From Coptis chinensis (lineage: Eukaryota > Streptophyta > Magnoliopsida > Ranunculales > Ranunculaceae), in assembly GCA_015680905.1 (NCBI GenBank), contig CM027378.1:78583501-78647500 (forward strand): a DNA stretch of 64,000 nucleotides, read 5' to 3'. The notes beneath the pieces are model-generated. The model was not told the DNA's origin and did no database searches. It saw only the letters and a list, made by a program, of their open reading frames with translations. Position 1 is the first letter of the stretch, and every line of letters begins with the position of its first letter. Shown piece after piece: positions 1-64,000 of this stretch. The translations under genes were made by a program, and so were the position numbers.

Positions 1-996
1 CTTTTAGTGCAATTTTGGTGGTGAACAGTGAGACCATCTACAAGGTCTTCCACTCATCTCCTGCTAGTTCAAATTCTACTTGGGAAAGTTAATAAATTTG
101 GAGAAAAACTGTATAATATTAGGATTTGGAATTTTGGTACTTGCAAATGCGATCAATATTTTAGACCCACTAGAAGCTATTTCAATTCTCTTTTAAGTGG
201 ACCAAGAACGCCTTTTACATTTGCTACAAGTTTTTTCAGTGATTAACATCATCTCGAAAAGCAGCTTAAGTGACTTGTGTTTGCTTTAAGTCCTTTAACT
301 AAGTACATACATGAATATCTAGAAAAGCAGCTACAAGAAGGCAGAAGCTTTTAAGTATTGCTTTACTCAGACACGTATATGGTCTTACGTATCAGTGGTC
401 GTGGTCCTTGGCTGCCCCTCATCAGTCATATAATATTACCCTGGGAGACATAATAGGCCCATAGTGAAGATTACAACGCCTAAAAATTACATAACTTGCC
501 AACACGCCAACATAACGCCAACATTTGCATCCGCTTGAGCCACTACGCATCACATAAACAAAAATAACTACAATGATACAGACCTAATGGTCATGGCAAG
601 AGACGACCTAATGGAAAATGACAATGATACAGAATTTGTTGGAACTCACTCATGGAAAATAAAATAGTTTCATTTAAGTTCCAAAAGGTCTAAATGTTCT
701 GTATAACTGAGTTAATTATGGTGTTCCATTCTGAAAAACAATAGTAATTCTGATGTAGAATTGCGAATCAGCTACTCTACGCGCTAATACACCACCCTCA
801 AATGCTGTTCCAACACAAAATGAATAACCTGAGCCTTTCATTCTATTTGCTTTTTGTTTGTTCAGTAAGTATACAGATTTTCAGCGCCTTCCAATGCAAA
901 AGGAGCTTTAGGTGGCTTCGACACCTGGGTTACCACTCGAAATTCAATCACTTCATTGGAACAGAAAAGGGAATAATGATTTCAGAAGTCAGATAT
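1..996. other. 3' flank of the KMS1-like gene, no gene seen
   Basis: This stretch lies downstream of the stop codon of the minus-strand KMS1-like gene. Its proximal part is probably the gene's 3' untranslated region. The short open frames here show no recognisable protein family and no consistent codon pattern. No repeat with clear ends was found. Confidence 0.5.
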
Positions 997-3900
997 TTAG
1001 CTGGATTTTCCGTTTGATTGTTGTGACGCTGATAGACTATCAGTCAATGCACGCAATTCTTTGTCCTGCTGCTTCTTTAGATACCTTTGTGCAGTTGCTG
1101 AAACAATCTTGATAAAGAAGTTGATGAGCATGAGCCAGACGATAGTGTTCCAGATTGAAGCAAATGACAGATCCCAGCTCTTCACCTAAGAAACACAAGG
1201 ATTGAAGTAACTGGATTTAGGCAAAATGCCATCTACAGTACCAAATAATTGACTGCTAATGATAGATTTAGAGCTGTACTTGATGACCAGCTAAGTGCAA
1301 GTGACACCTTCAAAATGGTCAACTTAAACAAGTATTGTCTATATTGTATAGATCTTCAAAAGAAACCAATGTCAGGTTGTCAACTCTTTAGTAGAAAACA
1401 GAAACTGATTATTAATGTGACCGGTAAAACCTAGAAAAGTATGCATTTTCAGTCTAACCGAAACACATCTTAAGATACATCCATGCAATATACATCTTAA
1501 GATATGTGTATGCATTAGTTTTAAGTTTTATGGATAACAATAAGATATGTATGTAATACATAAAATATAACTACTTTCACAGATAAAAAAAAATGCTACA
1601 ATAAAAGGTTAGTATACACACAGGTGACACAGCACAAGAAATGGGCAGTACCTTCACATCTGACGGCACTGGAGATGGAGATTGGGTTGTCAGATACTTC
1701 TCCTTGACCATGTGTAACTTAGCAATGAGGCTGGGCAAGATAGAGGAAAGTCCAGGAACAAAGCCAAGCACCCAGATCATCTCATTCTCCATCCACCCAA
1801 GAAGTTGATTATTGCAAACGGAGATGATAAAGACCGTCTACATCAATGAAATTAATGTAAATACCTCACCAAGAAACAAAAAAAAACACATGCTCAGGTG
1901 CAGCTATTTCTCATTATGGAAACGTGGCCCAGAAAATAATTAAAAATAAAAACAAAAAATATGATTAATTGTAATAGAGGATTTCAAAAACATTCCGCAT
2001 CAGGGGTTATTTCTTGGCTTCGTTGAGTTATCAACAACTTGATTATTTTTAGTAAATAGAAGATCAGAAACAATGCTCATTAGGAGTCCAATTGGAACCA
2101 ATAAATATAGGCCTGCCTTCCACCCACACCAGAATAAATGGAGTGTTCCAAAAAATTGTGCTAGTGGAGTAGACCTCGTGTACGGAATCTATTGGAACTC
2201 TACAAAAAGAGAATTATTTCGCAGAAACCTGTATGTGAGTCTTGATGATTGCTTTCCCTATCAATGTTGCGAGGAAGAACTTCCAAAATGGAATCCCAAA
2301 TTGCCCGCACATAATGCCAGCAAGGTCAAATAATGGATTTGGCACCTGAAGAAAAAACAAATTATTCTGCTCAATTCCAGTTACCCAAAAAGATTGTGCT
2401 CACAAACATTTGTGAGAGTTATGAAATTTGTTCAAGCTCTACGTCAGAAATGAACTTTTGTTTAAAATTTGAAGCATCCCCTAAGTTGCAAGGAAAAAAA
2501 AACATACGCCTTTTCTTGTTTGATTCCAGATGAAATGCAAGAACTAATGGCACCTATGTTGTATCAAGACACGATACTACTCCTTAAACATTTGAGGCAG
2601 AAGGAAGCACCCTTTCCTTTTCCCAGTATGTTTCCATTTGCAAGAACTAATTGTAGTTTCTCCTAGGACCTCTGTGACTAATGCGTGTCTACTCCAAAAA
2701 ATGAAATATCAGAGGGGGGACAACCCTCAAGGCAGGGGAAAAGGAAGAAACTCACTAAACTAAAATTCAAAAAAAGAAAACAAAATGAAAACAAAAAACA
2801 AAAAACAAAAAACAAAAAACAAAAAACAAAAAAACAAACGAAGATCATTTGAGAAGACCAAGCAAAGAAAAGAGACGGTTGAAAGAGATCCTGTAACTCT
2901 GTAAGTCTCAATGACATTAGAGGATACTGAAATGTCAGAAAGGAAGACAAACCAATAATTTGTAAATTAACCTAATAAAAAGGGGATGTAATACAAAATG
3001 AATTACAAGACTAAACATACGTATTTGACTTGTCAACTTCAAAGGAAACATTTTGCTCCTAAAAAATCATTATACCAAAACCTAGCGACAACAACAAATA
3101 AAGAAAACTCTGAATCAACATATGTTAGAGCACCATTTCCGATTTCCCAGTAATTGGTTTGTATTGGAAACTAAATGAAACAAATTAAACCTCAGACATA
3201 TTACAAAGAGTTATCACTTCAAGTTTTCTAAAAGTTGAACCTATCAACATGAGAAAGGATAGAGAGCCAAACTCTAATGCATCATTCATAGATGTTAGAG
3301 TACACTGGTACCAGAAATCCTATAGTCAGATAAAAAAATAAAAAAAATTACCCGTGCCCAAAAAAAAAGCTAATTTCTACGGGTAACTTGAGAATAAAAA
3401 CGAAAAAAACAAAAGCAAAAGAGAATCCAAACTAACCGAAGCAAGTACTAAAATTGTGAAAAAATTCAGATGTTGTGAGTGTGAAAGGAACCAGCGCTTG
3501 ATTTGTGTCAGGCGATTGGATAGGACACCATCTTCTGGAGAGGAAGCATCCAATTCTTCCATTGCATCAAATTTAGTACCTGAAATGCGTGCTGCAGCGA
3601 GATACAAATTATCATGGCCTTCTCATAATACTATAAGTACAGGCTTACATAAAATTTGAATATGCTTAACATTCTTCACCATGCATGTAGTACCAATAAA
3701 GCCAAAGCTTGAACCTTTCTAATGTTGATTCACTTCATTTATTCACTCTTAAACAAGAATACGTGGAAACAGCGGTTCAACATTCAATCTGACCTACTGA
3801 ATAGGTAAATATAACAGGGGAAAAACAATTAGAAAGTGGTGGCGCAAATAAATTTCATATTCTCAATATTTGCATTTTATAATACTATGATTGATGTGGA

Positions 3901-6900
3901 AATGAAATTCAATCTAATTTAATGGCATAATTTCTAAAGACATCTCTCATGTGAACAGATAGAACACAGACACATACACACACACAACATAAACAGTGAC
4001 ATCTGACTGGGCTTATTACCTGCTCTTGAGATAAAATAGGGAGGAAGCTCGCCAAGTGCCGTCCCAATGCCCCATAAAATTGCCTCTAACTGAACTTGAG
4101 GCAATATGCTGCTGAGTGGAACCCTCAAACCATGTAATGATGGAAATACAGGGGGGCCAAAATCAGAGCAGTCTTTATCAAGCCAAGAAGGGACTCTTTT
4201 TAACTGTATTGTATCATATGGCGCACTTTTTAAGTCAACTCGGCCACATTGCATAGCCTTAATAGTAAACAGGGCAATATGGGGGCCCAAATATAACACG
4301 AATGTGTGCAAACCAGATCCTACACAGAAAATAATATAAGGGAATTGGTAAGAATTCATGCATGCACATAGTTAATGAATATAATTACCTATTACAAAGT
4401 ACATATGCATAACATCATGATTAAGCACTTGCATCATCACCCCACAAAAAGTGAATCTAGCCAGCTTATTCCAAGTATGTAATGACTTATCTACAGGATT
4501 TTAAAAATAAGAGACAAACCAACATAGACCAAGCAAAAAGAACAATGTCCATAAAATGTGAATCTCCCCAGCAACCACCACTCACCGTGTAAAAAAAATA
4601 TATTTCTGATTGGGTTGCTTGTTAGTGGTCAGGGTAGGACTCTATCCCAGGTTGTTGGTTCAACATAACTCAGCTAAGGGTAAAATTATTACGAATTAAT
4701 TGTAACATTAATTACAAAGTCCATAAACATTCATTTTTAAAATCCTCTTTGCTACGTGTAAATATGGCAGACAACATCAAAGTTTGGAGAGAACTGATGA
4801 CGATACTGTCATCACCAGTGCTGGAACTAGTATTTCGTAATGGGCTGGGCTAAAATGAATCTTGGAATTTACCATGGATGAATCTGAAATAAATTCCACT
4901 TACCCAAGCCAATTGAAGATGCTACACCAAGGGCCACCCACCACAGTCCAAACCGGAAGTAGTGAAGCAACTCTTCGACGTGCTGCACAATTATGTGATG
5001 AGATTAGCGAGATTAATCCAAGTAATCAACCAATAGTTGAGGAATAAGACATGGCTACTTATGAAATAGTGTACGTCAAAAGCTTTAAAAGGTAATGAAT
5101 GTGTCACTCTAATTTTCAATGATTGAAATTAACATCACTTAGTTTGCTAAATGAGCCATGGAATAATAAATACGAGCATTACAAGAGCAAAGCTGACATT
5201 TTAGTATTAATGCATTGTCATGTGAAAAAATCTTTGTGGAATACATATTGACTAAATTTTCTGAAACAAGCTAATGTTTTTTTTTTACAGGCTAATGTTT
5301 TTTTTAGTAATAGAATTATTAGCTAATCATGATTCACATACCTTTTCATGGGGTCCGTCAATAGTAATAAGTAAGACTCCAAAAGCCAATATCAGAACGC
5401 TTAGAAACAAAAGCCAGCCACCTTTAGTAAGAAGATACGTTATCGAGCGCGTAAGGTACTGAGCAGTAGCCAAAGTGAAAAACTTTAGCATCTTGAAAGG
5501 TGCTGCCGTTAAAGTCAAATTTTCTAGTTCCAATTGATGCTTCTCCCGAAGTCCTGTTAATATAGGATAATAAATTAGCAAAAAGAAAGCCAAGAGAACT
5601 TTTTAATATTTCACTAACAAGTATATATTGCTATATATTAGTTCATGATGTTTTCCCCTTATTAGTTGTAGACATATATTACAACTCAGGTAAAGAAAGA
5701 GAAAAAAGGACACAAAAAAAGGCACTTTTATTGAACAAAAATAAGATAACATTTATCTTCATCAATTTAAAATGCATTTACAAATGACATAAACAATTGT
5801 TAAATATCTTATTCCTGAACATGTTTTCTTTACACGTGATACATTCTCAAAACACATAAGAACATCAGGAACTCCAGCACCCTAATACCATTTAAGAAAA
5901 AGAAAAAACCCCGAAAAGCAACCTTTATTATTTCTTTCTAGTCATAAAACTGAATGTGTAAATTAAATCAATTCCCTTTGGGTACATCTTAAAGCGTTCA
6001 ATATCATTAAATACCATTATGTTCAACTTTCTCTGAAGTACTAACAATTATTCAATGAAATCTTAGAGTTGGTATTCAAATCCACCAAGGATTCGGACAT
6101 CTGGACCTACAGCCAGTACATACATCCTTTTCATCGATAACCTAGGCATATAAAGTCAAGATAAATAGGAAAGTGTACTGTTCAAATGGCCTATAAATAA
6201 GACAAAAAAACTATGGATCCTTAAAAGAAAATGTGGAAAACTTACTGTCAAAAATACCCACTAATTATTCATAAATAATCTTCCTTGAAATGTAATTTAT
6301 TTGAAAGAATGGTGTGTGATAGTTTGATCGTCTACTTAAGTGTCAAATTCATACTCAAGGGGCCATCGTCTCAGCGCACCAATGGAACTTTTTCTCTTTC
6401 TGGGAAACAACCAATGTATCTCTTACTAGTTCTTGGCAACCAAGTTAAAAGCAACAAATTCTGAATGCGGTAAAGAATTTAATACCACTAAACACCACAC
6501 CATTCTTTTTAAACTGTGTACGCATTAATAATTGTACGAAACTACGAATGCACAATGCAAAATGATTTGTAAAGGGTATTCTGATCAATAAATAAGGATC
6601 TACAAAAGAAGATAGAAAAATGGAAAGAATGTAGGTTGAGGTGACCTATATAAGACAATAAATACTTTATCTCTCTATTGGGACATCTCGAATTCCCACT
6701 ATACTAAGTTTCATTATGAACCCAATAAGATTTCACCTCCTACTTATCTCCATGAGCAGTCTGTCTCCCTTAAATATCTTCCTACTCGAAAGAATGACAA
6801 CTAGTTTGTTTCCAGATTTGCTCAAATTTTTGAAGCACACATTAAACATATCCTCAAAACTATGTTAAAAATCATCATTCTCAGTTTCCAGCTCCTTGGG

Positions 6901-7289
6901 CACTTTACCGGCGAGAAGCATAATTTTTTTTTTTTCCAACTAAATGACTTATATATGAAATATCGAGGTTGTAGCCTTCACATTTCGTGCTACAAACTTT
7001 CTAATCTACAAATTACACCACCTTTCCTCATGAAAACCAACTACTAATCTCTCAATCTACATTAAAACATCACAAGCACCAAATTACCAAAACACCATTC
7101 ATGCATCTACACCTACACCTACACCTAAAAATTAAAATTAAAGTAAAAAAATAAATTAAAAATCATTCCTTTAAGCCATTAAAATAAAAACCAATTAAAC
7201 AACAACACGTCACCTGATATTTCAGAATCAACAGCAGCATTGGTTGAAGAAGAAGCTGAAACAGACTTGGCTTGTTTCTTCGAACCCAT
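997..7289 (-). CDS. KMS1: KMS1/KMS2-like VMP1-family vacuole membrane protein
   Basis: This is an eight-exon gene read right to left: 7289-7214, 5553-5342, 4982-4904, 4319-4020, 3591-3437, 2345-2229, 1837-1652 and 1185-997. All introns are GT-AG and the phases agree, giving 437 residues. The start is the ATG that opens MGSKKQAKS; the frame ends in TAA. Exon 2 gives [20 protein letters not shown]. Exon 4 gives [20 protein letters not shown] and the stretch [20 protein letters not shown]. Residues 275-313 hold [20 protein letters not shown], the core of the SNARE-associated (VTT/DedA) domain. Several hydrophobic segments predict a multi-pass membrane protein. The match to Arabidopsis KILLING ME SLOWLY proteins, as recalled, runs nearly end to end. 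The known role of that family is in ER/early secretory membrane organisation and, like VMP1, autophagy. The C-terminus [12 protein letters not shown] is also conserved. The 79-bp third exon was found by hand because it contains no long open frame. The gene appears intact. Choosing between KMS1 and KMS2 is not possible here. Confidence 0.95.
2790..2838. repeat. (CAAAAAA)n simple repeat
   Basis: About six or seven tandem C-A6-like units lie in the fifth intron of the KMS1-like gene. This is ordinary intronic microsatellite DNA. It creates a spurious phenylalanine-rich open frame on the other strand. Confidence 0.85.
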
Positions 7290-7560
7290 CCTTAAAAAAA
7301 ACAAAAAATAAAAAACTACACCCCTTGTTCTTTTTCTTTGTTACTGATTCATGTGAGAAGCTTTTAAAATATATATAAAATAATAAAAACAATTCGAGTT
7401 TCGAAAATTTTAAGGTTATTTTTCTTTTTAAGGTTTTTAAGTTTGTTTTCTCAGATCCGGTAAAGAATTGGGATATTATTATTTGGGTGGGTGGGTGGGT
7501 GGGTGTAAATAGTGTTTCAGAGAGAAATTATCGCCTTACTTTCTGAAACGTATTTTTTGG
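7290..7560 (-). promoter_or_regulatory. Promoter and leader of the KMS1-like gene
   Basis: Read on the minus strand, a TATATATA stretch at about 7367-7377 lies about 80 bases upstream of the start codon, a plausible TATA box with a short leader. Further upstream, at 7485-7505, is a (GGGT)n microsatellite, which reads as a CCCA repeat on the gene strand. No transcription start is proven. Confidence 0.45.
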
Positions 7561-8229
7561 GAGAAGATGTTTTTTTTATTTTTTTTGTTCTCTAAATTCC
7601 ATTATTGTCCTTTTGGTTCTTCTTCTTAAAATAGTTATTTTTATTATTATTAAATAGTTTTCTTTTTGCTTTTTAAGACCCACCAGACACCTATTTGACT
7701 ATGTGCTAATTTGGTATATCCGCGTACGAGAATTATTAGGTTCCTCAAATTATTTAAAATTTTGATAATGCTTTGACAGTTTCAGAAAGTTTGATTTTAT
7801 TGGTGTGGACTATTGAAAGTTGCAATTATGGCTGCACTTTGCGAAGGTTTCCACCATTCATCCACAAAAACTAATGCCATTCAATGAATCACTTTTAGTA
7901 AACATAATAATGGTACTTATGTAAGCAATACTGTTTGTGGAAACATAGAAACCTATCTATGCAACTATGCAAGTAGCCAAGTATGCAGGTCAGATACTCT
8001 GATATACTGATTGTGATATTTCATTTTGACTGATTAGAAAAGCTTTTCACCGTCTCCCCATCCCATAAAAGAATGAATATTGATTTTAGGTTTTCTTTTT
8101 CATTTTTTTAAGTTGCTTTTCTGTATAGGTATATCATAGAGAAAAAACTGCCTATAGATATCTTGGCCTATCCTCTCATTGCCCGTAAATCATGGAATGT
8201 TATGTTGGATGGATTTATTTTGGCTCACA
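7561..8229. other. Intergenic AT-rich DNA
   Basis: T-rich tracts and scattered stop codons in all frames. No gene, RNA or bounded repeat was recognised. Confidence 0.5.
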
Positions 8230-8650
8230 TATCACATGACTCGTTTTGAACTTTCGGTAAGAGAACAAAATATCGAATTCGATCAATATATTGTATATCT
8301 AAAAAACTGAAATATATCGATATATCAAATATATTAATATATCGATAGACATATTTTTCTGTTGATCGGTAAAAAATTTGTTTTGTATGTTGATATATTA
8401 AAAATATCATTGATATATCATAAATATCATTGATATATTAATAAAAATCGGACAAAAATTGGTCAAAGTTAACAAACTCAACAATCAACAATTTATGTTG
8501 GATATATAGTATATATCGGTCGAAAATTACAATATATATCGTCAAAAAAAGATTTCATATTCGGTAGAGATATATCAAATATTTTTATCTCATATACCCA
8601 AAAAACAAGATATATCGGTAATATTTCATAAATCTCGACAATATTTTGGG
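8230..8650. repeat. AT-rich repeat rich in GATATATC-like motifs
   Basis: The motif ATATATCG or GATATATC recurs many times here, in both orientations because it is nearly palindromic, mixed with ATATTAATATATC runs. Similar wording (TATATCGAG, GATATATTAG) recurs at 62330-62410. This looks like a decayed MITE or low-complexity repeat. No clear terminal repeats or target duplication could be set. Confidence 0.4.
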
Positions 8651-9538
8651 CCCTGTTTTTAGTTAGATTGGTTGCTAGAGTTTTGAAATTTAGTGACTAC
8701 TTAGCAGTGATGAATTAATTGGCAACATCCATCCGCGTGAACTGTTAAAATTTAGGAGCTTTATAATTGTAAAAAAAAACAATTAAGTTGATTTTTAGTA
8801 TTTTGTAAAAGTAAGACAAACGCGACAAATACAGCATATGCTTACATTGCTTAACCGCATTTGGCGTTGATGAACAAGTTAGCGTGTAAAGTGTAAACCC
8901 TCCAAACAAATTAAGGTTCAATCTCTTTCCTATAAGAGGTAACGTGGAATTTCTGTCAATACCAATCTACCATAATTGGAATATTGTTGAAATCAGGTAA
9001 GGCTTGATGCCAAATGTTGATGCATAAGTTTAGCTTGATACAGTGCTGTACACAACTTGAAAAGAAACAAACAAGTTGTTGTTCCGTATCTCTCCATTTT
9101 CTTCTTTCTATCTAACAATCTCCATCTTTTTTTTTTTATCTAACAAAATAGAAAAGTGTGGGGCCCATCTAATAGTATGACTTGGCAAATACAAGTGTTT
9201 GGAGAGTTCGTGTAATTTTGTTAAGTACAATTAATATCATGAGATCTATCCAAAAATCAATAATTGCGGCAGGGCTTATAAACTGTTAGGCTAGCCTATA
9301 AACTATTGGGCATCCAAATTTGGCATGGTACTGTATAATTGGCTGACCCAATTGATTTGGGCTTATGGATAATGGGCAAATTTGGACTTATGGATAATCG
9401 ACAATTGGATGCCCTTGTGTCGAAGGCGTGACGAGTTGTTTCGCGACATAAGCATGCGTATGCCTTGCACCGAAAGTGCGACGAGTTGTTAGGGCAGCAC
9501 TGCAAGCGCATCGAGGTCTCACGGGCCGTAGGCACAGA
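8651..9538. other. Intergenic DNA with LTR-like GC-rich patch
   Basis: No gene is seen. A small inverted repeat (GGGCATCCAAAT at 9308 and its complement ending at 9414) precedes a GC-rich patch at 9415-9538. The twice-repeated GACGAGTTGTT in that patch recalls retrotransposon LTR fragments, but no ends were found. The hAT element that follows inserted into this patch. Confidence 0.35.
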
Positions 9539-10385
9539 TAGGAGTGTAATACGGGGCGGACCGGGTCAACTGCAGGTCAAATAGTGATGGGTCGGGGCGG
9601 GTTGAAGTGTCATGTCTTAGTACCATTACCCGACCTATTAGGTTAGTTTACGGGGCGAGCTTTGGGTGGGTTATCCGGGTCGGGTGGAAATTATCATTTT
9701 AACCCAATTTCACCCAGAAACAAACTTTCTAATTCTACAAGTAATATATTTCAAATTCATAACATAGAGAAAAAAAATATATAATCAATCAATTAAAAAT
9801 AAACAAAAATAATAAAAACTTAAACTAAAACCCAAAACCATATCGGTAAATTTGAAAAAAAAATTCTCGTGATTTATCATTTGTAAATTGATTATTTTTC
9901 ATAGCAAGATAAAATGAAGATGAGAGCGAAGATCTATGATACAAAATAATAAAATATAAACTAAAATAATTTAAAATTAATACAAAGATGAATAATTAAT
10001 CTTCTCAAAAATCGAAAGTTGAATTTAAACTTTTGATATTTGCCCAATGTTCAAACTTGAATATTTGAAATTGATGTTGAACTCATAAGTTTGTGTTTAT
10101 ATTTATCAAATTTCTACAAAAGTTAAAAGAAAATATAAACAAAATACAAAAATATTAGAGTTAGAGTCTTGAAATTGTGCGGGTCAACAGAATTGGATCA
10201 ATGACTTTTGACACGGTGCGGGTCGGGCGGCTTGATGGGTCGGGTTTGAGCATAGAACCTATACCCATAGCCCGACCGCATAAAAACAGTGACGGAGTGG
10301 GGCGGGTCGGTGCGGGTTTGGGTGGCAGATGAAGACCGAATACCCTTACCGGATGATGGGTCAACGGTTTTTTTTTACACCCCTA
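9539..10385. mobile_element. Non-autonomous hAT element, copy A (847 bp)
   Basis: The ends are TAGGAGTGTAA and TTACACCCCTA, an 11-bp terminal inverted repeat of the TAGGGGTGTAA type used by hAT transposons. Both ends carry GC-rich subterminal DNA made of repeated GGGTCGG and GCGGG words. The centre is AT-rich and non-coding. The flanking 8 bases (GGCACAGA and ATCACAGG) match only partly, so the target duplication is decayed or uncertain. A near-identical second copy starts at 31234 with a perfect 8-bp duplication, which confirms the ends. No transposase is encoded. Confidence 0.85.
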
Positions 10386-12982
10386 ATCACAGGCATATCC
10401 TAATCCCAAATATGAAAAAGATGACTTCTAAAGACACCCTTTATTATTTATCCTATCTAAAGCAAACGGTGTCAATTTGACTTTGTCTACGAATATAGTG
10501 AGGAATGCTTGATTTTTGAATTCTCTTCTTTCGTGAAAGAATCATATTTCCAATAAAAGTGATTCAAAATTATCAGAATTTTCTTTTGAGATGAAAAGGA
10601 AAAGAAAAAAGGTCCATATACTAACACCCATGCATAATGCATTGGGTTTCATTTATTCGGGCTTTTAGAATGAGACATCCGTGACCATAGTTCAGGCCCA
10701 ACTACGATATGGTCCCAAGACGCCGCAGCTAATGATCAGCCACTAACAAAAATGTTGGTTCGTTTTGTAAGCTAATAAGTTTGAATGGTGGTTAAGGACT
10801 TAACACCATCTCTGAACCGTCTTTGCCAACCACAGAACCACTACTGTATGGGCATCAAGGTTTCTCAAAAGTTCTCACTAAATGGGAAATCCTCAATTAT
10901 TGAATCCCTCTCATCATGCTTTCTAGATTTTTATTACTGTTTATCAATAGATTCCTTGAAAATGCGAGTAACTTGTTAAATTTTTTCAAATTGGCAGGCT
11001 AGCGTTGTAATTTCTTTTTCCTTTGTTACACATAGGAGTTTTTCTTTAAAAAAAATCTGCTCCTATTGAGACTTTGATGCAGGTTACGGATATTTGGTAA
11101 AATTGGTTTAAATTTGTAGTCCTGGATTTGATGTTATTAACGATGATTGTGCTCCCATATTTTATGATAACAACACTTAACTTAAGAATCTTCCTTGCTT
11201 TGACTTAAATTCTTGAGTTACTGTTTTCCATGTGAGGTGTTGGAGACTTACACCTCCTGCTTGTATCCATACAGTTGGAGCTTTGTTACCATTAACAATG
11301 AAGTTAACTTTCTTCATATATACATAGGCTAGTATATTGAATCACAGTAGGTAGGTCCACCTTTCTAGCTCAAGTTAAACTAATATACATGCTTTCTTTC
11401 ACGATAAATTATTTGATTTTTGTATAAATTATTTACTTGTCTTTACTGGTAAGTGGTAACTTAGAAAGAGTGGGACTTAATAAGGTTTTATGCAAGTAGC
11501 CGATTACAATGTTGTCGAGTTCGCCAAATGGGGATCATTGACTGCACTTTCCTGCTTTCTTGATCAGATACTTAAGCAATACCATACCGGTATATTAATT
11601 ACGCTAGTTCTTTACTTCTTTTACCCCCGCACACACTCAGAACTTTCACAAACATGCATCATGGCAAGCACCTATAAAATGCACACGAACACACCCACAT
11701 ACACACACACTTCTCTTACTTCTCACTTCTTTTAAGGCTGTCAATCTTTCTTTTTCTGACCTGCTGAGTAGCACACCTACTCCCACCCTGGTGTAGCTTG
11801 AACAGCCATCTAAGGAATGCACATGCTGAAATCCAAAAACCAGTCCAAGGTGTCTTTGGCTAGAGTTCTTGCAGGAAGTGATTTGCAGTGTATGCGTATG
11901 AGGTAAAATTGGTTAGTACTTATTAGTTGTACTAATGCGCTGTTGCGATCGCTAATTATATTCGTTGCCTGTAGGTAAATGGTTAGTCTAAAATTATTTT
12001 TATGTTAGCTGTGAGACAACACTTTTGGCTTTCTATGCTAAGGTTTGGAACTTCTCAAGGTACTATGAGGATTTTAGGTCAAGTTCCTATGGCACGTGCT
12101 GCTGCTGCTGCAGTGGCTAGTGGCTACTGCACAAGAATACCAAGTTCATGCTGCTCAGATGCAGCACGCCCATTCTAAATGGAAAAAGATGCATCCGGTC
12201 TGATTTTAACATTGCTTAGTAAACATTTGATGGTAGATTTTCTTTTTTAATTTTGTGGCTATAAATTGCACATGTGTTGGCTAATCTTCTCCATGTTGGA
12301 CAGTTTATATCCTATGCGCCTAAGCCTCTAAGGCACCTTGAATATGCTAATGACTATACCCATATAAAACAATTAAGTTACCTTATTATCTACTTTACAG
12401 TAGGTCAACTTGACTACAAAGTGCTGATCCACCGCTTTGCCCATCCATTTAATGCAACTAGAGGTGCTGTTCAAAGAATTTTAACTGCATGAGTAGCATT
12501 TTTGTGCATTTTCAGGTTGTGTAAGGCTCACCGCCTAACATTGTAGACTTGTATTGCAAGGAGAAGCTTCTCCCAACGGCTGATATAGCGACTCCAAGTT
12601 TGAAGGAGGTTACTAGGTGGTGTGAGTTAGGACATAGTAGGTAATGTCTATCTTGATATGGTGCACTTGATAGTCTTGAAACTTCATGATCTACTTCCTT
12701 CTAATTTTAACTCGGGTAGTTGCATCTCAAAAGTTTGGCCTAGGAGGTTTTTGCGAGGTATCTAAAAAACAAAGGTTTCAAAATAAATTGGTTTCTGAAA
12801 ATCCCCATTGCAGGTTAGGGTCATTCATTGCCTGGATGAGTAGTGGCGTAATTGGGATCAGATGTGACATGAACGATAACTCAACCAGATCAGAGGTAGG
12901 GTAACAATTATTTCAAAGAGTAATGCCTGAGTAGATCATTTTTGCTTTTTATATATTGACTCATATATTATCACATTCAAAG
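10386..12982. other. Intergenic DNA with weak coding-like fragments
   Basis: No convincing gene is seen. A (CA)-rich tract lies near 11690-11710. Short open pieces occur at 11490-11735, 12274-12492 and 12686-12904, but they resemble no family I know. One fragment at 12523-12645 is listed separately. The stretch could hold a decayed plus-strand gene. Confidence 0.35.
12523..12645 (+). pseudogene. Coding-like fragment with a ThiD-like motif
   Basis: After an intron-acceptor-like TTTTCAG, one frame reads PPNIVDLYCKEKLLPTADIA and then TPSLKEVTRWCELG before a stop. The stretch LLPTADIATPSLKE recalls the LLPLADLITPNLPEA motif of hydroxymethylpyrimidine-phosphate kinases (ThiD/TH1). No neighbouring exons of such a gene were found, and a stop lies just upstream in the same frame. 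At best it is a relic or a chance resemblance. Confidence 0.2.
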
Positions 12983-13185
12983 TATGTATTAGGACTGACT
13001 TGGGTGGAATGGGATTCAACTTAAAACCAGATATTGTGCTAGGAGCTGAGTATCTATTAGGACTGACTTGGGTGGAATGGGATTCAACTTAAAACCAGAT
13101 ATTGTGCTAGGAGCTGAGTATGTATTAGGACTGACTTGGGTGGAATGGGATTCAACTTAAAACCAGATATTGTGCTAGGAGCTGA
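12983..13185. repeat. 68-bp unit repeated three times
   Basis: Three head-to-tail copies of a 68-bp unit that begins TATGTATTAGGACTGACTTG. The copies differ by as little as one base (TATC versus TATG at the second junction). The near identity implies a recent tandem duplication. No function is apparent. Confidence 0.95.
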
Positions 13186-14359
13186 TGTTTTCTTTGACTC
13201 GAAAAGTAAGATTTAATTTGTGCTAAAGTTATATTTTTATCATGATAGTAATAACTGAACTAACACTAAGCTGATCTTTTGTTTTGTACGACACGAATGG
13301 TAGGATTAAATTTGGGGTTGATGGTAAAGCAATAAACTGTACTCTTGCAGTTCATTATAGTATTATATGAAGTTTGTTTATTCTAGTCATAGTTGGAATC
13401 ATATGTTTATATAAGGAGGAAAGTGTCACATGGAGGGTGTGAGGAATACTCCTCGAAACTATAAAGGTTAATGCTCTCAATAAGGGAAAACTTTGTGCCG
13501 GAAAGGGAGAAACATTATCATGGATGGGATTCAGTGGTTGACATTCCTAGGTCTGTTTGGCGATCCTCAAGACTGCATACAATGTTCCAACCCGACAGAT
13601 GAACAAATTCTAAGATACCCCTTAGATAGTTGAATTTAAAGAAGTTAACTTAGGCTACCAATGTCCGAGTTTGCAAGGTTAGTGGTGCTCCTCTTGGTTT
13701 GCTATTCTTTGAATTGTGTTGTAGTGCTATTCTTTGAATTCATCGATCATATATGTATACTTTGTTGAGTTGTGTTATAGTGCTAGTATATTACAAGGTT
13801 CATTAGGCAGCCACAAAGTGACATCTTCTTTGCAAAGTTTTAATGCCTTATTAGTCATTATCTGTTTTGATTACTTAATTTATTTGTTTTGGTTTTCTTG
13901 CATATTTCAGGACTATATTTGGTTGGGTACCTATGACTATATATGAAATGTAGTCCTGGTTTTTCTTTTCCTCTTTCAAGTGCAAATTATTATGCATGAA
14001 GATACATTGACTTTTTATGAACTGAATGTTTAGTGATGCAATGACTTGTACATGGCTTTGTGTTTTTTTTTTTATGCTTGTATTAATGGTTGTTGAATGA
14101 TGTGTTACGTGGACAGCCATGAAAATTGCAAGCATAAGTCCTTTTAATTATGATGATATTGGCTTTTGATTTTGGAAAATATGAGTTGGTCCATCTATGT
14201 AGTATAGTGTTGGTGGGCCACTATAGATGCCTCTTATTTTATTCAATCTTTCAAGTTAGGGAACAAGGTATATGGTAGGAAGAAGCAGGGGATGTAGTTG
14301 TGGTCGGTGACTTGCTGAAGATATATTTTCTTTAACTTTTTCTTAGTCCACTGAAAGTA
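13186..14359. other. Intergenic DNA left of the Mutator-like element
   Basis: AT-rich DNA without a recognisable gene. The last nine bases (14351-14359, CTGAAAGTA) form the left target duplication of the Mutator-like element. Confidence 0.5.
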
Positions 14360-14415
14360 GAGAATTGCTAGCGTCCTGACCCTAAAAAGGGGTAGGACCA
14401 TTGTCACCTGCTAAA
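14360..14415 (+). repeat. Left terminal inverted repeat of the MULE
   Basis: Begins GAGAATTGCTAGCGTCCTG. It pairs with the complement of 18427-18481 at roughly 85 percent by eye. Confidence 0.88.
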
Positions 14416-14852
14416 AGATGAGAAAGGAAACAAGGGCAATGTTTCAACCGGTGAAATCTTTCTAAACTTAAAACTTAGGCTCAAAAGAAAAAAAAGGAAA
14501 AGAGATCGAATAGAGAGAAAAACCGAGTTATCTTCTTCGTTCTTTTTTTTAGGTTTTATCTCCAAGACTATCCAATAGTGGGTCGGGAACTCAATCAATC
14601 GCGAAGATATATATCCCGACAACTACTATATTCGTTTCTTCTAGTTCTCATAGCTTTGAAAGCATCCGCCCCAAATCAAATTTCATCTGGTATGTATTCC
14701 AGAGAAATAAATTTCTCAAAAATTGATAGAAGAATTTTCGATTGTTGTGACTTTGTTAAAGGTGTTTATTTTGTTGTGATGTTTCTGTATCTTTTTATTT
14801 ATTTTGTTTTTTTAGGTGAATTTCTTTGGTTGAGTTTTATTTTTGTGTGACT

Positions 14853-14945
14853 GGGTCTTTAGCTCAAATTGGAAGAGCACTTGAGAAATTCAAGAGACGA
14901 ACTTAAATATCTCAAGATGATGGTGGTTCAAATCCACCACACTCA
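14853..14945 (+). pseudogene. tRNA-like sequence with A and B boxes, possible SINE head
   Basis: An A-box-like TAGCTCAAATTGG (14860-14872) and a B-box-like GGTTCAAATCC (14925-14935) are present. The B box sits in a perfect T-arm-like stem (GGTGG/CCACC). A D-arm-like stem GCTC/GAGC is also visible. The acceptor stem does not pair well and the anticodon loop lacks the usual T33, so it is not a working tRNA gene. An A-run follows at about 14996-15009, which fits a short tRNA-derived SINE. It lies inside the MULE. Confidence 0.4.
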
Positions 14946-15282
14946 TTGATATCTAAACCATAGAAATGTAAATCTGTAACACTATTTCATTGTACAAAAA
15001 AAAAAAATCACAAAAGTATCATATCATTGATCATGAGAATTAGAGAATTAGTTATTTACAAAATACTTGGTGTCCATATTGACATTGTCACAAAATGACT
15101 CCTGCACACTACAAAATTCACATCTTCTCACAAAAATATGTCGATTGTATTTGTTCTTTCTTCTTCTTTAAGTATAAGGAGTCCATAAATCTTCTTCCAA
15201 TCACCATTCACCAATCGTTACTGTCGCAAGCTTACTGCTATGTTGTAGTCATCACCATTTTCAGTTGCGAGAGCACTCAGTA

Positions 15283-15305
15283 GTTGTTGTTGTTGTTGTT
15301 GTTGT
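15283..15305. repeat. (TGT)n microsatellite
   Basis: About seven TTG/TGT triplets in tandem downstream of the MULE transposase frame. Confidence 0.9.
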
Positions 15306-15440
15306 ACTTACAAGATATTCAAATTTGAAGTAACAAGCATTAGCTAACCAATAGCCGGTGTTAATAAAAAGGCTATATAGAATTATAAACTTTTCAAAGG
15401 TCTCACCTCTTTACAGCTCTTGATGTTGTGGCTAGGTTGT

Positions 15441-17720
15441 TTACAACGACTGCACTTGCTTTTTTCTTTCTTTTCCTGCTTGGCTCACTTCCACCCCAGT
15501 TTTGATTCTCTTAGATGGTTGACCTTTAGAACCTGTGGATACGAGATCGTGTACTATTATAGTGGGCGTCATGCCTTCAACTTGATATCCATCTTGAATT
15601 TTTTGCTGTGAAGAACCCGTGACATTATCTAAAGACGTCAACTTCTTTCAAAATCTGTTTTACAAGTATATACTTGTCTTTGGATGTACAACCTTCCTCA
15701 ACAAGTTTGATACAACCCACACATAGGTTACTAAAGCATTTCGCTTTAAACTCTTGACTATCCTCGTTTACTCTAGTAGAATCTTCATAAACGATATCTA
15801 AAGATTTTGCATTCTTACTCCAACGTTTCAGTACATAGTGAGGTGGGATATCATACACACCTTTTGCAAATAGAACAACTATTGTGTGTCTGCACAGAAA
15901 ACCTTTGAACTCGCATATATGACAAATACAAGAAACGTTGGTTTTTGAGTCATCCCACACAACTGTGTATTCCTTCGTTCTCTTTTTATCGTTTGGCTTC
16001 ATTACCAACTCTTGCACTACATGTATTTCCTTTTCCCCATCTAGTTGGACTGTACCTCTATTACACGAAGGAATTCGTAATATTTTTTCTTGGAATTTCT
16101 TGATATTCCAAACGTGTATATAGATGCCATCTAAGCTTCATAAGGCAACATTGTCTTCAAATATGGGGATTTTTGGCAGAGTCTCAAAATCTGCTTTCTC
16201 TTCATCATTGTATCTCTTATGTAGAGCTAAATTGTATTGATCCACGAACTCTTTCAAACAAGTCTTATGGTTTACATAATCATCGAAGAAGGAATTTATG
16301 CTTTCATTTCGTTGAGACGTTGACATTCCTGCAAAAAAAGTATCATTCATGCACACCGGAACTCACTGTGTACGACATTCGAAAATGTTAGAAGTCATTC
16401 ATGATCACCAAGCTCATATGTTTCAATCAGTTTTTTTCACCATTTTTCGAACTCGTCGACTATCAATGAATCATAAATGCACTTGTTAAACTCATACATA
16501 AAGGTTGGATTGGCTACACAAACACTGCCCAATTTCTCAGGTACTTTCTTCAGAATATCCACAAGCAAAAATGATGGCGTGTTGTTCCTAGAAAAACTTC
16601 TTTGATTGCTGCTTTCATCGCCTGGTCTTGATCCGTGATAATGGCTTTAGGAGCTCTTCCTTCCATTGCAATCAACCATGTTTTAAAGACACAAACAAAA
16701 GATGGTATAGTTTCATCCGTTAGTAAAGCACATCCAAGCAACACTGATTGCCCGTGGCCCGTGGTGGTTATTAACTCCTACGAATGGGGCAAATTTCATG
16801 GAATATTTGTTAATCAAGTATGTAGGGTCAAAAGTAACAACATCACCAAAGTGTGCATAAGCCATCCTTGACTTGGCATCTATCCAGAAAACATTCCTCA
16901 AGTGTCTCCCTTCATCTAGCTCCATAGCATAAAAGAAGCGAGGATTTGAAACTTGTGTACGCAGAAAAAATTCATAAATGATCTGCACATCCCCAGTTGA
17001 CATTGATTCTCTCTTTTCTTTGTCACAAAAATTTCTAAGATCCTTATCCGTGAAAGTCAGATTTTTCACTCCACCCGATTGCTTCACCATTGTTGCCTTG
17101 ATCTTCGGAACACCTACTCCTACTGATGAGAGAGTTCTAAATACGTTCTTTTCCGGTGTGCTAATCTTCTTTTGTGATCTGAAAAAGCGTGAACTATCCG
17201 GTTCCACTTCATGATTATGCTCTTTAACAATGTCAAGCAAAATCCACTTTCCATTAGTAATTCTCTTCACCTTCATCATTGTCTTACAATCTGTCCTTGT
17301 GTTTGGTCGTGGGTTTTCAACTCCTTTTATAGCACGTTTTTTGCCTTCTTTAGAACACACATAAGTCCTACCAATCACATCATATATTGTTCAATTTTGA
17401 ATACTTCATGTGCTATCTACGAATATAATACTGAAGCCAATAATCTTCGCATAGTCATTATAACATTTATAAGTTTCTTCTTCAGATTCAAATTCCAAAT
17501 CAACATAGGGATCTACAATTGCATTCTCATTTTCAGCGAACTCCTTGTCAACTTCATCGACAACTTCTTCCATGTAAACATTAGGCTCTTCACTTCTAAT
17601 GATGTCATTGAAGATGGACTTCTCCGCAACCACGTTTCCATCAATGTATATTGCATCATCCATTATTGTTTGTTCAAAACTCAAGTGTCTTGGACTATCC
17701 ATGGCGTCGACGTAATCCAT
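15441..17720 (-). pseudogene. Decayed FAR1/MuDR-like transposase
   Basis: Read on the minus strand from 17720, the order of parts is that of FAR1-related MULE transposases. First comes an acidic N-terminus, then a FAR1 DNA-binding region (YKCYNDYAKIIGFSI, then IGRTYVCSKEGKK and VKEHNHEV). The MULE catalytic core follows, with VVTFDPTYLINKYSMKFAPF (first Asp), KAIITDQDQAMKAAI (second Asp) and STSQRNESINSFFDDY (Glu). Then comes a SWIM zinc finger, CICHICEFKGFLCRH. The tail near 15441-15641 is basic (KERKKQVQSL). Two in-frame stops separate the first two segments at about 17385-17408. A frameshift lies near 16750 within the core, and further breaks occur between 16550 and 16356. It is therefore a relic. 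The domesticated FHY3/FAR1 factors share the architecture, but the surrounding terminal repeats show this copy is a transposon gene. Confidence 0.88.
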
Positions 17721-18426
17721 ATATTCTGTTCAATATAGATATGATTAAAAATTTTAGGAAAATTATCTAAATTCTATTTCATTGATGATAAACTGAAAAT
17801 AAACTTGCTAACTAGATACCTGATAAGCACAATATTGGTTCAAATTAAGAGACTCAAGTTAATCCAAAACAATAAAGTACATCATTGCTAACATTTTTTT
17901 TTTGTTCAACCAAAACAAGAACAATGACTGCAATAAATTGTTCCTAATTAAATATGACTCAATCTCGATGAAATTCAATGGAGACACTCAAGGCTAGGAG
18001 TGACAGAGGAAAACCCAAAAAATTATCAAATAGAAATGAGAGTGGCATCACCCAAGTTAAAGCCTCATTGTAGTAGCTATTAATTTGAAATATTTGATGA
18101 CTGAAATGTTTAATCTTTTTATCTTTGTAAGTGGTGCTTGCTTGCTGGGGTTGCTTTGATATCCATTGCGCTTGTGCCATAACGATTCCAAGTGAAACTA
18201 CCATTTAAATTTGTTTATAATGTATACTAGTGAAAATGAGAGGAGAGAAGAAGTAGACAAAGTATACAAATTACCTTTTTCCATCAGGTTGTCTCGTTTC
18301 CCACCATTGGCTAAAACCTTCAATCTTTCTTTTTGAGTTTCTTTTTGTTTCAAGTTTTTTTTTATGAGTTTCACTAATTAAAATTGTAAACATATGGAAT
18401 AGGTCAACACGTATTTTATTTCGACA

Positions 18427-18481
18427 TTTAGCAGGTGAGAATGGTCCTACCCCTTTATTGGTCAGGACACTAATAATTCTC
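18427..18481 (-). repeat. Right terminal inverted repeat of the MULE
   Basis: Its complement begins GAGAATTATTAGTGTCCTG and matches the left end. It is followed directly by the 9-bp target copy CTGAAATTA (18482-18490). Confidence 0.88.
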
Positions 18482-19249
18482 CTGAAATTATTTGTTGTTT
18501 TATCTATATTTTGATATTCGCACTTGTTAATCTATTTGATTCAAACAAGAATCTTATGAAATGGTTAAGGTATTGCCTTGTAATTTCTATCGTATAGAAG
18601 TTGACTTGCGCTCACTAATTGTTTTACTTGCAGGAGGGATCATAAACGAGTTGTAGAGGGAGCTATACTAAGCCACTAAGGGTAGTCCCCCACACTGAGA
18701 AGCAAGGATACAAGTTTGTTGGTTTCATCCAAGAACGTGTTGTGGACTATTATCAAAACGAACGATAAATGTGTTTAAATTCATGTAATGACTCCGGCGG
18801 GCTTGGATGATTTATTTATTTTTTTAACTTTTGGGATATGTTTCATTTTGATTTTTATTTAAATATATGTAACAGTTATCTAAGTCTAGTTGGGATTTGA
18901 TTGGATATGGAGTGCAGAACCAATCCAGTGAATTTTTGTCTTTTTTATATTTTTTGTAATTTTTTAAACTATTTGTCACGGTTTTGTGAAAACAGTTATA
19001 AAAGGATTACTTGTTATGACGGTTATGGATAATATTTATCACTATTCAGTAAAAGCCGTCACTAAAAAGAGGTTATATTATGACGGTTTTCAACTATTTG
19101 TGAATGTTCTTCAAAAAGGATTTGTGATGGTTTTGAGGGAAAAAAACATGACCCCCACTTGGTCATGGTTTTGGAAAAAAAAAGGGTCAAAAAAGACTTT
19201 TTGTCATCACCGTTTTTAACACTCACAAAACCTTTTTTCTGTACTAGTG
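18482..19249 (+). mobile_element. Right-hand end of a CACTA-like element
   Basis: The segment finishes in CTGTACTAGTG, whose complement CACTAGTACAG is a CACTA-type terminus. Inward from it are repeated subterminal words (TATGACGG, AAAGCCGTCAC, GTGATGG) in both orientations, typical of CACTA transposase-binding regions. No matching left end was found upstream, so its size is unknown. The left part (18482-18960) has no recognised coding content. Confidence 0.6.
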
Positions 19250-19311
19250 TTAGTACTAAAAAAAAGGCATATTATGACGGTTAAAAGCCGTCAAGATAGG
19301 TGTTTTAGTAA

Positions 19312-19560
19312 TATTTTTATGATGGCTATTGTAACATGATGTCGTGTATGACATAAGCGTCAAAAAAATATAATAATTTTATGACAACTATTGCAACATT
19401 ATGTCATGTATGACACAAACGTCAAGAAAATATAATAATTTTATGACAGCTAGTTATTATAACATTATGTCGTGTATGACACAAATGTCAGAAAAATATA
19501 ATAATTTTATGACGGCTGTTACAACATTATGTTGTGCATGACACAAGCGTCAAGATAAAA
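19312..19560. repeat. Subterminal tandem repeat, four units of about 62 bp
   Basis: Four diverged copies contain TATGACGGCT, a CATTATGTCGTGTATGAC-like core and AATATAATAATTTT. They lie just inside the left end of the CACTA-like element. Arrays of this kind act as transposase-binding sites in CACTA elements; that role here is inferred. Confidence 0.75.
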
Positions 19561-19569
19561 AATATGATG

Positions 19570-22500
19570 GTGTTAGGATGAGTTTCCTAAAATAGTCAAA
19601 TTAGCAATAGAATAAACTGTCAACGTTCTTATCACAATTTTTGGGCACTAGGTCGGACCATTTTTGCTTTCAATTAAACCATTAACAACTTCACAAAAAA
19701 TAAGAATACCAAAATCAAGTAACTCACTAAGAAAAAGTGAACAGTCAATACACTCCTCACTTATGTAAACAGCAACGAGAAATCCAAGTTCCCCTCGCAT
19801 GATGAAAATTCTCCCGCTCACCCCAATTATTTTTCTCTCTCCCGGATATTAAGGGATTGATGTTAAGGTTACGCCTATTTATCTTTCTTCCCCTTCCATC
19901 GCAAATCCTAACAATTACGCCTTTTTTTTTCTTTGTCTCATTGGTTTCTCGCACACTCACTTCTTCGCTGCGCTTAAACTTGTTTGAGAAGGGATCAGTT
20001 TGATTACTACTATAACAGAGGTTTCTAAAATCTAATAGTAAGTTTTTTTTTTTTTTTTTATTTTTTTTTCTTGTTTAAATTGTTTGTAGAAATATTTGTT
20101 ATTGAATTCGAATTTTTTGTTTTCAATTAGGTGTTTGACTAATTTATCGCGTGGGGTTTTTAGTAGTATAAGCAATCTGTTTGGTTCGGCGATATTTAGG
20201 GCCCATTGTAAGGACAAAGTGGGTTATTAGAAAGGGTTGTGGGCAGTTCAAATGCTTTAAAGTTGTGGCTGGTACCCTTCTACATGTAGCTCCCATCTGC
20301 TGTTTTGATTATCTTAAGCTGCTGTTTGTTTTTTGTTATTTACGTGGTGTACGATGGTCTTTCCAATACCACTATCATCTGTGTTGTACTTATATGTGCG
20401 TGCCAATGCTTGTGTAGTCAGTTCTGCACTTCTGCAAAGGAACAAGAAGCTGTAGATACCGATTTGATTGTTTTGAACTATGATGTTGCTGGAAAGTCTG
20501 TTATGTATAAGAGTTTATGTTGACCACTACACCACTACACCACTCCATTTAAATCTATTTTTCCTGTTTTTCACATATACTCAAACAACTAGATTTGCTT
20601 TAATTTGATGCTTTCACGAATGTACTAATTCCAAGTTTTTTTTAAGGTTAGGCCACTCATTCTCATACCTATTGATATCGTTTTCTTGGAATAAAGGATA
20701 TTTGTAAAAGAAGATTATCTGAAGTTGCGAGGATCGAGTCAGAACGAATGCAAGGTTTGCATTTCTGTTTTGCAACTCTGCACAGTTGGAAGTACTTTTC
20801 GAAAAAAAAATAAAAATAAAAAGTGGTTTCGACTTCCTACGGGTATGACTAATTTTTGCCAATAAATATTCTGATTTTTCGGAACGTTTTGTGAACAGGT
20901 AAGATTCTATTCCATCTTTTGTTCTTTTCGATCTTGTTTGATGTTTTTAAGGAAGAAAAAAGGTTGCTCTTTTGAATCTGGTTTCCCCCAATTTAAATAT
21001 TTTGACTGAAAAATGTGTTCTTATAATCGAAAATATCTACTGTACAATTACGGTGTTTGAATAGCAGTTCATTCTTATTGTTTTAGGTTTTGCTCATCGG
21101 TGCAGAAAATTTCTTATAGAAATTAATTTTTTTCTTAAGCGGTTTCAAAGCTTTTAGCTTTCAATTACCTTGATTAATAAACTGATAAATTATTAGAAAC
21201 TAATAAGTAACAAGAATAAACTTTGTGTGAATTAATGGGTAGTTGAAAACTCAGTTCACTACTTTGCTTAGTGCTAACAGTGAACACGTCAACCACTATG
21301 CAAGGTGCTAAAGTTATTTTGATTATCTATGTTCGGTTTGCCTTTCATATCAGGTTGCATGATTCTTGAGATTAATATTATTAAGTTAATGTCCAAATTG
21401 AGGATAGCACGTTTCTAGCGGTGTGAGGTTGAATTCTCAGGTTGTATAGTTGTAGTCTTTGAAGAATCAAGAGAAAGAAATCGATTACTTATAATTTCAT
21501 ATTATAGTTTAATATAATGCTTTTACTATGTGGACTGAATATTGGTTTGGTTTTGAATTGGCAGACTTCATCAAGTCAAAAGAAATCCCAATGATAATGG
21601 AAGTAACCATATTGATTAAACTAGAAAGCCAAAGCTATAAGGAAGGTACGCTATATTTATGCTGGTTTCTAATTATTTTAAACATTTGAAGGGAATTGTG
21701 CCTTGAATGGAAATTCTTGGACTTGTTAGTAGTTGGAATATGGGATAATTGTGCCTTGAATGAAACCTTCAATGGTAAAACATCAATTGTGCCTTGAATG
21801 GAAATCCTTCAATGGTAAAACCATAGAATACGTTATAAGGAGACACGAGCAAATAGTTGCCTTAGTGTTACAAATAATCTGCTCTCCTAGGGAATTCTTC
21901 GATGAACAATATTAGAAGCACGGTTTGATAATACTAACTGGCATGAATGCAGATGGACTTCATGAGGTAATAAAAATATTCCTCTTAATCCATATGGTCT
22001 TGTACGATATTGAATTTAATTCAAACAAAAATTGGTCCAAGATTTATTGTGAGCCAAAGGTAAAAAAAATGCATAACTGACAACCCAAATAAGAAAATAA
22101 TGTGAACTGCCACGATATAAGTAAAGTAAATTCCATATTTTGTCTTTATTATTAAGCTTTTACATTTCCACATCACCATTTTTATTTAATTACATCAAGC
22201 AGGATGCAACAACTATTATATGGGCACATTATAAACTGGGGATGCTTGGAGAAATCATTGTGATCAAACTAAGTATAGGAACCAAAGCTATTAAGAAGGC
22301 ACTCGATCTGCCTTTGCAACCCATAATGTATTTAATTTAGTTGCCAATATTTAATTGTTTGTTCTGTTGTTTAGAAAAGATTGGAATTAATATGCTTCAG
22401 CGCATGTTAGTAGGTGAACCAACTATATGAAATACTACCAACCTTTTGTTCAAAGGGTGTTGACATGTTGTACATTTGTGTGCTCACCGGCAGCTACAAC

Positions 22501-23110
22501 TTTTTTCTGACATTTTGTTTCTAATGTATATATGCTCTCTATCTTTCGTAGTCTGAAATTTAGCCTTTAGTGGCATATATCATGGATAGTTATTATTTCT
22601 AATTACGACGTATTGTTTTGCTAGCTAGTATCATTTATCTATTTTCTTAATATTGTAGAAGTGGCTATTTGATTATGTTTAGTTAACTTATTAAACAAAC
22701 TAACATATTCTTATTCACATTGTTTCTTAGGTGATAAGTCAGTGACGTTCGATGGAGGAAAGAGTTAGTAAACACCAGCTTGGTAGCTCGCTTCAGTTTG
22801 TTTGAGATGGATCGGTTTCATCGGTTGGATGGGTTACGTAAATTGGATTATTATTCGATTATGAGACTTGATTTTCAACCAAATGTTTTAGTTATTTAGT
22901 ATTTTATTCGTGAATAAATCATCTAATATGAATAAGTTCCAAGAGTGATTTATGTTGGTAATAAAAGTATGATTCTAGTTTCTATAATGGAGTTAATTAG
23001 TTAGGGTGTATGTATACATGGGTTTACAGGTTATCTCCATATTTACAGGAAAATTTGTGGTACAAATACATATTTCACCATGGGTAGGTGCGGAGAAAAG
23101 AAACAAGAAA
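19570..23110 (+). other. Interior of the CACTA-like element, possible non-coding transcription unit
   Basis: No protein family is recognised and no frame is long. Several stretches are bounded by splice-like signals. One runs from GGCAG near 21565 to AAGG|GTACG near 21647. Another starts after TTTCTTAG near 22732 and runs to a short terminal frame near 22770. A pair of similar stretches (near 21600-21645 and 22255-22300) shares AACCAAAGCTATTAAGAAGG-like wording, suggesting an internal duplication. It may be captured host DNA, but the source is unknown. Confidence 0.3.
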
Positions 23111-23524
23111 AAAAAAAGGGGTTATGACAGCTTTTAAAGATCTGTTGTTAGACACACCAGTTCTTGACGTTTTTAGTGATTAATTCTTGACACTTTTTCT
23201 TAATCACGAATGATGTTTTCATAAAACGGTTTACTTCTTGACGTTTTTCCTTATAAAACTATGACGGTTAAGTAAAACTCGTCATGCAAAGTTACCCAAT
23301 TACGACATTTATAACTGAATTTATGTCATATAAATTGGAGTTCTTATGTCAGCTTCTCGAGAACGGTCATCAAAGTAATGACGGTTTTTGTAAACTTTTA
23401 TGATGGGCTCTATAATGACAGTAGTTTCTTTAACGAAAAAACATCATTAAACCTGTTTCATGACAGCTTTTAGGCGTCATTATAAGTCTTTTTTTTAGTT
23501 GTGTGTCTAGTAATATATAATTTT

Positions 23525-24034
23525 ACTACCCTAATATTAGTGTTAAATTTGATGGTTCTTTTAATAGCACAACATTACAAGAAGCTGGAGCTGCAATTCT
23601 CTTGAATAGTGAAGAAAAAGCAATGGGTGTTGCAGTGACAAGGGCTAGACTTAGAAGTGTTGAAGAAGCTGAGCTGGTAGCTGCAGAGCTAGCTTCAAGT
23701 CTGGTTGCGAACTTTCCAGCAGAAAAGTACCACATTATGGGGGATAGTCAGAATGTCATCAACTCTCTTGCAAGAAATTCTGATTCGATAGCTTGGACCT
23801 CTAGGAAATTCATTTGTTTCCAATTTAAGAGATGTAGGTAGAAAACTGGGAATTCAGTTGGATACCTAGACTTCAAAATGGGGAGGCTCATAAGAATGAT
23901 AAGATTGCAAGCTATGTTTTGAAACACTCTAACTTCAGTAATGAGCCTCTTCCGAGTTGTATTGTTGAACTTGATTGTCCTCTAGTTATTATTTAATATA
24001 TAAAATAGGATATTATTATTCGAAAAAAAAAAAT
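23525..24034 (+). mobile_element. 5'-truncated L1 LINE: RNase H end plus poly(A)
   Basis: One frame reads SVKFDGSFNSTTLQEAGAAI, then EEAELVAAELA and IMGDSQNVINSLA. These are the D, E and D catalytic blocks of the plant L1-type RNase H (RVT_3). After a frameshift near 23840 the frame continues VENWEFSWIPRLQNGEAHKN up to a stop, a 3' untranslated piece and an A-run at 24026-24034. The endonuclease and reverse transcriptase are missing, as is usual for a 5'-truncated LINE insertion. No clear target duplication was found. It lies just beyond the right end of the CACTA-like element. Confidence 0.85.
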
Positions 24035-24372
24035 TATGGTTGATAGACACTCAGTACACCCCTAGTCCTGACTATCGCAAGTCGCAACATTCAATTAGTT
24101 GTAACTGTAGACTGGGAGGCAGTTGTCCATGACCATGGCCAGGTTTCTTCCCTTTATCTGGGCCACACTTTTAGGTTCTTCATCCGCCAATTACCTAGCA
24201 CAACCCACAGTCTTTTTTAATTTGTGTTAATTTGCACACCCCATGAGTGCCTCTTAGAGAATAATAGTCTTAATTAACTTGTGCCCAATACCTGCCCTTT
24301 GTATGGCTTTCCCCTTCGGGGCGCGTAGATAGGCTTCAAGTGGGTTTATAAGAATCCAGAAAAATAATGTAC
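24035..24372. other. Intergenic spacer, nothing recognised
   Basis: A unique-looking spacer between the L1 tail and the long-TIR element. No gene or repeat with ends is visible. Confidence 0.5.
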
Positions 24373-24578
24373 TTTCATTTTTTTTCCTAAATGATACCCG
24401 TACTTTTTTTCTCGTCTATTAGTACTCCGAACTTTCAATTTGTTTCAATTTAGTACTTCAGTCTCTTTTCCGTCTCATTCCGTCTAATTTCGCTAACGGA
24501 TTTACTATTCAAATTGACTATTCTTTTTCTTTTTTCTTTTTTTGAAGCAGAATGTTAAAAATATCCATAGAATGATTC
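24373..24578 (+). repeat. Left long terminal inverted repeat
   Basis: Complementary to 26878-27080. Contains a T-rich start and ends in ATCCATAGAATGATTC. Confidence 0.85.
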
Positions 24579-24601
24579 GCTCAACAATAATTTGCTCCTG
24601 A

Positions 24602-24815
24602 AACATAACTGGAATAGAGCTAGCTGGTGAGAATGCACTGGAAAGATACGATGAGGGTGCTTATGCACAAGTTTTGGAAACGAGTAGATCAAACTCTGGG
24701 AATGGGTTGACTGCATTTACATACCTAAGATTGAACAAGAGAATGTTTGAAGGGGATAATTGGCGTAATTTGGTTGTATTTGTGAACAATATGTCAGAAG
24801 GTGGTCGGATGATTC
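24602..24815 (+). pseudogene. BAM3-type beta-amylase fragment, first part
   Basis: The frame reads [20 protein letters not shown], then [20 protein letters not shown] and [17 protein letters not shown], then [12 protein letters not shown]. This corresponds to the C-terminal part of plastid beta-amylase BAM3 (alpha-/beta-amylase family 14), which in Arabidopsis reads [13 protein letters not shown]...[19 protein letters not shown] by recall. The enzyme releases maltose from starch. Only the region after the second catalytic glutamate survives, so no activity is expected. A stop lies directly upstream in frame. A copia LTR remnant interrupts the sequence at GATTC. Confidence 0.88.
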
Positions 24816-24875
24816 TGTTAGGAAAATGGATTTGCACGGTGGTCGGATGATTCTGTTAGGAAAATGGATTTGCAC
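24799..24875. repeat. 38-bp tandem duplication at the LTR junction
   Basis: A block beginning GGTGGTCGGATGATTC and running into TGTTAGGAAAATGG occurs twice in a row. It includes both amylase sequence and the first bases of the LTR, so the duplication happened after the LTR insertion. Confidence 0.9.
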
Positions 24876-25724
24876 AAATCCATTGAGATATGAATGAGTA
24901 ATTTGTCTCCCAAGTTACCCCACTTGAAATGAAATGAGTTTCTCTTGAAACAGTATGTAAAGTGAAAAAAACTTTTTCAAAAGGATGCACTAGTTCGAAA
25001 CAGTGCATTATGTCAAAAAGGTGCGACATTTCGAAATGTGTATTGGTTTGAAACAGTATATCATGCCGAAAAAGTGTGACCTTTCGAAATAGGTACTGGT
25101 TCGAAACAGTGCTTTATGCCAAAATGGTGTCTTTTCGAAACATGTGACTTTTCAAAGAGTTGCTTACTTTTTTCCAAGAGTCACTGTGTTGTTTTGAAGA
25201 GGCACCACTCATCTATAAATAGTGGATGAATTTGGAGAGAAAGACACCAGATCACACAGAGTTCTGATATTTCTTTTCTCCCTTTGTTCTTAGTCAAATA
25301 TTATGTTGTGTTCGTTGATTCTATAGAATTGAAGTGCTAGCTTTCTATAGAAGGAAATCCGTTCTATCTTGGGAGACAGTTTCCTATCAACCTTCAAGCA
25401 CCGTGAGGGGAAAAATCTGTCTTAAGGACATAATGTATCTACACTAGGCTCAGATTTAACTAAGAAGTACAAGACACTCACAAGAGAAAATATTTGTATA
25501 GTTTGGTAATTGGTAAAGAGTAAGTAAAATTAAGTTGTATATTCCTAACAACTTAAGACAAATTCTCTTTCTTTGAATTAATTTGGTTGAATTAATCTTA
25601 GTTAATCATTGGTAAAGTAAGTTCATTAGTTGAACTAAAGGTTTGTTCATGATATATTTGTTATATCAATTTGATTTTCTTGTTTACTTAACAATAAATA
25701 TATTTTTGGAATAAGTTTCCTACA
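24816..25724 (+). mobile_element. Copia LTR remnant inside the captured amylase fragment
   Basis: A fossil. It opens TGTTAGGAAAATGG and contains an LTR of about 697 bp (24854-25550) ending TATTCCTAACA. This is the same family as the two LTRs at 48257-51639, in opposite orientation. A further 174 bp ending TTTCCTACA precedes the right flank. GATTC flanks both sides (24811-24815 and 25725-25729), the 5-bp target duplication of a copia insertion. The element has lost nearly all of its interior, so only an LTR-sized remnant is left. Confidence 0.82.
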
Positions 25725-25725
25725 G

Positions 25726-25821
25726 ATTCAACTCTCTGAGTACAATTCAACTGGGTCAGATCTTTACGTTGGTTTTATCCATGACCGGAAGATGGACATT
25801 AAGAAAGCTGTACTAGTGTAA
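25726..25821 (+). pseudogene. BAM3-type beta-amylase fragment, C-terminal end
   Basis: Beyond the LTR remnant the frame continues IQLSEYNSTGSDLYVGFIHD and RKMDIKKAVLV, then TAA. TGSDLYVGF is a conserved C-terminal signature of BAM3 (TTGSDLYVGF in Arabidopsis, by recall). The reading phase agrees on both sides of the insertion site. Confidence 0.85.
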
Positions 25822-26877
25822 GAAGTATAATTTTCATGCTCAACAATAGAACATTTCTAGACTTGAGAATGTATATTGTGAGTCGATAATGAATTGCAGA
25901 GCTACTAGAGTATGGTTATACAACAAAAGAAATAAAAGAGATGTACTTGTATTTGACCATTCGATCTATTGGAATATAATATATGTAGAATTATCCTATC
26001 AAACTACTTGAGTTCTTCATTTGAAGAAAGGAGGAAAACAAAATAAAGCATATTGTATCCCAAATTTGAACAGAGGAGGAAAACGTAGGGAAGGGATCAT
26101 CTTATTGTTATTTGTAAATCCTATAAACCCTGCTTTCATTTAAGCAAACTAATGGTTATCTCCTTAAGGCCCTAAGGTAGGAAAACTCAAAGTACAGAGA
26201 TAGCTCATCACGTATACAAGGAGGTAAGCCCAAAACTACATTATTCCCGCCTGAACATGAGGTCCTCTAATGAAAGGAGTCAAAGGACTAATCCCATATT
26301 ACATTATCCCATCCCAACATGAAGTCCTCTAATTGAAGGCCTCTCAAACTAGCATCAATTAGAGACACATCTTTAAATTACAGACGACCTTATGAATAGA
26401 ACAGAATGTAAGCTCAAAGCTTCTTATATTCCTCTCCAGCAATAAGGACCAACACAAAGCGTGTAGTAATCTACTACCTTCAAAATACCTTTATGGCTAT
26501 TAACCTATCTCCAAGTCTTCTTTAATTATCCACTATTTTCTGTCTTCTAAAAAAGCTTCCATATAACAGACCCAATATAACATCACCAAGCACAGGAAAT
26601 AACGCAGTTACTCATCAATAGTGTTGCGACTTCTAGAAAAAGTAACCACAAACTGCTTTGTCAAAATGAAATCCCCGAAGAGGTGTTGAATTTTGATCTC
26701 CTCTTTGCCCACACACGATGCACTTATTAGTCATCATCTTCCCCCCTTTTGTCAAATAATCAGCCATTCTGCTTTTTTTTGGACAAGATAGAACATGAAG
26801 TCAAAATGGATTTGTTACTCCATATTCTTCTATTACTAGCTTCGCTGAAGGTAATTGGAAGAAGTATGGTTGATACA
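25822..26877. other. Probable amylase 3' flank inside the long-TIR element
   Basis: No protein family was recognised. Its position, directly after the amylase stop and up to the right arm, suggests a captured 3' untranslated region and downstream DNA. A partial internal repetition (ACATTAT-CCC...AACATGA-GTCCTCTAAT at about 26240-26330) is visible. Confidence 0.4.
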
Positions 26878-27080
26878 GAATCATTCTATGGATATTTTCA
26901 ACATTCTGCTTCAAAAAAAAAAAGAAAAGAAAAGAATAGTCAATTTGAATAGTAAATCTATTGGCGAAATTGTACGGAATGAAAAGCGAATGAGGTATTA
27001 AATTGAAACAAATTGAGAGTTCGGGGTACTAATAAGCGAGAAAAAAAATATGGATACCATTTAGGAAAAAAAAAATGAAG
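26878..27080 (-). repeat. Right long terminal inverted repeat
   Basis: Complementary to 24373-24578. Begins GAATCATTCTATGGATAT. Confidence 0.85.
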
Positions 27081-27342
27081 GTATGTACTACTAAATAGTC
27101 ATAAACTCTTAAGGTTTCTTCCTTAGGGTTTGCACAGTGCACAACTGCACACTACCACCCCAAACCTTAGAGCATCTTTAGCAGTGATATCAACCTAGCA
27201 TCAAACACCAAATTCTCAATATTTGGTGTTTTTTCAACTTCAGGAGAACTACATGTTGATGAAAACACCAAAAAAACACCAAACCAAACACCAAATCGAC
27301 CAATATTTGGTTCCAGGTCTGGTGCTGTATCAAATCACTCAT

Positions 27343-27454
27343 GCGGTTTTGCCAAAACCGCGCGGGCTTGGGCTGCTAAATGGGCTTCTATGGCGCGGTT
27401 TTGGCAAAACCGCGTGGGCTTGGGTTTTAATGGGCGCGGTTTTGCCAAAACCGC
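27343..27454. repeat. Left cluster of three 19-bp GC-rich palindromes
   Basis: GCGGTTTTGCCAAAACCGC or its centre variant GCGGTTTTGGCAAAACCGC occurs at 27343-27361, 27395-27413 and 27436-27454. The first two are followed by CG(C/T)GGGCTTGGG. Each is almost perfectly self-complementary. Confidence 0.95.
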
Positions 27455-27692
27455 GTGCGTTTTTTCTGAAAATTAGAACTATGGTGCATAAAACTTGAAA
27501 AATTATGAGTTGTGCATAGAAGTTAAGAAATTAACAATTGTGCAATTGAATAAATTAAGAATTGTAATTCAAAATCGAAAAAATTAAAGAAATTAAAAAC
27601 CTATGATTATGATTATGCAGTCCAAAATCTATGATTATGATATAATCATATAATATCTAAAATAATCCAAAACCTATCATATTACATCAAAT

Positions 27693-29974
27693 TTATTTAG
27701 CTATCTTCTTATGCCCTTTACCACTCGATCCCTCTCCTCTCTCTATTTGGACGTTCCGAAGCTGCTCCTCTAAGTTCCTTATATGAGAATTATGATCTTC
27801 TCTGTCTGCACGGAGGTTAACTACTTCAGCCTGAAGTTCCTCATATCCCTGATGTTGCTGCGTGTACACTTGCTGCATATCCTCATACGCTTTCCGAAGT
27901 CTCGCCATCATACGCATTTGGGATTGCTGATATGTCCGAGAATATGCCTCCTCTCTTTCTTGGCTATAATGATACAGGCAGTCCTCATCCCATCAAACAT
28001 AAGAACACGGTTCTCATATCTTTCTAGAACCTCGACCTAAAAATCCAAGAAAATACAAGATGTGAGTACATATTATATATATAATGAAGAAGATAAATAA
28101 AACAATTAAACTCACCATGGTATCTTGATCAATATGCAGCTCTAAACTTCGAGAAACGAGCATGAGGCATCTCGGGAATGGAAATATAAGTAGGCTCCCC
28201 ATCGAGTCCACACACGCAAAAATCGAGGATTACTTGGCATTACCGGGAGTGGATGATATGCATTCGAGGGTTGTGGGTTGTAAACAGTATGGCGGATGAG
28301 GAATATGTAGCTCACATCTCATCCCTTCCGGGCCCACAAACTTCGAAGTTGCTAGCCCGACTAACGGGGAGCAACAACGAACCCATGGAGACATGGTTCC
28401 ACCATCTATATCTTGATCGATGATCCGCTTTCAACAACAAAAAAGACGATCCGTCCAAGGACCACCACCATGGAACTTCATGAACTTGAATTCTACCCCA
28501 CGACTTTGCATCACTAACATCCGGCATGGGAGCACATGGAACTCCATAACGTCCCATCATCCCTCCGACATCCAACATCCGCGGTACCAAACATTCAAAC
28601 CCGACAAATCGCGGCAAAAAACAACTCGTGGACGTGACAACACACAAGCATCTTTGTCTAACCGGATCGTCAAAGGCAGTAGACAAACACCAAGGTCTCC
28701 ACTCAATAGATGACAATGATCTAATGTCAATCTGAGCACGAGCCATATATACAGATATTATTCCTAATTAATCTGCCCTCTGTTACGAGTCAAGTGAGGC
28801 CCTGACCAACTAGCAAATCTAGGGCGATTATCAGTAATCATGTCTATGTTAGGAAAAAGACATCGAAAGTACTCGTAAAACCAAATTTCTAAAAGTCCCG
28901 TGAATCCTGCAATCTGAGGACTTCTACTTCTGAATGTCTGTGAAGCTTTATCTAACGCCGATATCAATGTGGCATATACTGAGCTACTCTAGTCATAATC
29001 TCTCATAGTATGCAAATCAGATACATAAGCATAATATCCCAGTCGTACCGTAGAATGACCATTGGGAAACAAAACATGCAATGATAAAACATCAAAAAAG
29101 CCCTAACATACTGATTAGCACCCTCACTACCCGGTAGAACAGTCAAAGCTAACTCCGCTCGTGTATCAGGATGCAAGAGGGGTTCCATATATGCAGTCTT
29201 AATATGAGATAGCTTAATCCCAAAAGAATCATAAGCATCCGCACCCAAACGAGGAAAACTCATAAGCATACTATCCATATTCTCATAATTTGTATGAAAA
29301 GGTATCGGTTGGCCTATACCGATACTCAACCCAAAAATCATAGTGAAGTCTAGTGGTGTGAACCCTAACTCTGCACAAGGAAAATGAAATGTATGAGTTC
29401 TACTCCACCATCTTTCTACTAAAGCTATGACCACTGCCCAATCAGCCTTCTCATAATCCGTATCAATCAAAATACCCAAAGGTGTATATAAAATACTATC
29501 TATAATATGTACAAACTCATCCAAACTCCTAATAACCTTCCACCACTCTCTAACACCAAGTAAAGCCGATCTAACTCGGTAGTCAACAACATGCTGATAT
29601 TATATAAAAAAAAATAATGCGTATAAGATAAATAATTAATTGGTCCAACTCAACTAATTAATATTCAAAATATTTAATCAAAACTAATTAATTACCTGAG
29701 TATTAGCCACTGTATTTGACACGTGTTTTGTATCACGTGTAGAAGACACAACTTCCATATCAAGTGCTTCTCCAGGTGCAAATTGCCAATCGAAGTCGTT
29801 CATCTGATACTCCAGTACATATGGATGTCTATCAGTCGGCGCGACATCCTCGGGTTCTTCTTCCCCACTGTCTTCTTCCCCACCGTATTCTACTTCCTCA
29901 GGTTCTTCTCCCTCATCGCCAATGTCGTCTGTGTACTGACAATCATCACCGTCGAAAGGTTCAAAAGGATCCAT
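27693..29974 (-). pseudogene. Plant mobile domain (PMD/MAIN-like) protein, decayed
   Basis: The gene starts at 29974 (MDPFEPFDGDD, a very acidic N-terminus). Its first intron has clear splice sites (donor after 29696, acceptor before 29593). Exon 2 carries the plant mobile domain (aminotransferase-like PMD, as in MAIN/MAIL1 and the long form of PP7): LLGVREWWKVIRSLDEFVHI, WWSRTHTFHFPCAELGFTPL and FGLSIGIGQPIPFH. Later parts read LLEIWFYEYFRCLFPN near 28900, IEWRPW near 28700 and LPVMPSNPRFLRVWTRWGAY near 28200. A last exon from 28036 encodes a coiled-coil-like tail (RKAYEDMQQVYTQQ, LRADREDHNSHIRNLEEQL). A frameshift near 29060, a stop near 28990 (W to stop) and a frameshift near 27960 show decay. 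The family's host members act in genome stability and silencing; the role of this copy is unknown. Confidence 0.82.
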
Positions 29975-30083
29975 ATCAAATTTTAAGAGTTTAGGTAGAT
30001 TTTTGTTTTTTTTTTAACTAAGGAGAGGGTTTTATAATTGTGAGAAGAGGTGAAAGTGACTGAACCGCGCGACTTTGGAGCTG

Positions 30084-30090
30084 TTTATAT
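30084..30090 (-). promoter_or_regulatory. TATA box of the PMD gene
   Basis: Read on the minus strand, CTATATAAAC lies about 110 bases upstream of the PMD start codon and between the palindrome cluster and the gene. A plausible core promoter supplied by the element's own end. Confidence 0.5.
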
Positions 30091-30100
30091 AGAAGTAGCA

Positions 30101-30225
30101 CGCGGTGTTCTGAACACCGCGCGGTTTTGCCAAAACCACGTGGGCTTGGGCCTGTCAGTTGGGCTTTAGTGGCGCGGTTTTGGCAAAATCGCGTGGGCTA
30201 TATGGCGCGGTTTTGGCAAAACCGT
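30101..30225. repeat. Right cluster of GC-rich palindromes
   Basis: The 19-bp motif recurs at 30121-30139, 30174-30192 and 30207-30225, each with at most one mismatch to the left-end versions. Beside it, 30101-30121 is a further perfect palindrome (CGCGGTGTTC, a central T, GAACACCGCG). Confidence 0.95.
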
Positions 30226-30328
30226 GTAGTTGCTTGGTGTTTTTTTGATATTGCTCCTAAAGTTGCTTGGTGTTTTTTTGGTTCAAAATTTTGGTGTTTT
30301 TTTTGTTGCTCTGCTAAAGATGCTCTTA

Positions 30329-30655
30329 GGTATCATTGCTCAAAGATTTAACCAACTTTGTTAGTTGGCACCTGCCTATATGTGTATTTATGGAGAGTAT
30401 ATATATTACAATTACCGTTTGCGAAAAACAAAATATTACTTTTGGGTTTTGATTCACATTTTGGTTTCAATTTCCCTAAAGTTTGCACCATTTACAACAA
30501 ATTTTCAAGTTTTTGCAATGATATCGATTAAAAGAAACACTGATAGATTCGGACAAGAAAATAGTTGTTAGGTGCCAAAGATATTAGGTAGACCAATTCT
30601 CATCAGTGCGGAAGATACAAGGTTTTCAAAATAAATATGTATCCACTATAATAGT
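30329..30655. other. Spacer with a short dispersed repeat
   Basis: No gene is seen. At 30340-30375 a piece containing CAAAGATTTAACCAACTTTG and GTTAGTTGGCACCT closely resembles 46990-47025. Confidence 0.45.
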
Positions 30656-30668
30656 ATGTACGCACTAG

Positions 30669-31027
30669 TCTATCCAAGAGCGTCTAGTTCAATTGGTTGT
30701 GTACTCCTCTTCTCATTAGACAATTTGCAATTCAAGTTCAAATCCCACCAAGTGCTAGTTGAGTTCGAATCCCACAAAGTGTTAGTTGGGATTTCTTTCT
30801 TGTGTTACTATGATAGGTGGACCAAATAGTGAAAATAAGTCTTCATGGATAAAGTGGAGGTGGTTGGGTCTACTCAAAATGGCGCATCGCTTGAGAGTTT
30901 TTGGGCTAGGTTCCCTTCGGAGTTGATGAGCCTTCGTTCGGGTAATATAAGCAACCTTCAGGCCAGGGTTTTTCAAAGTACCAGGTGGGTCTGTCTTAAC
31001 CCTTTAAAAATTTCAAAAAAAAAAAAA
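30669..31027 (+). mobile_element. tRNA-derived SINE with target duplication and poly(A)
   Basis: The head has an A box TAGTTCAATTGG (30685-30696) and a B box GTTCAAATCCC (30736-30746). The B-box segment is repeated 27 bp later (30763-30773). The body ends in an A-run (31015-31028). ATGTACGCACTAG (30656-30668) and ATGTACTCACTAG (31028-31040) flank it, a 13-bp target duplication with one difference. These are the marks of a pol III-promoted retroposon moved by L1-type machinery. Its last 35-40 bp before the A-run (CAGGTGGGTCTGTCTTAACC and onward) resemble the 3' end of the L1 at 31697-37829. Confidence 0.85.
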
Positions 31028-31931
31028 ATGTACTCACTAGGGATGTATTATTTGTATATATATAAAATTGCAGGTAGTCATCAAGTCTAAGGATGTTCCC
31101 TTCACCAATCATGGATCATATGGACTATGTGTGGATAAATACTTAACTAGCTAGTCATATTATTATAGTATCATAATACTTAGTTGGAGAAGAACTTTTA
31201 AGTTCTAGATAGAATATATGGTTGATATATGCCTAGGGGTGTAATACGGGGCGGGGCGGGTCAACTGCGGGTCAAATAGTGATGGGGCGGGTCTAGAGGA
31301 TACAAATCCAGTGGTCCCTGAAGGGGCAGGGCGGGGCGGGTTGAAGTGAGTCTTAGTACCATCACCCGGCCTGTTGGGTTAGCTTACGGGGCGGGTTTTG
31401 GACGGGTCATCTGGGTCGGGTGGAAATTATCATTTTAACCCAATTTCACCCAAAAAAAACTTTCTAATTCTGCAAGTAATATATTTCCAATTCACAACAT
31501 AGAGAAAAAAATGGAATCAATCAATAAAAAATAAACAAAAATAAAAAAACTTTAACTTGAACCCAAAACCATATCTGTAAATTTGAAATTTTTTTCTCGT
31601 GATTTACTATTTGTAAATTGATTATTTTCCATAGCATGATAAAATAAAGATGAGAGCGAGGATCTATGATACAAAACAATAAAATATAAACTAAAAGTTT
31701 TTTACCGTTAATGGGGACCTTTACTTGGGGTGTTGGTAGCAATATAACTTAAGTGAGTTCGTGATCGTGTACACACCTTTCCTTCCTCTTTTAGCAAAAA
31801 AATTCAATTTTCCCTCTCTTATCCGACACGTTTCAAGGTTCCTTCTTTTTCTGGTAAAATCCTCAACTGAACACAGTGTGAGTTCAGAGGAAGAATTAGA
31901 ATCTAATCTAGTAATTGTTTGTGAGACCAAG

Positions 31932-33615
31932 ATGGGTACTCAGTTGGACAATTTACAGATTTTTCCGACGTTACAAACATCAAATGTTGCAAATCAATCC
32001 ACTAGAGAGCAAGGTAACAGTCCAACTATGGTGAACAACAAAGAGCAAAATACTCAACCAAACCCCCCCAGCCAACACATCTACGAGCTGGAGTTCTCTT
32101 TTTCAGGGTGGTACGGTCAGTCCCCCTAACACAACTCTCCAAAGGTTTGATCTTGATATGATAGAAGGTGTTACCCAAGTACCTTTAGATCTGCGATGGA
32201 AAGGTTTGAATCTGTGGAGAGATTATGTGGTGGGTTTCTTCGTGGAACAAAGGCTGCCATATCCGGTAGTAAAGGAAGCCTTGAAGAAAAAATGGAGAAC
32301 AAAGGGTGACTATGAGATGGTTGCGGATACTGATCTGTTTTACTTTAAGTTTTCCAATGAGGAAGATAAGAGGAAAGTGCTAGAAAATTCTCCTATATAT
32401 ATTGCAGGGAAATGCTTCATAGTTACCCAGTGGACACAGGATATTGAGAAGAGAAAGAGTACAGTGAAAGCAATACCAATTTGGGTAAATCTATACAATG
32501 TGCCGAAGGAGTTATGGACTGGGGAAGGGATGGGTTTTCTAGCCAGTCGAATAGGAGACCCCCAGAGAATGGATGAAGCTACAGCAACTAGGAAAAGACT
32601 CTTGTATGCTAGGGTTTGCATTTTGGTAGAAATTGCCTCAGAGTTACCTGAGTCATTTGATATCAATATGGGAGGTGAGGATATAAGGAAAATTACAGTG
32701 GAATATGGGTGGATACCAAAACTCTGTGATCATTGTAAGAGGTTAGGACACAAAATAGATGGATGCTTAAGGAGAGGCAATAATCAAAGGGCAGATACTC
32801 AGGTGGAAGTTGGGGTGACTACTAATGTGGAGGTGGACGAAAATAGAAACAATATAAATGAGATAGGGGAAGTTAACATAGGTCATATTGATGCAGCAGT
32901 CATAACTAGGCAAGCTGAAACAGTCAATACTGAGGGAGTGGATAGAACTGTAGGAAATCCTAATGAGGTTTCAATGGCTGAGTTAATTTTGAGTGCTATA
33001 GCAGTTGAAAGTGAAGGGGTACTAAGGAGAACTGATGAGACATCAGTGGTGGCTGAGAATGCAGAGGGAATAGTGGCTACGAAAGAGTCAACCCAACTGG
33101 TAGAGGGTTCTGAGGTGGTAGTAAATGAAACGAATATGGCTTTGGATAGAATTGAGGGCTCAGAGTTGGCAGTAGAGATAGCAACAGCAGAAGTAACAGA
33201 AGTAGCCACAGGGAATGCACAAGTTTATGATAGTGATAGTGACACTGAAATGAGCCAGAGTAATATGTTTGCGGCATTAGTGCCGTATGTGGAGGGTAGG
33301 CAGAGTGATGATATGCAGAATAACTCGAACCCTCTGATGCACTATGATCTAGAGCATAATGAGTATAATAATTTCCTGGAAGCTACTAGAAATGGGGACT
33401 TAGAGGACGAGGAGCCATCAGAGGATGAAACCCTCTACTTTAAGGATATGAACAATATTCCACTGGCTGATTTACAATCTCCGGCTACTCCAAGGAATGG
33501 AATTGAGACAAAGAATCAAGGAAAGAATACGAAGGAATCAAGTGGAAAGGAAAAAAAAGGAAAGAAGAGCAGGGGGCGTCCCAAGGGTTCAAAAAACAAA
33601 CACCCTAAGTTCTAA
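31932..33615 (+). pseudogene. L1 ORF1 (RNA-binding protein), one frameshift
   Basis: The probable start is MGTQLDNLQIFPTLQ at 31932. A single frameshift in a T-rich run near 32100 puts the rest in the frame that is open from about 32110, with its first Met at 32158. The second part holds the DUF4283 domain (about residues 10-150 counted from 32158: GLNLWRDYVVGFFVEQRLPY, AIPIWVNLYNVPKELW). It is followed by a zinc knuckle with C190, C193, H198 and C203 (LCDHCKRLGHKIDGC). A long acidic/valine-rich region and a basic tail (KGKKSRGRPKGSKNK, AT-hook-like GRPKGS) end it. ORF1 proteins of this type bind the LINE RNA. Confidence 0.9.
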
Positions 33616-36600
33616 ATGATAGGTCCTATTTGTATTTGGAATGTGAGGGGAGCTAATGATCTATTAAAAGCAAAGGAAATTAATAAGGTGAGGGTAGATA
33701 AGAAGCTGTGTATCTTTGGTTTACTGGAAATGAAAGTTAAGTATCCGAAGTATGATATCATAAGAAATATTTGCTGCCCTTCCTGGGAGCATATTGATAA
33801 CTATGGCAGGAGTCAGTCAGGCAGAATTTGGGTTTGCTGGGATCCAAATGTTATTAAAGTGGTTCTTTTAACATAGTCAGAACAGTTTATACATTGTAGA
33901 GTTACCTATCTTCCAGAAGCAAAAGACTTTTTACTCACAGTGGTATATGCGAGTAACTCATTACAAGAAAGGAGAGAGTTGTGGAAAGAGGTGATAGGCA
34001 TACAAAAATTGATACAGAAGCCATGGTGTGTAGCAGGAGATTTCAACAACATATTGACTGCAGATGAAAGGTTAGGTGGAGAACCAATGCATCCGAATGA
34101 AGCGGCTGATTTTAATATATGTCTTGAAATCACGGGGTACATGGGACATCAAGTCTACAAGATTCTTTTATACGTGGTGGAATAAATCCATTGGAACAGC
34201 CAGAGTCATGTCGAGGATAGATAGATGCCTGGTTAATAATTTGTGGCTAACTCGCTACCCACAAACTATAGCTGAATTTTTGCCGCAAGGAGTCTCGGAT
34301 CACTCTCCAATGCTGCTAACATGGAATGACTTCTCTAAAAAACCCACTCCTTTCAGATTTCGCAATTTTTGGGTTTATCAGACAGAGTTTAAGACTATGC
34401 TAGAGGATGTCTGGGGAATAGAAATCGCTAATAATCCGATGTATAAGTTGATGTAGAAACTCAAGTTACTAAAGGATAGGATTCGACCATGGGCACGGAG
34501 AAACTTATCCAATCTACATGAGAGAGTAAATGTAGCAAGGCAGATACTACAAGATGCTCAGGTTTTGCTCCAAAATAAGTCTGATGATGTCATGCTAGGA
34601 GAGGTAGAAAGGGAGGCCATGCAGAAATATATCAATCTCAATTTGAGCGTGACGATATATGGACCGTAAATCGAGGAAAAGTGGATGCTAGATGGCGACA
34701 GATGCACAAGTTATTTTTTCAATTGATTGAAGGAAAAAATAGCTAAGAAAGGTATATGGACTATTGTCAATGAAAATGGGGAGACAGTCCATGGACAGGC
34801 AGAAGTGGCAGGGATCATTGTTGACTATTTCACCAGGATGTTGGGCATTGCAGCAGCACCAGTTAGGGAAAGAGAGTTCTTCATGGATTTGAAAGTTCGG
34901 AATACTATTGAAGCGACTCTGTGTGATGTTCTAGAAGCCGAGGTGACGGGGGCGGAGATAAGAAAGGTAATTTTTTATATGGAGAATAACAAAGTGCCTG
35001 GACCTGATGGGTTTAATCCATTTTTCTTCAAAAAGTGCTGGGAAACAGTGGGAGACGATGTCATAAAAGCAGTCCAAAATTTCTTCAGAAACTTTAAGAT
35101 GCCACGGGGTATAAATGCAACTTTCTTGTGCCTCATTCCAAAGGTGAGCAATCCTTCAAGAGTGGAAGATTTTCGTCCTATTGCACTGTGCAACACGATA
35201 TACAAGTGTATCTCCAAAGTAATCACTTCTAGAATGCAACTGGTGATTTCTGACCTTGTTCATGAGAATCAGTCTGCTTTCATCCCAGGTAGATCTATAC
35301 AAGACAACATTCTCATGGCGCATGAAGTGTTAAGAGGGTACAATAGAAAACATGGTACGCCCAGATGTTCTATCAAACTAGATATCAGGAAGGCATATGA
35401 TACGGTCAGTTGGCAATCAATTCTTTACCTACTAGAGAGATTTGGATTTCCCCTGAAGATGCGCCGATGGATTCAAATGTGCATCAGTTCGCCATTCTAT
35501 TCTGTCTTGGTGAATGGGTCGCATGAAGGGTTTTTTGCTGGAGGGAGAGGGTTGAGACAGGGTGACCCCATGTCGCCATATCTTTTTGTGTTTGTCATGG
35601 AAATTCTGGGTATTGTAATCAGGGAGAGTATTGATTCAAAACTCATGCGCTACCATTCAAAATGCAAGAGAACTTTGTTGACGCATTTGGCCTTCGCGGA
35701 TGATGTCCTTATATTCTTCAAAGGGGAAGTAAGTTCTATTGAATCCCTCAGGGAGTGCTTGCATATCTTTAGTGAAGCGTCTGGCCTGAGTATTAACTCT
35801 CAAAAGACTACAATCATGACGGATGCCATGGAGCAACAAGAAGCAACAGTATTGTCTCAGTTACTGGGGCTGGAACTAGTGAAACCGCCAGTGAGATATC
35901 TCGGACTCCCACTTTTTTCTGATCGGCTGGGTATCAAAGACTGTCAACCTTTGATCGAGAGGATAACTTGTAGAATCAAGGATTGGAAAGCTAAACTATT
36001 ATCCCATGCAGGTAGATTACAATTGATTCTGTCGGTTTTGAGCTCGCTAAATATCTATTGGGCTCGTACATTCATTCTGCCTTTAATGGTCCTAGAACAA
36101 GTGGAGAAGATATGTGCCACTTTTCTCTGGAGTGGGACAGAAGCAAAGAGATGCGTGCATCAAGCAAGTTTGAGCACTATATGCAAAAAAAAGGAGGAGG
36201 GTGGGTTAGGCATGATGAATTTGAAAATATGGAATAAGGGTGCTCAGTGTGGGTTACTGTTCAAGATAGCAAGTAAAGACAGAAGTGTCTGGGTCAACTG
36301 GATTTGGGAGAATCAGATGAGAAGTAAGTACCTGTGGACCATGCCAATTCCAGCTGATTGTTCATGGTCATGGAGAAACATCTTGAAGTGTCGGAAAGAA
36401 GCAAGAGAGCTGATTAGATACTCGATCTCTAATGGCGAAGATACGCTACTCTGGCATGACATTTGGTGTGATAGTAGCCCATTACTCAACAATGCTCAAG
36501 CAATAGCAGAAATTTAGCTACCTCTCAATGCGACAGTGAAGGAACTCGTGTCAAATGGCGAGTGGAATAATACAATGAATGAGTTGCAGTGTCAAAACCT

Positions 36601-37779
36601 CAGAGAAGATATCCTGAGCACACTAATTAATCGCCACCTTGCTAGAGACCGAGTGGTGTGGCTTCCTCATCATAGTGGGTCCTTCACCTCTAACAGTGCA
36701 TATCAAGCTTTGAGTAGACAAAGGGAAAAAGTAAAGTGGCAGAGACTGGTATGGGGCCGACTGGTAATCCCTCGGCATTCTTTCACTTGTTGGCAACTGT
36801 TCTCCAACAGTCTTTCTACCCAAGACAGGTTAGTACAAAAAAAGATACTCTCTCACTCTTCTTGTTGCTTGTGTCAGCAAAGTAGGGAATACTCTAATCA
36901 TCTTTACTTTGATTGCACGTACTCTCGCGAGATCATCAATGGAATCAAACAGATTTTGGGTATAGCTACGGATAGAAGGAATTCCAATAGAGAATGGTCG
37001 TCTATTCTGAGATTATGCAGGGGCTCGAGCTGGGTGACCGAAATATATAAGAGCTTCATTTGCGCCGATTGATGGAATCTGGAAAGAAGCCCGAAATCGG
37101 CGTAGGTTTCAAAATCGGAAAGACCAAAGATCGCTGGTTTTGAGAAGAGTCCTAAGGAATATGAAAACCTACATCCGGTACAAGTATTGGAAATGGAGGA
37201 CACGGTGAAGCGAAGGGTTGGCTCGGGCTATCGGCATCCGTGTCAAGTTCAAAGAAGCGACAAACAAAGATCGCCAATGGATCCCGCCAGAACAAGATCG
37301 AGTCAAGCTGAATACGGATGGGTCAATGATAGGAGAGGGTACAGGGCATGGTGGAGCAACCAGGAATTGCAAGGGAGAAGTTCTGACAGCGTTTTCTGGT
37401 AGTGGTGGCGAGCGGTCAGTCCTATTCTAGGAGCTGAAAGCTATCGAGGTTGGGCTGGGCAGATGCATAGAGATGGGTTTTGGGAATGTAGATGTGGCGT
37501 CAGACTCACTTCTAGCAATCCAAATGATAACAAAACTGGCAAAGCCACCTTGGAACTGTCTCGATGTGGTAACTCATATCTTAGAAATGTCGTCCAACTT
37601 TATAAGCTGTATTTTTGTACATGTATATCGGGAGACCAATAGAGTCGCAGATCATCTTACAGGACTCTCTAGATCCCATGTAAGGGATATTTTGCATGTT
37701 GGTCCTCCTCTAGAGAGAGATTTATATAAGTTTGTCGAGGAGGATGCAGCGGGTAACATATATGTAAGATTTGGTTGAT
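33616..37779 (+). pseudogene. L1 ORF2: endonuclease, reverse transcriptase, RNase H
   Basis: It opens directly after ORF1 with MIGPICIWNVRGANDLLKAK, the N-terminus of the APE-like endonuclease. WCVAGDFNNILTADERLGG and FLPQGVSDHSPMLLTW are later endonuclease motifs. The reverse transcriptase lies at 34727-36517: VPGPDGFNPFFFKKCW, NQSAFIPGRSIQDNIL, IKLDIRKAYDTVSW, LRQGDPMSPYLF and the catalytic LAFADDVLIF (residues 321-330 of that frame). A zinc-binding RVT domain follows (36536-37072). Then comes RNase H (KLNTDGSM, VASDSLLAI, HVYRETNRVADHL). Breaks include stops at 33874-33876, 34454-34456, 36515-36517 and about 37428, plus frameshifts near 34150 and 37200. The segment 34457-34726 has no single open frame. 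Confidence 0.92.
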
Positions 37780-38373
37780 TAATGCAGGTAGGGGTCTGCC
37801 TAACCCCAGCTTAAAATTTAAAAAAAAAATGATTCATCTTCTCCTAAATTCGAAAGTTGAATTTGAACTTTTGATATTTGCCCAATGTTCAAACTTGAAT
37901 ATGTGAAATTGATGTTGAACTCATAAGTTTGTATTAATATCTCTCAAATTCCTATAAAAGTTAAAAGAAAATATAAACAAAATACAAAAATATTAGAGAT
38001 AGAGTTTTGAAATTATGCGGGTCAACGGGGTTGGGTCAACAACTTTTGACACGATGCGGGTCGGGCGACTTGACGGGTCGGATTTGAGCATAGAACCTAT
38101 ACCCATAGCCCGACCACGTAAAAATGGTGGCGGGGCGGGGCGGGTCTGTTTTCGGGTCGGTGTGGGTTTGGGTTGCGGGTGAAGACCGGGTACCCTACCG
38201 GATGATGGGTCAACGGTTTTTTTTTACACTCCTATATATGCCTAAATCACTTGTTGATTATTAGATTTTGTTATATGAATACTAGCCTATTTGCATGCTC
38301 CATGAGCGTGTTATGCATGGCATTCTATCTACAACACAGATTCCTATATAATTTATAAACCATCACTTATGAG

Positions 38374-38396
38374 TTTTTTTTTTTTTTTTTTTTTTT
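38374..38396. repeat. Poly(T) run
   Basis: An uninterrupted run of 23 T between the hAT copy B and the copia element. It may be the A-tail of an old minus-strand retroposon, but no body was recognised. Confidence 0.8.
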
Positions 38397-38478
38397 ATGA
38401 TTTATGGCCTTTTGCAATAGTTTAAACAAATTTCATGTATAGATTAATATGCGAACTCTGAAAAAAAATGGGAGGAAG

Positions 38479-38915
38479 TGTAAGGAAATTATATTTTCTT
38501 TTCTTCCCCTAAATATGGTCATTATAGGAATTCCAATATTTTAGGATATATGCTAAATATCGGTTTCTATATTGTACAATATTGTGCAATATCCTCTGCC
38601 TTGATGGACGGCTGAGATTAATGAAACCCTAATTAGTAGAATCGGTCCTCTCTCCACCTATAAGTAAAAGCTTTTGTTCATCACAAAACTACTTCACAAA
38701 ATTCAACACATTAAGATTTGAAGGCAAGGAGAGAGAAACAGATCTATTCTCTGGCGATTAAAGCATTCAATCAATAACAACATCAGACAGCAGTATCGAC
38801 AAGCTCTCTACATCAGGATATCTAGAGGTAACATTTACATTGTTTTTTTATTAATCCTACATGTGATTATTATGTAGTTCAGGATCTTAGGATTCATGTT
38901 AAGAAATATCTAACA
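38479..38915 (+). repeat. Left LTR of the copia element (437 bp)
   Basis: Begins TGTAAGGAAATTATATTTTC and ends AAATATCTAACA, the TG...CA limits usual for LTRs. Confidence 0.95.
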
Positions 38916-41900
38916 TGTGGTATCGGAGTTTTGTTTTAGAACACATGATAGTCCATTAGTTAGGATTACTTTGGATTGCCATAATCGGCATATGTAGATC
39001 CGTTTCTAACTCTGTTTTGCAGCAATTTATCGATCCAACTATTATGGTATGCATAAATGGTTTATGTTTAATTTATTCCGCAATTTTAATTAATGCACGA
39101 CCGTTTGATCGTGAGAAATCAATGTAATAGTTAAATATATTTGTGAATACGATAATTTTTATTTTTATTTTATTTTATTATTTTATTATTATTTATTTTA
39201 TTATTTTTTATTTTTTGGTCAGTACGGTTAGGTTTCACCATAGTGACCCTAACTATTAAACACTGAATTTTGGCCCTAGTAGTACCATCATGATGTTTAC
39301 AATACATATTGTTCAAACGCATGAAGCTTTTAATCGCCCACAGGCGGATTATATGTATACATCCAAACAATGATTAAGGAGTGTTTTGTTCGCACGTAGA
39401 CCAAGGATATTCACAGATCTTAATTAGGAGAAACATCACTCAATTTTTATCACCTTGAATATGACGACCTTAGATGGTATAATGTGTAGAAATTATGGTG
39501 ACTACCCACTGGAGCACCTAAATTTTATGTCGTATATATTCATACACGTGTTGTTTTAATTAAAAGCCTTATTGTATCTCTATTTGTAGTTATCATACCT
39601 ACCAATCTAAATTCGCATGCTACCTCTGTCACTAAGCTCAATGGAACCAACTTCTTAGAATGGAAAGAGCAAGTTGAGTTCACATTGGGGGTACTTGAAC
39701 TGGATATGGCTCTTCTTAATGGTAAGCCACCTCCACTTACTGCCGAAAGTACCGCTGAGGAAAAGAATCTCCTTATTACTTGGGAGAGGTCTGACAGACT
39801 AAGCATTATGTTTTTGCGAATGACTATTGCTACCAACATCAAAACATCCCTTCCTAAATTTGAGAATGCTAAGGACTACATGCAGTCCATTCAAGATAGG
39901 TTTAAGATTATATTGCAGACAAATCTCTTGCTGGGAAACTAATGGCAGATCTTACAACCATGAAGTTTGATGGCACTCGCTCAATGCATGAGCATGTCAT
40001 TTAGATGACCAACCTTGCAACAAAACTAAAGAATTTGGGACTATCAGTGGATGAGGCTTTTCTCGTCCAATTTATCTTGAATAGTTTACCTCCTCAGTAC
40101 GGGTCTTTCCAAATTCATTACAACACTATTACAGACAAGTGGACAATGAATGAATTGGCTAACAAACTAGTTCAAGAGGAGGCTAGGCTAAATCAACAAG
40201 GTATTAAAGTAGCTTATCTCGTTCAAGGAGCTGGACACAAAGCTGGGAGAAAGCATAATTCAAGCCATAAAAGGGCACCACCTAGATCTAATGAGGCTAG
40301 TCAAAACCCCAAGAAGACAAAGAAGGAAGACGTATGCAAATTTTGCAAGAAACCTGGACACTTTCAGGCAGACTGCACTAAATGCAAATAATGGTTCGAA
40401 AAGAAAGGTAACCCCATGGGTTTCATAAGTTATTTCGAATCAAATCTTACTTTTGCTTCTTCTGATACTTGGTGGATTGACACCGGTGCTAATGTTCATG
40501 TTTCCAACTCAATACAGGGATTCCTTACGATCCAAACCACAAACCCAAGTGAGAACTTCCTCTTCATGGGAAACAAAGACAAAGCTCCAGTTGAAGCTAT
40601 TGGAACCTTTCGTCTTGTTTTAGATAGCGGTTATCAGTTAGACTTATGTCAAACTCTTTATGTTCCGTCTATTTCCCGTAATTTGGTTTCAGTAAGTGCA
40701 CTTGATAAAGTTGGTTATTCGTTTGAAGTAGGAAATGGTATTTTCAGCTTATTCAAAAATTCTAGTCGAATTGTTTCTGGAATTTTGATTGAAGGTCTAT
40801 ACAAGTTTCATCTTGATAATCAAATTGCTGAAACCCATCTTACCCTACATTCTAAGGAAACAAAACGAGAGTCATCTTCAAATGACTCTTATTTCTTGTG
40901 GCATAAAAGACTGGGTCACATATCCAGTAAAAGAATCAAATGATTAGTAAAAGATGGTGTCCTTCCGGAGCTAAATTTTACTAATATTAAAGTATGTGTG
41001 GATTGTATTAAAGGAAAAACAACAAAACACACAAAGAAAGGAGCCACAAGAAGTACCCAGCTTCTTGAAATAATTCATACAGATAGTTGCGGATCTTTTG
41101 ACATTCCTTTGGGAGAGAAAAGTATTTCATTACCTTTATTGATGATTGCTCATGTTACTGTTATCTATACTTGTTGCATGACAAATCTCAGTCTATAGAT
41201 GCTGTACAAGTGTTCATTATTGAAGTCGAACGGCAACTAGACAGAAAAGTGAAAATCATAAGGTCTGATAGAGGTGGTGAGTTTTATGGAAGGTATGACG
41301 AAACAGGACAACATCCTGGACCTTTCGCATAACTACTTCAAAAGCATGGAATTGTTGCCCAATACACAACGCCTGGTTCCCCATGGCAGAATGGTATAGC
41401 TGAAAGGCGAAATCGTACATATATGGAAATGGTTAGATCCATGATGAGTCATGCTAACTTACCTATATCCTTATGGATGGATGCTCTATGCACAGCTGTT
41501 TATATCTTGAACAGGGTTCCCAGTAAAGTAGTTCCAAAAACACCTTTTGAACTATGGAAAGGATGGAAACCTAGTTTAAGACATCTCCAAGTATGGGGTT
41601 GTCCAGCTGAGGCTAGAATCTACAATCCACATGAAAAGAAATTGGACTTTAAAACGATTAGTGGTTACTTTATAGGTTACCCAGAAAAGTCCAAAGGATT
41701 TAGGTTCTACTGTCCTAACCATAGTACGAGAATTGTTGAAACCAATAATGCCAAATTCTTTGAGAATGGCGAAATTAGTGGGAGTAATAAAACTCAAGAT
41801 GTGATCATTCAGGAAATAAGGGTACCTATTATTTTTCCCTCTATTCCGAAAGATGTTGGAAACCCTCCCGTTGTTGAACCTTTTCACAATGAGGAAAACC

Positions 41901-44019
41901 CAATAAATGATCAACAACTCCATAATGATATTATCGCCAACCAACACATGGATGAAGCACCAGAGGAACCAGCATTAAGAAGGTCTCAAAGAGAAAAGAG
42001 ATCCGCTATTTCCAATGATTACATGCTTTACCAAGTTGAATCTGAAGAATGGACAATTAAAGACCCGGGTTCTTATTCACAAGCCATTAAGGATGTTAAT
42101 TCTAGTAAATGGATTGATGCCATGAAGGATGAACTGAAATCTATGGATGAAAATCAAGTATGGAAAGTTGTTCAATTGCCTCCAGGACACAAACCAGTTG
42201 GTTGTAAATGGGTCTTCAAGACCGAACGCAACTGTAAAGGCAATATTGAACGATATAAAGCTAGACTTGTTGCCAAAGGTTTCAATCAGAAAGAAGGCAT
42301 TGATTATACTGAGACATTTTCCCCTGTGTCCAGGAAGGATTCTCTTAGAATCATCATGGCATTAGTAGCTCACTATAATCTCGAGTTACATCAAATGGAT
42401 GTGAAAACCGCCTTTCTTAATGGAAACTTAGATGAAAAAGTCTACATGAGTCAACCTGAAGGCTTCAAAATTGAAGGTCAGGAAGACATGGTCTGCAAAC
42501 TTAAGAAATCAATATATGGACTGAAACAAGCTTCGAGGCAGTGGTATCTAAAGTTTCATGAAATCATTACTCAATTCAATTTCAAAGAAAACATAGTTGA
42601 CCCTTGCATATATCTCAAGATCAGTGGGAGTAAGTTTATATTTTTGGTTCTGTATGTTGATGATATATTACTGGCTAGTAGCAACCTTGGTTTATTACAT
42701 GCTACAAAGGATTATCTCTTTGAGAACTTTGAAATGAAAATATGGGTGAGGCTTCTTATGTGATAGGAATAGAAATATTTCGTGATAGGTCACTTGGTAT
42801 TTTGGGATTGTCTCAGAAAGCATATATTGACAAAGTTCTAGAGCGATTTGGCATGATGACATGTTCCTCTAGCCCTATTCCACTGCATAAAGGAGACAAG
42901 CTTGATCTTGAGCAGTGTCCACAGAATCCTTTGGAACGTAAAGAAATGGGAAAATATCCTTATGCTTCTCTTGTAGGGAGTTTGATGTATGCACGGGTCT
43001 GTACTAGACTTGACATTAGTCATGTTGTTGGCATACTGGGTAGATTTTAGAGTAACCCAGGAATTGCTCATTGGAAAGTTGCAAAGAAAGTGCTGAGATA
43101 CCTCAAGGGAACAAGAAATTATATGCTCACATACAAAAAATCAAATCACCTACAGGTGATTGGTTATTCAGATTCAGATTTTGCTGGATGTCCTGACACT
43201 AGACTTTGCACTTTTGGCTATGTGTATCTCTTATGTGGAGGTGCAATATCATGGAAAAGCCAGAAATATGAGTTGCTTTACACATCCACCATGATGGCTG
43301 AATATGTGGCATGTTATGAGGCTACAATTCAGGGAACATGGTTGCGCAATTTTGTCTCTCAATTCGACACTTTGAGTTTCATCTCTAAGCCATTAACACT
43401 CTATTGTGACAATGAAGTTGCAACCTTCTTCTCCAAGCATGACAGGATATCTAAGGGAGCCAAACACATGGACCTTAAATATCTATCACTGAAGCAAGAT
43501 GTTAAATTAAAGAAAATTGTCATTGACTCTATACGTACAGATTACATGGTCGCACACATATTCACGAAAGGACTACCTCCAAAGATATTTCAGGGACATA
43601 CTAAAAGCATGGGTCTTGAAGATAGTTCTTAATTATCATTTTCTGCTTTTATTTCTGTACTTGTATTTGACATTTATTGAGCTCTTAAAACAATTCTACA
43701 TCTACGATTTCTGTTTTCCATTGTGCACACATTTACGTTTGGATGAATGATAACAGAAATAGTCTTTAAACAAAGACATTACGAGACCATTACGTAAATA
43801 TCCTATTACGGTCTAACTATATAAAAGTTGTAAATGACGTAGTACATGGAAGTAAGCATGTTACAAAATAATGTGTGCACGCCATGACTCCCATTGACAA
43901 CCGAATTAGCCACGACACTTATGATAACCGACTAAAGAAGTATTTAGCATATAATGCGCGCCTTATGATTCCTAAAATGAAATCACTGATGGATCTTCCT
44001 ATCGACCAAGTGGGAGACT

Positions 44020-44472
44020 GTAAGGAAATTATATTTTCTTTCCTTCCCCTAAATATGGTCATTATAGGAAATCCAATAATTTAGGATATATGCTAAATAT
44101 CGGTTTCTATATTGCACAATATTGTGCAATATTCTCTGCCTTGATGGACGGCTGAGATTAAGGAAACCCTAATTGGTAGAATCGGTCCTCTCTCCACCTA
44201 TAAGTAAAGCTTTTGTTCATCACAAAACTATTTCACAAAATTCAACACATTAAGATTTGTAGGCAAAGAGAGAGAAACAAATCTATTCTCTGGCGATTAA
44301 AGCATTCAATCAATAACATTCAATCAATAACAACATCAGACAGCAGAATCAGCAAGCTCTCTGCATTAGGATGTCTAGAGGTAACATTTACATTGTTTTT
44401 TTATTATTCCTAGCTACATGTGATTATTATGTAGTTCACGATCTTAGGATTCATGTTAAGAAATATCTAACA
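44020..44472 (+). repeat. Right LTR of the copia element (453 bp)
   Basis: Same limits as the left LTR. It is longer mainly because of one small internal duplication (CATTCAATCAATAA twice). A strong match throughout. Confidence 0.95.
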
Positions 44473-44706
44473 GGAATAACCGAAAAACTAATAAGAAGAT
44501 GGTAAGAAAGAGCCAAAAAGGAAAGAAGGAGAGGGAGCACGTACGGAAATAGGTGTCTACTTTTTGTTGTTTCCTATTTTCATTTATTTGACTTTTTAAT
44601 AGGTGTCATAGATGTTGGGAATGAAGACAAATTTTGGGGACCACGTTATTTTTTTTATGATAATGGGTCGAGTTAGAGTTAGGTATATGTCCATTTCCAT
44701 GAGTAC

Positions 44707-45567
44707 AATTTATTGTTGCAATTTGGGATGGACTACAATACATGGCCCATCACAAACAAAAGTTGCGAAATCATCTCTTATTGGATGGATTGGAATGACG
44801 TGGCAGAAAATAAAAAAATAAAATAACACCAAAAAACTGCGAGAAAATAAACAAATTCTTCTCTTTTCGTTTCTCTCTCCACATTTCTCCGATTCCCCAC
44901 TCTTTCCTCTTCTGCGAAAAACAGGAAAAAAAAACCAATAAAATGTTGCACAAATACGTTAGGGTGATGCATCACCTCCATTTGGTTAATGACTTGTGAA
45001 CATTTCTAGCACGAATTGGTTATTGTTTCAGCACCCACCCTTAAGTTTTCTTATCCGAAAATTTGGGGTATGGCTCCAAGCATAAAGTTTCTTCCTCGAC
45101 AATTTCTCCGCAACCTCTCTGAAGTCGATTACCCATCAATGACTTTGTAACTTTAGATCGACTCGTTGTTTACAATTATAAAATCTTCAAATTGTGAACT
45201 TTGTAACTTCAATATGCTTTCATTTTGATCTTCAAAGTCCAATCCTAATAAACGTTCACAAACTTATAAACATTGATAATAGTTTGGTATTTCTTCTGCA
45301 CCAACACATTTTAGTGGGGTTTTTTTTTTTTTTTTTTGGTTTTAATTTGCAGAAGAGAAAGGAGTGGGGAATCGGGGAAATGAGGAGAGAGAAACAAGAA
45401 GAGAAGAATTTGCTTATTTTCTCGCGGTTTCTTGGTGTTATTTCATTCTTTTATTTTCAGCCACGTCATTCCAATCCAACCAATAAGAGATGACTTCGCA
45501 ACTTTTGTTTGTGCTGGACCATGTGTTGTAGTCGCGCCCATTTGGGATTGGGTTGTGCAATTCAATA
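44707..45567. mobile_element. Fold-back element with about 250-270 bp inverted arms
   Basis: 44707-44960 and 45290-45567 are inverted copies. Shared blocks include CACAAACAAAAGTTGCGAA, TCATCTCTTATTGG, GGAATGACGTGGC and CCCCACTC. The arms surround about 330 bp of non-coding DNA. The right arm is enlarged by a poly(T) run at 45319. The outer ends and target duplication could not be fixed. No coding capacity is seen, so this is a MITE-like or fold-back element. Confidence 0.8.
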
Positions 45568-46014
45568 AAAAAAGAAAGGGCAAAATGGGAAAAAATTAAT
45601 GATGTGATGAATATACTGTTACACTCTCCGTTTTCTTTAAAAAAATAAAGACTAGCCTTGTGCACGTGGCAAGCCACGTTTTTTTAACACTTTTTTTTTA
45701 AATTTTAGTGGAGCAGAGCCCACATGAGTTGACAAAATCACTTTTTTTGTTTTTTTTTAAAAAAAAAAAGACTTCAAACTTTGCCAGCGTATTTGATGAA
45801 ATCTACAGAGCTGCCACCGTTTTGCCCACAAAAAACAAATAACGATGCTATGAAATTGCCACCGTGACAGAACAGAATCTACTATTGTTCGCACCTCAGA
45901 TTTTTTATACTGTTTAGATTTAGATGTATGAACATATTAGCCTTTGTTCTCACATGCACCCTTTTCAGCTTAGTTTATTTAGTTGGGTTGTAAGTATTAA
46001 ACCTACGATAATGG
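45568..46014. other. Intergenic DNA, nothing recognised
   Basis: A/T-rich tracts without recognisable features. Confidence 0.45.
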
Positions 46015-46690
46015 AATTTAAGGGTGTCAATGGGTACCCGTTTAACCGGAACTATAGAAAAAATCATGGTTATATATAGTTCCTAATTTTATGAACTATT
46101 TTAAAATGGTTACTAAAAAAATCGGACCGGTATATATAGAACCAGAACCGAATAGTTTTTTAAGCAAAAGAATTGCACCATAATCGAAACTGGACTGGAA
46201 CCGAATGTTATCGTACTTTTAGCATAAAAAATATCTAAATAAAGTATATAAAAACTCAAAACGTTCATTTATATATTACTAAATTATATTTATTAGTGTA
46301 ATATGTAGTTTTCATGGTATTTAATGTTATAAATAATATAAAAATATAGCTTACAACTTTAAATATATAGTTTTACTTAACTTTATTATTGAATGATATA
46401 ATTACTTATATCAATATTTAAAAACCGACTCGTTCATGCGGTATTTTTGTGTTTTTAATTAGTACACATTTTTTAATAAGACCAATAAAAATGTGTGTAA
46501 ATAGTGAATTTCTTAATAACCAAAATGAATAACATGAATCGGAAATACCCGCTAGGAACCAATGATTATGAGTAAGGTTCCACAATTTTAAGAACCACAA
46601 ATAACAGGAACCATAATTGAAACCGCAAAATTAAATAGTTTCTGGTTCTTACAACACTAAGAACCGGACCAAAACCTCTACAATGGATTC
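46015..46690. repeat. Decayed hAT-like MITE with AACCGGA-type words
   Basis: Starts near AAGGGTGTCAATGGGTACCC and contains repeated GGAACC, AACCGGACC and ACCGAAT words near both sides with an AT-rich middle. This is the look of hAT-derived elements such as the one at 52959. No matching right end was found, so it is probably truncated. Confidence 0.45.
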
Positions 46691-46964
46691 AATATTTGCA
46701 CTTAAAAACACTATTGTAACAACTAATAAATAAATATTTAATTCTTCCCGGTTACGCCAGCAACAACTTTTCTGTTAAGTGTTAATTGTTAAGTAAGTAA
46801 AACAATTTTTTTTATTCCATCAGTAGGCTAAAAGGCAATAAGAAAATAAAAATAAATAAAAAAACGAAAACACTATACTGGCTAAAACTAAGGAAAACAT
46901 ATTAGGAAAACACTATTTTTGGTCTCTTTGTACAGTCATAATTTTTTTTTTGATTGGCATGTTC

Positions 46965-47030
46965 AATCCCCATACCTCTTATATCATCACCCAAAGATTT
47001 TACCAACATTGTTAGTTGGCACCTAATGAT
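46965..47030 (+). repeat. Short dispersed repeat with hairpin (possible Helitron end)
   Basis: CCAACATTGTTAGTTGG can fold (CCAAC with GTTGG) and is followed by CACCTAAT. The hairpin plus CTAA-T recalls a Helitron 3' terminus (hairpin then CTRR, target A/T). A similar piece occurs at 30340-30375 without the CTRR. No matching 5' TC end was identified. Confidence 0.3.
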
Positions 47031-47309
47031 ATAGTCATAATCACTTGATCTAAATAATTTGTTCATCAAAAAATCTGAAACTCAACATGCATGTAAACTC
47101 TTTCTAGTTTAATTTTTCAAGAAATTGGTCCCAATGCTCATTTTCAAGCGAAAATAACTCTCACAACTAACTTTTTTTTTTAATCACTCTCAAGGACAAT
47201 TTTCGGGTGAAAATAACCCTGAAAGCCAAATTTCGAGTTAAAATAACTCATAAGGACAAATAGCTAGCCCGGATTTGAAATAAATATTTTCCGATTTTAC
47301 CATTTTTGT

Positions 47310-48190
47310 CGTTTTCCTATGAACAATGAGTATTTATACCTTATGTTGATATATGAACAATGATTGTTCATAGCAAAATCGGTGAACATACCTCATACAA
47401 TATATTAATGTATGAACAATGATTGTTCATAACTCATGTTGAGGTATAAACAATGATTGTTCATACTCCAATAGGTGTTCTTACTGATCGATCATACATT
47501 ACATTAATGTATGAATATTGATTGTTCATACCCTAAATAGGTATGAACAATAGGTGTTCTTACTAATCATATATTATGTTACGGTATGAACATTGATTGT
47601 TCATAGCTCATGTTGAGGTATGAACATTGATTGTTCATACTCTAAATAGGTATGAACAATGAATGATTGTTCATACTCTAATATGTGTTTTTACTGATTA
47701 TACATTATGTTGAGGTATGAACAATGAGTGTTCATAACTCATGTTAATGTATGAACAACCCAAATAGGTATGAACAATAATTGTTTATACGAACAATGAT
47801 TATTCATAGTTTATGTTGAGGTATGAACAATCATAGTTTATACTCCAAATAAATAGGTGTTCTTACTGATTATTCGTACATTATGTTGAGGTATGCACAT
47901 TGATTGTTCATAGCTCATATTGAGATACGAACATTGATTTTTCATACTCCAAATTGGTATGAACAATGATTGATTGTTCATACTCCAATAAGTGTTCTTA
48001 CTAATCATACATTATTGTTGATTGTTCATACCGGCCTGGGTATTAACAATGAGTGTTCATAACTCATGTTAAGGTATGAACAACCCAAATTAGTATGAGC
48101 AATGATTGGTCATACAAATAGTAGTAATTGTTCATAACTTATGTTGAGGTATGAACCTATTTTAGGTATGAACAATCATTGTTCATACTA
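47310..48190. repeat. Array of palindromic TATGAACA/TGTTCATA units
   Basis: Within about 880 bp the words TATGAACA and TGTTCATA each occur about a dozen times or more. Many form near-perfect palindromes of TATGAACAAT, one central base and ATTGTTCATA. A higher-order pattern is visible, because GTGTTCTTACT followed by AT-CATACATTATG recurs about five times (47467, 47550, 47685, 47852, 47991) at irregular spacing. No open frame and no known element ends. Confidence 0.9.
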
Positions 48191-48256
48191 TATACATCGA
48201 GTCGTTTCGGCTAGGCCGGACCATTTATTATTTCGCACTAGGGGTATATTTGACTT

Positions 48257-48963
48257 TGTTAGGAATATACAACTTAATTGTACTTACTCTTTACCAATTA
48301 CCAAACTATACAAACCTTTTGTCTTGTAAGTGTCTTGTACTTCTTAATTAAATCCGAGCCTAGTGTAGATACACTATGTCCTTAAGACAGATTTTCCCCC
48401 TCACGGTGCTTGAAGGTTGATGGGAAACTATCTCCCAAGATAGAACGGATTTCCTTCTATAGAAAGCTAGCACTTCAATTCTATAGACTCAGTGAACACA
48501 ACATAGTATTTGACTAAGAACAGAGGGAGAAGAGAAAGATCAGAACTCTGTGTGATCTCGTGTCTTTTTCTCTCCAAATTCATCCACTATTTATAGGTGA
48601 GTGGTGCCTTTTCGAAACAACACAGTGACTCTTGGGAAAAAGTAAGCAACTCTTTGAAAAGTCACATGTTTGAAAAAGGACACACCATTTCGGCATATAG
48701 CATTTTTTGAACCGGTGCCTATTTCGAAAAGGTTGCACCTTTTCGGCATGATGATGCCTTTGTTTCAAACCCGGTGCACATTTCGAAAGGTCGCACCTTT
48801 TCGCATAATGCAATCGTTTCAAACAAATGCATCATTTTGAAAAGGTTTTTCTCACATTACGTCTTTGTTTCAAGAAAAACCCATTTCATCTTAAGTGGGG
48901 TAACTTGGGAGACAAACTACTCATTCATATTTAAATGGATTTGAGCAAATCATTTTTCTAACA
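48257..48963 (-). repeat. Downstream LTR of the minus-strand copia derivative (707 bp)
   Basis: On the plus strand it begins TGTTAGGAATATAC and ends TTTCTAACA. The same family as the LTR at 24854-25550. Confidence 0.93.
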
Positions 48964-50935
48964 ATCCCCACATGAATGAAAATTTGGCTTCTTCTATCAT
49001 AAACATCGGATTTACGTTCTTTTTTACAAATGAAAAGATACCGCGATCGTGTCAAGTAGCATGGGAGGCCTTGAACTTGCCTTAGTGAAAGACGATCGGA
49101 TTTAATTGGACGATCGGTGAGACTTCAATTAATGTCCTTGAACCTGTCGGCCGTTTGTATAAACCTAGATAATCATCTTCACGCAGCATCGCCTCCTCGA
49201 ATCTTGTTGGTTCTCACGTTTGTGTTCATTTTGGCCTTGAACACTTCTTGGTTTCAGATAGTGCTTTTGAGACATTTGTCTTTAAAATTCTCATAGAAGC
49301 GGCCCCACTTCGCACTAACATAGGTGATTTCTATAAAGAGTATCATGCAATACTCCACTTGGATAACATAACTTTCCAAAATATAGTAAATCATTAAAAG
49401 CTTGACTTATCCTGGTTCTCGCGGCAGATATGCACTGTCTTATATAGGAATGGGTTAGAGTATAATATTACTCCCCAGTGCTAACTGAGTCACAAACATA
49501 ATTCAGTTGGCCCATTGAACCTAGATCTTGGGATCTCCAGTCAACTAGGTTGGTTTTTCCATTATGATGACTCTTGGTTGATTATCTCAAAAGCTTTAAG
49601 CCCATTCCCCTTGATAATCTTTCTACTTGCTCTCTTGTTAAACCTTTTGTAAGCGGATCCGCAATGTTATCTTTTGACCTTACATAGTCGATTGAGATAA
49701 CTCCATTTGAGAGCAATTGTCTAACGGTATTATGTCTACGACGTATATGTCGAGACTTCCCGTTATACATGCTACTCTGTGCTCTACCAATAGCAGATTA
49801 GGCATCACGGTGTATACACACCTTCCGGCAATGTGTTTAGCCCAGTTTGGAATATCTTCTAAGAAATTTCGAAGTCACTCAGCTTCGTCTACAGCCTCGT
49901 CCAACGCTATGAATTCTGATTCCATATATAGTGGACCTTGCTATGCACGTTTGCTATAAGGATTTCTTTGAAATTTATGCATCTCTCCTAGAGCAAAACA
50001 CCACATTTGATGTCTTTTGAGTAATGCTTCAACAAATTTCCAATTTTGAATTGAGTAATTCAAGAAGATACATAATCCCCCACATTTTTCCAATTTCTCA
50101 TGACAAAGTCAATAAATTGGAAAACCATTTAGATATATATTTTTCAAGTGAGGCTTCTTCTTAAAGAATGTCACATATCATTCATATAGTGTCGAAAACA
50201 CTTCTAAGACCTCAATTTTGCTTACAAGTATTCTTATAAAACAATATCTTAAGCAATCTTCTTTATTGACACTCTTTGGTGCAATAGTAAAACACATATA
50301 TCTTACAAATAATACAATATTTTTAGAACCCTTTTAGCACCCTCCATTCCTAACATCTGGAATGAAGCAAGGATTCTCGGAATCTTGGATCATAATTCCC
50401 TCCAAGTGTGGCATTACCACCACCTTGTTTGCTTTCAAGAAGTCCATTCCAAGAATGACTTGAAAATGGTCTAAGCGAGCTACCATCAGGTCCACCTTTC
50501 CTCGCCAGTTGTGCATCTTAATGTCAACTTCCAAAGCGAGTCCTTTCACTTGTTCGGCTTCTTGGTTCAAGCCTCTCATAGAGCTCATACATTCGCTGGA
50601 GTTTCAATCCAATAGCCTCGTATACATACTTTCGAGAGATTAACGTTATGAGTTGAACCGAGATCTACCATTGCTAGTATACACCAGTTATTGAGTTCCA
50701 CTTCTACATAACATAAAGGTCGTCATCGGGGACCAATATGTTCATACCATTCAACGAACTAGTAGGTCTAACAAATGAAATAGGAACAACATGAATAGGA
50801 GAACCTGGTGGTGTTGTCATTTCTATTCTAAAATAGAAACACACCTTCGTTATTTCCTTAAACCAAAAAAGAAAAGAAAACAGAAACAAATTCTGTTCGG
50901 TAAAGAAGAAGAAGAAAAAAGAATCTGTCTTAAGT

Positions 50936-51639
50936 TGTTAGGAATATACAACTTAATTGTACTTACTCTTTACTAATTACCAAACTATACAAACCTTTTG
51001 TCTTGTAAGTGTCTTGTACTTTTTAATTAAATCCGAGCCTAGTGTAGATACACTATGTCCTTAAGACAGATTTTCCCCCTCATGGTGCTTGAAGGTTGAT
51101 GGGAAACTATCTCCCAAGATAGAACGGATTTCCTTCTATAGAAAGATAGCACTTCAATTCTATAGACTCAAATGAACCTGACATAGTATTTGACTAAGAA
51201 CGGAGGAGAAGAGAAAGATCGAACTCGTGGTGATCCGGTGTCTTTTTCTCTCCAAATTCATCAACTATTTATAGGTGAGTGATGCCTTTTCAAACAACAC
51301 GGTGACTCTTGGAAAAAGTAAGCAACTCTTTGAAAAGTCACATGTTTCGAAAGGACACACCATTTCGCATATATAAAGATCAATTTGAACCGGTGTCTAT
51401 TTCGAAAGGTTGCACCTTTTTCGGCATGATGCCTTTGTTTCAAACCGGTGCACATTTCGAAAGGTCGCGACCTTTCGGCATAATGCAATCGCTTTCAAAC
51501 AAATGCATCATTTTGAAAATGTTTTTCTCACATTACGTACTGTTTCAAGAAAAAACCCATTTCATCTTAAGTGGGGTAACTTGGGAGACAAACTACTCAT
51601 TCATATTTAAATGGATTTGAACAAATCATTTTTCTAACA
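50936..51639 (-). repeat. Upstream LTR of the minus-strand copia derivative (704 bp)
   Basis: Pairs with 48257-48963 over its whole length, with scattered base changes and small gaps. Confidence 0.93.
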
Positions 51640-51644
51640 GACTT

Positions 51645-52958
51645 TTCATCTACCCGAGCCGTTTTTAATTTCGTGTCAATAATATATTTGACCTTTCATC
51701 TACTTGGTCCTTGTGAGTGATTAAAAAAAACAGAATGGTTATAGGAGTTACTTTTCCCCCGATCTGTCCTAGAGAGTAATTCCATGTTAATTTTTTCATA
51801 GTCGAGCCGAGTCAATTTGGATCGACGTTGCGAAATAATTTTTAAATTTGATGCAGTTGTTCAACAGCTTGTCATTTTACACCCTAGCTTCGATCTCTCC
51901 TCTTTGGACTGTATACTTCTATTTTGAAGTTCGCTTCAGTCCATAATTTTTAGCATACAGTAGTTTAGGCGACATATAGTTCAAATAACTACCCTATATT
52001 GGGGAAAATTCTAAAGTTAACCTCTTAAACTCGATCTTGACATTTAATATATTGCGTACACATTGCGAAAGGGCCGTGACAACATTGGGAGCTGATAAAC
52101 TAAGAGATATTGTAGGATATTGAAATATTACGTGATATATATATATATATACTCATCAGACAAATATCTAGTACTTCCGATTTCACTGTGAGAAGCCGGG
52201 CCGGTCAAGGCAAAGTGAGGCCTTGGGCGAAAACAAAAGGTGTGGCCTTAAATAGAGAAAAATATTATATTTTATTATATAAAAATTTGAATTACCAAAT
52301 AACTAGCTCCAAATTTCTAATGGTTATATATAGATGAAAATAAAATACAAAATCTACCATGTAAGATTAGATAAAAAACTATTTTATTTGTTTGAAAATG
52401 ATCATGACTCAAAATATGGAGAGTGAAAATGAATGATAGTACAAAGAGACGAAGGGTTATAGAAAGAGAGGAGAGAAGTGAAGAAGAGCTATGGGAAATA
52501 TGGAGATTGGTGAAGAATTGAACGTGAACTCTTTGGTTTGTTCTTCTTTCTTTTCATTTTTTTTGGAGAAAGAATTTTGATTAACTAAGGACACACTCAC
52601 AACATACTAAGTCAATGATTTACTTTTGATCATTGGATTATTGATAAATTTCGAGATTAGCATTTGATAGAAGACTACTAGATTGTGTACCCATAGGTAA
52701 TTAATTATCTCCGAAATCTAGTGCGTGGAGTGAAAAATGATTTAGTTAGTTTCCATAAATGACAGTTATATCTTTAATTTGTTATTATTTGATTTAACAC
52801 TTTGAAAAGAGAAATTAGTGGACAAACTAAGGCTAACTCGCCTTATGGACGAGTCGACACTGGTGAGAAGTTGTATATGATGAAATTGTTCTATAGCGTC
52901 ATCTTCATTAACCTTCTGGTCGTTATCAGAGATCACATATTTGTCTATTTGTCATAGC
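51645..52958. other. Intergenic DNA with a hAT-like GC-rich patch
   Basis: No gene is seen. A patch at 52190-52260 (GGGCCGGTCAAGG, GAGGCCTTGGGCG) resembles the end of a hAT-type repeat, but no partner end was found. A short (TA)n lies at 52137-52150. Confidence 0.4.
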
Positions 52959-53354
52959 TAGGGCTGTCAATTGATCGGTTTGGGTCTGATTCTGGAAAAT
53001 CCGAACTCGAATCGATAAGAAAAATGGGAACCCGAAACCGAACCAAACCAATAAGAAAATTGAGAACCCGAAACCGAATCGAATAAAAAACTATAAAATC
53101 AATTAAATCCTAAATTAAATCAATTAATTTTAGCCACACAATTGATAAACATATTCAAAATTAATCATAAATATTACTAAAATGTCATCTTATCGGTTCG
53201 GTGGAGGACAAACTCGAAACCAAACCAATATCTTATCAGTTCGGTTCAGTTTCAGGTTGGTAGAGGGCAAACCAAATTTACCGAAACCCAAATCATTTTG
53301 TATAGGTTTGGTTCGGATCGGTTATCGGGTTATCGAAATCTATTAACGACCCTA
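52959..53354. mobile_element. hAT-type MITE (396 bp)
   Basis: The ends TAGGGCTGTCAA and TTAACGACCCTA form an imperfect 12-bp inverted repeat. Flanks GTCATAGC (52951-52958) and GTCATGCC (53355-53362) agree at six of eight bases. The subterminal DNA has repeated GGTTCGG/CCGAACC words. No coding sequence. Confidence 0.75.
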
Positions 53355-53464
53355 GTCATGCCAAATACCATACAAAATTGCCATTGAAAAAATAAGATCA
53401 ACTAGTTGATTCAATGTGTAGTTGACTTAATATTTCGCATTAAGTTCACTTCGTGATTAATAAA

Positions 53465-53974
53465 CAGGGACAGCTTAACCCCATAGCAAAATAGGCAACT
53501 GCTTAGGGCACCGCAGCCCAAGAGGCCCAATATAACTAGTATACTGCATAGCAGTAGGGGCGTGAGCGGAAAATCGGAGAACTGGAGACGAAGAGTTAGA
53601 GATGGAGAATTGGTGATGGAGAGGGAGAGGGAGAGTGGAGAGGGAGAGGGAGGAGGGGCGTAGAGAGTGGAGAGGGAGAGAGGGAGATAAAGAGAAGAAA
53701 AATGAAGATAGACAGACAGACAACAGAAACCAACCAAATCACATTTTGGCCACATACCCCCCTCTCGGTCCAGAATGTTCGGCCACTATTGTTTTTCAAG
53801 CCCTTATGTAAAGGTTAGATAACATATATTGGAAACTAGGAAATAACGTTGGATAACCATTTGTTTCCCTCGCTTTCTCCAACATTTCTCTCGCATTCTC
53901 CAACTAAAAAAATTCCTGACATCTATTGGCATTTGAACTTTGCCTAGGGCCCTCATTTTCTTGAGCCGCCACTG
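53465..53974. mobile_element. hAT-type MITE (510 bp)
   Basis: The ends CAGGGACAGCTTAA and TTGAGCCGCCACTG are inverted copies with four differences. The flanks TTAATAAA (53457-53464) and TTAACAAA (53975-53982) match at seven of eight bases. The interior includes a purine-rich GAGAGGGAG stretch at 53606-53700, which gives misleading proline/serine-rich open frames on the minus strand. No transposase. Confidence 0.8.
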
Positions 53975-53982
53975 TTAACAAA

Positions 53983-55855
53983 CCAATCCGCGGTATGCAA
54001 GTTGTCTAGTTTAATTTTGGTACGTACTATATAACTAGGATAGAATGATAGAGAACCCTACGAAGCACCACTTTTACCCACTAATAGTCATATAATATAT
54101 CAAGGGATCCCATATATCAATTCTATTGTGGGATCTATGACATAATCATATGAGAATGATTCTTCTTACTCGGCCCGTTAATGCATTCTTGTTAAGAAAT
54201 TAAGAATATTATACCAGATGCGTTAATTGGCGGAATAAATTGGCTTGGGCCCTGGGAGACTGGACATCAGGAGTCTGCAGAGGTATACTTTATTTCTAGC
54301 TAGTCAAGTCTCTTATTCACACTGTTAAAAGCCTTCTATTAAGCATTCACACTTACTAATTTTGGATTCACAGCTAAAGCAGAGTCTGATTCATCATTTC
54401 TACCTTTTGTTTAACACGCCTAAACTATGGTGGTGTTGATCTTGAATTCTTGCAATCGTGAGTTTGAATAAAATATATTAGCTATCATATTGGCACACAA
54501 ATTATACACGTACAAAAAGAAAATCCCACTAAAGAGTTGAGTAGTTTAGCAATGTATTATTGACTATGGGTCTTAATTTCCGGAATAATTTCAAATCACC
54601 AAAAATAACCATATCATCATGACAGAACTTCTTGAGCTCTATAACTCTCCATTTTATTATGATTATTATTATTATTATTTTAGGTTTATGATACTATATT
54701 TGGTTTGTATGAAAAATATTTATTCTAATTCTAGAAGAAGAAAAACTTTGCAATTCCTCAGTTGAGGGTTGAACCCACAAGTCAAAACTAGAAAGGAAAT
54801 AGTAGCAGCCGAGCAGATATTGATGTGGAAACACTTATTCCTCAGTTTTCCAAATAAGCATGCATTCAGAATATTCTGAATATTGGTGTCATGGAGACAC
54901 GGAGTCATGGACTCGATATATGTATTCCAAGAAATGTGTCCTAACTCCCAAGTCTCAACTACAATCTACATATATGACATGGAGTTGGTTTGCAAAATTG
55001 CAAGTTGAAATCCTCTTCTTTCTGTACTTTCAATGTGGTCTAAAACTAATGTTTAACACTGTATCGTATTTGAAAATCATCAGATCAAAATAGATTAACA
55101 AATAACAACTGTAACGCCGATAAAAGGAGTGAGATTCCTCATCTCTCTGTCTCGGTCCTTTAATCTATAATCTATAAACTATAAACGGGCAATAACCGCG
55201 GGATAGCTAAGTTCTTTTATGATTGCAACTTATAAGCTCGTCTCTGATCGGAATGTGGGGATAATGTTACTCTCTCATTTTTTTTTGGATAATATGTTAC
55301 TATCTCAATGGATTATTTGTTACACTTTGTTACAAATTAGTGGTTACAAGTCCACAACATCCTATCTGTAACTCTGTACCCGTCCATATTTGATTGGTTT
55401 AAACTTTACTGAGTACCTTGCATCATCTAGTTCTAACTTCTAACCATCTAAGTGAGGTTTCACTTCATGGCTTTGGGTTGAACTAGCTTCCATTTTATTC
55501 ATATTTCAAAAGTATCAACTTTGTTTGCTAAAGAAACATTGATTTTTATTTAAAAGAGATATATCGAGCCTGTTTGTTTTTCCTTAACGTAATGAGCATC
55601 ATTCGATTCCCAACTGAGCATATAATTATTCATGTCCTGAATAAGACATCCTCAAACATGATATCATCGATGCCACCGTGGAGAACTCTTTCCAACTGGC
55701 ATTTTGGCTATTTAACTATGCGGAGAAGTTGTGCAGAATAAGGCTATAATTTTTCTCATTTTTTATTTCTAAACTTTTAGTTGTCTGATTGTGCAAAGCA
55801 TCACTCATCAACAGTCTCTTCTTGACTGAGGAGACGAGCCAAGCTTGAATATAAA
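53983..55855. other. Intergenic DNA, nothing recognised
   Basis: AT-rich DNA with an (ATT)n microsatellite near 54660-54682. No gene, RNA or bounded repeat was identified. Confidence 0.45.
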
Positions 55856-56286
55856 GGTGTGTTTGTTAAATTTTAACTCATGGAAAGGAAAGGAAATAAA
55901 ATGGGTAGTCCACTATGGAATGGAATGGAAAGGAAATAATTTTAAATGGTATGTATTTAGTAAATTGGGGAAATGAAAGTAAAAACTGGAAAAATGAATA
56001 ATCATATTTGTTTGCAAAAGCTATGGAAATGAATAATTGTATTGTTGGATCATGGGTGTATTAGTAGTAAGTCCCTATCTATCTATTTCCTTTCCTTTCC
56101 TTTCCACAAAATTTGCAAGGGTTAGCTAAGGACACAAAACGTTTTCCATTTCTATAATTTTGTTTCAATATGGAAAAGCCAATTTCCTTTCCATGGATAA
56201 ACAAACGCCTTAAAAACTATGGAAAAAGTGAACCACTCTTATTTTCCTTTCATTTCCATAATATTTCCATCATAACAAACACACCC
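55856..56286. mobile_element. MITE with GGTGTGTTTGTTA ends (431 bp)
   Basis: Left end GGTGTGTTTGTTA and right end TAACAAACACACCC form the inverted repeat. TAAA-like sequence borders both sides, compatible with a TAA-type target duplication of Tourist/Harbinger MITEs, though the exact duplication is ambiguous. The inner DNA repeats GGAAAGGAAA on the left and its complement on the right. Confidence 0.72.
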
Positions 56287-56342
56287 TAAATATCGTATAT
56301 GAAGCGATGACACTTACAATAAAATGAGACTACCTAGAAGGA

Positions 56343-56640
56343 CCCCCCCCGGGGGGGGGGAGAATTTAAAAAACCCAATAAATTACACTATAATGTTTCG
56401 CCACTCCAAATTTTTTGAGGATAGTGTACCTTGCCCCCCAACCCAAATTCCTGGCAAGTAATATATTTCTCAGATAACCAACAAAGGGGGGGGCGGAGAG
56501 AATTTCAAAAACCCAATAAATTACACTATAATGTTTCGCCACTCCAAATTTTTTGAGGATAGTGTACCTTGCCCCCCAGCCCAAATTCCTGGCAAGTAAT
56601 ATATTTCTCAGATAACCAACAAGAGGGGTTGGGGTGGGGG
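56343..56640. repeat. C8G10 tract followed by a 138-bp direct duplication
   Basis: A perfect run of eight C and ten G (56343-56360) precedes two copies of a 138-bp unit (from 56361 and 56499). The copies are nearly identical and share TAATGTTTCGCCACTCC. The unit is separated by another G-rich run (56486-56496), and a third G-rich run follows the second copy. The duplication creates a repetitive open frame on the minus strand. Confidence 0.9.
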
Positions 56641-56737
56641 TTGGAATCAATTTTAGAAGGGGAGGAACTAATTAATCTTGTCTAAAGGAGTCCACGTGAA
56701 TTGGAATATACTAAAGCAGAAAGTAAAATGAATCTGA

Positions 56738-57257
56738 GAATGCCTGTGAGCAATTTTTTGCTTCCATTGTTAGTTCCTCCAAGCGCTCCAAGGGAATTAT
56801 CAGCCACACACATAGTTACACCTCGCACAAAATCCTAAAAATTTCTAATTTTACTAGTTTGTCCCTCAGTCATAACTAGAAAGGAAATAAAAATAAAACC
56901 GAAACAAAACAAAAAATAGGAATCAAAATATGAAAAACACGATGGATGCATTAAGAACAAACTAACAAGAATATGATATTATTGTTATTAACACGTTTTT
57001 GCGGGAAGAAGATGAAAAAGAAATACACATGCTTGTTGGTTTATTCCACTTTACATTTTTTTTATTTCTTCTTTTTATTTCTTTATGAGGGACAAACTAG
57101 TAAAATTGGAAATTTTGAGAATTTTGTGACGGTTGTAACTTCCCTTATTTTGTGGAAAAGATGAGACGTGTATGACTCAAAATTCCCTTGGAGCGCTTGG
57201 AGGAACCAACGCTGGGAGCAAAAAATCACTCTAAAGGGTTGTGGCCTGTAGGCATCC
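56738..57257. mobile_element. Fold-back MITE (about 520 bp)
   Basis: Inverted arms of about 150-170 bp: shared blocks include GAATGCCT/AGGCATCC, GGTTCCTCCAAGCGCTCC, AAGGGAATT and TTTTACTAGTTTGTCCCTCA. There is no coding sequence. The target duplication is not clear. Confidence 0.8.
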
Positions 57258-57889
57258 TTACTCCTTAGAGCAGTTTGATTTACTTGGCAGGATACCCATG
57301 GACTTATTTAATTTAAAGTCAGCACCCCATTGGGTATTGTCGTATTGACCATATTCCATTGTAACAATTTTCCTTACAGACTTACAGCACTAATCGTGTT
57401 CTAGACTTCTAGGGTGTCACAAAATTGTGCGGGCGTTTGGAAAAGAAGCACATACGAACAAATAAATGCACAATACCAGAATCAGCGTATGAATATTCAG
57501 TGAGATAGACAAGGATAGTGAAAGATTGGCGCGTTAATGTACAGTACTTTCGATAATGGAGTGGCAATGGTAGTGGACTTCACATGTGGAATGACTTTCC
57601 TTTCACTTGATCATCTGCAATGGAATTATTACTCTTGATATGAACTTTTCAATCAGCATTATCAACATGTCGAACACCCAAAATTGGACCCTGTCACCTG
57701 GTGATCAAGTCATGTTTGCTATAATTTTTGGGCAAGAAGCAGATGTTGGACTAATTATCCTAGAGATACGAACTACAGGTCCCACCACTTCAAGACTAAT
57801 GACTTGATCAAGTCAATTCATAGTCTATGTTTGGGCCTTAGGAATGAGAAAAGAGCAAGAAACTACGCAACTAGCATTCATCGTTTGTC
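57258..57889 (+). promoter_or_regulatory. Upstream region of the 9-lipoxygenase gene
   Basis: No gene is seen. The region lies between a fold-back MITE and the TATA box, so the MITE sits some 630 bp upstream of the core promoter. Confidence 0.4.
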
Positions 57890-57897
57890 TATAAATA
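57890..57897 (+). promoter_or_regulatory. TATA box of the 9-lipoxygenase gene
   Basis: TATAAATA lies 94 bases upstream of the chosen ATG, predicting a leader of roughly 60-70 bases. This also argues against the in-frame ATG at 57898, which would precede the expected transcription start. Confidence 0.65.
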
Positions 57898-57990
57898 TTG
57901 ATCATATTGCCATTGCAGCTTCCAATCATTCGAAAACTCAATACCTCTCTACTTCCCCTCTTAGCATTCTACCAATTACATAAACTAACA

Positions 57991-60900
57991 ATGTGTCTTC
58001 AGTTGTTTCTTCATCTTGTAGACATGATAAGAGGAAAAGAAGACAAAAACAGATTGGAAGGAGAAATGGGCATGAGTAAAAAGATCCAAGGGACAGTTGT
58101 GTTGATGAGGAAGAGTATGTTGGATTTTAATGGCTTCCATGCATCATTTCTTGATAGTGTTCATGAGTTGCTGGGCAAAAGAGTTTCTCTGCAGCTCATC
58201 AGTGCTGATACTGCTGACCCAGGTCAGTTTCTTCCTTGTTTTTACTCTTATTTCCAGCTTAACATTCCAAAGAAACTTGGAAGAAGTGTTTCAGTTAAGG
58301 AAGAAGTGTTCCGTAGTCTCTGCCTTAAATATTCATTAGATCCTGTCAAATTATTCCTCAGAGTACTTTCAATCCTTTTAGGATGCCAGTACTGTACTTT
58401 TCTTCCCAAGTGTCCCAAGTCCAAACATCCAAATACTAAAGTTATTCTCTTTTCTTGCACTGTCTAATTTGACTCTTAAATCTTAATAGTTGATAGCGTG
58501 TGGAAGGTGCGGAGCATGTTCCATGTCCTTCCTTGTCTGGCTCCTCACCAAATGGAGTAACATTAGTGGTGACCTACTAGAATTGTGATAATAGAATGAA
58601 TATATGGCTGCACACCCAAAATCTGCTATTATTTTTCTTGCCTGACTTAAGGTTCCCTAATGGTTTCAGATCCTATTATACAATACTAAACAGTTAAAAC
58701 GTAATACAACTAAAACGACTTGTGCTCCACAAAGTTATTTGTCGCAAATTTTACCTTTGTGTGTGTGTGTCAAATTCTAAGTTTGATACGTTGCTTGTGT
58801 AGAGAATGGGATGGAAGCGAAGCTAGGACAGCCTGCCTATTTGGAAGAATTGAACAAAAAGCTCAGCTCAACCGCTGCGGGTGCAACCATATTCAAGGCT
58901 ACATTTGACTGGAATGAGGATATAGGGATTCCAGGAGCTTTCATAATCAAGAACCATCACCAAAGTGAATTCTATCTCAAGTCTGTCACATTAGAAGATT
59001 TTCCAGGTCTGGGTCGTATTCATTTCAATTGCAATTCTTGGATTTACCCAACAAAGAAGTACAAATACAACCGGGTTTTCTTCCCCAATCAGGTAGATAA
59101 GTGATAAGTCAGCAAATGAGTTTAGAGGCTTTTTGCTATATAAATGATTGTTATGGTTGTAGAGAAAATGCAAAGTGATAGCAATAGAATACTAGAACGA
59201 TATTCCTTGCAAAAATTGAAAGAAACAAACACACATACTATACTGAAACAATTGATAGCTAAGCTACATTCTATGGTGACAGACTTATCTCCCCAGCAAT
59301 ACGCCAGAGCCTTTACGCAAATACAGGGCAGAAGAACTCGCAATCCTAAGAGGAGACGGGACAGGGGAACTGAAGGAATGGGACCGAGTCTACGACTATG
59401 CACTCTACAATGATTTGGGGGATCCAGATAAAGGTCCCGATTACGAACGTCCTGTTCTAGGAGGGTCTTCTGAGTATCCTTATCCTAGGAGGGGAAGAAC
59501 AGGCCGGCCACCCACAAAGAAAGGTTCAATACTTGAAAATCCAGCTCTTACTTTGTTAGCGACTGCTTGATCTAACATTTGTTGCTAATGTTTAGTTTTC
59601 TTGATACCATCATTAACAGATCCTGAAACTGAAAAAAGATTGTTCCTTCTGAGGCTGGATATATATGTCCCAAGAGACGAGCGATTTAAATATCTAAAGA
59701 TGTCGGATTTCCTCGCTTACGGACTGAAGTCAGTGATGCAGGTGCTATTTTCAGAAATTATAGCTCTTTGTGACTGCACTCCGAATGAATTCGATACCTT
59801 CCAAGACGTTCTCGACCTCTATGAAGGAGGGATCCCAGTACCTAGAGGTGCGTTGAAGAGAATTAGAGAGATAATTCCCTTGCAGATGTTTAAGGAAATA
59901 CTTCGTTCTGATGGTGAGCGCCCACCCAAATTCCCCACGCCTGATGTGATAAAAGGTATGCATCTATCTCCAACATGGCCATTTTCATTAGTTTTAACAG
60001 ACAACATAACCTAGACCTGTAGATAGACGGTCATGTATGTTGCTTGTGTCAAGTATTCATAAATAACATAACAGGATATAACTTGGTCGGACTTATTTGG
60101 TGGTGTTGCAGAAGATGAAACTGCATGGATGTCTGACGAAGAATTTGGACGGCAAATGCTTGCTGGAGTGAACCCTGTTTCAATCCGTCTTCTCCAAGTA
60201 AGCAAAACTTAAAAAGCTTGTAAATGTTAATACAGTTTCGATCTGGAACTTTCTCTTGTTTCCTTAGGGTTTTCATCCCAGAAATGTAGGTAACTAGAGT
60301 TTAATATGCAGGATTTTCCACCAACTAGCACGCTTGATCCTAAATTATACGGTAACCAAACAAGCACAATAAATGAGAAACACATCGAGCAGAAACTAGA
60401 TGGACGAACAGTAGATGAGGTACTGCCACAACGTGTTCTATATTTTCTCATCCACTATGGCACTCTTATTTATTCTTAATCGCACAATAATTATGGTCTA
60501 TCTGTAGGCCCTAACAAACAACAAGCTATTCATATTAGATCATCATGATGCATTGATGCCATACTTGAAGAAGATAAATACAACTAGCACAAAAACTTAC
60601 GCCACTAGAACACTCCTTTTCCTGAAAGACGATGGAACCTTGAAGCCATTGGCAATTGAGCTGAGCTTACCACATCCTAAAGGAGAGCAATATGGTGCTG
60701 TCAGTACGGTATACACTCCGGCTGAAGAAGGTGTTGAGAAATCAGTGTGGAAGCTGGCAAAAGCTTATACTGCTGTGAATGACTCCGGTGTTCATCAACT
60801 CATCAGCCACTGGTATGAATGATGCAATCTCCACTGTCATAAAGCTTGTTGTCTAGTGACCCTGAATGATAAAGATTCTTGATACAGGTTGAACACGCAT

Positions 60901-62006
60901 GCAGTAATCGAGCCATTTGTGATTGCTACGAATAGACAATTGAGTGTACTCCACCCAATCCACAAGCTTTTGCATCCTCATTTTAGGGATACAATGAATA
61001 TAAATGCCCTGGCTCGGCAGATCCTCATTAATGCGTATGGTGTACTAGAGAACACCGTCTTTCCAGCCAAATACTCTATGGAAATGTCTTCTGTGATTTA
61101 TAAGGGCTGGGTTTTCACTGAACAAGGTCTCCCAGCAGATCTCATTAAAAGGTACTGTACAATGTCAAAAAATTTGAAACTTTCTTGTATTTATATATAA
61201 TTTGAACTAATAGAACCCCCATGAACATTTCGTTCAGAGGAATAGCAGTTGAAGACCCAAGCCACCCTCATGGTCTCCGCTTACTGATTGAACACTATCC
61301 ATATGCTGTTGATGGTCTAGAGATCTGGTCAGCAATCGAGACATGGGTTAAGGAGTATTGTTCTTCCTACTACCCAAGTGATGAAATTGTCCAATGTGAC
61401 CCTGAGCTCCAGTCCTGGTGGGCAGAAATTCGTGATGTCGGTCATGGTGACAAGAAGAATGAGCCATGGTGGCCCAAGATGCATACAGTCGCTGAGCTAA
61501 CCCAGTCCTGCACCATTATCATATGGGTGGCCTCAGCCCTCCATGCAGCAGTCAATTTTGGACAGTACACCTATGCAGGTTACGTTTGCAACCGTCCAAC
61601 AATAAGCCGTCGCTTCATGCCTGAGCCTGACACTGACGAGTACGCTGAACTCGAGTTAAACCCTGATCGAGCCTTCCTCAAAACAATCACAAGTCAGCTT
61701 CATACACTCCTTGGTGTGTCCTTAATAGAGATACTGTCCAGGCATTCTTCCGATGAAGTCTATCTTGGACAGAGAGACCCTCAGGAGTGGACATTAGATC
61801 CCGAACCACTGAAAGCATTTGACAGGTTTAGAAATAGGCTGGTGAAGATCGAAAACAGAATTAAAGAATTAAATGAAGACGAACAACAGAAAAATCGGAA
61901 AGGGCTTGTCAATGTTCCATATACATTGCTCTGTCCAAACACCAGTGAAGATTCAACGGTCGGTGGACTTATAGGATATGGTATTCCCAACAGTGTCTCT
62001 ATATAA
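57991..62006 (+). CDS. LOX1: Linoleate 9S-lipoxygenase (LOX1/LOX5-like), nine exons
   Basis: Exons: 57991-58222, 58803-59092, 59283-59523, 59620-59955, 60112-60197, 60312-60419, 60508-60812, 60888-61151 and 61238-62006. Splice sites are GT-AG, phases agree, and the product is 876 residues. The N-terminal PLAT domain covers exons 1-2 ([38 protein letters not shown]). Exon 3 has the usual [20 protein letters not shown]. The lipoxygenase domain carries iron ligands H532 and H537 (SHWLNTH), H723 and N727 ([10 protein letters not shown]), and the terminal I876 (GIPNSVSI). Thr-Val in [14 protein letters not shown] is the usual 9-LOX determinant (13-LOX have a bulkier pair). Ala at the Coffa position (INAYG) fits S stereochemistry. 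No plastid transit peptide is seen, so it should be cytosolic. It would add oxygen to linoleic/linolenic acid at C-9, feeding oxylipin defence pathways. The N-terminus ([18 protein letters not shown]) aligns with tobacco MLGGIVDAIQGKDD, by recall. The gene looks intact. LOX1 is a family-level symbol. Confidence 0.97.
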
Positions 62007-62956
62007 GGGTTGCTCATTACACATTTAGTATAGATTCCTGAAGCAAAATCCTTTTATTAAGCATTACTCACATAACGTACTTCTTGAGTCTTCTTATTCT
62101 TGGGAAGTTTTTTCTCCTATTCTAGGATACTAGTACTGTAGTACTGTACAGAAGATTGTGATTCTAATGTATAAATTAATCGGCCTATGTTCACTTGGAA
62201 TAGAAGGATTCAAATTTCTAAGTACAAATCTAGTCAATATGAGGGGGAGAAAGGACACAGTGACACACCAATATCCCCACATACCGTGAAATTCGAAATA
62301 TCAGGGGTATCATACCGACACTTGTAATGTATCGACGATTTTATTTTTTGAATTTTGCGATTCTGTTGACCGTCAATATATCGAGTTGAATGTTTTGATA
62401 TATTAGCGACAGAAAATCAGAAGCACGAATCAGAAGCCAGAGTCCTGATATAATGGTCTACAGTTTGGGCCTCCCTTCCAACCTAACTTATTTGGGCCGG
62501 TTCTGGACCTGAATAAAGATTGGGCTAAGCCGCTAAGCAGCACAGTGTTAGAAAAACTCAAAACGTAACATATATACAATGAATTAAATTTCCTTTTCGG
62601 TCATTGTTTCGGTGACCGCAGAAACAAAAATATATAAATTTTCGAGAAATTTTTGCGAAAAATAAGAGAAAAGATGCGAATACATCAACCAATATAAAAA
62701 ATATGGGTAGCAACTATTCTTTCATATTTAAATATCTAAACACCAAATATGCAAATACACTAAATATTGGTTCATTAAGAGAACAATCTTTCTACAGCAA
62801 CACAAAAAATGAATCGAAACTTGTGAACACACTGACGTGGCACTTGAGTTCACGTGCCCTCTAGTCTTTTTGCTATCTCTTTTCCTTATTTTTTTTATTT
62901 TTTATTTTTTGAGTTTCTTTCCTTAAAATAAAACTTGCATTTTTTTTTTCTTTTTG
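62007..62956. other. LOX 3' flank and intergenic DNA
   Basis: The first 150 bases are probably the 3' untranslated region. TATATCGA-like words at 62330-62410 resemble the repeat at 8230-8650. No gene is seen. Confidence 0.45.
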
Positions 62957-62957
62957 T

Positions 62958-64000
62958 GTTGTGACTATAGTTCGGGATTTCGGAATTCTCGGAATTCAGA
63001 CAAATCTAAAAACCGAAATTCATTAAATTTCGACCCCTATCACATTTGAAATTTCAGATGATTTCAAAATTTCAGATATTTCAACTTTATATTCAAAATT
63101 TCGGTTTTTTGAAAAACCGAAATATTGGGCAAAATTCTGAAATTTTGTTCGGAATCACGAACACTGGTTGTGACTGATTGTTCGAGAGAGTGAAATTGAG
63201 AGCACCTCCAAAACACGTCCTAACTCTGTTGTGACCATAGTTCGGGATTTCGGAATTCTCGGAATTCCGACAAATCCAAAAACCGAAATTCATTAAATTA
63301 CGACCCCTATCACAGTTGGAATTTCGGATATTTCGACTCTATATTTGGAATCCTGGTTTTTTGAAAAAACGGAATATTGGGTAGAATTCTGAAATTTCGT
63401 TCGGAATCACGAACACTGGTTGTGACTGATTGTTCGAGAGAGTGAAATTGAGGGCACCTCCAAAACGCGTCCTGACTCTGTTGTGACCATAGTTTGGGAT
63501 TTCGGAATTCTTGGAATTTCGACAAATCCAAAAACCGAAATTCATTAAATTTCGACCCCTATCACATTTGGAATTTCGGATGATTTCGGATATTTCGACT
63601 CTATATTTGGAATTCCGGTTTTTTTAAAAACTGAAATATTGGGTGGAATTTCGAAATTTCGTTCGGAATCACGAACACTGGTTGTGAGTGATTGTTTCAA
63701 GAGAGTGAAATAGAGAGCGCCTCCAAAACGCGTCCTGACTCTGTTGTGACCATAGTTCGGGATTTCGGGATTCTCGAAATTCTGACAAATCCAAAAACCG
63801 ATATCCATTAAATTTCGACCCTTATCACATTTCGGATGATTTCGGATATTTCGACTCTATATTTGGAATTTCGATTTTTTGAAAAACCGAAATATTGGGG
63901 TGAATTCTGAAATTTTATTCGGAATCACGAACACTGGTTGTGACTGATTGTTCGAGAGAGTGAAATTGAGAGCGCCTCCAAAACGCGTCCTGACTCTGTT
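62958..64000. repeat. Tandem array, four units of about 250-270 bp, running off the window
   Basis: Units start at GTTGTGAC-ATAG at about 62958, 63228, 63480 and 63743, and the window ends at the next GTT. Each contains GGGATTTCGGAATTC, AAAACCGAAATTCATTAAAT, CGACCCCTATCACA, a TTCGG-T5-GAAAAACCGAA hairpin and CGGAATCACGAACACTGG. Small internal gaps make unit lengths vary. It could be a satellite or head-to-tail MITE copies. The true copy number is unknown because the array is cut by the window edge. Confidence 0.92.

Follow-up and report, generated by a model that had tools for sequence, protein, structure and literature searches.

A plant mobile domain gene in place of the transposase in a probable non-autonomous PIF/Harbinger element of Coptis chinensis

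Introduction

Plant mobile domains (PMDs) are found both in host silencing factors such as MAIN and MAIL1 and in transposons. In the available portions of two reports, element-borne PMDs are known from Gypsy retrotransposons and, fused to the transposase, from MULEs, and an anti-silencing role is proposed for them (PMC5418596, PMC8616336). From what is available of three further papers, phased small RNAs arise in tea from PMD and transposase genes (PMC10673657), a subterminal motif of 9 bp is the binding site of a Myb-like protein in the zebrafish element Harbinger3_DR (PMC9710019), and the VANDALs are non-TIR MULEs (PMC13317346).

Here we describe a transposon with a PMD gene in a 64,000-nucleotide stretch of Coptis chinensis DNA (the window), together with its relatives in the 935.6 Mb genome that was searched. 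The new point that we propose is a free-standing PMD gene in a non-autonomous PIF/Harbinger arm, the ends of which are matched with those of a transposase arm. No report of a PMD gene in a PIF/Harbinger element was found in our literature search, for which subscription papers and repeat databases lay mostly outside the scope. The available portions of PMC8616336, PMC4583175 and PMC10673657 do not place a PMD gene in such an element, and the main text of a gene-capture review, as far as available, is without the terms 'PMD', 'plant mobile' and 'Harbinger' (PMC13317346). PMD uptake would thus be extended to a superfamily for which we found no earlier report.

Structure of the element

The transposon occupies positions 27170-30325 of the window and is 3,156 bp long. 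Its inverted ends, 27170-27184 and 30311-30325, match perfectly over 15 bp; the preliminary description of this DNA was right that the termini are inverted and gave their length as 17 bp, which is too long. On the plus strand the left terminal inverted repeat GAGCATCTTTAGCAG is followed by the left-type end TGATATCAAC, and on the minus strand the right repeat leads into the right-type end AGCAACAAAA. An imperfect internal repeat of the terminus, AAGCAACTTTAGGAG (30254-30268, minus strand), lies 57 bp inside the right end and is found in both the PMD and the transposase class of elements. TTA stands directly outside both ends, as had been observed before, at 27167-27169 and 30326-30328; identical TTA or TAA flanks both sides in 25 of the 27 bounded elements of the family, the flanks of L017 and L019 being one base off (L numbers denote loci).

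Six palindrome sites of 19 bp are present in the window, where the shuffled mean is 0.01. The expected three per end were recovered, the left three exact (L1, 27343-27361; L2, 27395-27413; L3, 27436-27454) and the right three with one mismatch each (R3, 30121-30139; R2, 30174-30192; R1, 30207-30225). The two clusters had been called symmetric, which holds for their number and not for their placement: counted from the respective end, the outermost palindrome starts at base 174 (left) or base 101 (right), and successive palindromes are spaced by 52 and 41 in the left cluster and by 33 and 53 in the right. The further palindrome noted at 30101-30121 is also real, with 9/9 arm pairs matched; it has a different sequence (arms CGCGGTGTT / AACACCGCG) and lies about ten bases upstream of the PMD-gene TATA box, TATATAA (30085-30091, minus strand). 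The right-hand palindromes are placed directly upstream of that TATA box, in keeping with the earlier suggestion that end palindromes and a TATA box may form the gene's promoter.

The PMD gene

That a PMD gene is the only gene of the element agrees with a minus-strand match to PF10536 (piece 29006-29593; 46.5 bits against a Pfam cut-off of 34.9, E 3.7e-12), and shorter ORF pieces of the window gave no PMD match. Inside the window element a PIF-type transposase query found no match, as the preliminary description had claimed for a transposase. The gene is predicted to have three exons with GT/AG borders, all on the minus strand. Exon 1 (29974-29696) encodes 93 codons of acidic character, and its ATG at 29974 corresponds to the position of the transposase ATG in the sister elements. 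Exon 2 (29593-28116) contains the plant mobile domain and reaches its first stop after 196 exon codons, its counterpart in L068 being open over 509 codons; exon 3 (28036-27693), with an AG acceptor and a stop, has a broken frame here, and the counterpart frames in L068 and L071 are open. Conceptual splicing of the window gene yields 33 stops, the first at codon 290. The domain scores higher in L068, L069 and L071 (84.7-96.2 bits for PF10536). Compared with eight other PMD loci of the genome, this PMD shows 23-28% identity to five and none or marginal matches to three.

Sister elements with the same ends

The exact terminus GAGCATCTTTAGCAG occurs 300 times genome-wide, against once for the reversed control. 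Paired exact termini delimit 22 elements (the window element, 20 fetched elements and L006), of which 12 carry a PMD gene, six carry a PIF-type transposase and a second gene, and four are short MITEs. Five bounded PMD elements from the PMD search (L068-L070, L072 and L073) were added to give 27 elements, 17 of them with PMD; L071, for which the right terminus was not found, was left out of the end comparisons. Searches with the PMD exon and with the transposase returned at least 150 matches (150 scored of 2,370 first-look candidates) and at least 98 matches (95 scored of 2,635), respectively, lower bounds that cannot be used as a ratio.

The most informative sister is L020, an element of 3.53 kb with the same termini and palindromes as the PMD elements and a TAA duplication. 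Its transposase has an open frame of 459 codons, 443 of them from the ATG, with the domains PF04827 (E 6.3e-91) and PF13359 (8.5e-14). The second gene runs on the opposite strand from the other end and contains the NAM-associated domain PF14303 (7.5e-8), over the cut-off. Its N-terminal piece gave no domain match in L020, and the N-terminal piece in L024 gave a weak Myb/SANT match (Myb_DNA-bind_5, E 0.019) below the cut-off. Matches to the L020 transposase are found in L012, L015, L016, L020, L024 and L025, the gene being split by about 2.7 kb in the 6.0 kb element L024. Because the window element has the same ends as the transposase-coding L020, it is assigned to the same PIF/Harbinger family as a non-autonomous member. 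We propose that it is probably a decayed copy of this kind, in which the PMD gene takes the transposase's place and for which sisters with the same ends provide the trans-acting proteins.

The right ends of the two classes can be aligned inward from the terminus as far as the start codon and slightly beyond, with the PMD ATG at the position of the transposase ATG, and the similarity between classes stops within about ten bases beyond it. In a sample of 12 of the 17 PMD and five of the six transposase elements, identity over right-end columns 1-100 is 0.931 among PMD elements, 0.944 among transposase elements and 0.938 between the two; over the core promoter and leader (columns 229-351) the corresponding values are 0.918, 0.951 and 0.588. 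The TATA box of the PMD gene is absent from its position in five aligned transposase elements. Left ends are likewise alike between classes for the outer 200-300 bp or so, and then differ. Common ends next to a diverged promoter point either to an exchange of ends between the classes or to a common transposase requirement. In trees of the element ends, the starred branches are too few for PMD uptake events to be counted.

A variant terminus, GAGCATCTTTAGGAG preceded by TTA or TAA, was counted 752 times and its control not once, and the family accordingly falls into two terminus types, GCAG and GGAG. Terminus types were surveyed for loci among the matches listed that fall on contig C1 or within the initial 50.8 Mb of contig C2. 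Within 4 kb of the 16 PMD loci there is an exact GCAG end in seven cases, a GGAG end in five and neither in four; for the 13 transposase loci the figures are two, ten and one. The diagnostic end GGAGAGCTACC is present in PMD elements (L068, L070, L108 and L116) and in transposase elements (L114 and L115). In the PMD tree an eight-row clade (100/98) includes five rows with ends read, all GGAG; the position tried in its other three rows yielded no end, and L073, just outside the clade, has one GGAG end. In the transposase tree the known GCAG-end copies L012, L015, L016, L020, L025 and L095 fall in one 12-row clade (95/87), in which ends were read for those six rows and the other six were left out; outside it lie seven rows, with GGAG ends in all but L112, which has GGAA. 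Since PMD and transposase carriers occur in both subfamilies, both gene types passed through the same terminus change, and the presence of both carriers in the GGAG subfamily implies that the two element types kept matching ends through it.

The palindromes

The exact 19-bp palindrome is found 736 times in the genome, all locations counted, and its control not once. With up to three mismatches allowed, the 27 elements contain 141 sites, and the reversed pattern has none. Sites lie near both ends in 17/17 PMD elements, which bears out the expectation that PMD-carrying copies keep paired clusters, and equally in 6/6 transposase elements and 3/4 MITEs; the fourth MITE has them at one end only, so that all 27 elements have sites. 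Copies with the same termini and no PMD gene thus exist, and none among the 27 lacks palindromes. In the transposase-bearing relatives the sites are in the same places, not elsewhere, and distances from the ends are similar in transposase elements and MITEs. The earlier idea of a tie between the palindromes and the PMD gene is therefore not supported: all 22 paired-terminus elements have them, which assigns them to the family's common ends. As PMD-less elements have the same sites, docking of the second protein or the transposase is the simplest reading, and the palindromes are likely to be dimeric docking sites for one of these proteins.

This bears directly on a proposal by which the palindromes would be recognised by the PMD protein, a sequence-specific anti-silencing factor serving every element that has them, in the manner of VANC for the VANDAL elements. 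The palindrome is frequent (736 against 0 for the reversed control), it lies in non-coding ends directly upstream of the PMD TATA box and is common to carriers of both gene types; an anti-silencing role has been suggested for transposon-borne PMDs in the available portions of PMC5418596 and PMC8616336, and VANC, from what is available of PMC5735166, binds short repeated motifs in the non-coding parts of its own elements. We nevertheless consider the proposal quite improbable. Elements without the PMD gene have the palindromes equally, as sites used in transposition would with no need of a PMD protein; the fourth palindrome differs between the classes; and in the available portions of the literature examined no PMD protein is described as binding DNA. 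Of the two bindings suggested earlier, that by the transposition machinery would fit these observations better. A bolder version, in which one set of elements supplies the transposase and the other a PMD protein that recognises the common palindromes and lifts silencing, strikes us as about as improbable. Under such a partnership both element types would multiply together with their ends kept in register, and plant transposons would have evolved sequence-specific anti-silencing a second time and independently, here with its parts divided between two kinds of element.

The palindromes might also be mainly promoter elements for the genes at both ends, bound by a transcription factor of the host or of the element, with no part in transposition. 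The arrangement in the transposase elements, in which the clusters lie upstream of the transposase on the right and of the second gene on the left, is what this would predict, and in the PMD elements the right cluster is likewise retained upstream of the gene's TATA box. The left cluster of the PMD elements, however, lies downstream of the gene and is yet kept in 17/17, and 3/4 of the gene-less MITEs keep sites at both ends, which makes a pure promoter function unlikely.

Conservation was assessed in 15 of the 17 PMD and all six transposase elements. It is 0.887 in the palindrome columns, 0.940 in the inner GGTTTT/AAAACC and 0.801 in the spacers between palindromes. The outermost 100 columns reach 0.914 against the 0.887 of the palindromes, so that high conservation is not special to the latter. 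At the fourth site the prevailing form in PMD copies is CGCGGTGTTC-GAACACCGCG, and transposase copies have, at the same place, a dyad of other sequence, CGCGGTTTTCCAGAAACCGCG or near; the dyad is imperfect, with fewer than 9/9 arm pairs, in 5/11 PMD rows and 6/6 transposase rows. G-to-A or C-to-T changes account for 81/159 pooled palindrome mismatches, a share that may point to methylated cytosines. Compensated double changes within the dyads number 16, against a shuffled mean of 8.7, and 22 of 2,000 shuffles were as high. In eleven of the 16, TA changes to GC at one and the same pair position, which we ascribe mostly to inheritance of the fourth palindrome by many copies, and covariation support is accordingly weak.

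Decay and selection on the PMD frame

With the exon borders of the window applied, an open spliced PMD gene is found in 0/17 full-length copies, the window copy included, and current activity is therefore not indicated. Nearest to open is L019, with two stops; L068 has exons 2 and 3 open and a stop in exon 1. The domain is open over 275 codons in 7/39 copies, several of which were chosen for long frames. Stops in the 39 domain copies fall at 20 positions, three of them shared, by two, three and four copies; frameshifts could not be listed reliably, as the places of indels vary in the alignment.

Tests for selection gave mixed results. For the PMD, singletons have a value of 0.98 and look neutral, and shared variants have 0.66, with off-frame controls for the latter at 0.61 and 0.71 (31 of 39 copies). 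The pairwise dN/dS slope is 0.41 in frame and a similar 0.57 and 0.40 off frame. Differences fixed between subfamilies of eight and 28 copies, with L071, L073 and L081 left out, gave 0.44 against 1.14 for singletons (p 0.042), and 0.65 (p 0.34) at a stricter threshold; off-frame readings of these differences gave 1.4-1.5 at the first threshold and span 1.2-1.5 in all. Fixed differences in the transposase (17 of 19 copies) gave 0.43 (p 0.023), or 0.60 (p 0.40) under the strict threshold, with off-frame controls of 0.63 and 1.84, or 0.51 and 2.05, one control thus lying near or below the true frame. Taken together, there are weak hints that the PMD frame was under past constraint.

These data are central to the possibility that the PMD gene is a functionless passenger, brought into a PIF element by chance recombination, the hybrid having then been amplified for its good ends. 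We regard this as a real possibility of somewhat less than even probability. That none of the 17 full PMD copies is open is what it would predict; the pairwise and shared-variant tests fail to separate the true frame from off-frame controls, three stop positions are common to two to four of the 39 copies, and short MITEs multiplied too without any gene. The fixed PMD differences, on the other hand, stand at 0.44-0.65 in the true frame against 1.2-1.5 off frame, the domain retains Pfam scores of 46-96 bits, and PMD matches are numerous (at least 150) and found beside termini of either type, with an exact one near 12 of the 16 checked loci.

For the PMD gene in a non-autonomous PIF/Harbinger element, which we prefer, the following mechanism can be envisaged. 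Sister elements would supply the transposase and a second, putatively Myb-like protein in trans, and one of these two would dock at the palindromes common to both element types. The PMD carriers, themselves without transposase, would then be mobilised by the sisters' enzyme, and movement by it is likely. Our leading guess, and no more than that, is that the PMD gene was an accessory whose product may have helped the carriers in some way, most plausibly by countering silencing.

Comparison with known systems

One genome here offers a natural comparison, with matching ends that enclose a PMD gene, a transposase or neither, and the matched pair of element types should be useful for testing what passenger genes do for a transposon. 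Like PIF/Harbinger elements and their MITEs (rice Ping/mPing, zebrafish Harbinger3_DR), the family has a 3-bp TTA/TAA duplication, short terminal repeats and subterminal motifs, as well as sisters with a PIF-type transposase and a second gene, and dependent non-autonomous copies. It is unlike the known members in its non-autonomous class, where a PMD gene of three exons occupies the transposase position, and in the long CGCGGTTTT-N3-AAAACCGCG dyads.

Judged by the available portions of PMC5418596, a transposon-borne PMD is common to this family and the Ty3/Gypsy PMD-A, and the carrier here is instead a cut-and-paste DNA transposon. It resembles PMD-MULE (PMD-C; grasses and Amborella) in that a PMD gene was acquired by a DNA transposon. 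Identity with PMD-MULE was considered and rejected on account of the 3-bp duplication, the PIF-type sisters and the lack of a transposase by the PIF query. In contrast to the MULE fusions described in that source, the PMD is free-standing, in an element of another superfamily and without a transposase by that query. The system shares with VANDAL/VANC, so far as the available part of PMC5735166 describes it, the idea of an accessory gene and of short motifs repeated in non-coding stretches of the element; it differs in that VANDALs are non-TIR MULEs in the available part of PMC13317346, whereas the element described here has terminal inverted repeats.

Unusual ends in and outside the window element

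The element at 27170-30325 carries a second, imperfect terminus copy of the GGAG type (AAGCAACTTTAGGAG, window 30254-30268), which lies 57 bp inward of its right end. Such an internal imperfect copy is also present in further elements of both the plant mobile domain (PMD) and the transposase classes, and the copy in the window element is perhaps the remnant of a former end.

Unusual ends and close neighbours were also seen at loci of the same genome outside the window. The 344-bp MITE of locus L006 (1501-1844 of that locus) has right-type sequence at either end, and therefore looks like the product of duplication of one end in inverted orientation. The PMD copy at L071 (about 98-530 of that locus) keeps its left terminus and has no recognisable right terminus; immediately upstream of its PMD exon 1 region, a different sequence is attached. 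At L108 (G000:C1:19867500-19867850), a transposase element and a PMD element of the GGAG type lie in head-to-head orientation, with approximately 175 bp between their right ends.

Other coding features of the window

At 32158-36517, a DUF4283 frame precedes a reverse transcriptase (RVT_1) frame, an arrangement consistent with a LINE-type retroelement. The remaining features are an RVT_2 reverse transcriptase frame from a Copia-type element (41423-42763) and the C-terminal portion of a lipoxygenase gene (61221-62006; PF00305, E 2.5e-111).
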